DNA from: a virus
Virus record (IMG/VR): IMGVR_UViG_3300034407_003836
Location: 1-61,950 of that record
Length of the DNA: 61,950 bases
Reading direction: 5' to 3' (one strand)
Position 1 is the stretch's first letter. Every line of letters starts with the position of its first letter. Made by a program: the position numbers and the translations under genes. Of the stretch, positions 1 to 61,950 are shown one piece after another. The notes under the pieces were generated by a model. It searched no databases and was not told the origin of the DNA. It was given only the letters and a program-made list of their open reading frames with translations.

Positions 1-63
1 GCTTATTATCACAATGTTGAAGGCCCGGCTGACTTCATTATTCAATTACAGGAGTATTTATGA
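1..63 (+). CDS. C-terminal end of an unidentified protein (partial)
   Basis: The window opens inside a reading frame that stays open for 20 codons and stops at TGA 61-63. The visible tail ends in DFIIQLQEYL and has no recognisable motif. Its stop overlaps the ATG at 60 (ATGA), the usual coupled-gene arrangement in this genome, which supports the frame being real. Nothing more can be said without the upstream sequence. Confidence 0.5.
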   Translation, partial: AYYHNVEGPADFIIQLQEYL

Positions 64-254
64 TCGATGCCAATACTTACGCTACTGGTTGGTATTCTAT
101 TAGCCCTGCTTTTGCCTGGTGGAACTTTGATGCTCATCGTGTGGCTGCGATCAAAGCACGCAGAGAAGCAGCGAGAATTGCTGAAGAAGATAAACAACAA
201 AAGAAAATTAACTCTGCAAAAATTGCAGAAGGAACAATATCGGTATATGCGTAG
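60..254 (+). CDS. Small helical protein, overlaps the membrane-anchored ORF at 67
   Basis: 64 codons. ATG overlaps the previous stop (ATGA), and an AGGAG at 50-54 lies 5 nt upstream, so this start has the better ribosome binding site of the two overlapping ORFs here. The N-terminus carries an aromatic stretch (WYSISPAFAWWNF), followed by an Ala/Arg/Glu/Lys-rich region likely to form a helix. Wobble positions are T/A-rich, like neighbouring phage genes. Function is not recognised. It shares most of its DNA with the ORF at 67-282 in another frame. One of the two could be the older gene and the other overprinted, as in spanin pairs, but no lipobox is visible. Confidence 0.45.
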   Translation: MIDANTYATGWYSISPAFAWWNFDAHRVAAIKARREAARIAEEDKQQKKINSAKIAEGTISVYA

Positions 255-282
255 TAAGCATTCAAGAAAGGAAAATAAATGA
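67..282 (+). CDS. Membrane-anchored coiled-coil protein, possible spanin-like lysis protein
   Basis: 71 codons. The first 27 residues form one strongly hydrophobic segment (LLVGILLALLL, then LMLIVWL), followed by a highly basic, Lys/Gln/Leu-rich helix of about 40 residues. This layout matches inner-membrane spanins (Rz-like) and other small phage lysis proteins. Its TGA overlaps the ATG of the next gene (ATGA at 279-282), which supports translation. The position just upstream of a lytic transglycosylase fits a lysis role. No separate outer-membrane lipoprotein is seen, so the spanin call is tentative. The wobble positions are G-rich compared with neighbouring genes. Confidence 0.5.
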   Translation: MPILTLLVGILLALLLPGGTLMLIVWLRSKHAEKQRELLKKINNKRKLTLQKLQKEQYRYMRSKHSRKENK

Positions 283-440
283 ACTGCTTTCAAATCGAAG
301 TCCGTGGTGCAACCTTTACAATCTGGGCTCCTACCCTCCGTGAGGCATTAGAAACCTTCATGATTGATATGGATATCTATGAAGTACCCAAGCAGTTGAG
401 TGCTTTTGATATGCCTAGTAATATTCCAGCAGGCTTCTAA
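279..440 (+). CDS. Hypothetical 53-aa protein
   Basis: Short ORF starting ATG 279, overlapping the previous stop by ATGA, with GAAAGG at 266-271 as a likely ribosome binding site. It ends at TAA 438-440. The product starts MNCFQIEVRGATFTIW and has no membrane segment or known motif. The spacing, only 9 nt before the lytic transglycosylase start, suggests co-transcription in the lysis region. Function unknown. Confidence 0.5.
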   Translation: MNCFQIEVRGATFTIWAPTLREALETFMIDMDIYEVPKQLSAFDMPSNIPAGF

Positions 441-449
441 TTACCAACG

Positions 450-920
450 ATGTTTTGGTTAATTCTATCTTTATCATTCCCGTCGTATTTTACGGCTCAA
501 CAGACTTCCATGGCTCATACAATTATTGAGAAGACTAGGCATGTTGGGGATGATCCATATTTGCTTGTTGCAACAGCATGGGTAGAATCTAGACTAAATC
601 CTTTCAGTATATCCAAGACTAATGACTATGGTCTATTCCAGATCAACTGGACATTCTGGGGCAGAGAGTGGGGATATAAAGACAGAAAAACATTCTATAA
701 AGATATGTCCAACCCTTACCATGCAACTGTTGCAGCGATGGTTGTCTTGAAAGAAATGAGAAGATACAAAACATGCCAAGGATTAAATCTTCCTGCTTGT
801 TATAATGGTGGACCAGGGTGGAAAGTTTCAAAGAACAAAGATAAAATATTAGCTTACGCCAACAAGGTCAATCGACTAAGAATATATTATAAAAAAAGAT
901 TCCCTAACTGGAGCAAATAA
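450..920 (+). CDS. Lytic transglycosylase (SLT fold) with N-terminal signal, probable endolysin
   Basis: 156 aa. Residues 1-16 form a hydrophobic signal-like segment (MFWLILSLSF...). The rest matches the soluble lytic transglycosylase/goose-type lysozyme fold: ATAWVESRLNPF contains the likely catalytic Glu46, followed by DYGLFQINW and, later, ACYNGGPG. Such enzymes cleave the MurNAc-GlcNAc bond of peptidoglycan with formation of 1,6-anhydroMurNAc. The signal suggests sec-dependent export without needing a holin channel. Neighbouring small membrane ORFs fit a lysis cassette. The ribosome binding site before ATG 450 is weak, and an internal Met at 510 would remove the signal; the longer form is preferred because the signal looks real. 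Confidence 0.8.
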   Translation: MFWLILSLSFPSYFTAQQTSMAHTIIEKTRHVGDDPYLLVATAWVESRLNPFSISKTNDYGLFQINWTFWGREWGYKDRKTFYKDMSNPYHATVAAMVVLKEMRRYKTCQGLNLPACYNGGPGWKVSKNKDKILAYANKVNRLRIYYKKRFPNWSK

Positions 921-928
921 ATTTAACA

Positions 929-956
929 TTTGTACAAGCAACGTGCTATCTATAGT
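929..956 (+). promoter_or_regulatory. Possible sigma70-like promoter before the 1027 gene
   Basis: TTTGTA at 929-934 and TATAGT at 951-956 are separated by 16 nt, an acceptable though imperfect -35/-10 pair. Transcription from it would begin close to the inverted repeat at 960-1002. Sequence match only. Confidence 0.3.
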
Positions 957-959
957 AAG

Positions 960-1002
960 CCCGACACACAACCATAATGAGGAAACTTACGCCTCGTGTC
1001 GG
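960..1002 (+). promoter_or_regulatory. Inverted-repeat leader element upstream of the 1027 gene
   Basis: CCGACAC at 961-967 pairs with GTGTCGG at 996-1002, and an inner GAGG (979-982) pairs with CCTC (992-995). The 3' arm is continuous while the 5' arm carries an 11-nt bulge. No T-run follows, so it is not a standard terminator. It sits in the 5' leader of a structural gene, about 25 nt before its AGGAGG, and might stabilise the mRNA or control translation. Confidence 0.35.
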
Positions 1003-1026
1003 AAGCATGTAAGATAGGAGGATATT

Positions 1027-1509
1027 ATGGTAAAGTCAGTTTTCAGTGACAAAAAAGGTTTGGTTCAGAGTGCGGGATCTGGGGTTACAATTCAAAATTC
1101 ACTCTCTGTGACGGGTCAAGTCGGGATGACGGGTGCAATTTCGGTACAATCAACACCACTTTTTGGTGGAGGTTTATCAGTCGGAGCACAGGCTGTTACA
1201 GCAGCAGGGTCTAACCAGGGCGATGCGGCAGCTATTAGTGCCACAGGTGGTGCAATGGTTGTAGTTACTGGTGCAGATAACACCAAAGCTGTTCTCTTGC
1301 CATCTTTAGCTTCTGTTGGGGCTGGGAATATTTATTTCATCCAGAACTCCTCAGGTAACACCTTAGAGGTATTTCCTTCATCGGGTGACAAGGTTTCACC
1401 TGCGGCTGATGATGCTGCAATTACTGTTGCTGCAAATTCAATGCTGGTTTGTATCGCAGCCGATGCAACCCAATGGTTTGGATTCGAGCCTACTGTTGTC
1501 GGTGCCTGA
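1027..1509 (+). CDS. Small virion structural protein (fibre/decoration type)
   Basis: 160 aa, rich in Gly, Ala, Ser, Thr and Val with few charged residues, as in phage beta-structured fibre or decoration proteins. The N-terminus (VKSVFSDKKGLVQS) is followed by alternating polar/hydrophobic strands. The C-terminal 70 residues (LLPSLASVGAGNIYFIQN... to QWFGFEP) look like the beta domain that ends the fibre proteins at 4377, 5388 and 7849. A strong AGGAGG (1016-1021) precedes ATG 1027, and a rho-independent terminator follows, so it is probably a highly expressed single-gene unit. Exact virion position unknown. Confidence 0.6.
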   Translation: MVKSVFSDKKGLVQSAGSGVTIQNSLSVTGQVGMTGAISVQSTPLFGGGLSVGAQAVTAAGSNQGDAAAISATGGAMVVVTGADNTKAVLLPSLASVGAGNIYFIQNSSGNTLEVFPSSGDKVSPAADDAAITVAANSMLVCIAADATQWFGFEPTVVGA

Positions 1510-1539
1510 TAGGTAACTTACAGCTTTGGCTAAGAGAAA

Positions 1540-1567
1540 GGCACTCCTTCGGGGGTGTCTTTTTTTT
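1540..1567 (+). terminator. Rho-independent terminator
   Basis: Stem GGCACTCC / GGGGTGTC around a TTCG-type tetraloop (1540-1559), followed by a run of eight T. It ends the 1027 transcription unit and insulates it from the promoter at 1590. Confidence 0.85.
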
Positions 1568-1589
1568 ATCTTTTTTATTTTTGATTTCC

Positions 1590-1617
1590 TTGACATATAG
1601 CCGTGCTATGGTATTAT
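1590..1617 (+). promoter_or_regulatory. Sigma70-type promoter, copy 1
   Basis: Consensus TTGACA (1590-1595), 16-nt spacer, TATTAT (1612-1617). The segment 1609-1632, covering the -10 box, the start region and the AAGGGA ribosome binding site, is identical over 24 nt to 2399-2422. Likely an early promoter read by host RNA polymerase, driving the 1640 and 2096 genes. Confidence 0.8.
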
Positions 1618-1639
1618 AAATTGTAAGGGAGATAGAGTT

Positions 1640-2095
1640 ATGAAGTTAGAGAATGCTATCAAAAGAATCAACAAGCGTGCCAGCATCGTTGGTCGTGAGG
1701 TTGAGATCGATCGTCGTGATCGCAAAGTTTATGTTCGCTTTGAAGATGCTGTGAGCGAGCTTTCATTTTGGGTCAATAGTGATGGTCACATCAGTTCTCC
1801 TCATATTCGCCGTTATAATGACCATAGCGATATTATGGTAGATTACTTCGCTGGTTATCATCTCGATAATCTCAAGCAAGCACTTGATTCGCTGGCTCCA
1901 TTGCCACCGAAGTACGAAGTCGGCTCTCTTGTTCAGTTCAAGAACAGTAAGCGTAATCAGCGTTGGAAGCTGGCGGGCAAGGTTGCCTTGGTGATCCAAG
2001 CTGAGTCTGGCGGTAACTACAAGGTTCAGTACCCAGGTAGCGAAGATCGTTACAATCCTTTCTACTCCGAGCGTGATTTAGAGTTGGCGGCATAA
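1640..2095 (+). CDS. Hypothetical early protein with C-terminal SH3-like region
   Basis: 151 aa, not recognised. The N-terminal half is rich in Arg/Lys/Asp (EIDRRDRKVYVRFED). The last 60 residues (YEVGSLVQFKNSK...GKVALVIQAESGGNYKVQYPG) read like a small SH3/KOW-type beta barrel: a V-G-x-x-V strand start, a G-K-V turn, and a final strand ending in a Tyr/Pro-rich piece. It lies directly downstream of promoter copy 1, with AAGGGA about 9 nt before the ATG. Expression from a strong host-type promoter suggests an early host-takeover role, but that is inference. Confidence 0.6.
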   Translation: MKLENAIKRINKRASIVGREVEIDRRDRKVYVRFEDAVSELSFWVNSDGHISSPHIRRYNDHSDIMVDYFAGYHLDNLKQALDSLAPLPPKYEVGSLVQFKNSKRNQRWKLAGKVALVIQAESGGNYKVQYPGSEDRYNPFYSERDLELAA

Positions 2096-2371
2096 ATGAG
2101 AAGCAAAGAAATCTTAGAAGAAATCAAAGCACGATGCCCCATCAAGCTTGGGGATCTTGTGATGGCAGGTGGCAACTTTGACGACGCAGGCAACAAAGCA
2201 GTTCCTGTTATGTGCTTGGTGGAAAGTCTATCACCAGCTAACGACGATGCTTTTGATCGGGCCTACGAAGGTGCTGAAGATCACTTGATGTTTCGGCTGC
2301 AACCAGTAGGCGTTAAAGAGTCTAATATCGGATTGTTTGTTGACTACGCATGTAATCTAGAAAAAGTTTAA
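2096..2371 (+). CDS. Hypothetical 91-aa protein
   Basis: The ATG follows the previous stop without a gap (TAAATG), so it is translated from the same mRNA as the 1640 gene. The protein begins RSKEILEEIKARCP (a likely helix) and continues with short strands (LGDLVMAG, VMCLVESL). Acidic, soluble, no known motif. Function unknown; it shares the early promoter at 1590. Confidence 0.55.
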   Translation: MRSKEILEEIKARCPIKLGDLVMAGGNFDDAGNKAVPVMCLVESLSPANDDAFDRAYEGAEDHLMFRLQPVGVKESNIGLFVDYACNLEKV

Positions 2372-2379
2372 ATATTTGC

Positions 2380-2407
2380 TTGACACTTTGATATAGTGTG
2401 GTATTAT
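2380..2407 (+). promoter_or_regulatory. Sigma70-type promoter, copy 2
   Basis: TTGACA (2380-2385), 16-nt spacer, TATTAT (2402-2407). Same architecture as copy 1, with the downstream 24 nt (2399-2422) identical including the ribosome binding site. Only the spacers differ, so box and leader conservation looks selected or recently duplicated. Drives 2428-3262. Confidence 0.8.
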
Positions 2408-2427
2408 AAATTGTAAGGGAGAGAGAA

Positions 2428-2619
2428 ATGATTCAAGTAGGTTCCAAAGTTAGTCACCGTTTTCACCCGCTTTACCACAACAGTATTGGTAAAGTCATTA
2501 GCCTTGAGGGTCACCAGTTTGATGGTCACCAGATGGTCGTTGTGGATTGGGGTGTAAGTAAAAAAAGCATGTACCCCATCCAACATCACCACGCAGAAGC
2601 ATTACGAAAGGAAGCATAA
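2428..2619 (+). CDS. Small SH3-like, His-rich hypothetical protein
   Basis: 63 aa, starting 7 nt after AAGGGA at promoter copy 2. The pattern VGSKVSHRFHPLYHNSIGKVIS...VVVDWG...MYPIQHHHAEALR resembles compact SH3/KOW-like barrels that bind nucleic acid or proteins. Seven His residues are present, including a run of three near the C-terminus. Its TAA overlaps the next ATG (TAATG at 2617-2621), so the two genes are coupled. Both twin promoters thus drive a gene encoding a possible SH3-like domain. Function unknown. Confidence 0.55.
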   Translation: MIQVGSKVSHRFHPLYHNSIGKVISLEGHQFDGHQMVVVDWGVSKKSMYPIQHHHAEALRKEA

Positions 2620-2933
2620 TGGCTATTGCAAATCCCGAAGTTGAGTTTCACCTGCAAGACTTTATTGGTCAGTGTGTTGAGATTATCAGTGAGCACTACA
2701 GTTCTAAGTTGCCAAACTTGGAGGTTCCCGAAGTCAAAATCAAAGAGGGTGGCAAGTATTACAAAATCTTTAAGCAGCAGGGCGAATACAACTCACACGT
2801 TTGGTTCTTCGTCAGCAAAGAGGACGGCTTTATTTGGAAGCCTGCTTCTTGGAAAGCTCCTGCTCGCAACTTCCCTCGTGGAAATATTCTTGAAGACAAA
2901 GCAAAAGACGTCATTGGCGTCTACGGAATCTAG
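2619..2933 (+). CDS. Hypothetical 104-aa protein
   Basis: Starts in the TAATG overlap with the upstream gene. The product (IANPEVEFHLQDFIGQCVEII..., ending AKDVIGVYGI) has a helix followed by strand-rich segments containing many aromatic residues (YYKIFKQQGEYNSHVWFFV, GFIWKPASWKAP). Soluble, no signal or membrane segment, no motif recognised. Transcribed from promoter copy 2 with its neighbours. Confidence 0.6.
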   Translation: MAIANPEVEFHLQDFIGQCVEIISEHYSSKLPNLEVPEVKIKEGGKYYKIFKQQGEYNSHVWFFVSKEDGFIWKPASWKAPARNFPRGNILEDKAKDVIGVYGI

Positions 2934-2942
2934 GAGGAAATG

Positions 2943-3212
2943 ATGGATTACGAATTAAGAGAATTCGATGAGGATATTTTTATCCAATGGTTTACAGAGG
3001 AGGCTCGTAATGGTAGGATGCCACCAGAGCGAATGCAAGAACCCAATTGGGGAGTGAGTCCTGAGTTTCTCATCAACTCTTCTTTTGATGCGATCGCAGC
3101 CGACCGAGCAAAATGGCTGCAACCATTGATGTTCTTGGCAGGCATTAGCGTTGGTATGATTGGCGGAGCACTTTTGAGTTTAGAATATCCTATTTATTGG
3201 CTAACATTATAA
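2943..3212 (+). CDS. Small protein with one C-terminal membrane segment
   Basis: 89 aa from the second of two tandem ATGs (2940 and 2943). The second sits 5 nt after AGGAGG (2932-2937), a better spacing than 2 nt, so it is preferred. The N-terminal 60 residues are acidic and soluble (DYELREFDEDIFIQWFTEEAR). Residues about 60-80 (LMFLAGISVGMIGGALLSL) form one transmembrane helix. It is likely an inner-membrane protein with its N-terminus in the cytoplasm. Function unknown; last regular-sized gene of the promoter-copy-2 unit. Confidence 0.6.
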   Translation: MDYELREFDEDIFIQWFTEEARNGRMPPERMQEPNWGVSPEFLINSSFDAIAADRAKWLQPLMFLAGISVGMIGGALLSLEYPIYWLTL

Positions 3213-3232
3213 GCCCGTAGGAGGTAAACCCC

Positions 3233-3262
3233 ATGAAGAAAAAATACACACGTCGAAGATAA
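3233..3262 (+). CDS. Possible basic nonapeptide ORF / leader peptide
   Basis: ATG 3233 follows an excellent TAGGAGGT (3219-3226) and encodes only nine residues, MKKKYTRRR, before TAA. A strong ribosome binding site on such a short, very basic ORF placed just before a potentially structured RNA suggests a leader peptide, a ribosome landing site that affects downstream folding, or a decayed gene. No experimental support. Confidence 0.35.
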   Translation: MKKKYTRRR

Positions 3263-3430
3263 GTGTTAGGGGTCAACCCGACCGATCTGGCAGGAAGCAT
3301 AAAGAGCCAGCGTCCCTACCTTCAGTAACCACATACCTTTTGAAGAGTTGCGTGTGGAAAACGGTTTGTAGGGTCAGATACACATGGAACAGGAGCCCCA
3401 GACGTACTTGGGCGAAAACTCTTCACATAT
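3263..3430 (+). ncRNA. Possible structured RNA upstream of the tRNA cluster
   Basis: This gene-free stretch has nested complementarity. TAGGG (3267-3271) pairs with CCCTA (3314-3318), enclosing CTGGC (3287-3291) with GCCAG (3306-3310). In the second half TGAAGAGTT (3341-3349) pairs perfectly with AACTCTTCA (3417-3425), enclosing a GCCC/GGGC hairpin near 3394-3413. The second domain ends 5 nt before tRNA-Arg, so processing of the tRNA 5' end would release it. T4 also makes stable non-tRNA RNAs from its tRNA region, but no sequence match to a known family is recognised. Confidence 0.35.
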
Positions 3431-3507
3431 GGTCCAGTAGCTCAGTTGGATAGAGCAACGGTCTTCTAAACCGTGGGTCGCAGGTTCAAATCCTGCCTGG
3501 ATCACCA
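3431..3507 (+). tRNA. tRNA-Arg(TCT)
   Basis: 77 nt with all arms: acceptor GGTCCAG/CTGGATC, D stem GCTC/GAGC, anticodon stem ACGGT/ACCGT with loop CTTCTAA (anticodon TCT), T stem GCAGG/CCTGC, discriminator A and an encoded CCA. Reads AGA, a codon common in this AT-rich genome and rare in many proteobacteria. The last base of its CCA is the first base of the AAGGAG that serves as ribosome binding site of the next gene. Confidence 0.95.
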
Positions 3508-3519
3508 AGGAGTTTTGAG

Positions 3520-4122
3520 ATGTTGAAAGTATTAGGGAAGTTGCCGAGGGAGTTAGTGGTCGCTGTTAGTGGTGGTCCTGATTCTATGGCTATTTTAGAT
3601 TTCCTTAATAATAATCATAAGGTGACAGCATATTATTTTGATCATGGCACAACATTCGGAGAAGAGGCGTACCATTTCCTTAAGAGCTACTGCGCAAGTA
3701 GAAAAATCCCATTTGTAACCAGCGTTTTATCAGAATCTCGTCCAAGCGGCAAGTCACTTGAGGAACATTGGCGGGATGAACGCTATAAACGATTTCACGA
3801 CTATAACCTACCCATCGTAACTGGGCATAATTTAGACGATGTTATTGAATGGTTCCTGTTCTCATCTGTGCATGGTAAAGGAAAAGTTATTCCTTATCAA
3901 AATAAAAATGTTATCCGTCCTTTCCTATCTACCTCGAAGCAAAGCTTGATTGACTGGTGTACAAGAAAAGGTATTCCGTTTCTGACTGACCCTGGTAATA
4001 GTAACAGAAAATTTATGAGAAGTATTATCAGACACGACATGATGCCTATCGTAGAAGAAATTAACCCAGGTATTCAAAAAACATTTAAAAAAATTGTAGA
4101 AAGCAGGTATAATAACATCTAA
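3520..4122 (+). CDS. tilS: TilS-like tRNA(Ile)-lysidine synthetase
   Basis: 200 aa. PP-loop ATP pyrophosphatase: VVAVSGGPDSMAILDFL at residues 13-29 has the SGGxDS nucleotide loop. Family hallmarks follow in order: FDHGTT, HWRDERYKRF, VTGHNLDDVIEWF, VIRPFLSTSKQSLIDWC, FLTDPGNSNRKFMRSIIRHDMMP. TilS attaches lysine to C34 of tRNA-Ile(CAU), switching its identity from Met to Ile and its reading from AUG to AUA. Cellular TilS is usually longer, with C-terminal tRNA-binding domains; this copy is essentially the catalytic core. It lies between tRNA-Arg and a CAT tRNA, its probable substrate, in one transcript. ATG follows AAGGAG (3507-3512). Confidence 0.88.
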   Translation: MLKVLGKLPRELVVAVSGGPDSMAILDFLNNNHKVTAYYFDHGTTFGEEAYHFLKSYCASRKIPFVTSVLSESRPSGKSLEEHWRDERYKRFHDYNLPIVTGHNLDDVIEWFLFSSVHGKGKVIPYQNKNVIRPFLSTSKQSLIDWCTRKGIPFLTDPGNSNRKFMRSIIRHDMMPIVEEINPGIQKTFKKIVESRYNNI

Positions 4123-4131
4123 CAGCACTGT

Positions 4132-4208
4132 GGTCCACTAGCTCAATTGGTTAGAGCAACTGACTCATAATCAGTAGGTTCGAGGTTCGATCCCTCGGTG
4201 GACTACCA
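4132..4208 (+). tRNA. tRNA with anticodon CAT, probably Ile2 (AUA after lysidine)
   Basis: 77 nt: acceptor GGTCCAC/GTGGACT (G1-U72 wobble), D stem GCTC/GAGC, anticodon stem ACTGA/TCAGT with loop CTCATAA, T stem CGAGG/CCTCG, discriminator A and encoded CCA. CAT can mean Met or lysidine-modified Ile. Position 9 nt after a TilS-like gene favours Ile2. C4-G69 and C5-G68 are present; to my knowledge these are TilS recognition pairs found in Ile2 but not in elongator Met of E. coli. Initiator features (unpaired 1-72, GGG/CCC anticodon stem) are absent. Confidence 0.93.
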
Positions 4209-4209
4209 T

Positions 4210-4285
4210 GCCCGAATGGCTCAATTGGTAGAGCAGCGGTTTTGTAAACCGAAGGTTGTAGGTTCAAGTCCTACTTTGGGCACCA
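4210..4285 (+). tRNA. tRNA-Thr(TGT)
   Basis: 76 nt starting one base after the previous tRNA: acceptor GCCCGAA/TTTGGGC, D stem GCTC/GAGC, anticodon arm GCGGT-TTTGTAA-ACCGA (G27/A43 mismatch), anticodon TGT, T stem GTAGG/CCTAC, discriminator A and encoded CCA. Reads ACA, frequent in this AT-rich genome. Confidence 0.94.
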
Positions 4286-4295
4286 AGAACAATAA

Positions 4296-4320
4296 GCTCC
4301 CGAAAGGGGGCTTTTTTGTT
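4296..4320 (+). terminator. Rho-independent terminator of the tRNA-tilS operon
   Basis: Stem GCTCCC/GGGGGC (one G-U pair) with a GAAA tetraloop (4296-4311), then six T. Lies 10 nt after tRNA-Thr. Confidence 0.85.
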
Positions 4321-4376
4321 TTATATGCAGTCTATTTATTTTGTATGCCTAATATAATAATACAGGACTTCTTTAT

Positions 4377-5240
4377 ATGACTGCTAAATTAGTTATCGGA
4401 AATGTAGACTTATTTCCCTTCAATGGTGATGCTGCTGTAACAGGCAACCTTGAAGTAAGTGGAGTATTAAACCTTTCAGAAGTTACTAGCGTTCCTGGCG
4501 CTCCTGCTTCTGGTACAGTGAAAATGTTCATGTCTGGTAATCAAATGTTTGCCAAGTTTCCAGACAGCACTTTAGTAAACATGTCAAGCTCTGGTCCAAA
4601 TGTGACTAACGCTTCTGATAATAGGCTTATCACCTCAGTAGATTCGGATTCTTTTAACGGAGAAGCAAACCTAACCTTCGATGGCACAGATTTAGAACTT
4701 ACAGGTGCTCTAAACGTATCAGGCAATATACTAGTATCTAACGACGTCACAACAGGATCTCAAGCAGGACCTGGGAGCTTCTTAGCATTAGACGCAAATA
4801 ATAAGATAATATTGACAGAGGGCGGCGGCTCAGTAACAATAGCGAATGATGCTAACAACAGGATTACTACTGCTGGTGGCGATGGCTCTATCAACGGTGA
4901 GGCAAACTTAACCTTTGATGGCAACAAGCTTGTTATCAATGCTGGTTTGGTTCTAAATAGAAGAGCTATTACCTCGACCGTCACGGCTTCGGAGACAGAT
5001 TATTATCTTGCTATTAGGGCTGCTGATGATTTGGATATTAGGCTGCCCGATGCATCCAGCTTAACAGAGGGACAAACGTTTGTATTGAAAGATGAACTAG
5101 GCACGTCTCCGTCGCATAATGTCGCTATCTCCGCATCAGGTGTTCAAACAATTGATGGTAAGAATTTTATTCTTTTGAACTCCCCTTTTGCTGCTATCCA
5201 CCTATATACAAATGGTAGCAATGGTTATTTTATATACTAA
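4377..5240 (+). CDS. Tail-fibre-type virion protein
   Basis: 287 aa, low in Cys, rich in Asn, Ser, Gly and Thr. Two internal copies of a roughly 33-residue unit (NRLITSVDSDSFNGEANLTF and NRITTAGGDGSINGEANLTF, then DG-x-x-L), a repeat type common in fibres of marine phages and likely to form beta-helical trimer segments. The last 75 residues (DIRLPDASSLTEGQTFVLKD... to GYFIY) form the beta domain shared with neighbouring fibre proteins. It starts the structural block after the tRNA terminator; CAGGAC before ATG 4377 is the probable ribosome binding site. Confidence 0.7.
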   Translation: MTAKLVIGNVDLFPFNGDAAVTGNLEVSGVLNLSEVTSVPGAPASGTVKMFMSGNQMFAKFPDSTLVNMSSSGPNVTNASDNRLITSVDSDSFNGEANLTFDGTDLELTGALNVSGNILVSNDVTTGSQAGPGSFLALDANNKIILTEGGGSVTIANDANNRITTAGGDGSINGEANLTFDGNKLVINAGLVLNRRAITSTVTASETDYYLAIRAADDLDIRLPDASSLTEGQTFVLKDELGTSPSHNVAISASGVQTIDGKNFILLNSPFAAIHLYTNGSNGYFIY

Positions 5241-5297
5241 CCAAAATAGGTTCTGATATAACAACACATTATAGGTTATCATGGTTACATGAACTGA

Positions 5298-5320
5298 TTA
5301 GCGTACCCAAACAACGCTGA
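5298..5320 (+). promoter_or_regulatory. Leader hairpin upstream of the large fibre gene
   Basis: TTAGCGT (5298-5304) pairs with ACGCTGA (5314-5320) around a 9-nt loop. No T-run, so not a terminator. The rest of this 147-nt intergenic gap holds only an AT-rich stretch and the TAGGAGG that precedes ATG 5388. Confidence 0.25.
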
Positions 5321-5387
5321 CAAAATTAGTTTATAAAAATGTTTTTTAGATAATAAGTTTTTCTCATTTCTTAGGAGGAAAATATAA

Positions 5388-7748
5388 ATGGCTTATAAAT
5401 TTCAATCAGGACTCGCTCGCCTCGGCGGCGAAGTCCACATGGATTCAGCCCTATTAGTTTCTGGTTCAGTCAACTTGGCAGACAAGTCGCTACCCATAGC
5501 AGACTTGGATGTCAATGAAGGAACCAATTTAGGTCCAAATGCAGCACACACGGATGAGCTTATCATTCATGATGCTGATGCGGACGCTACTAAAAAGATT
5601 AGAGTTGTCGATCTTGGACAATATCTATCAGGTTCAGATCCAACTTTCTTGCAGGTCAACCAAGCAACACAGGCAGCTTCTGGTTCATTCAGAGTTGTTG
5701 GTCACAGCATCTCTGGTAGTGCTGCTCTAGAAGTTGTTGGACAAAGTTTCTTACAGGGTAAAGTCAATGCATCTGGTGCTATTGAAGCCGAAGGCTCCAT
5801 TACTGCTGGATCTAGCTTTATCATTGGTAGTGCTGATCTCAATGAAGCTGATATGGAGAAGTTGGATGGTATCACTAATGGTACTGTTGCGGCCTCCAAG
5901 GCTGTCGTTGTAAATGCTACTAAAGATGCTACTAGCTTCAACAGCTTAACTGCTGTTGCTGTTACTGGTTCGGTCAGCGTTAGCTCACCATCAGGTTCAA
6001 TCACCGATCTTTTTGTTGGTGATGATCTAGAGGTTAAAGGCAATTTGATTAGTCATGCTGCTAATACCGCTCATGGTGTTGCTACTCACCATGCTAATGT
6101 TAACGTCACTGGTACGATTGGTGCAACTCACGTTGTTGCAACAGGTCTATCTGCTTCGGCTGCCGTCTCTGGTCTTACTCTAGACATTGAGTCTACTGCA
6201 AATGTTGCAGGTGTTCTCACTGCTGGCGGTCTTACCGTTGGTAGTGCTGAGATGAACGAAGCTGACCTTGAGAAGCTTGACGGTATCACTAATGGTACTG
6301 TTGCAGCTAACAAGGCTGTCGTTGTAGATGGTAACAAGGATGCAGGTGGTTTCCGTAACATCACTGCTGTGCAAATCGGTCATGCAGATGATGCTGATTT
6401 GTTGACATTGGCTGATGGCAAGCTCACCATTAAGGGTGACGTGGATATCCAAGGTGCCTTCAACCGTATCACCACCAACGCAACAGAATTGGCTGTTGAA
6501 GATGTTCGCATCATCATTGGTAGTGGTTCAGCAGGTGCTTCGCAGCTAGACGGCGGTGGTATCTTCTTCGGAAGTCCTGGCGCTGGTAAAGCAATTGCAG
6601 AAATTGCTTTCAATGATGCTGCTGAAGATGAATTGATCTTTGCTTTCTCTGGTAGTGAAGCAATGAAGATTGACTCTGGTGGTGATCTTACTGTTCAGGG
6701 TGATGGTACAGTCGAAGGTGCATTGTCTGGTGCTGCTGGTACATTTGATGCACTAGCTGGTACAAGCTTGGCACTTCAAGGTGGTGGCATTAGTGCTGCT
6801 GGTAATGTTGCTGGCGTTGGAACTATTGGTGCCAGCGGTCTTGCATCGCTTGATGGCGGGATCAATGTTAACGATGATTTCACTGTTGATGCTAATGGTG
6901 CAGTTGTTGCTGTTGGTGTTAATGCTGGTGGTGCTGTTACTGGGGTCACAAACTTTTCAGGCTCTGGTGGAATGTCGATAGGTTCTGTTACTGCTGGAAT
7001 ATTGGGTGACGGTGTATTGGCAATAGCAAGTGGTTCGATTACCTCATTGGTTGGCATGTCTGGCTCTGGTCAGGCAGCCTTCGGTTCAGTTAATGGTGAG
7101 CTTCTTACAGATGGAAATCTCATTATTGCTAGTGGTACTATCAGCCAGGCGGTCAATATGTCTGGTTCAGGTGCGCTCAACATGGGCTCAATGATAGGTG
7201 AATTGATTAGTGATGGTACTGTTACTATAGCTAGTGGTGCCATTGGTAGTGCAGCTAGCGTTGGGACTGTTGCATTAGCAGTTAGTCAAACGGGTACTCT
7301 TGCTCGTGTCAAACCAACGTCGATGCAATATAATCTTGCCAGCTTCGGTTCGGGCTCAGGTCCACAAGAAGTAGCAGGTCTGGCATCTGGTATGCTTCAC
7401 CTTCTAACAGCATCCGCTGCCACCCAAACGACGTTTGGTGGTATCCCAGAGGGCGCTGGGGCAATGTTTACAGGCACTCTCCAGGTTGGATCTCCAGCCT
7501 CATTCGCAACAGTCACCATGACTGGTTCAGAATGTGTTAAACTGTTTGTGCCTAACCTTGCGACAAGTGATGCAGGATATACTGTTTCAATTAAGAAACA
7601 GGGTCTTGGCGAAGGTCAGTTGGTCCTAACCGCATCTGCTGCTGCTGGTAATGTTGCGTTTGATGGTGTCCTAACGGAACTAACACTATCATCCCCAATG
7701 GCTGCTGTCAACTTGGTGTGGACTGGAGTTGGCTACAACATCTACTAA
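5388..7748 (+). CDS. Large tail-fibre protein with several internal repeats
   Basis: 786 aa beginning MAYKFQSGLARLGG, an N-terminus typical of marine phage fibre proteins. Contains two copies of the unit x-LNEAD-x-EKLDGITNGTVAA-x-KAVVV found in cyanophage and other marine fibres (about residues 147-190 and 285-328), a region resembling other fibres (NRITTNATELAVEDVRIIIGSGS), three tandem 34-residue repeats (about 524-625), and the C-terminal beta domain ending in NLVWTGVGYNIY. Codon use favours T-ending codons, suggesting high expression. Preceded by TAGGAGG; followed by a strong terminator. Probably forms elongated trimers that contact the host surface. Confidence 0.75.
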   Translation: MAYKFQSGLARLGGEVHMDSALLVSGSVNLADKSLPIADLDVNEGTNLGPNAAHTDELIIHDADADATKKIRVVDLGQYLSGSDPTFLQVNQATQAASGSFRVVGHSISGSAALEVVGQSFLQGKVNASGAIEAEGSITAGSSFIIGSADLNEADMEKLDGITNGTVAASKAVVVNATKDATSFNSLTAVAVTGSVSVSSPSGSITDLFVGDDLEVKGNLISHAANTAHGVATHHANVNVTGTIGATHVVATGLSASAAVSGLTLDIESTANVAGVLTAGGLTVGSAEMNEADLEKLDGITNGTVAANKAVVVDGNKDAGGFRNITAVQIGHADDADLLTLADGKLTIKGDVDIQGAFNRITTNATELAVEDVRIIIGSGSAGASQLDGGGIFFGSPGAGKAIAEIAFNDAAEDELIFAFSGSEAMKIDSGGDLTVQGDGTVEGALSGAAGTFDALAGTSLALQGGGISAAGNVAGVGTIGASGLASLDGGINVNDDFTVDANGAVVAVGVNAGGAVTGVTNFSGSGGMSIGSVTAGILGDGVLAIASGSITSLVGMSGSGQAAFGSVNGELLTDGNLIIASGTISQAVNMSGSGALNMGSMIGELISDGTVTIASGAIGSAASVGTVALAVSQTGTLARVKPTSMQYNLASFGSGSGPQEVAGLASGMLHLLTASAATQTTFGGIPEGAGAMFTGTLQVGSPASFATVTMTGSECVKLFVPNLATSDAGYTVSIKKQGLGEGQLVLTASAAAGNVAFDGVLTELTLSSPMAAVNLVWTGVGYNIY
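5826..5955 (+). repeat. EKLDGITNGTVAA fibre repeat, copy 1
   Basis: About 130 nt encoding a 43-residue unit within the 5388 fibre gene, repeated about 414 nt later at 6240-6370. Both protein and DNA are clearly similar, pointing to a tandem module duplication. Confidence 0.8.
6240..6370 (+). repeat. EKLDGITNGTVAA fibre repeat, copy 2
   Basis: Second copy of the unit at 5826-5955, in the same frame. The best conserved core encodes EKLDGITNGTVAA and KAVVV. Confidence 0.8.
6957..7262 (+). repeat. Three tandem 102-nt (34-aa) fibre repeats
   Basis: Units start at 6957, 7059 and 7161, each encoding SGSG, then GS, a conserved DG and IASG at matching positions. Exact 34-residue periodicity with no linkers suggests one turn or rung set of a beta-solenoid shaft. 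Confidence 0.85.
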
Positions 7749-7782
7749 TATTTTGTAGAAGGTTATATAAAGTTTGCTACCT

Positions 7783-7815
7783 CAAAGGGGACACTTCGGT
7801 GTCCCCTTTGTTTTA
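7783..7815 (+). terminator. Strong rho-independent terminator
   Basis: Twelve perfect base pairs (CAAAGGGGACAC / GTGTCCCCTTTG, 7783-7794 and 7799-7810) with a TTCG tetraloop, then a T-rich tail. Ends the 5388 fibre transcript. Confidence 0.92.
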
Positions 7816-7820
7816 TGTGA

Positions 7821-7832
7821 AACTACTTATAA
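7821..7832 (+). promoter_or_regulatory. Candidate late promoter AACTACTTATAA, copy 1
   Basis: This 12-mer lies just after a terminator and 16 nt before ATG 7849. The identical 12-mer occurs at 14780-14791, also right after a terminator and 15 nt before a start codon. Its TATAA core resembles the single-box late promoters (TATAAATA type) read by gp55-like sigma factors, one of which is encoded at 38030. Confidence 0.5.
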
Positions 7833-7848
7833 AGCAGAGGGTTTTATA

Positions 7849-8907
7849 ATGGCATATAAATGGAGTGTAGGTCAAGGCGAGCAAGGAGATATTGTTTACT
7901 CCTCTGATCTTGATCAAGACACAAAAATAGACTTTGAAGAAGATGTAATAAAATTAGTAGCCAATGGTACAGAATATGTGACTGTCACCACTGGTAGCAC
8001 TAATATTGAATTAGCTGGTGATGTTAGTATTGATGGTGCTGTTGTTTTCAACGAATCAAGCGCAGATAAAGATTTCCGAGTAGAAAGCAATAATGCCGAA
8101 AATATGTTTTTTATTGACGGCGCTAACAATCGTATTGGTGTTGGTACTAACCAGCCGCTTTTTTCATTTGATATCCAAGAGCGAACAGGTGTTGAAGCAT
8201 GTATTCGCCTAAAAGGTTCTGCTGATGTTGGAATCAGATTAGCCGCTGACAGTGATAACTCAGGAGAGAATGACAACCCATATATTGATTGGTATCAAGA
8301 CGGGCAGAACTCCAATTCTAGAGCAAATCGCCTGGCTAGTATTGCTATGGAGGGTGACGCAAATGCTTCATTTACCGATTCTCTTGCAAACGCTTTCTTC
8401 CTTAATGCTCACTGTCCTAACGCTGCTGGTGCCCGTCCGTTTCAAATAGCAACTGATCAAACCAATGGCACTAATAAAGCCCGCATCACTATCGAGGGTA
8501 GCAATGGTTATGTTGGTGTTCATACAAATAGTCCATCAACCGAGATGGAAGTTATAGGAACAACCAAGTCAGACTTTTTTGCAACCGATGTAACAGAACA
8601 AGATCTTGGTAGTGGAACCAGTAGCACCCTTTCTACAACTTCAGGTCTTGTGCTATTAGATGCAGATTCTATCAATGGCACTGAAATAGGTGGACAAGAA
8701 ATGCATATATTGACATTTCCAACACCCAGTGTTTCTGGTCAGAGACTTACAATCATTGCAAAAAATGCCAGTACTAATAATACTATGATTATGCCATCAG
8801 GATTAATAAGTGGATCATTTAGTGGATTAGCAGATTCAATGGGTGTATCTGTTCTGTCGTTTGTTTGGGTTAGCGTGAGCGGACATGCCGCCTGGTATCA
8901 AGTATAA
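7849..8907 (+). CDS. Tail-fibre-type virion protein
   Basis: 352 aa from ATG 7849, preceded by AGAGG. An upstream in-frame start (7774) is rejected because it would lie before the terminator stem at 7783. The N-terminus MAYKWSVGQG parallels the 5388 protein. Contains AENMFFIDGANNRIGVGTNQP, the N-x-x-I-G-I/V-G-T motif common before receptor-binding regions in phage fibres, and a second match (NGYVGVHTNSP). The C-terminal 90 residues form the shared beta domain ending SGHAAWYQV. Its TAA overlaps the next ATG (TAATG at 8905-8909), so the two fibre genes are coupled. Confidence 0.7.
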   Translation: MAYKWSVGQGEQGDIVYSSDLDQDTKIDFEEDVIKLVANGTEYVTVTTGSTNIELAGDVSIDGAVVFNESSADKDFRVESNNAENMFFIDGANNRIGVGTNQPLFSFDIQERTGVEACIRLKGSADVGIRLAADSDNSGENDNPYIDWYQDGQNSNSRANRLASIAMEGDANASFTDSLANAFFLNAHCPNAAGARPFQIATDQTNGTNKARITIEGSNGYVGVHTNSPSTEMEVIGTTKSDFFATDVTEQDLGSGTSSTLSTTSGLVLLDADSINGTEIGGQEMHILTFPTPSVSGQRLTIIAKNASTNNTMIMPSGLISGSFSGLADSMGVSVLSFVWVSVSGHAAWYQV

Positions 8908-9854
8908 TGTCAGTCGATCTAATCGATAGTTTGATAGCTAGCGGCAGCCTACCAAGAGCCATAGGTATGGTCGACGGCGGCGGTGTAATCACCAGAATAC
9001 AAGATATAAAAGAAGAATTTGATGAAGGTGTATGTGGACCTATCCCAACCCGTGTTACCGCTTTCGGCGCTGGCGGTCTCAAGCAACCTCCTAGAAATGC
9101 AGCTTATGTAGTACAGGAGGGCGGCGTTGTTCCCTCTGGAGTCGATGAGGTAAGAGAGAATAAGGTAAGAAGATTTACTGGTGGTCCTGCACCAATGCCA
9201 AACGAGAAACTATTACACTTGATTGCTGAGGATCTTAGTTTTGACGTAACAGACGAATCTCCGATTACGGTTTCGTGGGCTGATAGCAGCGGTCAATGCG
9301 AAAATATCATAGCGCCAGATGTAGATGCAAGTCCAAATTATAATAAGCATTTACTTAACGGATTTTCAACAATAGAATTTGATGATGAGCGAGCATATTT
9401 TGAATGCAACTCGCCGCCTGATGCTTTGAAATCCCTAAAGCATAAATCACTTTATATTGTTATGAAATATTCTGTTGATGATATGGAAGATTCACCTGAT
9501 GTTAATGACTTTGGTGATGTAGATTCTCATAGTATGGCTGTATCAGCTAGCTCAACACATAACAATATCATAAAGGATAAGTTTTGTGCTTATGCTATTA
9601 AAATTGACGACAATGTATCTTTCTATAGGGCAACATCAAATGATATCGGATCTTTTACTTCTAACTTAGTTTCTAGTGAAACTGATCAAGGTGACGATTT
9701 CGCTATAATACCAGTTACAGATGGACAATTTATAACAAGCCCGCAAGTTGCTGAAATTATTATTTACAACAACTGTCATGATGGAACGCAGATTGGGAGC
9801 GTACTGAAATATCTATTTTGTAAATACGCTTTATTATCCACCGCTGAAGTATAA
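8907..9854 (+). CDS. Virion protein with possible lectin-like domain
   Basis: 315 aa, translationally coupled to the 7849 gene. The N-terminal 100 residues carry Pro/Gly-rich loops (KQPPRNAAYVVQEGG). From residue 105 on the sequence reads like a concanavalin A/LamG-like sandwich: ITVSWADSSGQ, LLNGFSTIEFDDERAYFEC, KSLYIVMKYS, CAYAIKIDDNVSFYRAT and AEIIIYN, a typical final strand. Such domains often bind surface glycans. No catalytic residues seen. Probably a tail-fibre accessory or adhesin; the fold is inferred from pattern only. Confidence 0.5.
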   Translation: MSVDLIDSLIASGSLPRAIGMVDGGGVITRIQDIKEEFDEGVCGPIPTRVTAFGAGGLKQPPRNAAYVVQEGGVVPSGVDEVRENKVRRFTGGPAPMPNEKLLHLIAEDLSFDVTDESPITVSWADSSGQCENIIAPDVDASPNYNKHLLNGFSTIEFDDERAYFECNSPPDALKSLKHKSLYIVMKYSVDDMEDSPDVNDFGDVDSHSMAVSASSTHNNIIKDKFCAYAIKIDDNVSFYRATSNDIGSFTSNLVSSETDQGDDFAIIPVTDGQFITSPQVAEIIIYNNCHDGTQIGSVLKYLFCKYALLSTAEV

Positions 9855-9895
9855 AAACATACAACATATTTTATGGAGACTATTTAATAACGACT

Positions 9896-10966
9896 ATGGC
9901 TAAAAAGAAACATCAAATTGTATTTAACTATCCACCACCTTTTCCGCACGACGGCGATGCGGAGATCAATGGTAATTTAGAAGCTAATAATGCTAGCTTG
10001 AAAAATATTAAGGCGTCTACTTTGGGCGCAATTTCAGTCTGTGGTGAAACAGTGATTGCAACCGATAGGATGACAACTAAATCTATTTCGATATGTGATG
10101 ATACAGGCTTTGCAGATGGTCATTCCAAATTGCATGTTGATGGCTGTATCTCACTATCTCCTATTAGTGAGGTGCCAGAAGGTAGAACTTTCAAGAATGG
10201 CTACTTGTTTGACAAAGATGGTAATCTGCACTATAAAAGGCTAGATGATACCGTTGTGATTTTATCTGAATGTATTACAATGTTAGAATCAGACGGTAAG
10301 GGAACTAAGTTATTCACAGATGATGGAAAAAAACTAAAAACTATTACAGCTAAAGATGGCATCGATGTATCTGAAGGTCCCGATAATATACAGATCTCTT
10401 TAGCAAATCAAGTCGATTCCGCTGCTAACTTAGGATCTGTAGGTGAAGGTGTTTTTTCGGCTGTCAATGGTAGAACCGCTTTATTCAAAAAAATAGCAGG
10501 TGGCGAAAATATAGAGCTTGGCTCGTCTGGTAAAACAATTACTGTCTCGTATTCAGGCAGAGGGTTTATCAGACTCATGTCATCTGAACTTGTGAGGGAT
10601 AAAAAACAGTACTCCAATGTTATATGGAGCACTCAAGGTGGGTACAGTAATGCACACGTTGATATTAAACCAAATAGCAAAAACCCCTATGCTGGTATAA
10701 ACTTACAAATAACTAATTTAAGAGAAGGTCAAGAATATACTCTTTATGTTACTAATAAAAGTAGAAAAGTTTGTAGACCTTTCTCTGATATGGTGGTATA
10801 CTATGGATATGGTAATGTTGTAACAGATAAAAAAGCCTCTAAAATAATAGGGGTAGAAGATATAAAAATTGGACCAAATGAAGTAGGTATTGTCAAGATG
10901 GTTTCTACTATTGAGGATAGCGCACCATGGTCATTTTATATCGATAAAGTTAGCAAGCTAATATAA
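9896..10966 (+). CDS. Tail-fibre-type virion protein
   Basis: 356 aa. The N-terminus (FNYPPPFPHDGDAEINGNLEANNASLKNI) resembles the fibre protein at 4377 (LFPFNGDAAVTGNLEVSG), suggesting a shared attachment module. A middle segment (LHVDGCISLSPISEVPEGRTFKNGYLFDKDGNLHYK) and DGIDVSEGPDNIQISLANQV are standard fibre-shaft patterns. The C-terminal part (RLMSSELVRDKKQYSNVIWSTQ...YTLYVTNKSRKVC) is more polar and beta-rich. More Lys and Cys than its neighbours. Separated from the upstream gene by 41 nt without a visible terminator. Confidence 0.6.
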   Translation: MAKKKHQIVFNYPPPFPHDGDAEINGNLEANNASLKNIKASTLGAISVCGETVIATDRMTTKSISICDDTGFADGHSKLHVDGCISLSPISEVPEGRTFKNGYLFDKDGNLHYKRLDDTVVILSECITMLESDGKGTKLFTDDGKKLKTITAKDGIDVSEGPDNIQISLANQVDSAANLGSVGEGVFSAVNGRTALFKKIAGGENIELGSSGKTITVSYSGRGFIRLMSSELVRDKKQYSNVIWSTQGGYSNAHVDIKPNSKNPYAGINLQITNLREGQEYTLYVTNKSRKVCRPFSDMVVYYGYGNVVTDKKASKIIGVEDIKIGPNEVGIVKMVSTIEDSAPWSFYIDKVSKLI

Positions 10967-10976
10967 GGAGAACAAA

Positions 10977-11237
10977 ATGGGTAGCTTTGTAAAATGGCAG
11001 GGTAGATTAATAGAGGCGATTATTGATAATAATCAAGATGTAATCGATTATTGCAAGAAGATATTTCCTAAGAATGAAGAAGGTAACCCTGGTGTCTTAT
11101 ACGAGGAAACCGTTGCAAATGCTAAGGTTGAACTTGAAAAAAGAAAACTAAAAAGAAAGAGCAAAACTCCCAAAAAAACGTCTAATACCAAACCTAGGAG
11201 CAGGAAAAAAAATGAGCCTACTAAACAAGATAACTAA
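10977..11237 (+). CDS. Small protein with a very basic tail
   Basis: 86 aa. ATG 10977 follows AAGGAG. The N-terminal 50 residues form a likely helical domain (FVKWQGRLIEAIIDNNQDVIDYCKKIF); the last 35 are nearly all Lys, Arg, Pro, Thr and Asn, suggesting nucleic-acid or acidic-protein contact. The 3' end overlaps the next gene by 26 nt. Function unknown. Confidence 0.55.
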   Translation: MGSFVKWQGRLIEAIIDNNQDVIDYCKKIFPKNEEGNPGVLYEETVANAKVELEKRKLKRKSKTPKKTSNTKPRSRKKNEPTKQDN

Positions 11238-11469
11238 AAGTTTCTTGCTAAATGAGGACTTTAGTGCTAGCAACTATTCGTATTCATTACAAGCTATAGA
11301 AGATAATCTAAAATCTATTAGAGTTTCCTCTAAGAAAGACAAAAATCGTATATCTCTAGCTTTGGAGCAGACAAGAAAAATGAAGTCTCACCTCCGTAGG
11401 CTTGAGGAGAAAATTAACCACTTAGAAGAGCAGCTTCAGGTTTTAAACGAGGATTCAGGAGATAAGTAA
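11212..11469 (+). CDS. Small coiled-coil protein
   Basis: 85 aa. Start overlaps the preceding gene by 26 nt, with AGGAG at 11196-11200 as ribosome binding site. Residues 45-80 (SLALEQTRKMKSHLRRLEEKINHLEEQLQVL) show clear heptad Leu/Ile spacing, a coiled coil of about five heptads. Its stop overlaps the ATG of the ligase/nucleotidyltransferase gene at 11469, so they are coupled. Function unknown, possibly an assembly or adaptor protein. Confidence 0.6.
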   Translation: MSLLNKITKSFLLNEDFSASNYSYSLQAIEDNLKSIRVSSKKDKNRISLALEQTRKMKSHLRRLEEKINHLEEQLQVLNEDSGDK

Positions 11470-13484
11470 TGGGTGGTGTAGGCGGACACTTGAATCATCT
11501 TTATGATGATAGAAGTATGACTTTTGATAAGATGATGGATATCATCGATGCCGCAAGTCAAGGAAAACTCCAAGCTGAGGAAAAAGTTGATGGACAAAAT
11601 TTGTTCATCTCCTGGTCTGAGGAAAGACAGATATCTCTAGCCGCTAGAAATAAAGGAAATCTCAAACAAGGGGGCATGGACGCTGCTGGGTTAGCTACTA
11701 AATTTGCAGGTCGAGGACCTATCGAGAAAGCTTATAATGAAGCATTTGACACATTCGATGCCGCTGTCAAAAGTATCAGCCCTGAAGATAGGGTAAAGAT
11801 ATTTGGTCAAGATGCTACAAAGTGGTATAACATTGAAGTTATGTCCCCAGAGAATCCCAATGTTATTCTTTATGATAAGAAGATACTAAAGATCCATTCG
11901 GACGGTCACAAGATCCTTGATGATAATAAAGCACCACAAAATTATGATGCTGCTAGTGATGGATCTCTTCAGACATTAGATGCCAACCTAAAGAAGATGC
12001 AAGACGCTGCGAAGGGTAAAGAATTTGAAATAGCTAGAAAGGCAACACTAAAGCTAAAAGCATTGTCATCTGATAAAGCAGCAACTAGAGCTAAAACCGA
12101 GATCAATAATGCTCTTTCGTCAATCGGATTGAATAGTGATGTCTCGGTTGAGGGTTACCTCAGAAAGAGGTTATCCAATATCCTAGATGAGCAGGCTAAA
12201 GAATTACCAGAGGAAAAAAGGTCTGGTATGGTTGCTCGTATTCTGCGTTTAGAAGGTTTCCCTAATCTAACTAAGATCAAGAAGGGGTTGACACCAGAAC
12301 AGAAAGAGACTGTTAGTCAGATGTCTGAGCCTGTTATTGTCAAGCAAATGATGGCTAATGCTATTCAACCTATCGAATTAGCTATCCATGAGTTTGCTGT
12401 GGAAGTACTAAAGACAGTTCAAAGTGTTTTTATCTTAGATCCCCGAGAAGAAGTTAACAGATTACGATCAGTTCTATCCAAAACTGTGACTGACCTTGAA
12501 GCTATGGCTACCGATGGTTCTATTTCGGCAGAAGAAATGGACGCTGTTAGAATCCAACTTCGGAAGATTGGCGGCTTAGATCGTGTAACCACTAGTGCTG
12601 AGGGTTTAGTATTTGTAGTGGATGGTATGCTTTATAAGTTCACTGGTAACTTCGCTCCTATCAATCAAGTGTTAGGTATATTGAAATATGGTAGGATCAA
12701 AACAAATGTTGCAAAAGAAAACATTCTTAGAAATTTCGATAACATTATAACTGAAGTCATCGAAACTGTTAATGAAGCAGACCCTAACGGTAAAAGAGTT
12801 GCATTTGTCCCAGGGGCATTTAAGCCTCCCCATGCTGGTCATTACCTTGGTGCTAAATCATTTGCTGAGATGGAAGACATCGATGAGGTTAGAGTACTTA
12901 TCTCACCTAGCACTCGTGATGGTATCACAGTAAATCAGTCTAAGAAAATCTGGGAATTATATATAAAGAATGACCCTGATAAGAATGTAAAGAAAATAAA
13001 TCTAATTGTTCCACCCGCATCCCCAGTCAGGTATGTATACGATATGATTGAAGATAAAAAACAATTCAAGCCTGGTGATTCACTGGTGCTTGGTCAGGGT
13101 GAAAAAGAAAGCGGGAAGGCTGCTGAAAAGTTAGCTTCATTTGCAGAGCGAAAAAATCCTGGTGTTAATGTTGAATACGTTAAAACAAAGATGTATGCAA
13201 GTGGTGTCACAGGTACCCAGATGCGGGAGCTAGTATTAGCTAACAATGAAAAGGAATTCAAAAAACATTTACCAGACTTTATCCGCAAAAATGATGATCT
13301 AGCAGACCAAGCTTGGAGTATAGCTACTGGAGTAAATGAGTTACAAATGATCGATGATGCTATCGATGAAATGGTGACCACACATTCTGTTGGTGGATAT
13401 GGGGCTCCTTTGGGCATATATACTAGCAGTAAAAACTCAAAAAGAAAAAAGAAGAAAAAGACAACTAAATCAAAACGGAGATAG
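11469..13484 (+). CDS. Fusion of a ligase-like domain and an HxGH nucleotidyltransferase
   Basis: 671 aa. The N-terminal domain carries EEKVDGQNLFISW (K39-V-D-G), matching motif I of the covalent nucleotidyltransferase family (RNA/DNA ligases, capping enzymes) in which Lys is adenylylated; AARNKGN and VEGLVFVVDGMLYKFTGNF could be later motifs. The C-terminal domain starts VAFVPGAFKPPHAGHYLGAK (HxGH at 455-458) and ends with VTGTQMREL, matching the NMN adenylyltransferase/cytidylyltransferase fold. A Lys-rich tail follows. The linker is mostly helical. Possible roles are RNA end repair or NAD/nucleotide metabolism; placement among structural genes also allows a virion role. The substrate is unknown. 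Confidence 0.65.
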   Translation: MGGVGGHLNHLYDDRSMTFDKMMDIIDAASQGKLQAEEKVDGQNLFISWSEERQISLAARNKGNLKQGGMDAAGLATKFAGRGPIEKAYNEAFDTFDAAVKSISPEDRVKIFGQDATKWYNIEVMSPENPNVILYDKKILKIHSDGHKILDDNKAPQNYDAASDGSLQTLDANLKKMQDAAKGKEFEIARKATLKLKALSSDKAATRAKTEINNALSSIGLNSDVSVEGYLRKRLSNILDEQAKELPEEKRSGMVARILRLEGFPNLTKIKKGLTPEQKETVSQMSEPVIVKQMMANAIQPIELAIHEFAVEVLKTVQSVFILDPREEVNRLRSVLSKTVTDLEAMATDGSISAEEMDAVRIQLRKIGGLDRVTTSAEGLVFVVDGMLYKFTGNFAPINQVLGILKYGRIKTNVAKENILRNFDNIITEVIETVNEADPNGKRVAFVPGAFKPPHAGHYLGAKSFAEMEDIDEVRVLISPSTRDGITVNQSKKIWELYIKNDPDKNVKKINLIVPPASPVRYVYDMIEDKKQFKPGDSLVLGQGEKESGKAAEKLASFAERKNPGVNVEYVKTKMYASGVTGTQMRELVLANNEKEFKKHLPDFIRKNDDLADQAWSIATGVNELQMIDDAIDEMVTTHSVGGYGAPLGIYTSSKNSKRKKKKKTTKSKRR

Positions 13485-13491
13485 TTATAGT

Positions 13492-14307
13492 ATGACTCAT
13501 ATTGATAGAAACAAATTAATTGGTGAGCAAATATTGCGCAAACATATTCGCAAAAAGCTTATCGAAAGAAAAAATAGACTAACTGAGCAAGAGGACAAAT
13601 TCCGTTCTTTGGTTAAAAAATTGTTATCCGAGGTAGAGACAGATGAAACCTCAACTAGATCTACTGGGATTAACGTGCTGGCAGATCTGCTGAAACGAAT
13701 TGTTCCTATCTTAGAAGATTCTTATATGATGCTAACAACCAGCGCCGAGCAGAGGAATTCTTTTCGCAATCATATTATTGCAGCAGCTAAAAATAGTTTA
13801 GTTCCTGTAGATGCTGGTAAAAACGCTGCTAATGAAAACGTAGTATATGATCTTACTCAGCTTCTTGAAAAAGTTCAAGTAACTCTGGACGATGATGCTG
13901 AAGGTGATGGAACAGAACAAATTGCTGGTGATTTTATCGATATTGAACCTGCTGAAGAAGATGTGCTGGATGATTTTGGTATTTCTGGTGAGGATGCTAC
14001 AGGAAGAAACTTTGCACAAAAGACATTTGAAAGAATTGAAACTCAAATTGTAGATCACTATGAAATGTTAGCTGACCCTGAGGATAAAGATGTTTTCAGA
14101 GAATACTTGCTAACCAACCTCATGTTGTATTTTGATAAGTTCGAGGATTCTCTAGCAGTTGATCCAGGTGAAGAGACTACTCCTGAATATGAAGAGGAGA
14201 AAGCTGAGTCTGATGCCGAAACTGATCCAGTCGATGATGCAGCAGATGATGCAGCCGAAGACTTAGGTGATGATGAAGAAGAAGGCGAAGAGCCACCACC
14301 AGCGTAA
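13492..14307 (+). CDS. Acidic protein of unknown role, possibly prohead core/scaffold-like
   Basis: 271 aa from ATG 13492, preceded by CGGAGA. An in-frame upstream start at 13390 would overlap the previous gene by almost 100 nt and is not used. The N-terminal 60 residues are basic and helical (IRKKLIERKNRLTEQEDKFRSLVKKLL); a middle helical part contains VLADLLKRIVPILEDSYMML; the last 60 are almost all Glu, Asp, Ala and Pro (DAADDAAEDLGDDEEEGEE). Such acidic tails occur in prohead core and DNA-mimic proteins. No motif fixes the function. It is the last gene before the tmRNA. Confidence 0.6.
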   Translation: MTHIDRNKLIGEQILRKHIRKKLIERKNRLTEQEDKFRSLVKKLLSEVETDETSTRSTGINVLADLLKRIVPILEDSYMMLTTSAEQRNSFRNHIIAAAKNSLVPVDAGKNAANENVVYDLTQLLEKVQVTLDDDAEGDGTEQIAGDFIDIEPAEEDVLDDFGISGEDATGRNFAQKTFERIETQIVDHYEMLADPEDKDVFREYLLTNLMLYFDKFEDSLAVDPGEETTPEYEEEKAESDAETDPVDDAADDAAEDLGDDEEEGEEPPPA

Positions 14308-14384
14308 AATAAATTTAACGCTTTCCTAGCCTCAGGTATAATGAGCCTACTTAGCCTTTAAACTTATAAAAAAAGCTTATTGCC

Positions 14385-14413
14385 TTTACAATAATTAATT
14401 TTAAGTATATACT
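14385..14413 (+). promoter_or_regulatory. Sigma70-type promoter of the tmRNA
   Basis: TTTACA (14385-14390), 17-nt spacer, TATACT (14408-14413), predicted start about 14420, a few nt before the mature tmRNA 5' end at 14425. An own promoter plus the terminator at 14748 makes the tmRNA a self-contained gene. Confidence 0.75.
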
Positions 14414-14424
14414 GTTAACATGAT

Positions 14425-14747
14425 GGGGGTAAACGGTATCGATTGATAGGGAAATAGAAAAGGTGCAAGGGTGAGGGAAGCGTGGCTCACTAAAAACGCT
14501 TAACTTCTAATCGCAAACGACGATTTTCAACTAGCACAAGCAGCTTAATAACCTGACTTGACTTGAGGCGACGGCAGCCAAAAAACAGAAAGCCGTATTG
14601 TGTCTTGTAAGTGCTTTTGATTATCTCAGCCATAATAAGATGATCTAGTCAAGTGGTCTGTCCGACGATAAAAACAGTTCTAACCTTGTGAATGACCTCT
14701 CTGTGGAACTAGGCAAGACGGGAGTTCGATTCTCCCTACCTCCACCA
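14425..14747 (+). ncRNA. ssrA: tmRNA (trans-translation RNA)
   Basis: 323 nt. The tRNA-like ends pair: GGGGGTA (14425-14431) with TACCTCC (14737-14743), then A and an encoded CCA; T arm GGGAG-TTCGATT-CTCCC. The conserved tag region reads GCA AAC GAC GAT TTT CAA CTA GCA CAA GCA GCT followed by tandem stops TAATAA (14513-14551), a tag of ANDDFQLAQAA. It is close to the proteobacterial ANDENYALAA in start, length and AA end, the C-terminal signal read by ClpXP/ClpAP. The central part (14552-14680) can hold the usual pseudoknots. It would rescue stalled host ribosomes and mark their products for proteolysis. tmRNA is rare in phages. Confidence 0.95.
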
Positions 14748-14776
14748 GCCGCCCTTCGGGGCGGCTTTTGTTTTTG
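14748..14776 (+). terminator. Rho-independent terminator of the tmRNA
   Basis: Stem GCCGCCC/GGGCGGC with a TTCG loop (14748-14765), starting on the base after the CCA of the tmRNA, then TTTTGTTTTTG. Confidence 0.92.
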
Positions 14777-14779
14777 TAC

Positions 14780-14791
14780 AACTACTTATAA
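14780..14791 (+). promoter_or_regulatory. Candidate late promoter AACTACTTATAA, copy 2
   Basis: Identical 12-mer to 7821-7832. Located immediately after the tmRNA terminator and 15 nt before ATG 14807; no sigma70 -35 box is evident. Candidate site for the gp55-like sigma factor. Confidence 0.5.
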
Positions 14792-14806
14792 CGAGAAGAG
14801 GTTTAT

Positions 14807-16108
14807 ATGAAAACTATAGTTATCGATACCAACGTGTATCTTACCGATGTAAGGGCTTTGTACTCTTTTGGTCAACACAATATTGCAATCCCAACCATAG
14901 TGTTAGATGAGATTGACAAACATAAGCACAGACAAGATACAGCAGGTCTCAACGCTCGGACAATGAATCGAGTATTAGATTCCCTCAGAGCTAAAGGGAG
15001 TTTATTTGTAGGAGTGCAAATAGATGACAACTTAGGTAAGGTTTTCGCTGCGCAGTATGACCCAAGATATATGCCAGTTGGGATGAATTCAGGAGACTCA
15101 GATAATAAAATAATTTGTACTGCTCTTAGACTGAAGATGGAAGGTCGTGAGGTAGTAGTGGTGTCTCGTGACGTTAATATGCGTGTTAAATGTGATGCGT
15201 TTGGTGTGGTAGCATATGACTATCAGCCTGCTCAGGTTGTAGAATCGGTTGACAGACTCTATAGCGGCAAAGTTACATTAGAGGTACCGCCAGAAACTAT
15301 TGACAAATTTTATCAACAAGGAGAGGTCGAGGCTCCTGAAGGTGTCAAATTATATCCTAATCAATTTGTTACCTTGAAGGCTCACGATGACGATAGCAAA
15401 TCCGCAATAACAAGGTATATGGATGAGCATACACCCTTACAAAAGATCAACGCATATAAGAGGATTTGGGGACTGTCCCCAAGAAATACAGAACAAAAGT
15501 TTGCAATGGACTTGCTATTTGATAGAAGTGTTGATATAATATCCTTGACAGGGAAAGCAGGAACTGGTAAAACACTTATAGCAGCGGCATGTGGATTAGA
15601 ACAAGTTATTAATAGCACAGCAGCTAAAGGTGGATATGATCGATTGATTGTCACCAGACCAGTGCAGCCAATGGGGAGAGACATTGGGTTTTTGCCTGGG
15701 ACTTTAGAAGAAAAGATGATGCCTTGGATTGCCCCACTGAAGGATAACTTAGAATATTTATTTGGTAATCGCATGGCTTTGGAAGAACAGATGGACCAAG
15801 GGACAGTGGAAATCGAAGCGATGACTTATATCCGTGGTCGTTCAATTGCCAATGCATTTATAATTGTAGATGAAGCACAAAATTTAACATCTCATGAATT
15901 AAAGACTATAATAACAAGAGTTGGAGATGGTACTAAATTAGTATTGACAGGTGATGTAGAACAGATAGACAATTCTTACGTTGATTCAGTCTCCAATGGA
16001 CTAACCCATGCGGTAGAGAAATTTAAAGAGTATTCAATTGCAGGACATGTTACATTGAAAAAAGGGGAGAGAAGTAGGCTAGCAGGTATTGCTGCTGAAA
16101 TATTATAA
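14807..16108 (+). CDS. phoH: PhoH-like ATPase with N-terminal PIN domain
   Basis: 433 aa. The N-terminal PIN nuclease domain (IVIDTNVYLTD with D7; VLDEIDKH; SGDSDNKII; VVSRDVNM) has the conserved acidic residues. The C-terminal PhoH ATPase domain has Walker A GKAGTGKT (residues 249-256), RPVQPMGRDIGFLPG, and Walker B IIVDEAQN. PIN-PhoH (PhoH2-type) proteins are RNA helicase/RNases in bacteria; PhoH is one of the commonest auxiliary genes in marine phages. Preceded by AGAGG and the candidate late promoter. TAATG overlap couples it to the metalloprotease at 16108. The substrate in infection is unknown. Confidence 0.9.
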   Translation: MKTIVIDTNVYLTDVRALYSFGQHNIAIPTIVLDEIDKHKHRQDTAGLNARTMNRVLDSLRAKGSLFVGVQIDDNLGKVFAAQYDPRYMPVGMNSGDSDNKIICTALRLKMEGREVVVVSRDVNMRVKCDAFGVVAYDYQPAQVVESVDRLYSGKVTLEVPPETIDKFYQQGEVEAPEGVKLYPNQFVTLKAHDDDSKSAITRYMDEHTPLQKINAYKRIWGLSPRNTEQKFAMDLLFDRSVDIISLTGKAGTGKTLIAAACGLEQVINSTAAKGGYDRLIVTRPVQPMGRDIGFLPGTLEEKMMPWIAPLKDNLEYLFGNRMALEEQMDQGTVEIEAMTYIRGRSIANAFIIVDEAQNLTSHELKTIITRVGDGTKLVLTGDVEQIDNSYVDSVSNGLTHAVEKFKEYSIAGHVTLKKGERSRLAGIAAEIL

Positions 16109-16800
16109 TGAGTACAGAAAACTATATTCGTAAAACATCCAATGTTATTAGAGAAAGCATGTCTATCAATCAAGTGGGTATCGATATCGGCGCAGACATA
16201 CCAAATGACATAAACCTATCTAAGGTATTAATTACTCTCAAAGGTTCTGTACCAAGTGCATATTTTAAGAAGCTGGAAGGCATCAAGGTAGTTGACTTAG
16301 AAGAGTTCGACAGAAGAAATATTAGCGCAAAGTATTCATCAGGCGATCATATTCTATATGTTAGTGCTAAGCGACAAGATGACAATGCTGATATGTTGGA
16401 TGATCTAATACACGAGATAGGACATCATGCCGAATACCTATATGACGATTTTATATATGGCGATAATATTATCAGAGATGAGTTTGAAATGAAACGAATG
16501 GAACTACGATTTGAGGTTGCTGCCGATGGTTATGATTACACTCAATTTGATTTCAAAGATACAGCCTACAATCCAGATTTTGATACATTCTTATACAAGA
16601 GGATTGGCAAAGAAAAAATTAAGATGATGACTGCTGGCATGTTTGTTAGACCATACCAAGCCATGTCACTGCGTGAATATTTTGCAGTCGGGTTTGAGCA
16701 ATATTATCTTGGTAATCATAAAACTTTACATCGTGACTGTCCTGTGTTATATAAAAGACTAGAAGAGCTAGACTCAGAAGCCAGAAAAGAAAGTAGATAA
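16108..16800 (+). CDS. Zinc metalloprotease-like protein (HExxH)
   Basis: 230 aa. LIHEIGHHAEY (residues 100-110) supplies the zincin HExxH motif (H102, E103, H106) with an extra His107; SLREYFAVGFEQYY about 90 residues later provides a candidate third ligand (Glu), as in gluzincin-like families. No signal peptide, so it would act in the cytoplasm or as a virion component. Known phage proteases mature the prohead, but those are usually serine proteases, so the target here is open. It overlaps phoH by one base and is followed directly by a nuclease gene, suggesting one operon. Confidence 0.65.
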   Translation: MSTENYIRKTSNVIRESMSINQVGIDIGADIPNDINLSKVLITLKGSVPSAYFKKLEGIKVVDLEEFDRRNISAKYSSGDHILYVSAKRQDDNADMLDDLIHEIGHHAEYLYDDFIYGDNIIRDEFEMKRMELRFEVAADGYDYTQFDFKDTAYNPDFDTFLYKRIGKEKIKMMTAGMFVRPYQAMSLREYFAVGFEQYYLGNHKTLHRDCPVLYKRLEELDSEARKESR

Positions 16801-17631
16801 GTGAAAAAACACATCTCTTATTCCGAGTGGAAGGACTGGTCCATCTGTCCTTATTATCATAAATTAGTACATATTGATAAGCTCAAAGGCTTTGAGGGCA
16901 ATATCTACACAGCTTTCGGAAAAGCTCTGCACGAGACGATTGAAGTTGATATCGTAAAAGATAAGGTAGGTAACATTGATGAAATGGTTAGAAACTTCCA
17001 GTCCATTCTTAAGAAAGAAATAAAGAGCTTACCTGAAGAAGAAAAAAAGCGCATACTATCAGACTTTGATATCAAGTCTTGGTTATCTCAAGGAACTGAA
17101 ATTGTCAAAGAAGTATATTCTGCTCTGACAGAAAGGTTTGGCGACTACGGCATTGGCTGGGAAGTATTAGCGGCTGAAGAGAAACTTTATGAGGATGTAA
17201 ACTATTTTGACACAAAGAAGAAGTTCAAAGGGTTCATTGATCTTGTGGTGTATAACAAACATGATGAAAAAATATACCTGATTGATTGGAAGACTACTTC
17301 GTGGGGATGGAATAGTAAAAAGAAATCAGATTCAACCTTGGCATATCAGCTAGCGTTTTATAAGTATTTCTATTCACAAAAGTATGAAGTGGATATGAAA
17401 GATGTAGAAACCTATTTTGTGCTACTAAAAAGGACTGCCAAGGTTGGAAAGAAGGTAGAATTTGTTAGAGTTACCACTGGTCCTAAAAGAATCGAAAATG
17501 CTCTTAACACTTTGAAGAAAGCCATCTATAATATAGATCGAGGCAATTATATCAAGAATAAACTAAACTGTACAAACTGTCAGAAGAGGTTTGGAAACTG
17601 CACGTTTTACAATACAGAGTATTGTCCATAG
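16801..17631 (+). CDS. Cas4/RecB-like PD-(D/E)XK nuclease with Fe-S cysteines
   Basis: 276 aa, GTG start directly after the previous stop. Contains FKGFIDLVVYN...IYLIDWKTT, the D-x(n)-D-x-K core of PD-(D/E)XK exonucleases. Five Cys are placed as in Cas4/AddB: C16 near the N-terminus (SICPYYHKL) and C257, C260, C267, C275 at the C-terminus, enough to bind a 4Fe-4S cluster. Family members are DNA exonucleases in recombination or host DNA degradation. No CRISPR array or other cas gene is present in the window, so a recombination/repair role is more likely than adaptation. Confidence 0.8.
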   Translation: MKKHISYSEWKDWSICPYYHKLVHIDKLKGFEGNIYTAFGKALHETIEVDIVKDKVGNIDEMVRNFQSILKKEIKSLPEEEKKRILSDFDIKSWLSQGTEIVKEVYSALTERFGDYGIGWEVLAAEEKLYEDVNYFDTKKKFKGFIDLVVYNKHDEKIYLIDWKTTSWGWNSKKKSDSTLAYQLAFYKYFYSQKYEVDMKDVETYFVLLKRTAKVGKKVEFVRVTTGPKRIENALNTLKKAIYNIDRGNYIKNKLNCTNCQKRFGNCTFYNTEYCP

Positions 17632-17643
17632 GAGGAACAAGAC

Positions 17644-18900
17644 TTGGCAGATAAAAAAATAAAAATACTAACCCTGAGTGACCATCCGCTCTTACCATCA
17701 GGGGTAGCTACGCAGACAAAGTATATCATCGAGGCTTTGTTAAAAACTGGTAAGTTTTCTATCCTGTCTTTGGGCGGCGCTGTAAAGCATAATAATTACA
17801 ACCCCACTAAGACTGAAGAGTATGGGGACGATTGGGTGATCATACCAGTGGATGGTTATGGTACTCCCGATCATATCAGAAGTATCCTGCATAATGAAAA
17901 GATCGATATGATTTATTTCATGACAGATCCACGTTTCTATGGGTGGTTGTGGGAGATGGAGGATGAAATACGACCTCTAGTACCTATGGTCTACTATCAT
18001 GTATGGGATAATAAACCATATCCAACCTTCAACAAAAGATGGTACGAGTCTACGGATGTGATAGCTACTATATCAAAAGTAACAAGTGATATAGTACAGA
18101 CAGTTTCTCCAGACGTGGAAGAACATTATATTCCTCATGCAGTCGATGAGAAAATATTTAGAAAACTTAAAGATGAAGAAATAGCAATTGTAAGAGCTAA
18201 CAACCCACTAACTAAGGGTAAGTTTGTAGCTTCCTGGGTTAATAGAAACGCTAGAAGAAAACAGAGTGGCACACTTTTATTCTGGTGGAAAGAATTCTGC
18301 GATCGAGTTGGGCATGATAAAGCAGTATTAGTAATGCATACGGACCTAAGAGATCCACATGGTCAACCACTAGATGTATTAGCGGGACATCTTGGACTTG
18401 ATAAGGGACAAGTGATGTTTTCAACAGAAAAGATTGCACCTGAACACTTATCAACAATTTATAATATGGCAGATGTTGCCATCAATATATCTGATGCTGA
18501 GGGATTCGGCTTAGGAACTCTAGAAGCATTATCATGTGAGACCCCAATTATTGTTAATATGACAGGCGGCTTACAAGAGCAGGTTACAGATGGTAAGGAA
18601 TGGTTTGGTGTAGGTATTGAACCTGCATCTAAGGCTATCATTGGTTCTCCGCAGGTTCCATGGATATACGAAGATAGGATGAACAAGGATGATTTTGTGA
18701 ATGCCCTAGAAAAAATGTATAATATGACACATGAAGAACGCCAAGAGTTAGGCAAAAAAGGTGCCGCTCATGTAAAGAAAAATTATGGGTTTGATAAATT
18801 TCAAAAACGCTGGGTTGATCTTATGTTAGATATACATGAAAGACATGGCTCGTGGGATACGAGAAAAGGATATAAAGCTTGGGAGGTAATAGACCTGTGA
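17644..18900 (+). CDS. GT-B glycosyltransferase (GT4-like)
   Basis: 418 aa, TTG start at 17644 after AGGAGG (17631-17636). The N-terminal Rossmann half begins ILTLSDHPLLPSGVATQTKYI, the acceptor-side pattern of GT4 enzymes. The donor half has VASWVNRNARRKQ, DVAINISDAEGFGLGTLEALSCETPIIV, containing the E-x7-E motif for the nucleotide sugar, and ends with a typical C-terminal helix. No membrane segment. It opens the glycan island and is coupled by GTGA overlap to a second GT4 gene. Donor and acceptor cannot be told. Confidence 0.82.
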   Translation: MADKKIKILTLSDHPLLPSGVATQTKYIIEALLKTGKFSILSLGGAVKHNNYNPTKTEEYGDDWVIIPVDGYGTPDHIRSILHNEKIDMIYFMTDPRFYGWLWEMEDEIRPLVPMVYYHVWDNKPYPTFNKRWYESTDVIATISKVTSDIVQTVSPDVEEHYIPHAVDEKIFRKLKDEEIAIVRANNPLTKGKFVASWVNRNARRKQSGTLLFWWKEFCDRVGHDKAVLVMHTDLRDPHGQPLDVLAGHLGLDKGQVMFSTEKIAPEHLSTIYNMADVAINISDAEGFGLGTLEALSCETPIIVNMTGGLQEQVTDGKEWFGVGIEPASKAIIGSPQVPWIYEDRMNKDDFVNALEKMYNMTHEERQELGKKGAAHVKKNYGFDKFQKRWVDLMLDIHERHGSWDTRKGYKAWEVIDL

Positions 18901-20150
18901 AAAAAGTATTTGTTAGAGCGCCAGTACTGACAAGAAGTGGGTATGGCGAACACGCTAGGATGATTGTAGATGCATTATCAACCAGACCAGAGTTATTTGA
19001 TATATATTTAGAACCAATCAATTGGGGTAATACCCCATGGATCACAGATCACGATCATAGAAGGAAATATTATGATTTCCTCACCAGAAAGAAACAAACC
19101 TACCAGGGACCGTTCGATCTATCAGTGCAAGTATCCATACCTCCAGAGTTCAAAAAATATGCTACTAAAAATATCGGCATCACAGCAGGCATAGAGACTG
19201 ATCGAGTTTCCCCTAGTTGGATCAACTTTGCAAATCAAATGGATTTAATGATCGTAACTTCCAAACATGCACAAGATGGCTTTATGAGAAATGATGTTCA
19301 GGCACAAATGCCTAATGGTCATAAAGTCCCACTCAAGTACAACGTGAATACAAAGGTAATTAATTACCCTGTAAAATATACAGAACCAGAAGACTTATCA
19401 GAATCGCTTCAGTTACCTAATGATTTCAACTTCCTTACAATTTCACAGTGGGGTCCGAGGAAGAATTTACCTGCATTGGTTAAATGGTTTGTTGAAGAAT
19501 TTCATGATGAGGGTGTAGGCTTAGTGGTAAAAACAAATAAAGCTAAAAACTGCCTGTCTGACAGGATGGTATGCACTGACATGATGAAGAGTATTCTAAA
19601 GTCATTCCCAGATAAGAAATGTAGTGTACATCTTTTACATGGAAGTATGACAGAGGAAGAGATTCATGGTATTTATCTACACCCTAAAATCAAAGCATAT
19701 GTTACTACAACACATGGCGAAGGTTATGGACTGCCTTTGTTTGAGGCAGCATACAGTGGAATGCCGATAGCAGCACCAGGCTGGTCGGGTCAAATGGATT
19801 TCTTATGTATCGATAAAAAGAAAAAGAATGGCAAGTCAAGTAGGCAAACTATGTTTGAAAAGATCGGTTATGATTTAGCTCCTATTCAACAAGAGGCAGT
19901 TTGGGAAAATGTTCTTGAGAAAGATAGTCAGTGGTGCTACCCAAAAGAGCATAAAACAAAATCTGCTATGAGGAAGCTGTATACAAATTATAGTGCTAAG
20001 AAGAACACAGCCAATGTATTGAAAGAATCCTTATTTGAGACACATTCAGAAGAAATAATCCAAAAGAAAGTAGTGGATGCAATTTTAGACGTCTGTCCTG
20101 ATACTAGCAAGGGTTGGCAGTCTGAAATAGCTGAAGTTGGTACGTTATAA
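18897..20150 (+). CDS. GT-B glycosyltransferase (GT4-like)
   Basis: 417 aa from GTG 18897, which overlaps the previous stop (GTGA) and lies 10 nt after GGGAGG (18881-18886); an in-frame TTG at 18879 is less likely. N-terminus VFVRAPVLTRSGYGEHARMI; the donor half has FLTISQWGPRKNLPALV and THGEGYGLPLFEAAYSGMPIAAPGWSG, the GT4 E-x7-E region. Similar in plan to the 17644 enzyme but quite diverged. Its stop overlaps the next ATG (TAATG), continuing the tightly coupled island. Confidence 0.82.
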   Translation: MKKVFVRAPVLTRSGYGEHARMIVDALSTRPELFDIYLEPINWGNTPWITDHDHRRKYYDFLTRKKQTYQGPFDLSVQVSIPPEFKKYATKNIGITAGIETDRVSPSWINFANQMDLMIVTSKHAQDGFMRNDVQAQMPNGHKVPLKYNVNTKVINYPVKYTEPEDLSESLQLPNDFNFLTISQWGPRKNLPALVKWFVEEFHDEGVGLVVKTNKAKNCLSDRMVCTDMMKSILKSFPDKKCSVHLLHGSMTEEEIHGIYLHPKIKAYVTTTHGEGYGLPLFEAAYSGMPIAAPGWSGQMDFLCIDKKKKNGKSSRQTMFEKIGYDLAPIQQEAVWENVLEKDSQWCYPKEHKTKSAMRKLYTNYSAKKNTANVLKESLFETHSEEIIQKKVVDAILDVCPDTSKGWQSEIAEVGTL

Positions 20151-21793
20151 TGAATTTTATTTTTATAGCAGACGTCTTTGCAGATGAAATACCAGGCGGC
20201 GGTGAGCTTGTTAATGATCTTGTGTGCCAAGGTCTAGAGAATAGGGGTCACCATGTTAGGAAAGTTAGATCAGAAAATCTAACGCCAGTGGATCTAGAGA
20301 ACGCCATTATGAATGGGCAGTGTGTTATATTAGCTAATCACCTATTAGTATCAGACAGATGTAAGCAAATGCTTCGAGATTTATCAATGAACAGTAATAA
20401 ATTTCGTTTTATAATATATGAACATGATCATAAATATATTGAAGGCAGAGATCCATCTAAATATGAAAACTTTACTGCACCTGACCCAACACACATAAAT
20501 GGTCCAGGTCTGTACGCTACTGCTAAGGTATTATGCCAAAGTAAAATTCATAAAGACGTATTACAAAGAAATATTTCTGTAGCAGATGCGGTTAATCTTG
20601 AATGCTCTATTTGGAGTGATAATTTTATTGAGGCTGCGGAGAACTTAAAAATTGTAAAGACAAAATCTGCGGCAATATTGAAGTCTACAAACCCAACTAA
20701 AAACCAAATTGCAGCAGAAATGTATTGCAGAAGCAATAATATTGAGTATGATTTAGTTGCTGCGGATAACCCAGTAGAACTTCTCAAGGTATTATCTCAA
20801 TATGAGAAGTTTGTATTTTTCCCAGCGGTGCTGGAGACATTCTGTCGAACCATAGTAGAAGCAAAATTAGCTGGGTGCAAGATCATTACAAACCCAAAAC
20901 TTCTTGGGGTCGCAAGTGAGGAATGGTTTACTAGCGGCACTAGAGAAGATATAATAAACAAAATGAAGGGCTCGCTTGATAATACATTAGATATAATAGA
21001 AAACACTTTTAAAGAAGCCAGTTTACGGCATGAAACTCCTGAAGCTCTGGGCTCTGACATAACAGTAATTCTCAATTCTTATCGCCGCCCATATAATTTA
21101 GAGAAACAGATAAAGGCAATCAGGGAACAGTCTGCTCCACCAAAAGAAATATGGTTATGGATCAATGATCATGAAGATAACAGAGATTTTGATCATACTA
21201 AATTAGACGTTGATAGAATATTCCACAATAATCACAATTGGAAGTTTTACGGTCGATTTGCAGCGGCACTTCTAGCAGATACAGAGTTTATTGCTATCTT
21301 CGATGATGACACAATACCAGGCAGTGATTGGTTTTCATGTTGCTACAAATCGTTTGCCCACAGGCAAGCTATTCTTGGTAGTGCAGGGGTGGTGCTAAAT
21401 AGTTCTGAGTCATACGCTGATCATGACCGAGTTGGCTGGCCTAGCCAAAATAAGGATATGGAAAGAGTTGACTTAGTAGGTCATGCTTGGTTCTTCAAAA
21501 GAGATTGGTTACAATATTTATGGAGAGAAAAGCCATATACTTGGGACAACGGAGAAGATATACAATTTTCATATCTAGCGCAAAAATATGGAGGTATTGA
21601 AACATATGTACCTCCTCATCCCCCAGGTATGCCACATTTACATGGGTCAATTTTAGGTAATGAACTAGGGATTGATGACAAGGCGACATCAACAAACAGT
21701 GCAGTCTCTCATGAGCAATTCTTTAGCGAGAGAGACCGCTGCGTCAAAAACGCTATCCAAGGTGGATGGGCGACAGTTAGGAACCTAAAGTGA
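20150..21793 (+). CDS. Two-domain glycosyltransferase: GT4-like plus GT2-like
   Basis: 547 aa. Residues 1-300 form a GT-B-like domain (FIFIADVFADEIPGGGELVNDLV at the start; FFPAVLETFCRTIVEAKLAGCKIITNP as donor region). Residues 305-547 form a GT-A/GT2 domain: DITVILNSYRRPYNLEKQIKAIREQS, then FIAIFDDDTIPGSDW with the metal-binding DDD at 385-387, and a later WDNGEDIQFSYL. The protein could add two successive sugars. Fusions of this type occur in large viral glycosylation clusters but are uncommon. No membrane segment. Coupled to both neighbours. Confidence 0.75.
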   Translation: MNFIFIADVFADEIPGGGELVNDLVCQGLENRGHHVRKVRSENLTPVDLENAIMNGQCVILANHLLVSDRCKQMLRDLSMNSNKFRFIIYEHDHKYIEGRDPSKYENFTAPDPTHINGPGLYATAKVLCQSKIHKDVLQRNISVADAVNLECSIWSDNFIEAAENLKIVKTKSAAILKSTNPTKNQIAAEMYCRSNNIEYDLVAADNPVELLKVLSQYEKFVFFPAVLETFCRTIVEAKLAGCKIITNPKLLGVASEEWFTSGTREDIINKMKGSLDNTLDIIENTFKEASLRHETPEALGSDITVILNSYRRPYNLEKQIKAIREQSAPPKEIWLWINDHEDNRDFDHTKLDVDRIFHNNHNWKFYGRFAAALLADTEFIAIFDDDTIPGSDWFSCCYKSFAHRQAILGSAGVVLNSSESYADHDRVGWPSQNKDMERVDLVGHAWFFKRDWLQYLWREKPYTWDNGEDIQFSYLAQKYGGIETYVPPHPPGMPHLHGSILGNELGIDDKATSTNSAVSHEQFFSERDRCVKNAIQGGWATVRNLK

Positions 21794-22578
21794 AAGATTT
21801 TAAGCAAGAGTTTGATAAATTCAAGTCAAAGATAGAATCGGGAGAAAACTTTGCATTTGCTAGGTTTTCAGATGGTGAAATGTTCATCATGCAAAATCAA
21901 ACAGTTGTTTTAGCCCCTGGTTATTTTGTTACGGGTGATCGTATTGGGCACAACATATACACTAAAGAAGAGCAGAAAGAATTCCTACCAAATAAACATC
22001 AGTTCCACCGTGAAAAGCTTATTGAAAGCTTTCAATACAAAGCTGATAACTATTACAAAGGGATTTGTACTAAAACAGATGTCGGAGAAGAAAATTTCAA
22101 GTGGCAGATGGATCTCCATGGAGAAGGATATGAAAAAAACCTTACATTTGCTAATGTGTTCATAAACTCAAATTACCCCAGGTATGTAGAGGAAGTGGTC
22201 CCACTGTTTAAAAATAGGGATATTATTTATGTTGTCAATGAGTTGGCGGATTTATCTGGCTTGCCTTTCAAGGTAAAGAAAGAATTTCGTATAGGAAGCA
22301 ACTGCATGGTTGACAATTATGATACAGTAGAGCAAGTCAAAGAATATATCGAAAAGAATAATGTCAAGGACCATATTATTCTTTGTTCAGCCGCTAGTTT
22401 AAGCAACTTTATAATACATCAATGTTTTATGGAGAATCAGAACAATACATTCTTAGACACTGGCAGTGCTCTGAATCCTTACCAAAATTTGGAAGGCTGG
22501 CGCTTTACTAGAGGGTATCTAACCTCATATTGGATGAAGAGTGATAGTCAGTATGGAAATCAAGTTGATGAGTGGTAA
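21790..22578 (+). CDS. GT-D-type glycosyltransferase-like protein
   Basis: 262 aa, GTG start overlapping the previous stop (GTGA). N-terminus FAFARFSDGEMFIM matches the start of the GT-D/DUF1792 fold (F-x-R-F/Y-x-D-G-E), in which the Asp-x-Glu pair binds the metal and nucleotide. Further segments RDIIYVVNELADLSGLP and HIILCSAASLSNFIIHQ fit the second Rossmann half. Family members transfer sugars onto protein-linked or surface glycans. Soluble. The assignment rests on the motif and the cluster context. Confidence 0.6.
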   Translation: MKDFKQEFDKFKSKIESGENFAFARFSDGEMFIMQNQTVVLAPGYFVTGDRIGHNIYTKEEQKEFLPNKHQFHREKLIESFQYKADNYYKGICTKTDVGEENFKWQMDLHGEGYEKNLTFANVFINSNYPRYVEEVVPLFKNRDIIYVVNELADLSGLPFKVKKEFRIGSNCMVDNYDTVEQVKEYIEKNNVKDHIILCSAASLSNFIIHQCFMENQNNTFLDTGSALNPYQNLEGWRFTRGYLTSYWMKSDSQYGNQVDEW

Positions 22579-22981
22579 ATTAAGAGTTGCTATTTGTAAA
22601 ACAGAACACTGGGAATTCATTCGTAATCTACGGAACCATCCTGATGTTAAACAAGGGTTTATACAACAAGAAGAAATCCTCCCAGCAACACATAAAAAGT
22701 ATATGAAGCAACATTCTCGAAACTATTGGGTTTTGCTGAAGGATAATATACCTGTTGGGTTTGTTGGCAGTATTGAAGGTGATATAAGAGTAGCTGTACT
22801 GCCTGAGGAAAGTGGGAATGGTTACGGTAAAATACTTATTAATCATGTAATGGAACAAAAGCCATATTCACATGCTAAGGTTAAGATTGCAAATGATGCT
22901 AGTCTTAAACTATTCGAGTCATGCGGCTTTAAAAAGAGATATTATATTTTGGAAAAAGAAGATGAAACAGAATCCATATGA
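22568..22981 (+). CDS. GNAT N-acetyltransferase (PseH/WecD-like)
   Basis: 137 aa from ATG 22568; a longer form from ATG 22553 is possible. Pattern LRNHPDVKQGFIQQEEILPATHKKYM, then YWVLLKDNIPVGFVG, IRVAVLPEESGNGYGKILI (the acetyl-CoA loop, G-x-G-x-G/K) and NDASLKLFESCGFKKR. This is the GNAT fold, closest in style to nucleotide-sugar acetyltransferases. It overlaps the GT-D gene upstream and the aminotransferase-like gene downstream, so the pair probably makes and acetylates an amino sugar. Confidence 0.75.
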   Translation: MSGKLRVAICKTEHWEFIRNLRNHPDVKQGFIQQEEILPATHKKYMKQHSRNYWVLLKDNIPVGFVGSIEGDIRVAVLPEESGNGYGKILINHVMEQKPYSHAKVKIANDASLKLFESCGFKKRYYILEKEDETESI

Positions 22982-23582
22982 AGTAGTAAAGATGTTTGAG
23001 CAATCGGTAGCTGATTATACAGGAGCACCTTATGCGGTATCATTAGACTCCTGTACTAATGCCTTGTTTTTGTGTTGTATGTTTGAGGGCGTCAACGGTA
23101 AAGAAGTAACAATACCTAGACAAACTTATCTATCAGTACCGCAATCCATTATGCACGCTGGTGGAGAGGTGGTATTTGAAGACCTGCGTTGGCAAGGAAT
23201 CTATCAGTTGAAACCATTCCCAATCTTTGATGCAGCTAAAAGATTTACTTCGGATATGTATAGACCTGGCACGCATATGTGTTTATCTTTTCATATTAAA
23301 AAGCACCTTAAGATCAGTAAAGGTGGGATGATCCTTACAGACAGCAAAGAAATGGCAGATTGGGCTAGAGAAGCTAGATATGAAGGTCGAAGTGAAGGAG
23401 TGAGGTATCAAGACGATGATATTAAGATGTTAGGGTGGAATATGTATATGACTCCGCAACAAGCGACACACGGCTTAACTCTGATGCAAAACTTCCCAAG
23501 GATAAATCCAGATATCCCAGAATCACCACCATATAGAGACTTAACAGAATTTACTTTATTTAAGGATTGTAAGACAAAATGA
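22962..23582 (+). CDS. Short DegT/DnrJ/EryC1-type aminotransferase-like protein
   Basis: 206 aa from ATG 22962 (20-nt overlap with the GNAT gene). Hallmarks of the sugar aminotransferase fold are in order: YTGAPYAVSLDSCTNALFL, VTIPRQTYLSVPQSIMHAG, FPIFDAAKRF (PLP-binding Asp) and LSFHIKKHLKISKGGMILTD with the expected Schiff-base Lys. Typical members have about 370 residues; the C-terminal small domain is missing here. It may work as a compact enzyme, need a partner, or have lost activity. Substrate could be a 4- or 3-keto sugar made by the RmlB-type enzyme at 33723. Confidence 0.7.
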   Translation: MKQNPYEVVKMFEQSVADYTGAPYAVSLDSCTNALFLCCMFEGVNGKEVTIPRQTYLSVPQSIMHAGGEVVFEDLRWQGIYQLKPFPIFDAAKRFTSDMYRPGTHMCLSFHIKKHLKISKGGMILTDSKEMADWAREARYEGRSEGVRYQDDDIKMLGWNMYMTPQQATHGLTLMQNFPRINPDIPESPPYRDLTEFTLFKDCKTK

Positions 23583-24409
23583 AAATTGCACTATGTTTCC
23601 ATGGCTACTTTATAAACAGCGGCGGTGATAATGCTGCCTTTGCTTCTTGGGAATACCTAAAAAGAAAAGTGATAAACAATAATAATGTAGATGTATTTTT
23701 TCACTGTTGGGAACAAGGCGACAGCGTAAAAAAAATGATACACCATATGTATGATCCTGTCAAGATAGAATATGATAAGCAGAAAGATTTCAAAGAAGAA
23801 ATGGAATCTATGGATCAATCTTGGTTTGATGACGGCTTTGACCGCAGCGGAACAATGTATAAGAGCAATTCAATATTCCAAACCTTTAGTTTTCTATACT
23901 CCCGTAAAAGAGTCCTTGAATTGAAGTCCGAGCACGAGAGTGAAAACAACTTTACATATGATGCGGTAATATTAGCCAGGACGGATATAGGCACTAGGGG
24001 CAAAGAACACCCACAGACATATTATGTAACTAATCTTAATTTTGATCCAACCTCTGACATGAATAGACTTCACGCTGCTTATTGGAATCAGATGAACTGG
24101 GGATATGCTGACCACTGGTTTTATTCTAATAGTAAAAACATGGACCTAGTTGGCACTGCATATGATAAAATCCAGACCTATTATAAACCAGGTAGTGATT
24201 ATTATAAATCTATTACAGAAGGCTGGTTTGATAGTAATGCAGAGGATGAATTTAGCAACGAGCAGGAAAAGCCAAAAGATTATCGAACAGATAAGTTAGT
24301 TAAATTTGACAAATGGCAATGTATCGATAATCATAAATTTTATAAATGGTTTTTTAATGACATCGGATTATATGATAAAACTAAGTTCGTTGATATAACA
24401 GGTGAATGA
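23579..24409 (+). CDS. Unassigned glycan-cluster protein, glycosyltransferase-like
   Basis: 276 aa. Starts KIALCFHGYFINSGG and contains VDVFFHCWEQGD and FTYDAVILARTDIG; the R-T-D element parallels the TRSDE motif in the WavE-like proteins at 28036 and 30998, suggesting a related GT-A-like enzyme. Followed by an aromatic-rich region (AAYWNQMNWGYADHWFYSNS). No membrane segment. ATGA-type overlap with the upstream gene. Role assigned from the pattern and neighbours only. Confidence 0.5.
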   Translation: MKIALCFHGYFINSGGDNAAFASWEYLKRKVINNNNVDVFFHCWEQGDSVKKMIHHMYDPVKIEYDKQKDFKEEMESMDQSWFDDGFDRSGTMYKSNSIFQTFSFLYSRKRVLELKSEHESENNFTYDAVILARTDIGTRGKEHPQTYYVTNLNFDPTSDMNRLHAAYWNQMNWGYADHWFYSNSKNMDLVGTAYDKIQTYYKPGSDYYKSITEGWFDSNAEDEFSNEQEKPKDYRTDKLVKFDKWQCIDNHKFYKWFFNDIGLYDKTKFVDITGE

Positions 24410-24410
24410 T

Positions 24411-25145
24411 ATGAAAAGCACAGCTATTATCATGTATTCGCATAGCGATTATAGTGATATATGGGAAATGTTTACAAGTCAGGTTGACAAATATTTCAAA
24501 GACATAAAAAGATACGCATTTATCGATAAAGATGTAAATAAAATTTTACCTGATCATTGGGAGCAGGTCTGCTATAACGAAGAGGAACAATATGATAGAA
24601 GAGTGCAGTCTTGCCTTACAAGTGTAAAAGAGGAATATTGCATTTTCCATCACGAAGATATGGTCCTATTTGATACTCCAGACTACGCCAAGTTGGAAAA
24701 ATGTAAATCAATTTTAGAGGATGAAGATATAAGTTATATAAAACTTATAAAAGGTGGGTTATATAGTGATCACCATCAAGACATACAGTTCAACAACTAT
24801 GATGGGATTTATTTATTAGAACATAGCACTAGCTTTATGTTTGCAGTCCAACCATCTTTATGGAGAACCGAAGACTTACTTGAGGTATATTCAGAGACAG
24901 ATATTGATAAAATACATGAATTTGAAGTAATGGCATCTCAGGTGTGCAAACAATTTAACATTGATGGTCTTTACGCATATAATGGTGAAAAGAAACGTGG
25001 CATGTTTCATTGGGATTCAAGCATCTACCCTTATGTTGCTACAGCAATCGTGAAGGGTAAGTGGAACATTTCAGAATATGAGAAAGAGATGACTCTTTTA
25101 CTAGAACAGTACAATATTGAAAAAGAGGATAGAGGGTTTGTATGA
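24411..25145 (+). CDS. Unassigned glycan-cluster protein, GT-A-like
   Basis: 244 aa from ATG 24411, with AGGTGA 5 nt upstream; a GTG at 24402 is possible. N-terminus STAIIMYSHSDYSDIWEMF; EEYCIFHHEDMVLFDTPDY has the look of the acidic metal-binding centre of GT-A enzymes; HSTSFMFAVQPSLWRTEDLLEV resembles acceptor-side segments. Ends DRGFV with its TGA overlapping the next ATG. Likely a glycosyltransferase, but no family is certain. Confidence 0.45.
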   Translation: MKSTAIIMYSHSDYSDIWEMFTSQVDKYFKDIKRYAFIDKDVNKILPDHWEQVCYNEEEQYDRRVQSCLTSVKEEYCIFHHEDMVLFDTPDYAKLEKCKSILEDEDISYIKLIKGGLYSDHHQDIQFNNYDGIYLLEHSTSFMFAVQPSLWRTEDLLEVYSETDIDKIHEFEVMASQVCKQFNIDGLYAYNGEKKRGMFHWDSSIYPYVATAIVKGKWNISEYEKEMTLLLEQYNIEKEDRGFV

Positions 25146-25678
25146 TTGAGTTAGTTATATTAGATATCGACGGAGTTCTAACGGATGGTCGAAAATATTA
25201 CGGACTAGATGGTATGCCATTTGCAAAGACATATTGTGATAAGGATTTTACTGCGATCAAGCGCCTTCGTGGTGCAGGGGTAAATGTCTGCTTTCTGTCT
25301 GGGGACGATACTGTCAATCAAGCTATGGCAAAAAATCGAAACATTGATTTCTTTTATGCCCGTGGAAAAGATAAAGCAGATTTTATTGAGGAGTTTCAAA
25401 AAAAATATAATACATCCCCACAAAACATGGCATACATTGGCGATGACTTATTTGATAGTAGCATATTGAAAGCTGTAACATACCCATTTTGCCCTGCCGA
25501 CGCATGTGGAGAAGTGAAGAAAATTTGTACATCTGCTTATGGTTATCATAATATCCTGCGAAGTAATGGCGGCTGCAATGTTATTATGGAAATGGTTGAG
25601 GTATTACTTGAACGTGGACTAATAAATGACTGCACTATGGAAGATATAGAAGCACTTGACAAAAAAGAAAAGTTTTGA
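25142..25678 (+). CDS. KdsC-like HAD phosphatase
   Basis: 178 aa. LVILDIDGVLTDGRKYYG at the N-terminus is the signature of the KdsC/YrbI family (nucleophile D8, acid D10). FLSGDD, the DKADFIEEF region and AYIGDDLFDSSIL give motifs II-IV. KdsC hydrolyses KDO-8-phosphate; relatives act on sialic-acid 9-phosphate and other sugar phosphates. The C-terminal 35 residues (NILRSNGGCNVIMEMVEVLLE) match the family's R-x-x-G-G/A end. Its place beside a sugar kinase and a sugar nucleotidyltransferase suggests a step in making an activated sugar. KDO synthase itself is not seen. Confidence 0.8.
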   Translation: MIELVILDIDGVLTDGRKYYGLDGMPFAKTYCDKDFTAIKRLRGAGVNVCFLSGDDTVNQAMAKNRNIDFFYARGKDKADFIEEFQKKYNTSPQNMAYIGDDLFDSSILKAVTYPFCPADACGEVKKICTSAYGYHNILRSNGGCNVIMEMVEVLLERGLINDCTMEDIEALDKKEKF

Positions 25679-26534
25679 TTTCTGTATAGTAGGTAATATA
25701 TTCCTAGATACAGTACAAGTAACTAATTCGTTCCAAGTTGGCACATCTAACTTGGGGACATCGAAAAGAACTGCCCTTGGTGGTGTTATGAACACAGCGA
25801 GAAGCCTGTGTAAAATAAATAATCATTGTAAAGTATTTGTTTCTACAGTGGTAGGTAATGACGACCAGGGTAGGTATATCTTAGATAAACTACAAGATTT
25901 TAAAAATGAAAACAGTAACTTCGATTACCATGCAACTCGTGTCGATGCCGCCACGACAAGTGCGCTTATAATATGTGAAGCCGACAAACAGATAAGAAGC
26001 AGTATAGTGAATTGGGGTGCTTGTAAGACAAGTTCTGATTTTTATTTACCTGAATCGAGATGGTACCACTTCATGTACCTGGACACTTTATTAGCTGTCA
26101 ATAAAAATATGTTTACACAAATATCAGAAGAGAGTATAATATCGGCAGACTTTTGTTTAGCTACTCACACTGCCAAGGAAAGAAATAGGATAATGGACTT
26201 GATAAAGAATATGAATTTTGTTATAACCTCAGAAGATAGTGCAACAAGCATTACGGGCGAACAATATGAGATCTATTCAGCGATGACGCTAGGCGAAGCA
26301 GTTGGCTCAGCAGCAATTGTGCATAGCCCAAGAGGCAGTTTTGTTAGTGCTCAAGGAAATGATTTCATGGTCAACAGCGACTATATAAATGACGTGAAAC
26401 TCGATGTACTAGGTGCGGGCGACGCATTTGCAGCAGGATTCATGCATGATACTCAGAAAAACCCAAACAATATAAAAGAAAATGTCCAGTATGCACACAC
26501 TTATGCAACTAATTTTATTCAGGGGGATAAGTGA
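25656..26534 (+). CDS. PfkB-family sugar kinase (ribokinase/HldE-kinase type)
   Basis: 292 aa, TTG start at 25656 overlapping the phosphatase gene by 23 nt. FCIVGNIFLDTVQ at the start, ALGGVMNTARSLCKI (the first PfkB signature, G-G-x-x-x-N), and DVLGAGDAFAAGF near the C-terminus (second signature, catalytic Asp in GAGD). Family members phosphorylate sugars such as ribose, fructose-6-P or heptose-7-P; the substrate cannot be read from sequence. In heptose-nucleotide pathways a PfkB kinase acts next to a HAD phosphatase and a nucleotidyltransferase, the set found here. Confidence 0.78.
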   Translation: MTKKKSFDFCIVGNIFLDTVQVTNSFQVGTSNLGTSKRTALGGVMNTARSLCKINNHCKVFVSTVVGNDDQGRYILDKLQDFKNENSNFDYHATRVDAATTSALIICEADKQIRSSIVNWGACKTSSDFYLPESRWYHFMYLDTLLAVNKNMFTQISEESIISADFCLATHTAKERNRIMDLIKNMNFVITSEDSATSITGEQYEIYSAMTLGEAVGSAAIVHSPRGSFVSAQGNDFMVNSDYINDVKLDVLGAGDAFAAGFMHDTQKNPNNIKENVQYAHTYATNFIQGDK

Positions 26535-26866
26535 TGGATTTATATGCATCAACATGGAAATATTTTTCCGCATTTGAAAATAAAGATTTAGATACATTAT
26601 GTGATCTGTATAGCAATACTGTGTCCTTAATAGATTGGGATGTTGAATGCCATAGTGCGGAGAAAGTCCTACAAGCAAATGAGAGTTTATTTAGCAGTGT
26701 TGAAAACATCAAGGTTGACATTACACGTTGCTCGGTTGATAAGATGTTGTTGACCGCTACAGCAGAAATTATTATTACACTGGACGGAGAAGAGATAATA
26801 GTAGCAGATATCATCACGTTCGGTCAAGATGGAAAAATAAAAAATATTAGAGCCTATAAGGGGTAA
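26534..26866 (+). CDS. NTF2/SnoaL-like small protein
   Basis: 110 aa from ATG 26534; a GTG one codon upstream is less likely. The opening (WKYFSAFENKDLDTLCDLYSNTVSLIDWD) is the helical start of the NTF2/SnoaL cone fold, where the pocket Asp sits after the second helix. The rest is strands: VDITRCSVDKMLLTATAEIIITLDG, ADIITFGQDGKIKNIRAY. Such proteins can be isomerases, hydratases or binding proteins. Its position between kinase and nucleotidyltransferase suggests a sugar-modifying or accessory role. Confidence 0.7.
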   Translation: MDLYASTWKYFSAFENKDLDTLCDLYSNTVSLIDWDVECHSAEKVLQANESLFSSVENIKVDITRCSVDKMLLTATAEIIITLDGEEIIVADIITFGQDGKIKNIRAYKG

Positions 26867-26869
26867 AAA

Positions 26870-28036
26870 ATGACAAAGAAATATAATGTATTGTTGCCTG
26901 TCGCAGGGCGAGCACAAAGATTTTTAGATAAGGGCTATACTATGCCCAAGCCGCTAATCATGGCAAATACCAGGCATGTTATTGATTGGGCTATGGATGC
27001 ATTCAAGGCAGATGACTGCAATCTTATTTTTGCAGTTCGTCTAGATCATATTCACAACTTCTCAATCGATCAAATATTGAGGGATAAATTTGGTGAAGAT
27101 GTAAAAATTGTTATTGTTGACCATATCACAGATGGATCAGTGTCTACTTGCTTATTAGCTAGAGAATATATTGACAATGATTTGCCTTTGTTTATTTATA
27201 CACCTGATGTATATTACGAAAACCAGTTTGACCCAGCCTCTGTACCAGAAGAGATGGATGGATATCTGTTGACATTCAAAGCAAATAGTCCAGCACACAG
27301 TTATGTTGAAATGAATGAGGATGGTTATGCAACCAGAACAGCAGAGAAAGAAGTGATTAGTCAGAACGCTGCTGTTGGTGTTTACTATTATAAAACTGGT
27401 AAGATGTTCATTCAATATGCAGAAGAAATGATCGAAGCGAATATTCGTGTAAAGAATGAGTTCTATATCTGCCCAATGTACAACCTTATGATCCGAGATG
27501 GCGCTAAGGTTGGTATCCATCAAGTAGAGAAGATGCATGTTCTGGGAACCCCACAAGAGTTGGAATTCTTTGTAAACCATGTAGCACCAAGGTTTGGGCA
27601 GAAGCCCGTAGCTATTGCTTGTGACCATTCAGGGTTTGAAGCTAAAGAGATGGCTAGGAGAGTGTTAGAAGCTAATGGCGTTCCTTATGTTGATTTTGGA
27701 ACTTATGTAAACCAAAGCTGCGACTACAACGACTATGTGTCACAAGCTATTAGAGCAATCCAGAATAACATCTGTGACTTTGGTATTGGATTTTGCCGCA
27801 CAGGTCAGGGCGTAAATATATTAGCTAGTAATATGAATGGCACTATTGCGGCTTTAGTATTTGACGAGTATACAGCCGAACATGCAATGACTCATAACTG
27901 TGCTAACTGGTTTTCAGTACCGAGCAAATATGTTAGTGAATCTACGTTCGATAGGATGGTAAAGCTATGGAAGACCTCATCATTTGATGGTGGACGCCAC
28001 ATGACTAGAATGAGCAAAACACTAGGAACGAAATAA
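26870..28036 (+). CDS. Sugar nucleotidyltransferase fused to an RpiB/LacAB-type isomerase
   Basis: 388 aa. Residues 1-235 match NTP-transferases: NVLLPVAGRAQRFLDKGYTMPKPLI (activation loop and Lys), FIYTPDVYY (metal Asp) and QNAAVGVYYYKTG. Residues 245-388 match RpiB: VAIACDHSGFEAKE, then FGIGFCRTGQGVNI with the catalytic Cys, THNCANW, and GGRHMTRM. All RpiB residues I know as catalytic or phosphate-binding appear kept. RpiB interconverts ribose-5-P and ribulose-5-P and related sugars. The fusion would isomerise and activate a sugar, or feed pentose phosphate to the transketolase genes downstream. TAATG overlap with the next gene. Confidence 0.82.
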   Translation: MTKKYNVLLPVAGRAQRFLDKGYTMPKPLIMANTRHVIDWAMDAFKADDCNLIFAVRLDHIHNFSIDQILRDKFGEDVKIVIVDHITDGSVSTCLLAREYIDNDLPLFIYTPDVYYENQFDPASVPEEMDGYLLTFKANSPAHSYVEMNEDGYATRTAEKEVISQNAAVGVYYYKTGKMFIQYAEEMIEANIRVKNEFYICPMYNLMIRDGAKVGIHQVEKMHVLGTPQELEFFVNHVAPRFGQKPVAIACDHSGFEAKEMARRVLEANGVPYVDFGTYVNQSCDYNDYVSQAIRAIQNNICDFGIGFCRTGQGVNILASNMNGTIAALVFDEYTAEHAMTHNCANWFSVPSKYVSESTFDRMVKLWKTSSFDGGRHMTRMSKTLGTK

Positions 28037-28986
28037 TGCCTGAGTACAAGGACCCAATACAAGGAGGTATCACTACCATAATACAGGGACCAATAAATGA
28101 TGTGTCTCTCAAAAATATTCCTCAGTACCTCCGAAATGGTCCTGTTGTGATACATGCATGGGATTACAATCAACAAATACCGCATTGGCGCAACTCTGAA
28201 AATTATAACAGTATATTATCACAAATAAAGGATTTTTATGGCGATCGGGTAAAAATAGTTTTGTGCCCTGTGCCACAGGAATCTAAAAATATCAAAGATA
28301 TACACTCTGATCGCTGGGCTGACTGGGCGCTACAATTTGCTAACAAGACATTCCATTTTGCAATGTATGGGATTAGTGACGCACTAAAACACGTTGAGAC
28401 AGAATATGTGTTAAGAACAAGAAGCGATGAAGCGTATTCAAACGTTGATTTATTCATAGAAGCATTATGCAGAGACCCAAAGAAATTTGTTATGGGTAAT
28501 ATTTTCGCTGCACCTATGAAAAATCAAGAATTTCATATTGGTGATCACATCTATGCCTGCAAGTCAGAAGATTTATATCATGCAACTAATCAGCTAGCAT
28601 CTTTTTACTATGGTTATAATAAAGATCCAAAATGGTTTTATTTCCAACGACCAATCGGTTTTGAGCAGGTATTAGCATATTCTTGGATGGACTGTACTGG
28701 CATCGACATGTCACTACCCTTACGTCCAGAAAATATTGAATCCTTGCCGCCTATGAGAAGAGCTTCCCCAGAGCTTCGGAATTTTATCTTATCGAACAGT
28801 GTACAATCAGACATAAAAAATAGAGAAATAAGAAAGCAGGTCGCACATGATTATTTTCATGTGATAGATATCAATAAAGCACGCCCCTTTAGGGCTCGCT
28901 GGAATCATTGTGGTAAAACCTTTATAGATCAATTTCAAAATCCGCACGGGGTCTATAATACAGGAGATATGTTAGATGGATATTAG
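28036..28986 (+). CDS. WavE-like LPS/glycan biosynthesis protein
   Basis: 316 aa. TTIIQGPINDVSLKNI near the start, YVLRTRSDEAYSN in the middle and KFVMGNIFAAP, HIGDHIYACKSEDL, DYFHVIDINKARPFRARW later match the WavE family (LPS core synthesis, named from Vibrio cholerae), which looks like a GT-A glycosyltransferase with R-S-D-E as metal site. A clear paralogue lies at 30998. Soluble. Starts in the overlap with the fused nucleotidyltransferase gene. Confidence 0.7.
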   Translation: MPEYKDPIQGGITTIIQGPINDVSLKNIPQYLRNGPVVIHAWDYNQQIPHWRNSENYNSILSQIKDFYGDRVKIVLCPVPQESKNIKDIHSDRWADWALQFANKTFHFAMYGISDALKHVETEYVLRTRSDEAYSNVDLFIEALCRDPKKFVMGNIFAAPMKNQEFHIGDHIYACKSEDLYHATNQLASFYYGYNKDPKWFYFQRPIGFEQVLAYSWMDCTGIDMSLPLRPENIESLPPMRRASPELRNFILSNSVQSDIKNREIRKQVAHDYFHVIDINKARPFRARWNHCGKTFIDQFQNPHGVYNTGDMLDGY

Positions 28987-29005
28987 AAATAAGGAGACAT
29001 GCTAA

Positions 29006-29662
29006 ATGAATACGCCTAATAGAGATATAAATTTACATCAAAGACTATTAAAACTTTTATACGATCATAATGAAGAGCATGTTGGAAGCTGCTTTACTTG
29101 TGTGGATATAATTGATAATATTTTTAAAAACAAAAACGAAGATGATATATTTGTACTGTCAAATGGACATGCAGCATATGCTTTATATGTCGTATTAGAG
29201 AAATATTATGACCATATTGATGCTGACGCATTAGTAGAGAAACATGGTGGTCACCCTAACTGGGATGAGGATAATCACATCTATGTATCAACTGGCAGTT
29301 TAGGCTCGGGTATTGTTATTGCAGTAGGTAGAGCATTAGCAAATCGCAACCGTAAAGTTCATGTTATGGTTAGTGATGGAGAATGTGCTGAAGGTTCCGT
29401 ATGGGAAGCATTGCGATATGTAGAAGAATATAATGTTGACAATATGGAAGTTTATGTTAACGCAAACGGCTGGGCATGTTATGATCCCGTAGATGTGGAA
29501 TACTTAGAGCGACGTTGTAAAGCTTTTTTGCCAAGGATTCATTTTCATAAAACCGATGTCAACTCATATTTCCCATTTTTGAAAGATCTTGATGCACACT
29601 ATTGCAAGCTTTCAGCGGAAGATTATAAACTAGGTACGGAGATGTTGAATAATGAGCGTTAG
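29006..29662 (+). CDS. Transketolase, N-terminal (TPP-binding) subunit
   Basis: 218 aa. LSNGHAAYALYVVLEKY (the catalytic His), KHGGHPNWD, STGSLGSGIVIAVGRALA and VMVSDGECAEGSVWEALRYVEE...NANGW, the GDG-x(n)-N thiamine pyrophosphate motif (SDG here). About 50 residues shorter than the alpha chain of typical split transketolases. It overlaps by 11 nt the gene for the pyrimidine-binding subunit, so the two form a coupled pair. Transketolase moves two-carbon units between sugar phosphates, for example making sedoheptulose-7-P. Confidence 0.85.
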   Translation: MNTPNRDINLHQRLLKLLYDHNEEHVGSCFTCVDIIDNIFKNKNEDDIFVLSNGHAAYALYVVLEKYYDHIDADALVEKHGGHPNWDEDNHIYVSTGSLGSGIVIAVGRALANRNRKVHVMVSDGECAEGSVWEALRYVEEYNVDNMEVYVNANGWACYDPVDVEYLERRCKAFLPRIHFHKTDVNSYFPFLKDLDAHYCKLSAEDYKLGTEMLNNER

Positions 29663-30134
29663 AAAAACATTTGTCAGTTTACTACATGAAGAAATGAAAC
29701 AGAACGACAATATTGTATTTGTTGTTGGTGATTTGGGATACGGACACTTTGATGAGATCCGAGAAGAGTTCCCAGACAGGGTTATCAACCCAGGGGCGGC
29801 AGAACAGTTAATGATGGGGATGAGTATTGGCTTAGCTCAGGAGGGCAAGCTTGTAGTATGTTATTCAATGACGCCATTCACATTATATCGACCATTTGAA
29901 TTTATTAGAAACTATGTTGACTATGAGAAGATTCCAGTCAAATTAATTGGTGCGGGTAGGGATAAAGATTATCTTTGGTTAGGCTGGTCACATTGGGCGA
30001 CTGATGACAAGGAACATCTTAGCGGCTTCAAGAATATTGAAAAGCACTGGCCTGAAGACCCCGAAGATATGAAACGCTTATTTAAAGGTATCATGTATAA
30101 CGGGAAACCAACTTATGTGAATTTGTCAAGGTAA
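29652..30134 (+). CDS. Transketolase, pyrimidine-binding subunit (no C-terminal domain)
   Basis: 160 aa. IVFVVGDLGYGHFDEI, then RVINPGAAEQLMMGMSIGLAQEG with the catalytic Glu that activates TPP, then YSMTPFTLYRPFEFIRN. It corresponds to the central domain of transketolase, while the usual C-terminal domain (a further 130 residues or so) is absent. Active sites form at the interface with the 29006 product, so activity is possible without that domain. ATG overlaps the upstream gene. Confidence 0.82.
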   Translation: MSVRKTFVSLLHEEMKQNDNIVFVVGDLGYGHFDEIREEFPDRVINPGAAEQLMMGMSIGLAQEGKLVVCYSMTPFTLYRPFEFIRNYVDYEKIPVKLIGAGRDKDYLWLGWSHWATDDKEHLSGFKNIEKHWPEDPEDMKRLFKGIMYNGKPTYVNLSR

Positions 30135-30141
30135 GATTATA

Positions 30142-31008
30142 GTGTCAAATTTAAACTTAGGAGAAATTGAAATAAAGCGAACTATTTTCAAACCTCTACA
30201 TTACTGGCCTATATACCAAGAGTTATTTGAGAAGATAAATAAATCGCATGACAAAAAAGAAACTCTTAAAATATTTGAAATAGGCATAGCTGATGGCGGA
30301 TCTATTGAAATGTGGTATAAGATATGTAAACAATTAGGTATAGATGTTAGCATAACAGCTATTGATGTCAGGCTATCTGATAAACTTCGTAATAATATAC
30401 AACAAGTCACAACTAACGATGGGAGTGTGCTTCTTGAGCCCTGCAATTCAAATTCTATTGAACACATAAATGCCATTTTGGGAGATAATAAATTTGATCT
30501 TATTATTGATGACGGAAGTCACCAATCAGACGATATAACCAAGTCGTTTCACAATTTGTTTATTGACAGGCTAAAGGATGGTGGTATATATATAATAGAA
30601 GACCTACATTCTCACTATTGGCAAAAACAAGCAGAGGCGAGTGATTCTGCCTCTAATTTGATTCGTGCCTTAATGGATGCACAAAACTTCTGGTCGCTCA
30701 CTAAAGGTGTTGCAAGATACAAGGTAGCTGAGAGATATTTTGACAAGATAAATAAAATAGAGACATATGACAGTATCGTGTTGATCCATAAAGGTAAAAC
30801 CTATAGAGATAGGAGCCAGTATGAAAAGCTTGGTGCCGCTGAAGACAGATATTGTTATTTAGGCTGTCCAATTGGATCTCCAGATGGTAGTATTATAAGA
30901 TACGGTAGGGTAAGTAATAATTTAAATTCACAGATAAAACTCAAAACAGCACTAACGGAAGAATACAGTTTGTTGTTTGACAGAGGGGTAAGCAAAGATG
31001 AATATTGA
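30142..31008 (+). CDS. SAM-dependent methyltransferase (sugar O-methyltransferase type)
   Basis: 288 aa, GTG start at 30142. IFEIGIADGGSIEMWYK is motif I; AIDVRLSD motif II; FDLIIDDGSHQSDDITKSFHNLFIDRLKDGGIYIIEDLH is the extended D-D-G-S-H block seen in sugar O-methyltransferases and cephalosporin-hydroxylase-like proteins, where the Asp and His hold a metal. Probably methylates a hydroxyl on the cluster's glycan. Overlaps the WavE-like gene at 30998. Confidence 0.75.
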   Translation: MSNLNLGEIEIKRTIFKPLHYWPIYQELFEKINKSHDKKETLKIFEIGIADGGSIEMWYKICKQLGIDVSITAIDVRLSDKLRNNIQQVTTNDGSVLLEPCNSNSIEHINAILGDNKFDLIIDDGSHQSDDITKSFHNLFIDRLKDGGIYIIEDLHSHYWQKQAEASDSASNLIRALMDAQNFWSLTKGVARYKVAERYFDKINKIETYDSIVLIHKGKTYRDRSQYEKLGAAEDRYCYLGCPIGSPDGSIIRYGRVSNNLNSQIKLKTALTEEYSLLFDRGVSKDEY

Positions 31009-31780
31009 TCTGATCATCCAAGGACCCGTTCATGGTAATAATGCCTTCTTATCGAAAATGGATAATTTGTGCAAGCAATTTAACAAAGTTATAATTTCTA
31101 CATGGGACCATGAAGATTCAGCCGCTTGGGTAGAAAAGTTATCAGGTTATAACAATGTGGTAATAACCTCGCAGAAGCTACCTGACCGCCCTGGTCTTAA
31201 GGGACCGTACAGGGGGATTGCTACAGGGTCCACATTTTATTGGGCTTGCTTATCAACATATAACGGACTAAAAGAATCATCAGCAGAATATGTGGTCAAG
31301 ATGCGCTCAGATGAATATTATGAAGATTTTACAGCTTTCAAGTTAGAACTAAAAAAAGCAAACCACAAGTTTGTCTGTGGTAATATATTTTATAAAAGAT
31401 GGTATAGGAGTTCCCCTTATCATATTGGAGATCATGTATATGCTTGTAAAAGAGAGGGTCTACAGAATGGTCTAAAAATGGTGCTGGACTATTATAACCA
31501 TGTTGAATGGCACAAAGAAATAGAATATAAAGAAGATATATCACAAGACCTGACCTGTGCCGAGATTGTCTTAGCGCACACTTTTCTAATCGGATCAGGG
31601 ATACCTAGAATCGAATGGTTCGCCGTGGGGGCGACGCTCCAGACAGCCCCTGCATTTGATAAATATTTCAAAGTTATTGATATTAATAAATTAGGAGAAT
31701 ATGTTGCTCGATGGGAGGGTAGCAATATTACATTTAGACATGATACATCCCCATTTATACATTCTCATTATGACAGGTAA
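30998..31780 (+). CDS. WavE-like LPS/glycan biosynthesis protein (paralogue of 28036)
   Basis: 260 aa. Shares with the 28036 protein LIIQGPV, YVVKMRSDEYYED, KFVCGNIFYK, HIGDHVYACKREGL and FKVIDINKLGEYVARW. The two differ enough to suggest different donors or acceptors. WavE-type proteins belong to LPS core synthesis. ATG lies inside the methyltransferase gene (11-nt overlap). No membrane segment. Confidence 0.7.
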   Translation: MNIDLIIQGPVHGNNAFLSKMDNLCKQFNKVIISTWDHEDSAAWVEKLSGYNNVVITSQKLPDRPGLKGPYRGIATGSTFYWACLSTYNGLKESSAEYVVKMRSDEYYEDFTAFKLELKKANHKFVCGNIFYKRWYRSSPYHIGDHVYACKREGLQNGLKMVLDYYNHVEWHKEIEYKEDISQDLTCAEIVLAHTFLIGSGIPRIEWFAVGATLQTAPAFDKYFKVIDINKLGEYVARWEGSNITFRHDTSPFIHSHYDR

Positions 31781-31783
31781 AGC

Positions 31784-32422
31784 ATGTTTATAGACGACAA
31801 AAGAAAAATAATATTTGTACACAACCCAAAAGCAGCAGGGTCTTCAATTCATATACTGCTTAAGGATTTGTATGAACTTAGAGACACCGATAGGCACGAC
31901 CCAGAACCACACATACACCACATGAGTTACCAACAAATCCTAAATTTAAAACCTGAATACTATGGATACTATTCATTTGCTGCTGTTAGAAATCCTTGGG
32001 CTAGATTATTATCAGGCTATATGGATTTTGTACAAAATAGAAAACATGAGTACTCTGGTTTGATACGATATGATGAGCCATTATTATCTGAGTATAAGGA
32101 TTTTAAAGATTTTGTTATGAGGATTGGCGAAGGCAAATGGATAAACGATGTTCATTTCCTCCCTCAGCATGTTTATACTCATGCAGAAGATAAAGTTGTC
32201 GATATGATCCTAAGGGTAGAAAATATCAATATGGATATTCAAGCACTTATGAATAAAATAGGATTTAAGTATTACCAGCACTTATTCGGCGCTCATTGGC
32301 AGAGACACAGATCCACTAAGCACGGACATTATACAGAGTATTACGACGAACAAAGTGCAGCTAAAGTAGTTGAATTATATGCAAAAGACATAGAGCTATT
32401 TGGGTATCAATATGGAGAATAA
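31784..32422 (+). CDS. PAPS-dependent sulfotransferase
   Basis: 212 aa. KIIFVHNPKAAGSSIHILL (residues 8-26) is the 5'-phosphosulfate-binding loop of the carbohydrate sulfotransferase family, and FAAVRNPWARLLSGYMDFV (about 66-84) is the 3'-phosphate-binding element (R-x-P, S-x-Y). The enzyme would move sulfate from PAPS to a hydroxyl or amine of a glycan. The phage also encodes an APS kinase (34873), the enzyme that makes PAPS. Phage sulfotransferases are rare. No signal or membrane segment, so it acts in the cytoplasm before export or virion assembly. Confidence 0.85.
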   Translation: MFIDDKRKIIFVHNPKAAGSSIHILLKDLYELRDTDRHDPEPHIHHMSYQQILNLKPEYYGYYSFAAVRNPWARLLSGYMDFVQNRKHEYSGLIRYDEPLLSEYKDFKDFVMRIGEGKWINDVHFLPQHVYTHAEDKVVDMILRVENINMDIQALMNKIGFKYYQHLFGAHWQRHRSTKHGHYTEYYDEQSAAKVVELYAKDIELFGYQYGE

Positions 32423-33287
32423 GTGCATAGTATCGCAAATACATATTCCTGATCATGACCCTCAAGGTAGTTTAGGGTTTCTAGCTAAGCAGGAGATAAT
32501 TGATACAAACATACAAAGCTTAAGAAGAAACAATCCAGATGCATACATAATTTTAGTTGGTCATGGACATGAGCCTTATGACTCTACTAAAGATGTTTGT
32601 GATAAATTTATTTGGGAAGACTTGCACCCAATCGACGGTGGCGGCACGGTAATAGGGATGCCAGCCCAATATAAGTCTGTATCGCTAGGAATAGAACACG
32701 CAAAAGAAAAAGGCTTTGATTATTGTTTGAAAACTAGAGGTGACTCTATAATAGCAAAACAAGATATTATATCATACTGCCACGACATAATAAAATCAGA
32801 AGATAAGATGATTCTCCTAACCCAGCAAACTGGCAAGGAACTATACAAATTTGGCGATTGTTTTATGTATGGAGAAATAGACCTATTGAGTTCTATATGG
32901 GATGCAGCCAACCCCCCGTTTCATGCCGATGGCTTAAGGCACACAGGCATATCGTTTGTAAAGCATTTCTCTGGTAAGGTTCCTCCTATACCATATAACC
33001 CACAAGCAATACTTTATGAAGATAAAAACTGGACAGATCTTTTGAAAGAATATTGTTCGTTTAGGGACATTGGTGAAATAGGGTTCTGTGATCTTAGGTG
33101 GAATTATAACCAGATGCAGCAAAATTGGAAAAACAATAAACAACAAATATTAGACCTTGAATACGACTTTGAAGAAATATACTGGGGTCGAAGTAATGGA
33201 TGGCACAACTTCAATAGTATGGGTCAGGTAGTAAGTCATGGTGGTATGTGTCACTGGGCATATACTCAAGCGGAGTTTTATAAATAA
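32412..33287 (+). CDS. GT-A/WavE-like glycan protein
   Basis: 291 aa from ATG 32412 (a TTG at 32400 is possible). CIVSQIHIPDHDPQGSLGFLAKQEI, YIILVGHG, FDYCLKTRGDSIIAKQDI (T-R-G-D, analogous to T-R-S-D in WavE-like paralogues), and HNFNSMGQVVSHGGMCHWAY. Reads like a diverged glycosyltransferase of the same superfamily as the 28036 and 30998 products. It overlaps the sulfotransferase gene by 11 nt. Substrate unknown. Confidence 0.5.
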   Translation: MENKCIVSQIHIPDHDPQGSLGFLAKQEIIDTNIQSLRRNNPDAYIILVGHGHEPYDSTKDVCDKFIWEDLHPIDGGGTVIGMPAQYKSVSLGIEHAKEKGFDYCLKTRGDSIIAKQDIISYCHDIIKSEDKMILLTQQTGKELYKFGDCFMYGEIDLLSSIWDAANPPFHADGLRHTGISFVKHFSGKVPPIPYNPQAILYEDKNWTDLLKEYCSFRDIGEIGFCDLRWNYNQMQQNWKNNKQQILDLEYDFEEIYWGRSNGWHNFNSMGQVVSHGGMCHWAYTQAEFYK

Positions 33288-33288
33288 A

Positions 33289-33726
33289 ATGTTATTGATT
33301 TCACATAGAGGTAACTTGTTCGGACCTAATGAGGTTGGAGAAAATAATCCTAAAAAGATAGCTGAGTTAATTGATCGAGGTATCCATGTGGAGATCGATG
33401 TCTGGTCTATCGATAATAAAATGTACCTAGGGCACGATAAGCCGACACATTTTGTTACCACTGATTTTTTATTACATCCAAATTTATGGTGTCATGCTAA
33501 GAACATTGAAGCACTAGAACATCTCTTAAACGTAGGGGCGCACTGCTTTTGGCACGAAACAGATTCTTACACTGTGACAAGTGATAAAATTATTTGGACA
33601 TTTCCAGGTAAACAACTTACCCCAAGATCTGTTATAGTATGTCACTCGGAAGAAGAAACCGAGGCAGTTATGAAAACAAACGCATATGGCGTCTGTAGTG
33701 ATTATGTGGGGTATTACAACAAATGA
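33289..33726 (+). CDS. GDPD-like (TIM-barrel phosphodiesterase-type) protein
   Basis: 145 aa from ATG 33289; a longer ORF from 33238 would overlap the previous gene. LLISHRGNLFGPNE, IDRGIHVEIDVWSIDNKMYLGHDKP contain the H-R, E-x-D and G-H-D residues of glycerophosphodiester phosphodiesterases. At 145 residues it covers only about half the barrel, so it may be a compact relative. Such genes sit in capsule clusters where they process phosphodiester-linked groups. Function is uncertain. Confidence 0.55.
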   Translation: MLLISHRGNLFGPNEVGENNPKKIAELIDRGIHVEIDVWSIDNKMYLGHDKPTHFVTTDFLLHPNLWCHAKNIEALEHLLNVGAHCFWHETDSYTVTSDKIIWTFPGKQLTPRSVIVCHSEEETEAVMKTNAYGVCSDYVGYYNK

Positions 33727-34676
33727 AGATAGTAGCAGTAACAGGGTGCATGGGGCTGATAGGCTCCCATGTTACAAGTGAACTACTCCAGCGTGGTTAT
33801 CTTGTATTGGGAATTGATAAGCTGACTTATGCAGCCAACAGTGAGGCAATGCAGACCTTCAACGACTTGCCTGGTTTCACTTTTTTGCAAAAAGATATTT
33901 GTGAGTTGGAATCTATACCTGATTGCGATTATGTTATCAATCTGGCGGCAGAATCGCACGTTGGCAATAGTATCATTGACGGTACAGACTTTATTAGTAC
34001 GAACATTAGCGGTGTGCAAAACTTGCTCAAGATTATTCAAAATAAGCCAAGCAATGTTTGTGAGAGACCTGTGCTCCTTCACTTTAGCACCGACGAAGTA
34101 TATGGAGATCTAGAGGAGGGCTCATTTACAGAAGATAGCTCTCTAAATCCCAGCAACCCTTACTCGGCTACCAAAGCGGCAGCAGATCATTTGATAAAGT
34201 CTTGGAGCAGGACATATGGAACAGAGTATGTCATTGTCCGTCCAACAAATAACTATGGGATATTTCAATACCCAGAAAAACTTATCCCTCTATCAGTAAA
34301 GTTATTGCAAAGAGGTAAAAAAATTAGACTCCACAATAAAGGCGAGCCTACAAGAAACTGGCTTCACGCTGCTGATACCGCAAATGCGATTATCACTATT
34401 ATGGAGTCGGGTGTAAAAAATGAAATTTTCAATATATCTGGTGGTTTTGAACAGAAGAATATTGATACAGTAAAGAAAGTGATAGACTGTTACTTTGAGG
34501 AAAAAGTAGAAGATTATGACCAATACCTTGACTTCTCACATGAGCGTGAAGGACAAGATGTTAGATATTCGGTAGATGACAGCAAGTTAAGAAACCTAGG
34601 CTGGTCACCAAGGTTTGATTTTGATGAAGAAATAAAACATATTGTAAAATATTACAAGAAGACATTCGTATGGTAG
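33723..34676 (+). CDS. rmlB: dTDP-glucose 4,6-dehydratase (RmlB type)
   Basis: 317 aa. Extended short-chain dehydrogenase: VTGCMGLIGSHVTSELL (G-x-x-G-x-x-G), GIDKLTYAANSE, FSTDEVYGDLEEG, NPYSATKAAADHLIKSW (Y-x-x-x-K), PTNNYGIFQYPEKLIPLS and RNWLHAADTANAI, all in RmlB order. It converts dTDP-glucose (possibly another NDP-hexose) to the 4-keto-6-deoxy sugar. The DegT-type and GNAT proteins at 22568-23582 could continue to an acetamido-deoxy sugar. No RmlA, RmlC or RmlD is seen, so the NDP-glucose would come from the host. Confidence 0.88.
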   Translation: MKIVAVTGCMGLIGSHVTSELLQRGYLVLGIDKLTYAANSEAMQTFNDLPGFTFLQKDICELESIPDCDYVINLAAESHVGNSIIDGTDFISTNISGVQNLLKIIQNKPSNVCERPVLLHFSTDEVYGDLEEGSFTEDSSLNPSNPYSATKAAADHLIKSWSRTYGTEYVIVRPTNNYGIFQYPEKLIPLSVKLLQRGKKIRLHNKGEPTRNWLHAADTANAIITIMESGVKNEIFNISGGFEQKNIDTVKKVIDCYFEEKVEDYDQYLDFSHEREGQDVRYSVDDSKLRNLGWSPRFDFDEEIKHIVKYYKKTFVW

Positions 34677-34876
34677 CAAAGAAAAGACACTTAGCAAAGG
34701 CGCTTAGCTGGCGAGCCGTTGGAACAATAGATACCATGCTATTGGGTTGGCTCATATCGGGTGATCCTATGGTTGGGGTTAAAATTGGCGCAGTCGAATT
34801 GGTAACAAAAATATTTTTATATTATGCACACGAAAGAGCATGGTATAAATTCTCTAAGTTTGGGGTAAGAAAATGA
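34670..34876 (+). CDS. DUF2061 membrane protein
   Basis: 68 aa. [57 protein letters not shown] matches the DUF2061 pattern (K-A-x-x-W-R, G at the loop, K-x-x-x-Y-x-x-H-E-R-x-W). Two short hydrophobic stretches suggest an inner-membrane protein. Its ATG overlaps the RmlB gene, its stop overlaps the APS kinase gene. As I recall, DUF2061 is found next to or fused with sulfate-activation enzymes in bacteria, which fits this place. Confidence 0.75.
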
Positions 34877-35820
34877 CAAACAATTTACACTTTCATAATG
34901 CAACAGTATCAACCGAAGAGAAGGTACAAAAAAACAAACATAAGCCCGCTGTATTATGGTTTACAGGTCTTTCAGGTTCAGGTAAATCTACTTTAGCAAA
35001 TGCAGTAGAAGTATTGCTATTCCGAAAAGGATACCAGACACACACCTTAGATGGTGACAACGTTAGGATGGGACTCAATAGTGACCTCGGGTTCTCCCCA
35101 GAGGATAGAAAGGAAAACATCCGAAGGATTTCGGAGGTAGCTAATCTGTTGAGACAATCTGGCACAATAGTGTGCACAGCATTTATTTCACCATACCGCA
35201 AGAGTAGAAAATTTGCAAGAGAAATAATTGGAAAAGACTTTATAGAGATATATGTAAAAGCTCCATTAGAAACGTGTGAGGCTAGAGACCCTAAGGGATT
35301 ATACAAAAAAGCTCGAAGCGGCGAAATCCCTAATTTTACTGGGATTAGTGCTCCCTATGAAGAGCCTAGAAGTCCAGAAATCATTGTGAACACAGCAGAG
35401 TTTAGCGTAGAAGAATGTGCTAATCACATTGTTGAGCACCTAGAGGAGAGTGGCTATTTTTCTACTATAAATGAAGTCAACGTACTGGACAAAAAAAGAA
35501 CTATTGCGATTGATTTCGATGGTGTGATACATAGATACAGTCAGGGCTTCAAGGGTCTAATGAATGCCTATGATGATCCAATGGATGGTGCAGAAGCAGC
35601 ATTTGAGGTACTGAAAGGCGCAGGTAAAAGGCTGGTTATCTTGTCTTCCCGCCCATCTTCAGTAATAGAAAGCTGGCTAGAAGAAAGAGGCTTAAAGAAA
35701 TACTTTGATGAAGTATCCAATTTTAAGATTCCAGCTAACACATATATCGATGATCGAGCATATAAATTTAGAAATTGGACAGATACAGTTAGAGATCTAC
35801 TAGAAGGGGAAGATCGATGA
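34873..35820 (+). CDS. cysC: APS kinase fused to a HAD-type domain
   Basis: 315 aa. Residues 20-205 are adenylylsulfate kinase: [18 protein letters not shown] (P-loop, residues 32-40), [65 protein letters not shown]. CysC phosphorylates APS to PAPS, the sulfate donor. From residue 210 a HAD-like domain follows: [35 protein letters not shown]. This second domain might remove phosphate from PAP or act on another substrate. The APS kinase part fits the sulfotransferase at 31784. ATP sulfurylase is not seen, so APS probably comes from the host. Confidence 0.9.
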
Positions 35821-36218
35821 ATAATAGAAGAGCAATGTTTATTGGCAGGTGGCAACCATTTCATAACGGGCATAAATGGCTTATGTCACAAAAACTTGAT
35901 GAGGGTCTGCCTATTTTAATTTGTGTTAGAGATATTCCACCCGACGAGAAAAATCCCTTTACCACAGAGCAGACTGTAAAGATGCTGGAAAAAGCATATG
36001 AAGATCACGATGTTGTCGTGATGACTATTCCAGATATTGATTCTGTAAACTACGGGCGGGGTGTTGGGTATGGTATTATTGAACATGTACCACCTAAAGA
36101 TGTTGGCTTTATATCAGCAACTGACATTAGAAATAAAATCAAAGAAGGCGATGATTCATGGAAGCAAAATGTTGATGAAAAGATTCACGACCTTGTAGTA
36201 AAATACCTTAGCGAGTAA
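35817..36218 (+). CDS. HxGH nucleotidyltransferase (NMN adenylyl-/cytidylyltransferase-like)
   Basis: 133 aa. [19 protein letters not shown] carries HNGH, and [13 protein letters not shown] matches the I-S-x-T-x-I-R motif. These are the two phosphate-binding elements of the family that includes NadM/NMNAT and CTP-transferases. A second protein of this fold is the fusion at 11469. It is not ATP sulfurylase, whose motif is H-x-x-H in a longer protein. Start overlaps the APS kinase stop (ATGA). Substrate unknown. Confidence 0.75.
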
Positions 36219-36220
36219 AA

Positions 36221-37210
36221 ATGTTACTAATAACTTATGGCACCAGACCCGAGTACATAAAAGTTCTTCCTGTAATAAATGAAATGAAAAAACGGTCTAT
36301 ACCGTATAAAACCTTCTTCACAGGACAACATACTGATTTATTGAAAAAGGCAAGCAAGCCAGACCATATATTAGAAATAGTTGATAATGGTAACCGACTA
36401 GATTCAATTATACAATCAATATTAAACAAAGAAGAAATATTTGTCGATATAACTTGTGTGATGGTACAGGGTGACACTACGTCTGCATTTGCAACCGCCC
36501 TAGCAGCTTTTCATAGGAAGATACCTGTGGCTCACCTGGAGGCAGGGTTACGGACATTTGATAAATATAGTCCATATCCAGAAGAGTTTAATAGGTGTGC
36601 TATTTCTGCTCTTGCGGAAATTCATCTATGCCCAACAGATACATCAGCCGATAATCTTAAAAAAGAAGGACGCAAAAATGTTTATGTAGTTGGTAATACT
36701 GTTTTGGATAATTTATCTAACGTGGTTACGATGAAAACAAATAAGGTTGTTGTTACTCTTCATCGCCGTGAAAAACTAGATGAAATACAAAATTGGTTTA
36801 AAGTAGTAAATGATCTGGCTAAAAAACATAAGAACCTAGACTTTATATTACCTATCCACCCCAATCCAGAAGTCAAAAAACATGCTAATATTTTATCCCA
36901 TGTAAATGTTATTGATGCACTGGGGCACAAGGAGTTTATAGATCAGCTTTCAGCTTGTGCTTTTATAATAACCGATAGCGGAGGAGTTCAAGAGGAGGCT
37001 GCCTTCCTCAAGAAGCCATGTATTGTTTGCCGTGACTTTACTGAAAGAGTGGAGGGGCTAAACACATTTTCAGTCCTCTGTAAGGAACCGAAGTCTTTAG
37101 AAAACTTGGTAGACACTTGGGCAACTAAGGTAGATTTGTCTAATCAAACTTGCCCTTATGGCGACGGGCAATCATCGAAATATATTTGTGATATAATAAA
37201 CAATATTTAA
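36221..37210 (+). CDS. wecB: UDP-GlcNAc 2-epimerase (non-hydrolysing type)
   Basis: 329 aa. GTRPEYIKVLPVI, CVMVQGDTTSAFA, VAHLEAGLRTFDKYSPYPEEFNR, CPTDTSADNLKKEG, TLHRREK, DSGGVQEEAAFLKKPC all match WecB/MnaA, in order. It converts UDP-GlcNAc to UDP-ManNAc, the first step to ManNAcA or other manno-configured sugars; no UDP-ManNAc dehydrogenase is present in the window. Last gene of the glycan island. ATG directly follows the nucleotidyltransferase stop. Confidence 0.92.
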   Translation: MLLITYGTRPEYIKVLPVINEMKKRSIPYKTFFTGQHTDLLKKASKPDHILEIVDNGNRLDSIIQSILNKEEIFVDITCVMVQGDTTSAFATALAAFHRKIPVAHLEAGLRTFDKYSPYPEEFNRCAISALAEIHLCPTDTSADNLKKEGRKNVYVVGNTVLDNLSNVVTMKTNKVVVTLHRREKLDEIQNWFKVVNDLAKKHKNLDFILPIHPNPEVKKHANILSHVNVIDALGHKEFIDQLSACAFIITDSGGVQEEAAFLKKPCIVCRDFTERVEGLNTFSVLCKEPKSLENLVDTWATKVDLSNQTCPYGDGQSSKYICDIINNI

Positions 37211-37214
37211 CAAC

Positions 37215-37241
37215 TTGACAAAAGTAGTATATTATTATAAA
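37215..37241 (+). promoter_or_regulatory. Possible sigma70-type promoter before 37278
   Basis: TTGACA (37215-37220) and TATAAA (37236-37241), spacer 15 nt, shorter than ideal. It lies at the end of the glycan island and ahead of a strong GGGAGGAG ribosome binding site. Confidence 0.4.
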
Positions 37242-37277
37242 GTAGAAATAAAAACCCTTTTATGGGAGGAGAATAAA

Positions 37278-37496
37278 ATGAAACTTAGTAATCAAGCAAT
37301 GGGCGCTATCATGATGGCTTTGCAAAACAGTCTGATGGAACAAACAGATATTGTTCCTGTCTTGCAATCATTTGAATTTAGCAAAACACCTAATACAAAG
37401 CGTTGGGGAACTAAGGCAGGCGAACTTATGGTGGAAAACCCACCAACAGTTAAAGCACCAGAGACGCAGACTAAACCAGTGTTTGAAACCGAATAA
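37278..37496 (+). CDS. Small conserved-looking phage protein
   Basis: 72 aa from ATG 37278 after GGGAGGAG. Begins KLSNQAMGAIMMALQNSLMEQTDIVPVLQSF, which resembles a short hypothetical protein I associate with T4-like marine phages; the C-terminus is Pro/Thr/Lys-rich and disordered. It sits ahead of the FmdB-like and late sigma genes, and its stop overlaps the next ATG (TAATG). Function unknown. Confidence 0.65.
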   Translation: MKLSNQAMGAIMMALQNSLMEQTDIVPVLQSFEFSKTPNTKRWGTKAGELMVENPPTVKAPETQTKPVFETE

Positions 37497-37750
37497 TGCC
37501 GAGATATTCTTACGAGTGTCACTCCTGCAAAAGTATATTTGATGCAGTTCATCACCATCAACAAATTTTGCAGGAGTGTACATTCTGTGAGAGTGAAGAC
37601 ATAAAAAGAATTATTAGTAAAGTTTATTTGCACAAGAAAACCACTACAGACGATGCAGCGGGTAATAAAGTCAAAGAAACTATAGCAGAAACTATAGAAG
37701 AGATGAAGAAATATAAAAAGCACTCTACAAGAGAAAGAGATCATAAATGA
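37496..37750 (+). CDS. FmdB-type zinc-ribbon protein
   Basis: 84 aa. RYSYECHSCKSIFDAVHHHQ then CTFCESEDIKRII gives the C-x2-C...C-x2-C ribbon of the FmdB regulatory family. The C-terminal 40 residues are charged and helical. Small zinc ribbons near late-transcription genes may contact RNA polymerase or nucleic acid. TAATG overlap upstream and ATGA overlap downstream. Confidence 0.8.
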   Translation: MPRYSYECHSCKSIFDAVHHHQQILQECTFCESEDIKRIISKVYLHKKTTTDDAAGNKVKETIAETIEEMKKYKKHSTRERDHK

Positions 37751-38043
37751 CAGGCTGGGTACTATTGATACTTCACTTGTTATTCGACATCGCAATTGTA
37801 TGGTATGTGCGTGAGATGTTATTAAGATTTAGTATGTTATCACAAGGCTTTGATGATATAAAAACTGTACTAGATGAGTATACAGATCATGTGGAAGAAA
37901 TCAGTAAGATGGAAGCATACTACGGTGATGAAACTATTTTAAATCTACTTCGACACTCCAATGATACGAGAGAATACCTAGAAGAATATAGGACCCTATT
38001 TTCTCTAGAAGAAGAAGGGGATCTAGAAAATGCAGAAAGCTAA
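37747..38043 (+). CDS. Small membrane-anchored protein
   Basis: 98 aa. Residues 1-22 (TGWVLLILHLLFDIAIVWYV) form one membrane segment; the remainder is an acidic helical region (GFDDIKTVLDEYTDHVEEISKMEAYYG). Overlaps both neighbours (ATGA upstream, 14 nt downstream). Function unknown; the location beside the late sigma gene is a pattern I recall in T4-like marine phages, without certainty. Confidence 0.6.
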   Translation: MTGWVLLILHLLFDIAIVWYVREMLLRFSMLSQGFDDIKTVLDEYTDHVEEISKMEAYYGDETILNLLRHSNDTREYLEEYRTLFSLEEEGDLENAES

Positions 38044-38743
38044 ACCAAGAGCTAAAAGAGCAAAGAGTAAAAGTAAAAAGAATCATTATTTTACAAAAGA
38101 TACTGAAATGGCAATTGTAGAATATGCCAGGACTGAAGATATTACCTATCGAACCAAATTATACATAGAGCATATCCAACCAGCATTCAATGAGTTGGTG
38201 GACAAAATAGTATACACATACAAATTTACTTCTTTGCAAAATGTGGATAATCACAAAGAAGACTGTAAAATATGGCTGACTACAATCTTGGATAAATATA
38301 ATCCAGATCGTGGTACTAAGGCTTTTTCTTATTTTTCAGTAGTTACAAAGAATTGGTTCACACACAAGGCTAAGAAGCAAACCAAAAGAAACAAAAGAGA
38401 AATAGAGTTTGGTTCTGTAATAAAAGAAATAGATATCATCAACAGTAATGAAAAGGGCACTATTGAGGATAGCCTTGAAGACCAGCAGTTTTGGGCTTTT
38501 TTACTGACAGAAGTAAGTAAGTGGGGTGATGAAGATCTCCGAGAAAACGAAAGAAAAGTATTGGATGCTATTCAAACCCTAATGAATAACATCGAACAGA
38601 TCGAGATTTTTAATAAAAAAGCTATTTATTTATACATGCGTGAAATCACTGGGCTGAATACAAAGCAGATAGTAAGCAGCCTAAAGAGGTTACGACAAAA
38701 ATATGCTGACTTTAGAAAAAGATGGCTTGAAGGCGAGGTATAA
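38030..38743 (+). CDS. 55: Late sigma factor, T4 gp55-like
   Basis: 237 aa. A Lys/Arg-rich N-terminus, then a sigma70 region 2-like core: IQPAFNELVDKIVYTYKF..., HKEDCKIWLTTILDKYNPDRGTKAFSYFSVVTKNWFTHKAKK. N/D-P-x-x-x-x-K/T-A-F-S-Y-F matches the gp55 family of viral late sigma factors. A C-terminal helical part (IYLYMREITGLNTKQIVSSLKRLRQKY) could serve as a DNA- or clamp-binding end. gp55 directs host RNA polymerase to single-box late promoters; the AACTACTTATAA sites at 7821 and 14780 are candidates. Confidence 0.75.
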   Translation: MQKAKPRAKRAKSKSKKNHYFTKDTEMAIVEYARTEDITYRTKLYIEHIQPAFNELVDKIVYTYKFTSLQNVDNHKEDCKIWLTTILDKYNPDRGTKAFSYFSVVTKNWFTHKAKKQTKRNKREIEFGSVIKEIDIINSNEKGTIEDSLEDQQFWAFLLTEVSKWGDEDLRENERKVLDAIQTLMNNIEQIEIFNKKAIYLYMREITGLNTKQIVSSLKRLRQKYADFRKRWLEGEV

Positions 38744-38747
38744 ATGA

Positions 38748-39041
38748 ATGGGACAGAACTTAGATGTGTTAATAACCAAGGCTCTTCTTAATATAGAGCA
38801 GGACAGAAATACAACTGAAGAGTTGCTGGGGGAGTTAAAAGATTATCTCTCAGGAGCCAAAGACAGATATGCAGAATCTGGAACCGTTGCTGCCAAGCTG
38901 GTGGAAACCTTACAGCGTTCAAATGAACAATTAGTTAAGCTCGCTGCAATAGTGCATAAAAAAGAGTCTACAAACAAAAGCCAATCACTAACAGAAGAAG
39001 ATAAGGATGATCTCTTTGACATGATCCAAGGACAGGGATAA
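38748..39041 (+). CDS. Small coiled-coil protein
   Basis: 97 aa. ATG 38748 follows GAGGT. Mostly helical: DVLITKALLNIEQDRNTTEELLGELKDYL, AKLVETLQRSNEQLVKLAAIVHKK, ending DKDDLFDMIQGQG. Could be an adaptor, chaperone or small terminase-like protein, but no feature decides. Its stop is followed at once by the hub gene at 39042. Confidence 0.55.
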   Translation: MGQNLDVLITKALLNIEQDRNTTEELLGELKDYLSGAKDRYAESGTVAAKLVETLQRSNEQLVKLAAIVHKKESTNKSQSLTEEDKDDLFDMIQGQG

Positions 39042-41426
39042 ATGTCCGTAGAGAACAAAAGTCAAAAAGCTACCGTGCTTGAATTATTTCAAAAGATGCA
39101 CGAAGAGAAAAGTTATAACACCAATGCTTATAGTCTTACAAACCCAAAAGACTCTGGTGAAACTTTCAAGGAAATACAGCAAGAAAGAAATTCAACAGAT
39201 AGCTTTGCAGGGCGCACTTGGTTCCCAGCTATGGTGGTTCATAATTTAGAAAGTAAAGTCAGAACACCCTCAATAGGTGATAGAGAATTGATCGGTGGTC
39301 ATAAACTTGTATACACCGCAACAGGTGATAAATCTATATCCGTCAGATGCTTAGTACCAGGGATGGTCCTACGCCACCCTACATCAATTGATGATTCAAT
39401 TATCAAACAATATCCCAGATTTACATGCGATCTAAACACAATCAATTCGATCCCACCAGTTGGTTCAATTTTGATGGTAATGTGGAATGATAAAAACATA
39501 AGAAACGGTGGTATCATACTCGGATATGCTCTAGGCGGGCAAAAACAACAAGATGATTTTAGTATATTTACGGCGGCAGAATCTTGCGGCGAAGTAGTGC
39601 CAAACAAGATGAAAACAACTCATGCAGCAGGAGAGTCGCTACCAGCAAATAATATAGCGCAACAAGCTGAAATAAAAGTAGAGAACACTACCCCTGACCC
39701 AAAAGAGGTAGAGTCCTTAGCTAGCGCCGCCGCCCCAAATAGCCGATGGACAACAACTGATCAGCCACCACCAGGCTCTTCTGCTCCAGTAAAAGCTGAA
39801 ACAAAAAAGAATCCTCAAACTCCAGCAGAGGTGCCAAAAACAATAGAGCCCGCACCTAAGCAGCCAAGTTATGAGATAATATGTAATAAATCATACCAGC
39901 TTAGCGAGACTACTGAAGAAGGAAATGGCGTATCCCCTAATCACGAGCAGTCAAGAAGGGGAGACACATCAAATAAATTTTGTAGAGTAGAAGAGTTAGC
40001 AAAGAGGGTAGGGATACCACCAAGATTATTATTAGCATTTATGGAAGTAGAAAGTAAAGGTAATGCCCGTGCTGTAAGGTTTGAACCACATATATTTGTA
40101 GGCGGAATAAGATCACGAAATATCGATAAAGCAAGACCAGATCTAATAAATAAAGTACCCTGGACTCCTCGTAATCCAAAACCACCAGCAAGTAAAGATA
40201 GAGCATGGTATATTTCCAGAGTGAATAAGGAAACTAATAGAGCCGCTTTCAACAAGGCATATGCTTTAGACCCAGTAGCTGCTATTCAATCAACTTCATT
40301 CGGTCAATTTCAGGTCATGGGTCGAAATTTGCTTAAGGAGTTTAAGAATAACCCTGTATCAGCCATGCAAGCTTATGATAGCGATCCTGAGGCTGTCTCG
40401 GATAGACTTCTTATAACATGGATTGAGGGTAGTTATCATTGGCGTCGTGTCGCAAAAGCAGGAGCTAGAACAGGAAACTATGATTTTATCAAATTAGCAA
40501 CTTATTATAACGGTCGTGGTCAAGCTGAAAAATACGGTAATTTACTGAAGGAAGCTTACGATAGACTTGAGGGAACAGATATACTTTGTCGAGACAACAT
40601 ACCAGTTGGCAATCCTCGACCTGCCCCGCCACCCCCAGAAGAGGACGGACTTACGCTCGATTCCTGGGTTAGGGGTAAATTTAAAGGCGCAATCCCAGCT
40701 ATTGAAATAATTAAGGATGGTCCCGTTAGATCTGCTAAGGGAAAAAAAGGCTTAATAGCAAAAAGCTTAGAAGAGCCGATCAAAAATATGATAGCAGCAT
40801 ATAAAAAAGATGTTCCTAATGGACCAGCGTTACAAATAAATTCTACATATAGATCATATGATGTACAGCTTAAAGCCAGAAGAGACCTTCTAAAGCCTAA
40901 ATGGAGAGAAGAGTACAACCGCCGTGGCGGCGAAGGCAATGCTGCCGCTGAAAAATGGTTAGCCAGCCGATCACCGCAAAGAAAATATTTTAGAATACCT
41001 GTGGCTAGACCTGGTTACTCTAATCACAACTCTGGCATAGCGGTAGATTTCCAAACATCTGCTGGCGGCGGCATGGCTTTCAAGCGAAAAAAATCAACAT
41101 ATAAAGAAGACAGGTTTTATGATCATAGAGCAAAAACCAGAAGATATAAAGGAAAGCAGGCGCATAACTGGCAAGGCACTAAAAATGATGAGGTTCAGCC
41201 GTGGAAATGGATGGCAGAAAATGCACACAGGTATGGATTCATAAGAACTGTAACGTCAGAACGATGGCACTTTGTTTATGTGGGATCAAGCGCACCATCA
41301 AAGAGATTCTCTAAGGTTAAGAAAAGCCATGGTAGCTGGGATGGTTTAGCAGGAGTGGTGCCTGATAAAGAACAGGCACGTCGAAGGCGAGCAGAACAAG
41401 CTCGACGAAGAAGTCAAGGGAGTTAA
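39042..41426 (+). CDS. Baseplate hub protein with muramidase and VanY-type peptidase domains
   Basis: 794 aa. Residues 50-170 (TWFPAMVVHNLES...RHPTSIDD...PPVGSILMVMWND...GIILGY) resemble an OB-fold hub. A Pro/Ala/Thr-rich linker follows. Residues 310-520 look like an N-acetylmuramidase: RVGIPPRLLLAFMEVESKGN (Glu335/337), EPHIFVGG, IQSTSFGQFQVMG. Residues 600-750 look like a D-Ala-D-Ala carboxypeptidase/L-Ala-D-Glu peptidase of the VanY type: STYRSYDVQLKARR, YSNHNSGIAVDF, ERWHFVYVG, with His/Asp/His zinc ligands. It would cut both glycan and peptide of the wall during DNA injection. The C-terminus is Arg-rich. Confidence 0.75.
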   Translation: MSVENKSQKATVLELFQKMHEEKSYNTNAYSLTNPKDSGETFKEIQQERNSTDSFAGRTWFPAMVVHNLESKVRTPSIGDRELIGGHKLVYTATGDKSISVRCLVPGMVLRHPTSIDDSIIKQYPRFTCDLNTINSIPPVGSILMVMWNDKNIRNGGIILGYALGGQKQQDDFSIFTAAESCGEVVPNKMKTTHAAGESLPANNIAQQAEIKVENTTPDPKEVESLASAAAPNSRWTTTDQPPPGSSAPVKAETKKNPQTPAEVPKTIEPAPKQPSYEIICNKSYQLSETTEEGNGVSPNHEQSRRGDTSNKFCRVEELAKRVGIPPRLLLAFMEVESKGNARAVRFEPHIFVGGIRSRNIDKARPDLINKVPWTPRNPKPPASKDRAWYISRVNKETNRAAFNKAYALDPVAAIQSTSFGQFQVMGRNLLKEFKNNPVSAMQAYDSDPEAVSDRLLITWIEGSYHWRRVAKAGARTGNYDFIKLATYYNGRGQAEKYGNLLKEAYDRLEGTDILCRDNIPVGNPRPAPPPPEEDGLTLDSWVRGKFKGAIPAIEIIKDGPVRSAKGKKGLIAKSLEEPIKNMIAAYKKDVPNGPALQINSTYRSYDVQLKARRDLLKPKWREEYNRRGGEGNAAAEKWLASRSPQRKYFRIPVARPGYSNHNSGIAVDFQTSAGGGMAFKRKKSTYKEDRFYDHRAKTRRYKGKQAHNWQGTKNDEVQPWKWMAENAHRYGFIRTVTSERWHFVYVGSSAPSKRFSKVKKSHGSWDGLAGVVPDKEQARRRRAEQARRRSQGS

Positions 41427-41428
41427 TA

Positions 41429-42349
41429 ATGGCAGGCGGTACAAGAATAAAAGCTGTAGACCAAACAGGTGTTTCAGGCGATAGAAATAAAGTAAAACAG
41501 GGACCAGGCAATAAATCTCTCGGCGGGTCAAATTCTAGATTAGTAGAACCACATGGAAACTACAATCAGGTAGATTCTGAAACAATATACCAAGGAGAGA
41601 ACAACAACTTTATAATTCTTGGACGTGATCGCCCGAGTGACCCAAACAGTGGTTATGGTGGTAAGGGACACTCACACACTTCAACCATTAGAATAGTGGC
41701 AGGTTTGCATGGAAGGAATGTAAAAGAAGAAAAAATCATTTCTGAAAACCCACGCAAGACAGAACCCCAATTTTTGAACCCCGATCCTGTTCTAGACGCT
41801 GCTACCATATATTTGTCTCAAAAAACAGATATAGATAGGAATTTTCATATAAACACAGGTGGTCGATATGGTGCCCCTAAAGGTCGATCCGCAGCCCTCA
41901 TGAAAGCAGATTGTATTAGGCTTGTTGGTCGTGAGGGTGTTAAGATAATTACTGGGACCGATAAAAAGAATTCACTGGGCAAACCAATCACAAAACCAAT
42001 TGGTATTGAGCTAATAGCAGGTAACGATACATCGGATATGCAACCAATAGCAAAAGGTAAAAGCGTGGTCAAAGCCTTTGAAGATATGACTGAATTAGTG
42101 AAACAGCTTAGTATGATTGTAGAGAAGCAGGGTATTGCGATTAATGCACTGGCTGCTGGCGGAATCCCAACTCCTTTTGGTATAGCAGCATACCCTCTCC
42201 TGCCAGTTGGTGCAGCAACTGCGCTTACGTTTAATACTATTGCTATGTCATTTATTGCAACCTTTCAAGGAAACCTGGCTAACTTCAAAGAGTTGAAACT
42301 AAAATACGATAAAAACAAAATCTATAGTAGATATAATATGACAAACTAG
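41429..42349 (+). CDS. Baseplate protein, spike/hub-associated
   Basis: 306 aa. Begins MAGGTRIKAVDQTG; the middle (AATIYLSQKTDIDRNFHINTGGRYGAPKGRSAALMKADCIRLVGREGVKII) is a beta-helical/OB pattern seen in phage baseplate and spike-accessory proteins. Contains a hydrophobic C-terminal segment (PFGIAAYPLLPVGAATALTFNTIAMSFIATF) of uncertain role. Two bases separate it from the hub gene, and the large tail gene follows. The function follows from context and pattern. Confidence 0.55.
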   Translation: MAGGTRIKAVDQTGVSGDRNKVKQGPGNKSLGGSNSRLVEPHGNYNQVDSETIYQGENNNFIILGRDRPSDPNSGYGGKGHSHTSTIRIVAGLHGRNVKEEKIISENPRKTEPQFLNPDPVLDAATIYLSQKTDIDRNFHINTGGRYGAPKGRSAALMKADCIRLVGREGVKIITGTDKKNSLGKPITKPIGIELIAGNDTSDMQPIAKGKSVVKAFEDMTELVKQLSMIVEKQGIAINALAAGGIPTPFGIAAYPLLPVGAATALTFNTIAMSFIATFQGNLANFKELKLKYDKNKIYSRYNMTN

Positions 42350-42358
42350 GAAATATAG

Positions 42359-45300
42359 ATGGCACACAGTTTTGAGGACCTATACAATTTATACAGAAAT
42401 CAGCCAGATGGACCTGATGCTGAGATTGCCTATTTTAGGCAAAATGGTATAAGACAAATAAATGTAAATGTTCGTGATGACCAAGCAACGGTGGTCATGA
42501 TTGATGCTAACGGGCAAACTCACAGAGCTACAGGCAGAGTGCCTCAAGAAGAGGTGCCACCTCAAGCAGCACAAGAAGATCTTGGGTATGAGGGGAAGAT
42601 TACATCAGACCCTTTATCTGTTGAGGAAAGATCGATCATAGACCCCAATCCAGATATAGCCATATTTACAAATCAAGATGCATTTCATGGAAGTTACCCA
42701 GAAGATCGCCTACAGGAGTTAGGGATAACAAATCAAGGCACATGGTTCAATACATATAGGGAAGGATTGAGATATCGTTATAACCCCCCAAGCGAAGATA
42801 TAAATAATCCAACCTCGCCTGAAGACGCCGCTCGGATAACGGAGACATCAAAGTTAAAGTTTAAGTATAAACTTATAAAACAGCAAGCTACTAAATTAGC
42901 ACCAATGTCTTTCCCATTCACAGTGGAAACAAGAGGGGCTAACAGGGTGCCGTTTAATCGTGCTTTCCCACCAGTTAAGGTTGAATTTACTCTATTGGAT
43001 GCAATTTATTTTGCCACTCTACATCCTCATATAATAGCAGGGTTCACAGTAGAAAGTAGAGGTTTCCTGTTTAGAGAAACAAAATATAAATTTCTATATC
43101 TGGAAAAAACCTCTACAGAGGATGAACCAGGCACTAGACTAGCAAGAGAAATAATGGTTGGTAGGGGCATGTACACGCAAACTGCAACTGCATCTACAAG
43201 AAAACCAGTTATGCCTTTAACTGCCCAGACTATCCCTACTAAGGCAGAACAAAAGGAATTGGACAGCACAACTGCATCCCTATCAGCACAAGAAAATCAA
43301 GAAAAACAAAAACAAGCAGAGCGTAGGTCTGCGGGAACAAGCAGAAACGCATCACTCCAAATGGATGGGACTAAGCCTCTTGGTAGGCAGGTATTATATG
43401 CAAAAATATTGGAAGACGGAGCAGTTTGGGTATCACAGTTACCTAATGCGAAGCCTAGCGCAGATCCAAGTGTAGGGGAAACATCCTTAGCTAGCAGCAT
43501 AACTAATAGTCATTTGAATAGGATAGTGCAAGCCGCAGGTGACGACGGATTACTGGATGATGAGAACGATGGAAAATGGTCAAATATAAATGAGTACACA
43601 GGTGATTTTTATGATACTACCACCGACCCTGGTAGAGAGAAATTTGCTTACGAAATAAAAAAGGTCGGCAATACTGTTTATATACAGAAGCTAGAAAAAG
43701 TTCAAAATGTAACACCTACTGAACAGAAACAAGAAGCGGACGCCAGTGCTATAACTTCCAACAACAGAACAGAAGATGCATATAACTATGATGACTGGAC
43801 AACCAATATTAACTCTGATAGAGGCGTCCCCAATTCTTATTACAACCCCAGGTACCCTGAGTCAGTTGCTGTAGCCAAGGATGAAGGTTCTTATTTTGTG
43901 GTGATGAAAGCCCCCGCAGATGTTGAGGATAGTTTAGATTATCGAGCCGAAGAAGCTGAGCTAAAGGAATTGATGTATCGTGCTTTGTGCAACCACCTAA
44001 ACAAGCCGATAACTGATATGCCTAGCACTCTGAGCCATGAGATGAAGACTCACTTTGACCCAAGGCCAAATTCAGCGCCACTTATAGCCTTGATAATAAA
44101 GAAGACAGAATTTGATAAGTCAGCAGCATCTGGCAATATTAAAACTGATCTAGATGAACTAACCCTCCAGAGGGCTATATTGACCAGTCAAAAAAGGTCA
44201 GAAAAAAATATATCTTTTACTTTAGAAAAGATGGACCCTTTATTCGAGACAGCTTCGCACATTGTTAGAAAATATGCACGCATTGTTGCTGGACAGGGAT
44301 TGGGCTCGGCTGATATAGGAGTCAATTTATATAAGCAATATATGGCTCTATCTAAGTTTACTAGTAAGGTAAGATCAGCTTTAGCCCACAATGGTGTATA
44401 TCCAGATGCAAGTGACCAAATAGAAATAGGATTTACAAACGATTATCAAATGCTGCACATTATACATAAATCTAGGATGTATTTCAGTGGCTTTAAGAGG
44501 GCAACAATAGATAATGAAATAGCTGTTACTTTGGAAATAGATTCTATACAAGACCAACCAGAGGGACAGTTTCCATCACAATTAGAGAGCGACAAAAACT
44601 ATTTTAGGATCTACAAGCAGACTGAATTTGGGTATGTGTTTTTTGCAGAGGAGATAGTAAAAAACAACCCACCAAATGCTAGCGATCGAAAACTCACACC
44701 GTGGGTAGACTTTGTTCGACTTTATACATACCCTGCACCAACTATCAACCCAACTAAAGTTAACAATAAAAATAAACTTACCGATGACGGGGATGACCAG
44801 ATACCATCTCAAAGCCTAACAGATACGGGATCAGAGATTGAATCTGATGATATTATAGGGAGTTCGCAGGTAGCATATGTAGATAAATCAGCGAGTAAGC
44901 CTGGCACACAGATAAGGACAGTAACACAGTCTCAAAAAGAATCTGAAGCCATCAATATTCGATCCTTCATTGAGAAGAAACAGAAAATAGAAAGAAAGGC
45001 AAAATCTTTAGAGCCGCTAGTAGAAGATGCAGTCATGAACTGTGGTAATTTACCACAATTACTAGATCAGATCAAGGAGTTATCTGATTTGTTTGATTTG
45101 GTATTAGATCAAATTTCATTAGATGAACTGTTTGCAGCCCTACGAGATTCGCTCCTGCAAGATTTGCAAAAATTATTTGCTATGAAAGATTTAGCAGAAG
45201 GCTACACGCCAGGAGCTTTCGCAGGCGCTGGAGATCAAGGAGAAGGTCTTGATACCACTCTTTCTACAAGAGCATCAAAACTTGTTTGCGCTCCTTCTTC

Positions 45301-47758
45301 TGAGTTTGAGGACTTTTTACAAAACGACCTGGCTTGTGCCTTAGACCAAATCGGTGATTCATTGAAGAACCAACTCCTTGGTCGAGACTTGAACAATTTA
45401 CCACTTGATCAGCTAGTTGAGGATAGGATTCGCAATCTATTCGGGATAAGCATACCCTTCATACCTATTGAGGGTATTTTATCATTTATACTAAAAATAG
45501 TATCCGAAATACTCAAAGAAGCCCTAAGACAAGTTTTGGTAGCTTTAGTGCAAGAGGCACTTGAAAAATATTTAGACTGTGAAAATATTCCACTTCTCGA
45601 TGATAACATCGCTAAACTGGGAGATATAAAAAATCCCGCACAACTATTGGAGTATGGTAAATCTCGCCTGGGTGATCTAATCGGAGACATAGATCTTAAC
45701 AAGCTTGTTGATGAGCTTGGGATAGAGTTACCCCTAGAACAGCTTCAAGAAGTATTTGAGAAAGTGTCAGATTGCCTAAACTCCATGGAAATGTTAGCTC
45801 TATTATCAGGCAACGCAGGTCCGTTGATAATGCAACTTGTGCGTGAGCAATTCGGTGGACTTTTGCTAGATGATCAAATAGATTTATTATTTGACAAAAT
45901 TGGTGACAATGTATCAGATGAAATAAAGAATGGTATAGTGCCAGAGGAATTTTATGTTGACTACTGTAATAAGGCAGACTATGTTAGGGCAGCTAGCAAG
46001 GCTTTAGATCTGCTAAGAGACAAGGGTCTTACAGACGAGCAAATTAAAAATCAAGCTGATGAGGAGATTAAGAGAGCAGCAGATAAAATAAAATCAATGT
46101 GTGATTTTGAAAACCTAGCCAACAATGCTTTGATAAATGCTCTTAATAACATAAAAGCACCTGATGCTATTGTAGACCTTCAGAGCAAAGCATCCTCCAA
46201 TATTGCAGCAATAGCGCAAGCAGGGATTAAAGCAGAGGCAAAACCTTTCATCCTCGGTCGCACACCTCCCAAATATGGCGGTTTCAATCTTGGTTCACTT
46301 GCTCCTCTGATTCCATTTCCCGATCCAACATATGGATCAGAACAATTAGTTCGTGTGTCAGACGATCGTAATTTAGCCTTGAAAGGTTCGGGCGGCAAAA
46401 CCGCAGAGCGTGTAGAGGTTAGCTATAATTCAGAACACGATGAATATCGGATTGGTAATCTTAGAATAGTTGTTTCTACTCCAACATCTGATGCTGATCG
46501 GGGTCCAACAGAACAAGCTGTAGGAATAAATGATGAGATACAGGAAAAGCCAAATGACATAGTAACAATTATAGTCCATGACATAAAGCCTGACAATCAA
46601 GGCGTTCGCCGTGAAACCTATGTTGACGAGTTTGGTCAGTTTATAGAAAGCAAAAAAGAAGAATTAGAGCAAGATAGAAATGTTTTAGTGTTTTTACAAA
46701 CTCAGCCTGACAGGAATTATAGCCGCCCAACCCACAGCCGACTGCCAAGATTTATCAACCGCCCAAGGGAACTGGGTGAATTCTTAAATCTGTTTTTATC
46801 CGCACATCAAGAAAACATATATGGATTTGGCATAACAAGTGATCAAATAGAAGAGGCGTATATAGTTGGCAGTGAAGAAGATGGGGAAGCAGCATATCTA
46901 AGAGCGCCCGAATCACATGAGGCGGGCAAGTACCCCTATCCTTTGATGGAGAATTTGGTAATCGACCGTGGTAATGATATGGAAATATTCAATGCTTTTT
47001 TTAGAAAAGATGATATCAATCTCAAGAAAAACCCAAGACAAGATTATTTTGAGTCTGGGATATTCAATGCAGGGAAGGCATACGAGAAGCTTTATGCCGA
47101 TTTACAGGAAGAGCCTACATTGGTCAACGCAGGACCAAACTTTGAGAAAAAGGTAAAGAGAACAACTGCTACTGTTGGCATAGGCGCACGACTAATGCCA
47201 TTCTTTTGTGCGATATGGCCTTTGTTCAACGCCCCAAGCGGACAAAGAATCAGGTTTGCATCCAAGGGAGAGGGTCAATATGATGACCGCATCTTTAGGG
47301 AGATTATAGAAAATTACCTTACAAGGAAAATAACTTTTCAACTTGAGAATCTAGGTGTCTTAGACATGTATAATAAGGTATTAGCAGAGGACGATTTTGA
47401 GATCGCCGATGTTGTTTCAGTGTTTCTGGATGGTATATTTGTAGATAATCCCGATGAATCTAACAAAGTTTTATATGAAGCAATAAACTTCAACGACAGC
47501 ATTCCAACAAGCGGACAGGGTTCCACCAGCCAACATTTTGTTTTAAATGTCTTGGGCACTCAGGACGGAGTTAGTAATTATAATGCAGTTCGGGATAATA
47601 TTTCTCGGAGCGTATATCCTGTCGAACCTCTTCTGGCGGTATCAACTATTTACTTAGAGACCTCTTGTAATGCAACTGGTTTATTGGGAACTTCATTTGT
47701 AAAGTCTTCAATAGATGCAGATCAATTACTTAGGAAGTTTTTTGATCCATTAATTTAG
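42359..47758 (+). CDS. Large baseplate/tail structural protein
   Basis: 1799 aa. No enzymatic motif recognised. Features: Gln/Glu/Ala-rich segments, an extended middle with amphipathic helices (LFDLVLDQISLDELFAALRD, about residues 910-940; further Leu-rich helices at 1040-1120 containing five Cys), and a C-terminal part ending with DADQLLRKFFDPLI. Placement between hub/spike and gp25/gp6 genes points to a baseplate or inner tail role. Size and helix content would also suit an injected protein. Codon use resembles its neighbours. Confidence 0.6.
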   Translation: MAHSFEDLYNLYRNQPDGPDAEIAYFRQNGIRQINVNVRDDQATVVMIDANGQTHRATGRVPQEEVPPQAAQEDLGYEGKITSDPLSVEERSIIDPNPDIAIFTNQDAFHGSYPEDRLQELGITNQGTWFNTYREGLRYRYNPPSEDINNPTSPEDAARITETSKLKFKYKLIKQQATKLAPMSFPFTVETRGANRVPFNRAFPPVKVEFTLLDAIYFATLHPHIIAGFTVESRGFLFRETKYKFLYLEKTSTEDEPGTRLAREIMVGRGMYTQTATASTRKPVMPLTAQTIPTKAEQKELDSTTASLSAQENQEKQKQAERRSAGTSRNASLQMDGTKPLGRQVLYAKILEDGAVWVSQLPNAKPSADPSVGETSLASSITNSHLNRIVQAAGDDGLLDDENDGKWSNINEYTGDFYDTTTDPGREKFAYEIKKVGNTVYIQKLEKVQNVTPTEQKQEADASAITSNNRTEDAYNYDDWTTNINSDRGVPNSYYNPRYPESVAVAKDEGSYFVVMKAPADVEDSLDYRAEEAELKELMYRALCNHLNKPITDMPSTLSHEMKTHFDPRPNSAPLIALIIKKTEFDKSAASGNIKTDLDELTLQRAILTSQKRSEKNISFTLEKMDPLFETASHIVRKYARIVAGQGLGSADIGVNLYKQYMALSKFTSKVRSALAHNGVYPDASDQIEIGFTNDYQMLHIIHKSRMYFSGFKRATIDNEIAVTLEIDSIQDQPEGQFPSQLESDKNYFRIYKQTEFGYVFFAEEIVKNNPPNASDRKLTPWVDFVRLYTYPAPTINPTKVNNKNKLTDDGDDQIPSQSLTDTGSEIESDDIIGSSQVAYVDKSASKPGTQIRTVTQSQKESEAINIRSFIEKKQKIERKAKSLEPLVEDAVMNCGNLPQLLDQIKELSDLFDLVLDQISLDELFAALRDSLLQDLQKLFAMKDLAEGYTPGAFAGAGDQGEGLDTTLSTRASKLVCAPSSEFEDFLQNDLACALDQIGDSLKNQLLGRDLNNLPLDQLVEDRIRNLFGISIPFIPIEGILSFILKIVSEILKEALRQVLVALVQEALEKYLDCENIPLLDDNIAKLGDIKNPAQLLEYGKSRLGDLIGDIDLNKLVDELGIELPLEQLQEVFEKVSDCLNSMEMLALLSGNAGPLIMQLVREQFGGLLLDDQIDLLFDKIGDNVSDEIKNGIVPEEFYVDYCNKADYVRAASKALDLLRDKGLTDEQIKNQADEEIKRAADKIKSMCDFENLANNALINALNNIKAPDAIVDLQSKASSNIAAIAQAGIKAEAKPFILGRTPPKYGGFNLGSLAPLIPFPDPTYGSEQLVRVSDDRNLALKGSGGKTAERVEVSYNSEHDEYRIGNLRIVVSTPTSDADRGPTEQAVGINDEIQEKPNDIVTIIVHDIKPDNQGVRRETYVDEFGQFIESKKEELEQDRNVLVFLQTQPDRNYSRPTHSRLPRFINRPRELGEFLNLFLSAHQENIYGFGITSDQIEEAYIVGSEEDGEAAYLRAPESHEAGKYPYPLMENLVIDRGNDMEIFNAFFRKDDINLKKNPRQDYFESGIFNAGKAYEKLYADLQEEPTLVNAGPNFEKKVKRTTATVGIGARLMPFFCAIWPLFNAPSGQRIRFASKGEGQYDDRIFREIIENYLTRKITFQLENLGVLDMYNKVLAEDDFEIADVVSVFLDGIFVDNPDESNKVLYEAINFNDSIPTSGQGSTSQHFVLNVLGTQDGVSNYNAVRDNISRSVYPVEPLLAVSTIYLETSCNATGLLGTSFVKSSIDADQLLRKFFDPLI

Positions 47759-47769
47759 GAGAGTAAGTC

Positions 47770-48168
47770 TTGTCAAGAGTAGGTATTTCACCAGCGTTGC
47801 CTTTAGCATATACGAAAGAGGATGGACCATATGGTCTTAATAAAACCATTAGGGATTCAATTCAACAGAATTTTAAAAATATCCTCTTGACTAGTAAGGG
47901 TGAACGTGTAATGTTGCCCGATTTCGGCGTTGGTCTTAGATCTTTCTTGTTCAGTAATTTCACACCTTCATTGCTAGAGCGGATAAGAGCCGAAATAAAT
48001 AAACAAGTTGCGTTGTATCTTCCATTTATAGAGCTTACAGAAATTGAGTTTATATCTTCAACAGAAAGTGATCAGGTAGCACTGAACCAACTACAGATAC
48101 AAATAAGATATGAAATTACGCCTATAAATGAGTCGGATACACTTACTATATTTGAATCAATAAACTAA
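47770..48168 (+). CDS. 25: Baseplate wedge protein, gp25-like
   Basis: 132 aa, TTG start after AGGAG. KTIRDSIQQNFKNILLTSKGERVMLPDFGVGLRSFLFSNFTP is the gp25/lysozyme-like wedge signature (G-E-R-x-x-x-P-x-F-G-x-x-L). The C-terminal strands (ELTEIEFIS, LQIQIRYEI) complete the fold. gp25 bridges the inner baseplate to the sheath and is conserved in contractile tails and type VI secretion systems. Followed by the gp6-like gene. Confidence 0.9.
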   Translation: MSRVGISPALPLAYTKEDGPYGLNKTIRDSIQQNFKNILLTSKGERVMLPDFGVGLRSFLFSNFTPSLLERIRAEINKQVALYLPFIELTEIEFISSTESDQVALNQLQIQIRYEITPINESDTLTIFESIN

Positions 48169-48195
48169 ATATATTTTAGTAGGAGTTTATTATTA

Positions 48196-49983
48196 ATGGC
48201 TAAAAGACCAGTAAACTATATTAGCCGTGATTTTGAGAGCATCAAGCAATCATTAATAGATCATGCAAAACGTTATTATCCCGACACATTTAAGGACTTT
48301 AACGAAGCATCGTTCGGCTCCTTGATGTTAGATGCAGTATCCTATATTGGAGATAATTTATCCTTCTATGTTGATTATCAGGCAAATGAAAGTTTTCTTG
48401 ATAGCGCAATAGAGACAGATAATATTACTAGACTAGCCCGTCAGATGGGTTATAAACAGACTGGTACTACAGCAACAGAGGGGATTATAACTGTATATGT
48501 TTTAGTCCCAGCTTCAACAACTTCTAGGGGACCAAATATAGATTACATCCCAATCATGAAAAAAGGCACTACCTTCAACTCTGAGACTTCTGGCATTTTT
48601 ACACTACAGGAAGACATCGACTTTGCTGACCCAGCTAATGAAGTGGTAGTTGGTCGTGTCAATGAAGCCACAGGCGACCCCACATATTACGCAATAAAAT
48701 CTAAAGGGAAGATTATATCAGGTGAATTAAATCAGGAAACATTTGCCGTAGGGACCTTTACAAAATTCCTTCGCCTCAAAATGGATGGTCTGAATATTAG
48801 TGAAATAGTATCAATAAGAGACTCAGAGGGGAATGAATATTATCAAGTACCATACTTGTCGCAGAACGTGATATATGAGCAAATTGTTAACAATGCTTCA
48901 GATAAAAGCGTGGTACCATATAATCTAAGAATAAGACCAGTACCCAGAAGATTTATGACAGAGTTCATTGATGGCGAGGTGTTTTTACAGTTTGGATTTG
49001 GATCAGAAGGTAACCTGACTGGTGATTTGGTCGCAGATCCTGCTGATGTGGTGCTGGATGTACATGGTAGAAACTATGTAACAGATGATAGTTTTGACCC
49101 TAGTAATCTTATAAAAAATGACAAATTTGGTGTGGTGCCAACCGATACGATTTTGACAGTGATCTATCGATCCAACAGCACTACAACAGCAAATGCCAGC
49201 GTGAACACGGTGACCTCACCTTCGGCAGTAAACCTGGTGTACAAGTCTCTTAGTTCGCTCGACTCTACCGTCACTGATTTTATTGAGTCTTCAATTGAGA
49301 GCACAAATGAACAACCAATAATTGGTGACGTTACAGCACCAACCCAAGAAGAAATAAGAATGAGAGCTTTCGATTCCTATGCATCTCAAAATAGGGCGGT
49401 AACGAAACAAGATTATATTGCACTTTGTTACAGAATGCCAGGAAATTTTGGCTCTATCAAAAGAGCAGCCATAGCGCAAGATAGAGATTCTTTTAAGAGG
49501 AATCTAAATCTTTATGTTATATCGGAAGACCAGGATGGTAATTTTATAAATCCACCAACCTCATTGCTTAATAATTTAAAATCGTGGTTGAATCAATATA
49601 AAATGATCAATGACACGATAGACATTTTACCAGGCAAAATAGTCAATTTGCAGATAGATTTTGAGGTTGTTACAGATTTAGAATCAAATAGATTTGATGT
49701 AATAAATGAGTGCATCAATCGATTGAAAATTGATATGGCTGTCAAGAAAAATATTGGAGAGCCCTTTTACATAACTGAATTATTCAAGACACTTAATAGC
49801 GTCCCAGGTGTAGTAGATACCATATCTGTAAACGTGGATACTAAGACAGATGCAGGTTATAGTCAGTTTCCGTTTGACATAGAACTGAATACTAGTCCTG
49901 ATGGAAGGATCTTATACGCCCCTTCTACTGTGGTGTTTGAAATCAAAGCTCCAGACCAAGACATACAAGGGATCGCACGATAA
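48196..49983 (+). CDS. 6: Baseplate wedge protein, gp6/J-like
   Basis: 595 aa. VNYISRDFESIKQSLIDHAKRYYPDTFKDFNEASFGSLMLDAVSYIGDNLSFYVDYQANESFL is the conserved N-terminus of gp6-like wedge proteins. A J-type middle (LQFGFGSEGN; TQEEIRMRAFDSYASQNRAVTKQDY) follows; the C-terminal region is a strand-rich core-bundle part. It forms the inner ring of the baseplate. AGGAG before ATG 48196; TAATG coupling to the next gene. Confidence 0.88.
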   Translation: MAKRPVNYISRDFESIKQSLIDHAKRYYPDTFKDFNEASFGSLMLDAVSYIGDNLSFYVDYQANESFLDSAIETDNITRLARQMGYKQTGTTATEGIITVYVLVPASTTSRGPNIDYIPIMKKGTTFNSETSGIFTLQEDIDFADPANEVVVGRVNEATGDPTYYAIKSKGKIISGELNQETFAVGTFTKFLRLKMDGLNISEIVSIRDSEGNEYYQVPYLSQNVIYEQIVNNASDKSVVPYNLRIRPVPRRFMTEFIDGEVFLQFGFGSEGNLTGDLVADPADVVLDVHGRNYVTDDSFDPSNLIKNDKFGVVPTDTILTVIYRSNSTTTANASVNTVTSPSAVNLVYKSLSSLDSTVTDFIESSIESTNEQPIIGDVTAPTQEEIRMRAFDSYASQNRAVTKQDYIALCYRMPGNFGSIKRAAIAQDRDSFKRNLNLYVISEDQDGNFINPPTSLLNNLKSWLNQYKMINDTIDILPGKIVNLQIDFEVVTDLESNRFDVINECINRLKIDMAVKKNIGEPFYITELFKTLNSVPGVVDTISVNVDTKTDAGYSQFPFDIELNTSPDGRILYAPSTVVFEIKAPDQDIQGIAR

Positions 49984-51464
49984 TGGCTATCAAATTATAT
50001 GACGCAACACAAGACAACACAATAACTAATGCTTTCAAGGCTGATTTATTAACCAGAGCTACAGGGTCCAATATGGGCGCTGCTGACATATTAGAAACAT
50101 TTGTTATACACGGGCAAACGTCAGCTAGTATCAACTCCCAAACTGCGGAAGAGGCTAGAGTATTATTACAATTTGATATTGCTAATATTTCTACAGATAG
50201 AGCAAATGGAGTAATTCCAGCTTCAGGAAGTGTCAACTTCATATTAAAAGTCAGAAATGCTAAGCACGCTGATACACTACCAGATAATTTGACACTTGAT
50301 ATCAAAATGGTTGCGAATAGCTGGGATGAAGGTCGTGGCGTGGACATGGATGGATATAAGGATATTGATGAGTGTAACTGGGTAAAGAGGACATCAGGTG
50401 CAACCTGGAATGGAACAGGTAGTGATTATTTCACAGCCCAGGCTACTAGCAACTTCTCAGGATCTGTGCTGTTCCCCAACGGCGATGAGGACATGGAAAT
50501 TGATGTTACTCCTGCTGTAGAAGATTGGATAGCAGGAACACGCAACAACTATGGATTTATAATCAAGAATACAGATTCTGCCATCAGCGGTAATGTTGGC
50601 AGCCTGTTCACTAAAAGATTTCATGCAAGAAGTACAGAGTTCTTTATGAAGAGACCAGTGATCGAAGCACAGTGGGACGACTCAACAAAAGACCAGAGAG
50701 CTAACTTTTTTCTTAGTAGCTCAGCCCTGTCGGCAGCAGATAATCTAAATACTTTGTTTTTATACAATAGATTCAGAGGTAATCTTACAAATATAAGTGG
50801 ACTTACAAATGATGCACTAAGTGTATCGTTTTATACTGCATCCTCAGGCGGAGCCCCGATAGGCTCACCAGTTATCGTAACAGATGCTACGGGTTCATCG
50901 GTAACAAAAATTGAGTGCGGTCGTGAGATTAATAACGGCGTCCGCTCAACAGGAATTTATACAGCGTCGTTTGCAATCACTAGTTCTGATGCAACATTGT
51001 TTGATGTGTGGTTCACTGGCTCTACCGAGTTCTTCACTGGCTCTTTTAAGCCGCAGTCATACACTCCAAATCTTGAAGACAGAACAGAGCCATACTTTAA
51101 TAAAATAACAAATCTGAAACCAACATATAACAGACTAGAAAAGCCAAGATTACGAGTTTTTGCGAGACCTAAAAGATGGCAACCAACGATTTACACTGTT
51201 GCATCTGTTGATGTTGAAAACACAATTGTAGAGGATGCTTATTATAAGATATTCCGTATAGAAGACAATATAGAAGTGGTTTCTTATGGCACTGGAACCA
51301 TGAAGTATAGCAGACTTTCTTACGATGTTAGTGGTAATTACTTTGACTTAGATATGAGTCCATTAGAGGCAGGATATTCATACGGAATACAACTTGCGTA
51401 CTATTTACAAGGACAGTACAAAGAACAAGCAGAAATATTCAAATTCAGAATTGAAGAGCCCTAA
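49983..51464 (+). CDS. Virion protein with DNRLRE-like beta domain
   Basis: 493 aa. TFVIHGQTSASINSQTAEEARVLLQFDIANI...TLDIKMVANSWDEGRGVDMDGYKDIDECNWVKR...GSVLFPNGDEDMEIDVTPAVEDWIAGTRNNYGFIIKN follows the DNRLRE-type jelly-roll plan (L-L-x-F-D, W-x-E-G, I-D-V-T). The second half is also beta-rich with a long adhesin-like pattern. Probably a baseplate or tail-fibre component. ATG overlaps the gp6 stop. Confidence 0.65.
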   Translation: MAIKLYDATQDNTITNAFKADLLTRATGSNMGAADILETFVIHGQTSASINSQTAEEARVLLQFDIANISTDRANGVIPASGSVNFILKVRNAKHADTLPDNLTLDIKMVANSWDEGRGVDMDGYKDIDECNWVKRTSGATWNGTGSDYFTAQATSNFSGSVLFPNGDEDMEIDVTPAVEDWIAGTRNNYGFIIKNTDSAISGNVGSLFTKRFHARSTEFFMKRPVIEAQWDDSTKDQRANFFLSSSALSAADNLNTLFLYNRFRGNLTNISGLTNDALSVSFYTASSGGAPIGSPVIVTDATGSSVTKIECGREINNGVRSTGIYTASFAITSSDATLFDVWFTGSTEFFTGSFKPQSYTPNLEDRTEPYFNKITNLKPTYNRLEKPRLRVFARPKRWQPTIYTVASVDVENTIVEDAYYKIFRIEDNIEVVSYGTGTMKYSRLSYDVSGNYFDLDMSPLEAGYSYGIQLAYYLQGQYKEQAEIFKFRIEEP

Positions 51465-51466
51465 AT

Positions 51467-54400
51467 ATGAGCATAAAAAAGTTATTTGATGCAAAAAAAG
51501 CAGGAACACTTGGTGGTGCCACTCGCTCAACCCTAAAAAAGCTTGGCGATAATGTAGAGTCACCAGAGCAAATTGAAGCAGCTTTATCGAAAGCTAGGGC
51601 TTTTTCACCAAAGATTGATTTTTCAGATCCAGCCAATTTCGTTAAATATGGCTCAGCCTATCGTTATTATTATGATACATTTGGATATATCAAAGACTAT
51701 TATCCTTACGACGGTAGTTCTAGGGAAAAGCTAGAATTTTATAATGGATTATCGCCGTTTGAACAGTATATTTTCAACAATGAATACCCTAAAACTACTG
51801 GGTATGTTACGATAGGAGCTATTTACGGCACAGATGGAGCATCTAAGCAAGGATACACTACGCCCACTACAGCGGAGTACATCCAGTTTAAGGGCGGACC
51901 ACACAGCGGAACCTTTTTTGCTACAGGATCAGGACTAAGTAACAATTTAGAGTTTGGCGGCATCAGTGGCTCAACAGTAGAATTCTTCTATAACAAGACT
52001 GAGTTCGATAGTACTATATCGTCCCCAACAGAGGTGATTCTAGATATTTGGAACGGTGTGTCAAGTGGCTCACATGACTACGGTCGCCTTACGATTGAAA
52101 CGGATTCAGGATCAGCAGATAGATTTTATGTTTCATACCAATCAGGATCAAGTGGTGTGTTTAAAGCATCGGTCCCCACCGCAGGTGGTTTAACACTAGG
52201 AAGTGGCTCTTGGGATCATTATGCTTTTGTGTTTTCCAATAGTGATGATTCTACTTCTATTGATCTTTATGAAAACGGCACATGTAAACAAAGTAATATC
52301 CTAACTGGCTCTTCCATCAACTTAGTAACAGGCAGTCTGATCGGAAGGCTCGGTGCATTAAGAACAGCCCCAGGTCCAATACAGGCAAGTGGCTATGGAA
52401 CCCAGGCAACTGCCACAGATGCCATTGATATGGCTGGGTATCAGGCTGCTGGTGATCCTGCTATCAAATTTAACATAACAATTCCTGTCGCCGCAGGTGG
52501 GTCTAACACTACCATTACGATAAAATTTGACATCTCCTCGGGCGGCTCTCCTGTAAGTGCAGGCGCAGACCATATTACCATTGGCACCGCAGGCTCAAAC
52601 GATGCAGCGAATGCGGCTCTTGTTATAAAAGCAATAAATGGTGATACGGACAGCAGAATCACTTATGGAAATGGTTCGGGCGACGGATCATCAGGAATAG
52701 GTGTACAGGGACTTACAGCATCAGCAGGAAGCTCAAGCACCAAGGTTACCCTAACAATTAGTAAGGGTGGCACGTCAGGAAATATTAACAGTGCTGTTGC
52801 ACACGGCGCAGGGACAGTTAACGTAGTTGATGTGGCTAACTTTACTGGCGGTGCGGTGATACCCGCAGGGGACGGTAAATTATCGGCTTCTTTGGACGAG
52901 TTCAGATTCTGGAAAGAGCCTAGAACAGCAGAAGAAATTGGTCGCAATTGGTATATGGGTGTTAATGGTGGTGCGAACACCACCATAAACAACTCTGGAC
53001 TAGGGATATATTATAAATTCAATGAGGGCATTACACAGGTTTCTACAACAGATAATGTTGTGCTCGATTATTCTAGTAGGTTATCAAATGGTGCCTGGAC
53101 TGGTTATTCTACATCAGGGACCAGGAATACAGGATCTGCTATAGTATCATCTAGTGCTGCGGGATTTGAGACAGCCGACCCAATTATTTATGATACACAT
53201 CCAACCTATATTTCATCCAGGGATGACCTATCGTCTTTAGGGCAGCAGTATGATTATACAAACAACTCCAGTTTGTATTACACGATGCCAGGGTGGATTA
53301 TTGAACAAGATGAAAGAAACGGCGAAGAACTAGCAAAACTAACACAGATTATGGGAAGCTACTTGGATACCCTGTATGCCCAAGTAGGCGGTGTACTAAC
53401 TGTAAAAGACGTTAGTTACCCCACAGGGAGTGTGCAAGAATCTCCAAACAATGATAGACTATTGTCATCATTAGGGTTTGAGGCTCCTGATTTATTTGAT
53501 TCTGTTGGTGAGATAGTAAGGTTCTTAGATAAGGATGATAAGAGACCATTAGAATCCTCCATACATCAAATTAAAAACATAATCTATAAAAACATTTATA
53601 ACAACTTATCTTATATCCTTAAATCAAAGGGTACTAGAAAATCGTTTGGTAATACCTTACGTTGTATGGGCATCGACGAAAAAATAGTAAAAATTAGCAC
53701 CTATGCTGATAATGTTGAGCAGACCATAACCAGCAGCTACAAAGCCATTCCAACAGAAAAGAAATTTGTTGACTTTAGTGGTCTTCGTAGGTATGATGAT
53801 CAAGCTGCCACAATATATCAGCATTATTACGCAGATGGATACGATGGGGGTTCAAGTGGGCTTATATCAGGCAACTTAGACCTTGGAGATAATGCATTTA
53901 CATTACAAGCAGATATCCTCTTCCCACTGAAGCCTTCCCCAGCAGAGGCTTCATATATTGAGCCAACCTCGCCTAGCTCCTCTTTGTTTGGTTTTCATAC
54001 ACCAAAAATTACAACAACTACGTCTACTGACACTGCTTGGGCTTCAAACACAATAGACTTTGGGTTGCAGGTGTATGCTGTCCACGCCACAACGGACTAC
54101 TCTGAAATAACAAGCCCCCAAGGTGCTTCTAGGGATGCATATTTTGTAGTAGAAGATAGGTTTGGAAATATTCTTCTTAAGACTGATACAGTTAGAGAAG
54201 TATATCAAAATACAAGGTGGGTTTTTGCACTCTCGGCTCGACCAAAAACCTATCCATTCTCTCAAGAAGTTGATGGTACGGATAATGATGACCAGTCATA
54301 TATTATAGAATTATACGGAACAAGTTTTGATCTGGAAGATAAAAGAGCATCTTTTGATTCTAGTAAAATAGTAAATTTTGTAACTGGGTCCTCTACGCTC

Positions 54401-57400
54401 GCCTCTGCGAAAAGAATATACGCTGGAGCGCACAGGACCGATTTTAGCGGCTCATTATTAACCAGGTCTGATATTAGACTTAACTCATGCCGCTTTTGGA
54501 ATACATTTCTTACATCATCCGTTGTTGATCAACAAGCTAAAGACGCTGATGCATATGGTCTTGTTCATCCGTATAGAAATGTAAAAACCTTTCAAACTAG
54601 TGGTTCCAGTGTTTTTATTCCAGCGATAGAATCGCTAGCACTTAATTGGGATTTTGAAACTGTTACAGGCAGCGATGCCAGCGGTCAATTCAGGGTAGAT
54701 GATTTTAGCTCAGGCTCTAATTCAACCGCATACGAAAATAATTATCAGGTTGAGTATGCTGGAACAGTGCAACGCCATCACTCTGCTCGTGGCGACTTCT
54801 TTAAGGCGAGCGATACTCCAGTAAGAAAAGAATATTTCCCCTCCCTAAGGTTACAAGCGCCAGAAGAATTATCTTCAGACGATATGATAACGGTGATTGT
54901 AGAGGGATCAGATGATAGTGTTTATGGTCGAGCACCCAGACCTATAAGGCATTTCTTTGCAGTTGAAAAAAGCATGTACGATGCAATATCAAACGATATG
55001 CTTGAGATGTTTGCATCAATAGATGAGTTCAACAATCTTATTGGTGAGCCTGTAAACAAGTACAGGGCAGAGTACAAAGACCTTAAGAAACTTAGAGAGA
55101 TATTCTTTCGCCGTGTTACTGGACAGCGAGTTGATTTAGACAAATACTTAGATTACTATAAGTGGTTCGACGGCGCTCTTACAAACCTTGTGGAACAGTT
55201 GTTCCCCGCTAGTGCGCCAGTGGCAGAAAACACCAGAAATGTTGTTGAGAGTCATGTTTTAGAAAGAAATAAGTATCAGCATAAGTACCCAACTCTTGAG
55301 GAGTACCCGTTTGAACCATCTGGTTCAATTAAGGGTGGGTATGAACAGCAGTATAGTTGGCGATTCAACCATCACCCAATAACAATGACGGGATCAGTTG
55401 CATCTGCGGCTGATGCGATCGATATGGATGGCTATCAGGCTGCCGCAGATCCTTCAAGTAGATTTACTATTCAAATACCTGTTGCAGCGGGTGGATCTAA
55501 TACTACCATAACTATCAAGTTTGATGTATCATCGGGCGGCTCACCATCTAGTTATGGCGCCAACGCTATCACTATTGCTACAGCAGGATCAGACGACGCA
55601 TCTAATGCCGCTTTGGTGGTCAAAGCTATCAATGGTACTGCTGACAGTAGAATTACATACGGTAATGCGGTGTCTGTAGGGGATGGATGTGCAGGTATTG
55701 GTGTTCTGGGTATTACCGCTGCGGAAGGCAGTAACAATAAAAAAGTAACTCTAACTATGACCGTTGCTGGTACAAATGGCAACATTACCAGTGCGATAGC
55801 ACATGGTGCTGGCACAGTAAACCTTGTTGATGTAAACGACTTTACAGGCGCTAGTGATGATATTATAAAAAATGATCAAGGCGAAAATTGTAGTTGGTGG
55901 GCTAATCGGGCAGAAAGAAATGCCAATCCTCTAAATTTGGGTCCAAATGCTGTTGTAGGTGCCGCAACAACACTAGATAGACAAAATATTTTTACATCTG
56001 TGCGCAAGAAAGAGCTTGACAATCAAAGAAATAAGTTCTATAAATTTGGTGGTGCAGTAGAAAAGTCTGTTGCTGGCGGACATAATCAATCCTTCAATAA
56101 GATAAAAGCTAACGTTTTATCGTTTGATCAGGTATCGGATCAGAGCACTTGTACAGATGAGGAAGTCCCAGCAGGTTCTCCTTTAGAAAAATCAAGGCAG
56201 AAGTTTAGAATCTCGATTGCTGGGCAAACCTATAAAGGCGACCGAATGGCTCCCTTTAGTTTATATAAAGCATTGGTGCCTAGCGAACACAATAAGCAGC
56301 TTACGAACACTGGCTTGTCTGGTAGTCACATGACGAATATCCATGAGGATTCATATTATGGAAGCGGTTTTGAGGTTCCAATGCAGGGTCCGTTCACAAG
56401 CCAACATGTCGGTGGTTTGCTAGCTAGAGCTAGAACAAGTCAAATTGAAGGCGCAGTCAATCTCCGCCGTGAAAATTATAGACTTACTATCGCAAGCGGA
56501 ACAGGCAGCTTGGCAAGGTTAGACACTGAAATTGGTGCCAACAGTTCAGGCAAGGGGCATTATTACAGAGGGATCACAGCCAAAAGACCTGTCAACATTG
56601 CTAATATTGCCCACCAGACGGCAAGCGACGGCGGCGGTCCAGGCGGTAGTGGTGGTACTATAGTGGGTAATTTCGATAAAAATTACCAAGTGCTCCAGAC
56701 TTCGGGTCGAAAAATAAATAACTTAGACTTTAGAGATGACCCTGATGCATATAACCCAAGTGCTTTCTTATCGCCATATGTCGGTGGTTTGGTCGAGACT
56801 CCTGTGCCATCAAGAAGAAATACAGAATACACACTCAAGGCAAGAACAACTAATAAAACTATATTTGTAAATAGGTTTTCATCGCCTGGCAGCGTAGAAA
56901 CAAATACACCTGCCTTCTTGGATTTCAACTCGCAGGAAATAGCACCGAATAATGCACTGCCTTTTAGAAACATGCTAATCAGATCAGTTAACGAAGGTCA
57001 CAATACGCTGTCGCAGGGCTGGGGTGGTCATATCAACACCACTCAAAGATCCTTCCTTGGTCTAGGATATACGATCCAAGACCTAAACACAGGTAGTTTT
57101 TCCACGGTAGTTACGTCAAGACACGATGTAAATAGAAATGCTAAACCTAAACCTTTCTTAACTCAATTCGATTTATCTGCATTCGGTCAGGGTCAGATTG
57201 AATCTATAGGCTCAGGTAGTATACATAATAATAACTTTATTACAACCCCTATTCCGCAAGCTGATAACATGTCTTGGTTTATGGCTTATTCGGGATCTGA
57301 TACGCAAACATACAATCATTTCTTCCATAGTGGTGGCTTGATGCCTGAATCTATAACTGTTCCATCCCCACCCAATTTAGAAGGTCAGTCTGGCATAAAT

Positions 57401-60400
57401 GAAGGTACACCGTTTAGTATTTCTGCTGTAGCAGAGCTTACAACAATTGGTATTGATGCCCGTGACGCTCTTGGCAGCTTTGACAAATTCACTTTATCTG
57501 GTGCTGCTTGGGTTGTGTATGATTACACTGGATCATCGTGGTTGTTTTCTACAGATCTTAGTGGTGCTAGCGGACCAACAGGTCATGAGAGCTTGTTATC
57601 GGCTGGGGCAATCAATAATATACACTATGTAGATATTTCTAGTGTGAGTAATGCAAAGGGTGTAATGACTGCTATGTCCTCTGCCATTTCTGCATCAGGT
57701 ATAGGACAGGTCGCCACCGATGGTACTGGAGATCTAAATCAAACAGCCTCCATCACAAACCTAACGATCCGCTCCCACAATAATCCAGGCGTAATGGAAA
57801 TTACTTCGTCAGCCCAAGCATTTAGTAACATATTTATCTTACCTGATGAACAGGGTGGTGCAACTTTCTTAAGCACAGAAAACGATCTTGATAAATACAC
57901 GGCAGCCGCTTCAGCGCAATCAGCTATGGGTGCGTCAACTGATGTCGAGGGTGTAACCGCAACAACAGGTTACCTCCGAAGCTTGCCGTTCGATGGTCTA
58001 TCGGATTACCGCACAAATGACGCCTCAGCAATATTTACAGCCTCAAACGGACAGGTTCAATATCGCTGGGGTGCTGGTAATAATTATAATTCTTGGCAAC
58101 AAGTAAGACAGTCTCAGTTGAGGTCACGAGAAAGTATAGTTAAATCAAATCAAATAAATGTTTTTGAAGTTGCTATGAGTAATGGGAATCAAGTAGAAAC
58201 ACAAGTAACTCTTGATGATCCATTCTTGTTTATTTCGGCAGAGCCAATAAAAACAATATTATCCGTGGTAGACGAAAACAGTCCTGAAGACGGTCAGTTG
58301 AAGTTCAGAGATATTACGGTGAAGCACTCGTATGGTAACCAGCGCCAAGGATTTATCAATGGTGATGCTAATGTGAAACACAAATACACTGGCAAGGGTG
58401 ACAAATTTCTTTATGATAGCTTACGAGATATAAGATCGATATCATATAGCAAGAACCTAGCTCCTGAGGAAACAGGTATTGGTAGAATTAAGAGCCACGA
58501 AATAACACAGCAAATTTATCCTCAAGCAAGGCACCAGTTCTTATCTGAGAGTATGTTGAGAAACAATTATTTGTACACCCGTTGGCAAAATGATGATGAT
58601 GCTATAAACAATAGGATAGAGAACGACCTACATGTTGTATCAGATCTTTTCCAAGGCGACCTTCCAAATCCTGATACGGATGACAAAGTGGCAGGTAGAA
58701 TAGAATTAATATATAAAACACACAATAGGCAAGTGGATCGCCTGGTAGTAGGGTATACTAATAGTCAAAACTACACATTAGAAGAGCATTACCAACACCC
58801 ATTTGATATAGTGGATGGTATTGTTGCCAAAAGAACTGGCAGCGGAGGAGCATCAACTGACGGCACAGCGTCTATCTGGCCTTTGGACTCTTTCTTGTTC
58901 AGCGATTCAGTATATTCAGGATCTATACCAGTATTATCAGGTGTTACGGTTGGTTCAATATCAGCTAGCGCCCAATACGGAATCCATGATGCAGTACGAT
59001 GGGACTTGAATTTCTTTACTAACCTTGGTGCGGGCGAACTAATGTGGTTCAGGGCAGGTGCAGCCGCCCGAACAGGTAGTCAGGGTTATGCACCGCAAGG
59101 GTGGTATACAAGAAGAAATTGCCAGTATATAAACCAAATGGTTCACCTAGATTTTGACAGCTTGTCCTCAGGGGTTAACTATACGCAATCTGTGTTTGGA
59201 CCTTCGATGGGCGGAGCATTGTTTATGCCGCCTTGGACAGCAGGACGTGACCGTCGAGCAGTTGATGGCAATAACAAAGGTGAACTCATAGGATCTAGGG
59301 GACCTTTCTATAATACCTACGAAGACTTTGCTGATGGCGTAAAATTAGTTGGTCGTGGTATGGGCATAATACCAGAGTTTAGAATTAGCGAACATATAGA
59401 TCATTATGAAGGTACAAATAATGGTGATTATTTCGCTGCTAACACAGCATCATATTCTATAACAGGTTCAGCTATCACTAACCTGAATAATTCAGCAGAT
59501 GATGGATTCATGAAGAGATTCCAAAATACTGACTTTATAAAATACCTATCTCAGTTTATGGTAGAAGATCAGGATATGAATGGATTGCCAACAGATCTTA
59601 AACTAGAAGCACAGGCAGTGCAGAGGCTCTTACCTTATGATGGGTTTTATCCTGTTATAAGAACTTTGCAGATAGCTACTCTGTTTTCACAGTCTTACTC
59701 GCCAGGCTTATTCCCAGTTGCAGGCGGTCTCGGTGCCGCAGATCAAACTGAGATATCAGCTTCGGGCTGGCAGAATATATTGGATTATTTTTATGCCCCA
59801 GGTATCATGTATAACTCTATCAAGTCTGGTCTCGCAGTTGACCACCCTGTATTTACAGTCAAAGAAGACAGGATTCCAAGAGAAAAGGGAACCATAGGTG
59901 AAGTATTATCAGGTTCTACGGATGCTCAGACATTTGCAGAAATAGTAAGTGATACTAAGCGAGCAGCAGGACTTAGGCAGTCCGATCACACAATCGGACC
60001 ATTGACGTCTGGCGGCGGCTCCCGTCGAGAAATAACTAAATTTTATAAAGATATTATTCTGCCTAGACGTCTTGGCACAGCCGAAGAGGTACAGCCAACA
60101 GGTAGCGAAGAATTTTTAGCCCATCAGATATATTTCCCAGACCGTATACCTTTTGAAACTATTATTAATCCTACAGATTATTTGTTGCAAAATAAGTTTA
60201 ACAGCAACCAAACATATGATTGGTTTAGAAATGACACCACATCTTCTTTCAGCTACTTTGCAAACAATAAATATGTTAAAGGTGCAGGCAACTTCTTCGG
60301 AGCAATCCCAGACGTATTCTTGGAAAACAGTAGGCTTACATCAATTGCAACCGACCCTAACTTAGTTGACCCACAAGCTATTTCAGTACAGAGTGGTACC

Positions 60401-61950
60401 CTATATGCTATGGAGGTTGCTCTTAGAAAAACTGATCAATTCAATATGTACTCAAACCCAATAGCCTTTGGACCCCCTACCGCCACGGGCTCCGCTTTCA
60501 ATAGTGGCGATGAGATCCTAGCAACCCAAGGGCAAGCCACTCATACGTTTGATGATGATATGGCGCAAGTCGTCACGGGTGATTGGGGAATGGTTAGATA
60601 CGGATACCAGACTACGGCTAAGAATTTGCTAAACGCATCGCTAACAGGCAGTATGCCATCGGGAAGCGGCTGGCCTTTGCTGCATGGTAATCATGCACCT
60701 TACACGCCTCCTTACTGGTATGGTGAGTCATTTGCAAGAATATATTATTCTCCTACAGCTTCGGGCATGGTGACAATAAATGAGATCCTAGAAGAAGCAC
60801 AATATGAGTATGGTAATGCAAATGACTATCTCTTTGATTTCAGATATAACGACCTGAATAAAACAGATGTCAGTGCTTCATTTGGGTCAGCTAATCTTAA
60901 CTTACCCATGAATATTGTAACAGAAGGCGCTGGTGGCTTAGGATTACCGCCATATATGTGGAACCGAGCCTGGCAAAATAAGATGGAGATAAAGGCTTCG
61001 CTAACAATTAATAATAGACACCCAGGTAACATACAGCCAAACAATGCATGGGTCATTATGCCTAAGTGGGAATGTCCCATATTGGATTTCCCAGTTAGAG
61101 CCGAACCATGGGCTTCAACTAGTGGCTCTTATAACTTTACAGCTTCTTTTGCTAAGGTTGGTCTTGGCGACCGTGGGTTATTACCTTTCACAAGTCCAGC
61201 TAACGGCAGAGAAGTGTGCCCACAACAAGGTATGTGGCACCAATACGGGGTAGTGCCAGATGCAGGAGAAGGTGTGCAAATGGTGCTCAGAGATATATCG
61301 TCAGGAGATAAAGAGAAGAGAATGAAAGCTCAGATAATTTATCCTGGCACCCAAGGACAACCAAATGTTATTGGTGCAGCGGAAGAAAAGATGTTACCTA
61401 AAATACCAAATTCGCTGATGGATATAACAGCGTTTGGGGATAGAAAGAGGAAAGTAAGGTCGCTGGCTAAATTGGTAGGCTTTCCATCCGAAGTGGTTAA
61501 TAAGCCAGTTGATTTAGGTCGAATAGCTAATAAGAAAACAGTTCATGAAGCTATAATAGCACTGCCATATTATGAGGATGCGGAAGCTAATATACAATTT
61601 ATTCCAATACCCTTGAAAGACGAGTCTAACCAGGTGGTAAGTGAGTTTGGAAAGCAAACAGCCAAGCTCAGGAAATCATTATCAAAATACATATTGCCAC
61701 CAGTTATAGAACAAAGAATGTCTTACTTGGTGCCAGAATCATACCCATTATCTTCTGATGGGGAAGATCTTAGATTAAGACCAGATAGTGCTGTTTACAG
61801 CAATGAGGACCCACCACTAGCAATGTATTTGTTTGAGTTTACTACGGAACTAAGTAAACAGGACTTAGCAGACTGGTGGCAGGGAATAATGCCAGAACCA
61901 AGCACTAAGTTTAACAATACAACCATGAACATATCTACAATTGATCATGC
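51467..61950 (+). CDS. Giant virion protein with LamG-like domains (partial, runs off the window)
   Basis: At least 3494 codons, open in this frame at every point sampled from ATG 51467 to the last base, with no stop in the window. N-terminus SIKKLFDAKKAGTLGGATRSTLKKLG. LamG/concanavalin-like features: SGSWDHYAFVFSNSDDSTSIDLYENG and LDEFRFWKEPRTAEEI (about residues 245-500), with a second one (about 800-1020: NAFTLQADILFP...FWNTF). Two copies of a 147-residue domain are present (see repeats). The region beyond residue 1500 is long, beta-rich and Thr/Ser-rich. Probably a baseplate/tail adhesin or tape-like structural protein; sugar binding is inferred from the LamG pattern. Confidence 0.8.
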   Translation, partial: MSIKKLFDAKKAGTLGGATRSTLKKLGDNVESPEQIEAALSKARAFSPKIDFSDPANFVKYGSAYRYYYDTFGYIKDYYPYDGSSREKLEFYNGLSPFEQYIFNNEYPKTTGYVTIGAIYGTDGASKQGYTTPTTAEYIQFKGGPHSGTFFATGSGLSNNLEFGGISGSTVEFFYNKTEFDSTISSPTEVILDIWNGVSSGSHDYGRLTIETDSGSADRFYVSYQSGSSGVFKASVPTAGGLTLGSGSWDHYAFVFSNSDDSTSIDLYENGTCKQSNILTGSSINLVTGSLIGRLGALRTAPGPIQASGYGTQATATDAIDMAGYQAAGDPAIKFNITIPVAAGGSNTTITIKFDISSGGSPVSAGADHITIGTAGSNDAANAALVIKAINGDTDSRITYGNGSGDGSSGIGVQGLTASAGSSSTKVTLTISKGGTSGNINSAVAHGAGTVNVVDVANFTGGAVIPAGDGKLSASLDEFRFWKEPRTAEEIGRNWYMGVNGGANTTINNSGLGIYYKFNEGITQVSTTDNVVLDYSSRLSNGAWTGYSTSGTRNTGSAIVSSSAAGFETADPIIYDTHPTYISSRDDLSSLGQQYDYTNNSSLYYTMPGWIIEQDERNGEELAKLTQIMGSYLDTLYAQVGGVLTVKDVSYPTGSVQESPNNDRLLSSLGFEAPDLFDSVGEIVRFLDKDDKRPLESSIHQIKNIIYKNIYNNLSYILKSKGTRKSFGNTLRCMGIDEKIVKISTYADNVEQTITSSYKAIPTEKKFVDFSGLRRYDDQAATIYQHYYADGYDGGSSGLISGNLDLGDNAFTLQADILFPLKPSPAEASYIEPTSPSSSLFGFHTPKITTTTSTDTAWASNTIDFGLQVYAVHATTDYSEITSPQGASRDAYFVVEDRFGNILLKTDTVREVYQNTRWVFALSARPKTYPFSQEVDGTDNDDQSYIIELYGTSFDLEDKRASFDSSKIVNFVTGSSTLASAKRIYAGAHRTDFSGSLLTRSDIRLNSCRFWNTFLTSSVVDQQAKDADAYGLVHPYRNVKTFQTSGSSVFIPAIESLALNWDFETVTGSDASGQFRVDDFSSGSNSTAYENNYQVEYAGTVQRHHSARGDFFKASDTPVRKEYFPSLRLQAPEELSSDDMITVIVEGSDDSVYGRAPRPIRHFFAVEKSMYDAISNDMLEMFASIDEFNNLIGEPVNKYRAEYKDLKKLREIFFRRVTGQRVDLDKYLDYYKWFDGALTNLVEQLFPASAPVAENTRNVVESHVLERNKYQHKYPTLEEYPFEPSGSIKGGYEQQYSWRFNHHPITMTGSVASAADAIDMDGYQAAADPSSRFTIQIPVAAGGSNTTITIKFDVSSGGSPSSYGANAITIATAGSDDASNAALVVKAINGTADSRITYGNAVSVGDGCAGIGVLGITAAEGSNNKKVTLTMTVAGTNGNITSAIAHGAGTVNLVDVNDFTGASDDIIKNDQGENCSWWANRAERNANPLNLGPNAVVGAATTLDRQNIFTSVRKKELDNQRNKFYKFGGAVEKSVAGGHNQSFNKIKANVLSFDQVSDQSTCTDEEVPAGSPLEKSRQKFRISIAGQTYKGDRMAPFSLYKALVPSEHNKQLTNTGLSGSHMTNIHEDSYYGSGFEVPMQGPFTSQHVGGLLARARTSQIEGAVNLRRENYRLTIASGTGSLARLDTEIGANSSGKGHYYRGITAKRPVNIANIAHQTASDGGGPGGSGGTIVGNFDKNYQVLQTSGRKINNLDFRDDPDAYNPSAFLSPYVGGLVETPVPSRRNTEYTLKARTTNKTIFVNRFSSPGSVETNTPAFLDFNSQEIAPNNALPFRNMLIRSVNEGHNTLSQGWGGHINTTQRSFLGLGYTIQDLNTGSFSTVVTSRHDVNRNAKPKPFLTQFDLSAFGQGQIESIGSGSIHNNNFITTPIPQADNMSWFMAYSGSDTQTYNHFFHSGGLMPESITVPSPPNLEGQSGINEGTPFSISAVAELTTIGIDARDALGSFDKFTLSGAAWVVYDYTGSSWLFSTDLSGASGPTGHESLLSAGAINNIHYVDISSVSNAKGVMTAMSSAISASGIGQVATDGTGDLNQTASITNLTIRSHNNPGVMEITSSAQAFSNIFILPDEQGGATFLSTENDLDKYTAAASAQSAMGASTDVEGVTATTGYLRSLPFDGLSDYRTNDASAIFTASNGQVQYRWGAGNNYNSWQQVRQSQLRSRESIVKSNQINVFEVAMSNGNQVETQVTLDDPFLFISAEPIKTILSVVDENSPEDGQLKFRDITVKHSYGNQRQGFINGDANVKHKYTGKGDKFLYDSLRDIRSISYSKNLAPEETGIGRIKSHEITQQIYPQARHQFLSESMLRNNYLYTRWQNDDDAINNRIENDLHVVSDLFQGDLPNPDTDDKVAGRIELIYKTHNRQVDRLVVGYTNSQNYTLEEHYQHPFDIVDGIVAKRTGSGGASTDGTASIWPLDSFLFSDSVYSGSIPVLSGVTVGSISASAQYGIHDAVRWDLNFFTNLGAGELMWFRAGAAARTGSQGYAPQGWYTRRNCQYINQMVHLDFDSLSSGVNYTQSVFGPSMGGALFMPPWTAGRDRRAVDGNNKGELIGSRGPFYNTYEDFADGVKLVGRGMGIIPEFRISEHIDHYEGTNNGDYFAANTASYSITGSAITNLNNSADDGFMKRFQNTDFIKYLSQFMVEDQDMNGLPTDLKLEAQAVQRLLPYDGFYPVIRTLQIATLFSQSYSPGLFPVAGGLGAADQTEISASGWQNILDYFYAPGIMYNSIKSGLAVDHPVFTVKEDRIPREKGTIGEVLSGSTDAQTFAEIVSDTKRAAGLRQSDHTIGPLTSGGGSRREITKFYKDIILPRRLGTAEEVQPTGSEEFLAHQIYFPDRIPFETIINPTDYLLQNKFNSNQTYDWFRNDTTSSFSYFANNKYVKGAGNFFGAIPDVFLENSRLTSIATDPNLVDPQAISVQSGTLYAMEVALRKTDQFNMYSNPIAFGPPTATGSAFNSGDEILATQGQATHTFDDDMAQVVTGDWGMVRYGYQTTAKNLLNASLTGSMPSGSGWPLLHGNHAPYTPPYWYGESFARIYYSPTASGMVTINEILEEAQYEYGNANDYLFDFRYNDLNKTDVSASFGSANLNLPMNIVTEGAGGLGLPPYMWNRAWQNKMEIKASLTINNRHPGNIQPNNAWVIMPKWECPILDFPVRAEPWASTSGSYNFTASFAKVGLGDRGLLPFTSPANGREVCPQQGMWHQYGVVPDAGEGVQMVLRDISSGDKEKRMKAQIIYPGTQGQPNVIGAAEEKMLPKIPNSLMDITAFGDRKRKVRSLAKLVGFPSEVVNKPVDLGRIANKKTVHEAIIALPYYEDAEANIQFIPIPLKDESNQVVSEFGKQTAKLRKSLSKYILPPVIEQRMSYLVPESYPLSSDGEDLRLRPDSAVYSNEDPPLAMYLFEFTTELSKQDLADWWQGIMPEPSTKFNNTTMNISTIDH
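52412..52850 (+). repeat. Duplicated domain in the giant virion protein, copy 1
   Basis: Encodes a roughly 146-residue domain (DAIDMAGYQAA..., IPVAAGGSNTTITIKFD, ITIGTAGSNDAANAALVIKA, SRITYGN, AHGAGTVNVVDVANFTGG). It is inserted within the first LamG-like domain, between its early strands and the LDEFRFW strand. Highly similar to 55406-55850. Confidence 0.85.
55406..55850 (+). repeat. Duplicated domain in the giant virion protein, copy 2
   Basis: Second copy of the domain at 52412-52850, with a short insertion (VSVGDGCAG). The protein identity is strongest in IPVAAGGSNTTITIKFD and GITAAEGS/AHGAGTVN regions. The unit looks like a mobile beta-domain cassette. Confidence 0.85.

Follow-up and report, generated by a model that had tools for sequence, protein, structure and literature searches.

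A marine phage tRNA array joins a catalytic-domain-only TilS homologue to a probable tRNA-Ile2, a likely module for decoding AUA

How might a phage arrange to have AUA read by a tRNA whose anticodon, CAT, is also that of the methionine tRNAs? How tRNA(Ile)-lysidine synthetase (TilS) tells tRNA-Ile2 from Met tRNAs that share its anticodon is a classic problem of tRNA identity, for which the C-terminal domains of TilS and the acceptor stem of the tRNA have so far provided the answer. tRNA-Ile2 species that lack the lysidine modification behave as Met tRNAs (PMC11938285). The window analysed here, a stretch of 61,950 nucleotides from IMG/VR virus record IMGVR_UViG_3300034407_003836, places a TilS-like gene beside a CAT tRNA gene. 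We consider it likely that the array containing them is an AUA-decoding module, in which tRNA-Ile2 and a minimal lysidine synthetase are supplied together by the phage. An earlier note on this DNA had made the observation, which is confirmed, and had offered an interpretation, which is in part supported.

The array occupies positions 3431-4320 of the plus strand and contains, in order, tRNA-Arg(TCT), tilS, the CAT tRNA, tRNA-Thr(TGT) and a terminator-like hairpin, with 12 nt between tRNA-Arg and tilS, 9 nt between tilS and the CAT tRNA, and a single nucleotide between the latter and tRNA-Thr. All three tRNAs are found by ARAGORN and exceed the Rfam tRNA gathering score of 29 bits: tRNA-Arg, which reads AGA (3431..3507; 72.9 bits), the CAT tRNA (4132..4208; 69.5 bits) and tRNA-Thr, which reads ACA (4210..4285; 71.2 bits). 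The tilS gene (3520..4122) follows the motif AGGAG (3508..3512), read from the sequence as its likely ribosome-binding site and situated directly 3′ of the encoded CCA of tRNA-Arg. The hairpin and its T tract (4294..4323, plus strand; 8 pairs, 5 of them G-C) are judged terminator-like by position and sequence, since the count of such hairpins in the region, one, does not exceed the 1.9 expected from shuffling. The gene set as first described, three tRNAs, a TilS-like ORF and a terminator, is borne out by ARAGORN, Rfam, TIGR02432 and this hairpin. The genes would be transcribed together; a search for a promoter at the array gave none that was convincing.

Part of a 174,625-bp contig that encodes a T4-type capsid protein matches the window at 99.9-100% identity; the source is a marine T4-like virus of bacteria. 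The three tRNAs of the array are the only ones on the 174.6-kb contig. Judged by capsid and baseplate proteins, the nearest isolates include Flavobacterium phage immuto, Microcystis phage Mel-JY01 and Rhodothermus phage RM378, at 30-45% identity. The GC content of the window is 39.6%, a Shine-Dalgarno-like motif is found in only 13 of 42 genes, and psbA was searched for and is absent, which argues against a typical cyanophage. Elsewhere in the window, a phage-encoded tmRNA (14425-14747; 81.9 bits), with ANDDFQLAQAA as its predicted tag, precedes a PhoH/PIN-domain gene, and an ORF of at least 3494 codons (51467-61948) comes after the baseplate genes and runs off the window end. In the related T4-like phage immuto, a gene (L212, 30262-30576) carries a TiaS annotation; TiaS is the archaeal agmatidine enzyme for tRNA-Ile2.

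Is the protein a TilS? For its catalytic domain, the identification made at the outset is supported by family models, sequence and fold alike. The ORF scores 116.6 bits against TIGR02432 (lysidine_TilS_N; curated cut-off 93.6) and 107.6 bits against Pfam ATP_bind_3 (cut-off 27). The PP-loop motif SGGxDS is invariant across phage and cellular TilS rows, as are the positions aligned to D137, E140 and R205 of A. aeolicus TilS, which we take to be catalytic residues. An AlphaFold2 model (pLDDT 94.3) matches A. aeolicus TilS with a TM-score of 0.82-0.83, and in a fold search of the PDB the TilS structures come out best (TM 0.79-0.83), followed by TtuA (~0.68-0.77). The gene is intact over its 200 codons, and its low dN relative to dS against the relative L002 (dN 0.035, dS 0.679; dN/dS ~0.05) indicates that it is kept by strong purifying selection. 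The protein had been described as about 200 residues long and close to the catalytic core; the size stands at 200 aa, and the description is better put as catalytic domain only. Across 84 phage loci, TilS is 195-223 aa long (leaving out one sub-cut-off paralogue of 246 aa), as against 323-637 aa for cellular TilS in the same analysis. Cellular TilS of types I and II has the same N-terminal PP-loop catalytic domain and fold, but CTD1 is present in both types and CTD2 in type I, whereas the phage protein ends after the catalytic domain and has neither. For want of these C-terminal domains, it is assigned to neither of the two types and is classed as a TilS homologue made up of the catalytic domain alone. 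The tree unites the phage proteins in a clade that excludes its 20 cellular rows (support 100/100); most of those rows have long branches, and the tree points to no cellular origin for phage TilS. No catalytic-domain-only TilS is, to our knowledge, known to be active, which counts against the AUA-decoding reading.

The class of the CAT tRNA is the second part of the question. ARAGORN names it tRNA-Met, from the anticodon, and direct BLAST searches against phages and E. coli returned mixed tRNA names at ~75% identity. These matches being uninformative, a reference set and a classifier were built. The references are CAT tRNAs sampled from genomes of Bacillota and Bacteroidota (17 of each), to which Ile2 and Met tRNAs of E. 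coli, checked against RefSeq labels, were added; classes (initiator, elongator Met, Ile2) were assigned from sequence features. Reference Ile2 tRNAs always pair C4-C5 with G68-G69 and have CTCATAA as their loop; elongator Met references differ from them in the acceptor stem and usually also at loop positions 32/38. The position-specific classifier recovered 53/53 references in leave-one-out under all four masks. Against this set of Bacillota, Bacteroidota and E. coli only, the window tRNA scores 22.2 ln units higher as Ile2 than as elongator Met. Since C4C5 and the loop features had themselves named the Ile2 set, scoring was repeated with those positions masked; without positions 4, 5, 68 and 69 and the anticodon loop, the tRNA is still Ile2 by +5.3. 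As an independent control, the annotated T4 tRNA-Ile was scored as Ile2 by 10.8. The window tRNA has the anticodon stem ACTGA/TCAGT and the loop CTCATAA, and the GGG/CCC stem of initiators is absent; in its loop, its C4C5 and the lack of that stem it agrees with Ile2 in each of the three reference groups, although initiator tRNAs also have the CTCATAA loop. The assignment to tRNA-Ile2, not elongator or initiator Met, is therefore upheld, and the tRNA is a probable lysidine substrate. One feature is of another kind: U72 (as G1-U72 or A1-U72) is present in the TilS-linked CAT tRNAs of all close relatives (L001-L020, L028, L029), in many cellular elongator Met references and in none of the 20 cellular Ile2 references. 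On these sequence features the phage CAT tRNA looks mosaic.

Does the phage need such a tRNA? In its own usage, ATA makes up 561 of 1376 isoleucine codons (41%, 27.9 per 1000), AGA 46% of arginine codons and ACA 42% of threonine codons. Each is the commonest codon in its family, and the idea of a tRNA set matched to the phage's codon use agrees with this. Third-position base composition alone predicts an ATA share of ~38%, so the high use of ATA is mostly compositional: the codon is indeed frequent, as had been claimed. The demand for AUA is thus real but compositional. Two related phage isolates that were sampled use ATA at 44-49%, and no TilS was seen in them.

The pairing of the two genes extends well beyond the window. 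Scanning IMG/VR twice yielded 80 loci with relatives, and the second scan confirmed 157 candidates. Each of the 22 close relatives (63-100% identity) has a CAT tRNA at most 1.6 kb downstream of tilS, with extra genes in between in 7 of them. Of the 11 non-redundant loci elsewhere in the phage TilS clade that carry tRNAs, 9 have a CAT tRNA closest to tilS, whereas CAT accounts for 8% of the other tRNAs (binomial P 6e-9); its placement varies, being either 16-58 nt upstream or 146-2508 nt downstream. None of the CAT tRNAs nearest tilS is initiator-type, compared with 6/7 of those more than 2.6 kb away in the IMG/VR loci. The adjacency noted in the window is therefore a conserved one. A freshwater clade of phage TilS (26 tree rows) shows no tRNA in flanks of up to 6 kb, and two large contigs yielded just one CAT tRNA each, of unclear type and placed ~20 kb off or at the other contig end, so that linkage is common, not universal.

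Some of these loci have features of their own. In L005, nuclease-like and DNA methyltransferase-like ORFs, possibly a restriction-modification pair, lie between tilS and the CAT tRNA (6596-8122). In L008, a group I intron (RF00028, 84.7 bits) interrupts the CAT tRNA (6590-7960) just 3′ of anticodon base 36. In the Bacteroidota genomes G046, G049 and G059, a cellular tilS stands beside an elongator-type CAT tRNA gene, no more than ~1 kb away.

What, then, does so small an enzyme recognise? In cellular TilS, the C-terminal domain CTD2 contacts the acceptor stem, and C4-G69 and C5-G68 are the dominant identity elements for the E. coli enzyme (PMC12514573). Both pairs are present in the window tRNA, as the earlier note had seen; the role of recognition elements that it gave them is not borne out. 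Only 6 of 21 scored close relatives keep the pairs, the 15 that have lost them having TilS proteins 67-72% identical, and several relatives with G4-C69/G5-C68 score nearer Met over all positions. Since the pairs are so often lost and CTD2 is absent, they are unlikely to be read by the phage enzyme. As it lacks the domains that cellular TilS uses on the acceptor stem, the phage TilS most likely recognises the anticodon arm and the tRNA body. A bolder reading, which we hold only tentatively and think somewhat more doubtful than probable, is that the catalytic-only TilS of this phage clade dispenses with acceptor-stem reading and has co-evolved with a mosaic tRNA-Ile2 poorly seen by host TilS. 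Such a tRNA would combine an Ile2-type anticodon arm with an acceptor stem often of the Met type (U72, G4-C69/G5-C68). Were this so, the phages would possess an AUA-decoding pair of their own, partly orthogonal and preceded by a structured RNA, and their enzyme would be the smallest natural lysidine synthetase. A widespread phage clade without the C-terminal domains, and with drifting acceptor-stem pairs, offers a natural minimal system for the study of recognition by the catalytic domain.

The module favoured here would work as follows. tRNA-Ile2(CAU) and TilS are encoded 9 nt apart in one array, and once the array is transcribed and its tRNAs are processed, C34 would be adenylated by the TilS domain and then joined to lysine. 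The modified tRNA would no longer be a Met-like reader of AUG; charged with isoleucine by the host IleRS, it would read AUA, the phage's commonest isoleucine codon. The phage would thereby supply both a tRNA and the modification that keeps it from decoding the wrong codon. With enzyme and substrate co-encoded, modification could keep in step with the surge of phage tRNA and under-modification would be avoided, to the benefit of the phage. To call the operon self-contained, as was done, is nevertheless too strong: IleRS, the t6A37 enzymes and the ribosomes are host-supplied, and bacteria normally possess a TilS of their own.

Another suggestion is that the phage TilS is a dispensable backup, the host enzyme modifying the phage tRNA and the phage enzyme adding little. 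The window tRNA does keep the two pairs that dominate for E. coli TilS (PMC12514573), and T4 has a tRNA-Ile without an adjoining TilS gene. Strong purifying selection and the long persistence of TilS across a diverse phage clade speak against a mere spare, and most close relatives have tRNAs without the pairs that a host enzyme might be expected to need; we regard the suggestion as unlikely. Might the minimal enzyme instead act mainly on host CAT tRNAs, whether initiator Met, elongator Met or Ile2, and so alter host translation, its own tRNA being secondary? The absence of the C-terminal domains by which cellular TilS discriminates among tRNAs, the CTCATAA loop that initiator tRNAs share, and a freshwater clade having TilS without a nearby tRNA would all fit. 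This is quite unlikely, given the placement of the gene beside an Ile2-type tRNA in 22/22 close relatives and 9/11 tRNA-bearing others, and given that conversion of Met tRNAs would harm the phage's own translation, which needs AUG to be read.

Less probable again is that the CAT tRNA is an elongator Met, its adjacency to TilS reflecting a general clustering of translation genes. Against the G1-U72 pair (many cellular elongator Met tRNAs, 0/20 cellular Ile2 references), the relatives with G4-C69/G5-C68 that fall nearer Met when all positions are used, and the elongator Met tRNA beside tilS in some Bacteroidota, stand the 22.2 ln units in favour of Ile2 (5.3 with positions 4/5/68/69 and the loop masked) and the fit of CTCATAA, non-GGG/CCC stem and C4C5 to Ile2 in three reference groups, which make this very unlikely. 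Least probable of all is a PP-loop protein that makes some other modification, whether of C34 or of another position, for instance thiolation or the addition of another amine. TtuA sulfurtransferases are the next-best structural match, TtcA and TtuA models match weakly, and TilS accepts lysine analogues in vitro (PMC11938285); yet TilS is best by family model, sequence and fold, with every TilS structure ahead of TtuA. A lysidine synthetase supplied together with its tRNA-Ile2 thus remains the reading that we prefer.

Phage TilS as such is already in the literature. It was reported in the Pseudomonas jumbo phages MIJ3 and PA5oct, whose authors suggest a role in host viability and draw no link to a tRNA (PMC6892783). 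The TilS domain of these phages, ~200 aa, is 40% identical to the window protein, and one of the three "tRNA-Met" genes of MIJ3 (LR588166.1, 175311-175387) classifies as Ile2; tilS is, however, ~9 kb from this Ile2-type tRNA, not adjacent. Further reports concern pelagimyophage group PMP-A, which are marine myophages (PMC7029224), and Ralstonia phage RsoM2USA, with a protein of 349 aa (PMC8504454). As in the window phage, the enzyme is there described as a phage-encoded tRNA(Ile)-lysidine synthetase, and PMP-A is likewise marine; coupling to tRNA-Ile2 is absent from the relevant passages of either paper (PMC7029224, PMC8504454), and the PMP genomes shown have ~32-34% GC against 39.6% for the window. 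In a literature search that covered few subscription papers, no description was found of such a coupled, catalytic-domain-only arrangement. As far as found, it is the coupling of the minimal enzyme to tRNA-Ile2 that is new.

The tRNA operon of T4 (NC_000866) offers another comparison, again in a T4-like phage. Arg, Ile and Thr tRNAs stand together in both, but segB, a homing endonuclease gene, lies between Arg and Ile in T4 where the window has tilS. T4 has its tRNA-Ile for AUA without a TilS, and relies on the host enzyme. Small RNAs of unclear role, the stable RNAs rnaC and rnaD, adjoin the T4 array; they lie 3′ of it, whereas the window has an RNA on the 5′ side that does not match them.

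This conserved structured RNA (3258..3430, plus strand; ~173 nt) is non-coding and ends exactly at the start of tRNA-Arg, with no gap. Twenty related loci have it ahead of their first tRNA, at ~71-97% identity in DNA alignments, and in places its conservation greatly exceeds that of tilS: against L003 the element is 97% identical over 263 nt, compared with 71% for tilS. The proposed fold has 37 pairs, 99.1% of them kept, with double changes at 5 pairs; 23 cells are changed on both sides, where shuffles give 6.5, and pairing in slid controls is 29-46%. Because the shuffle control ignores relatedness and most pairs are invariant, support for the fold is moderate. One of the five double-change pairs belongs to the long-range helix GAAGAGTT/AACTCTTC, with a compensatory change in L008, which suggests a probable pseudoknot. 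A covariance model of the element matches this phage clade only. Rfam gave no credible match, the best (E 0.77), to a snoRNA family, falling well short of the gathering score, and a known ribozyme or riboswitch was accordingly rejected. Homology to T4 rnaC/rnaD was likewise rejected, as the model does not match them; the RNA is possibly their analogue. HDV-like theta ribozymes occur near phage tRNAs (PMC10879173) and are a lead only. In L191 the RNA and tRNA-Arg are accompanied by an upstream CAT tRNA, with no TilS in the 14 kb examined, so the partner of the RNA may be the tRNA array and not tilS.

Finally, a 9-codon ORF, MKKKYTRRR (3233..3262, plus strand), read from the sequence, has a strong Shine-Dalgarno motif (AGGAGG, 3219-3224) and ends at the start of the RNA element. 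Rich in Lys and Arg codons and located upstream of tRNA-Arg, it may encode a leader peptide, and most relatives, though not all, have a similar short ORF ending in Arg codons.
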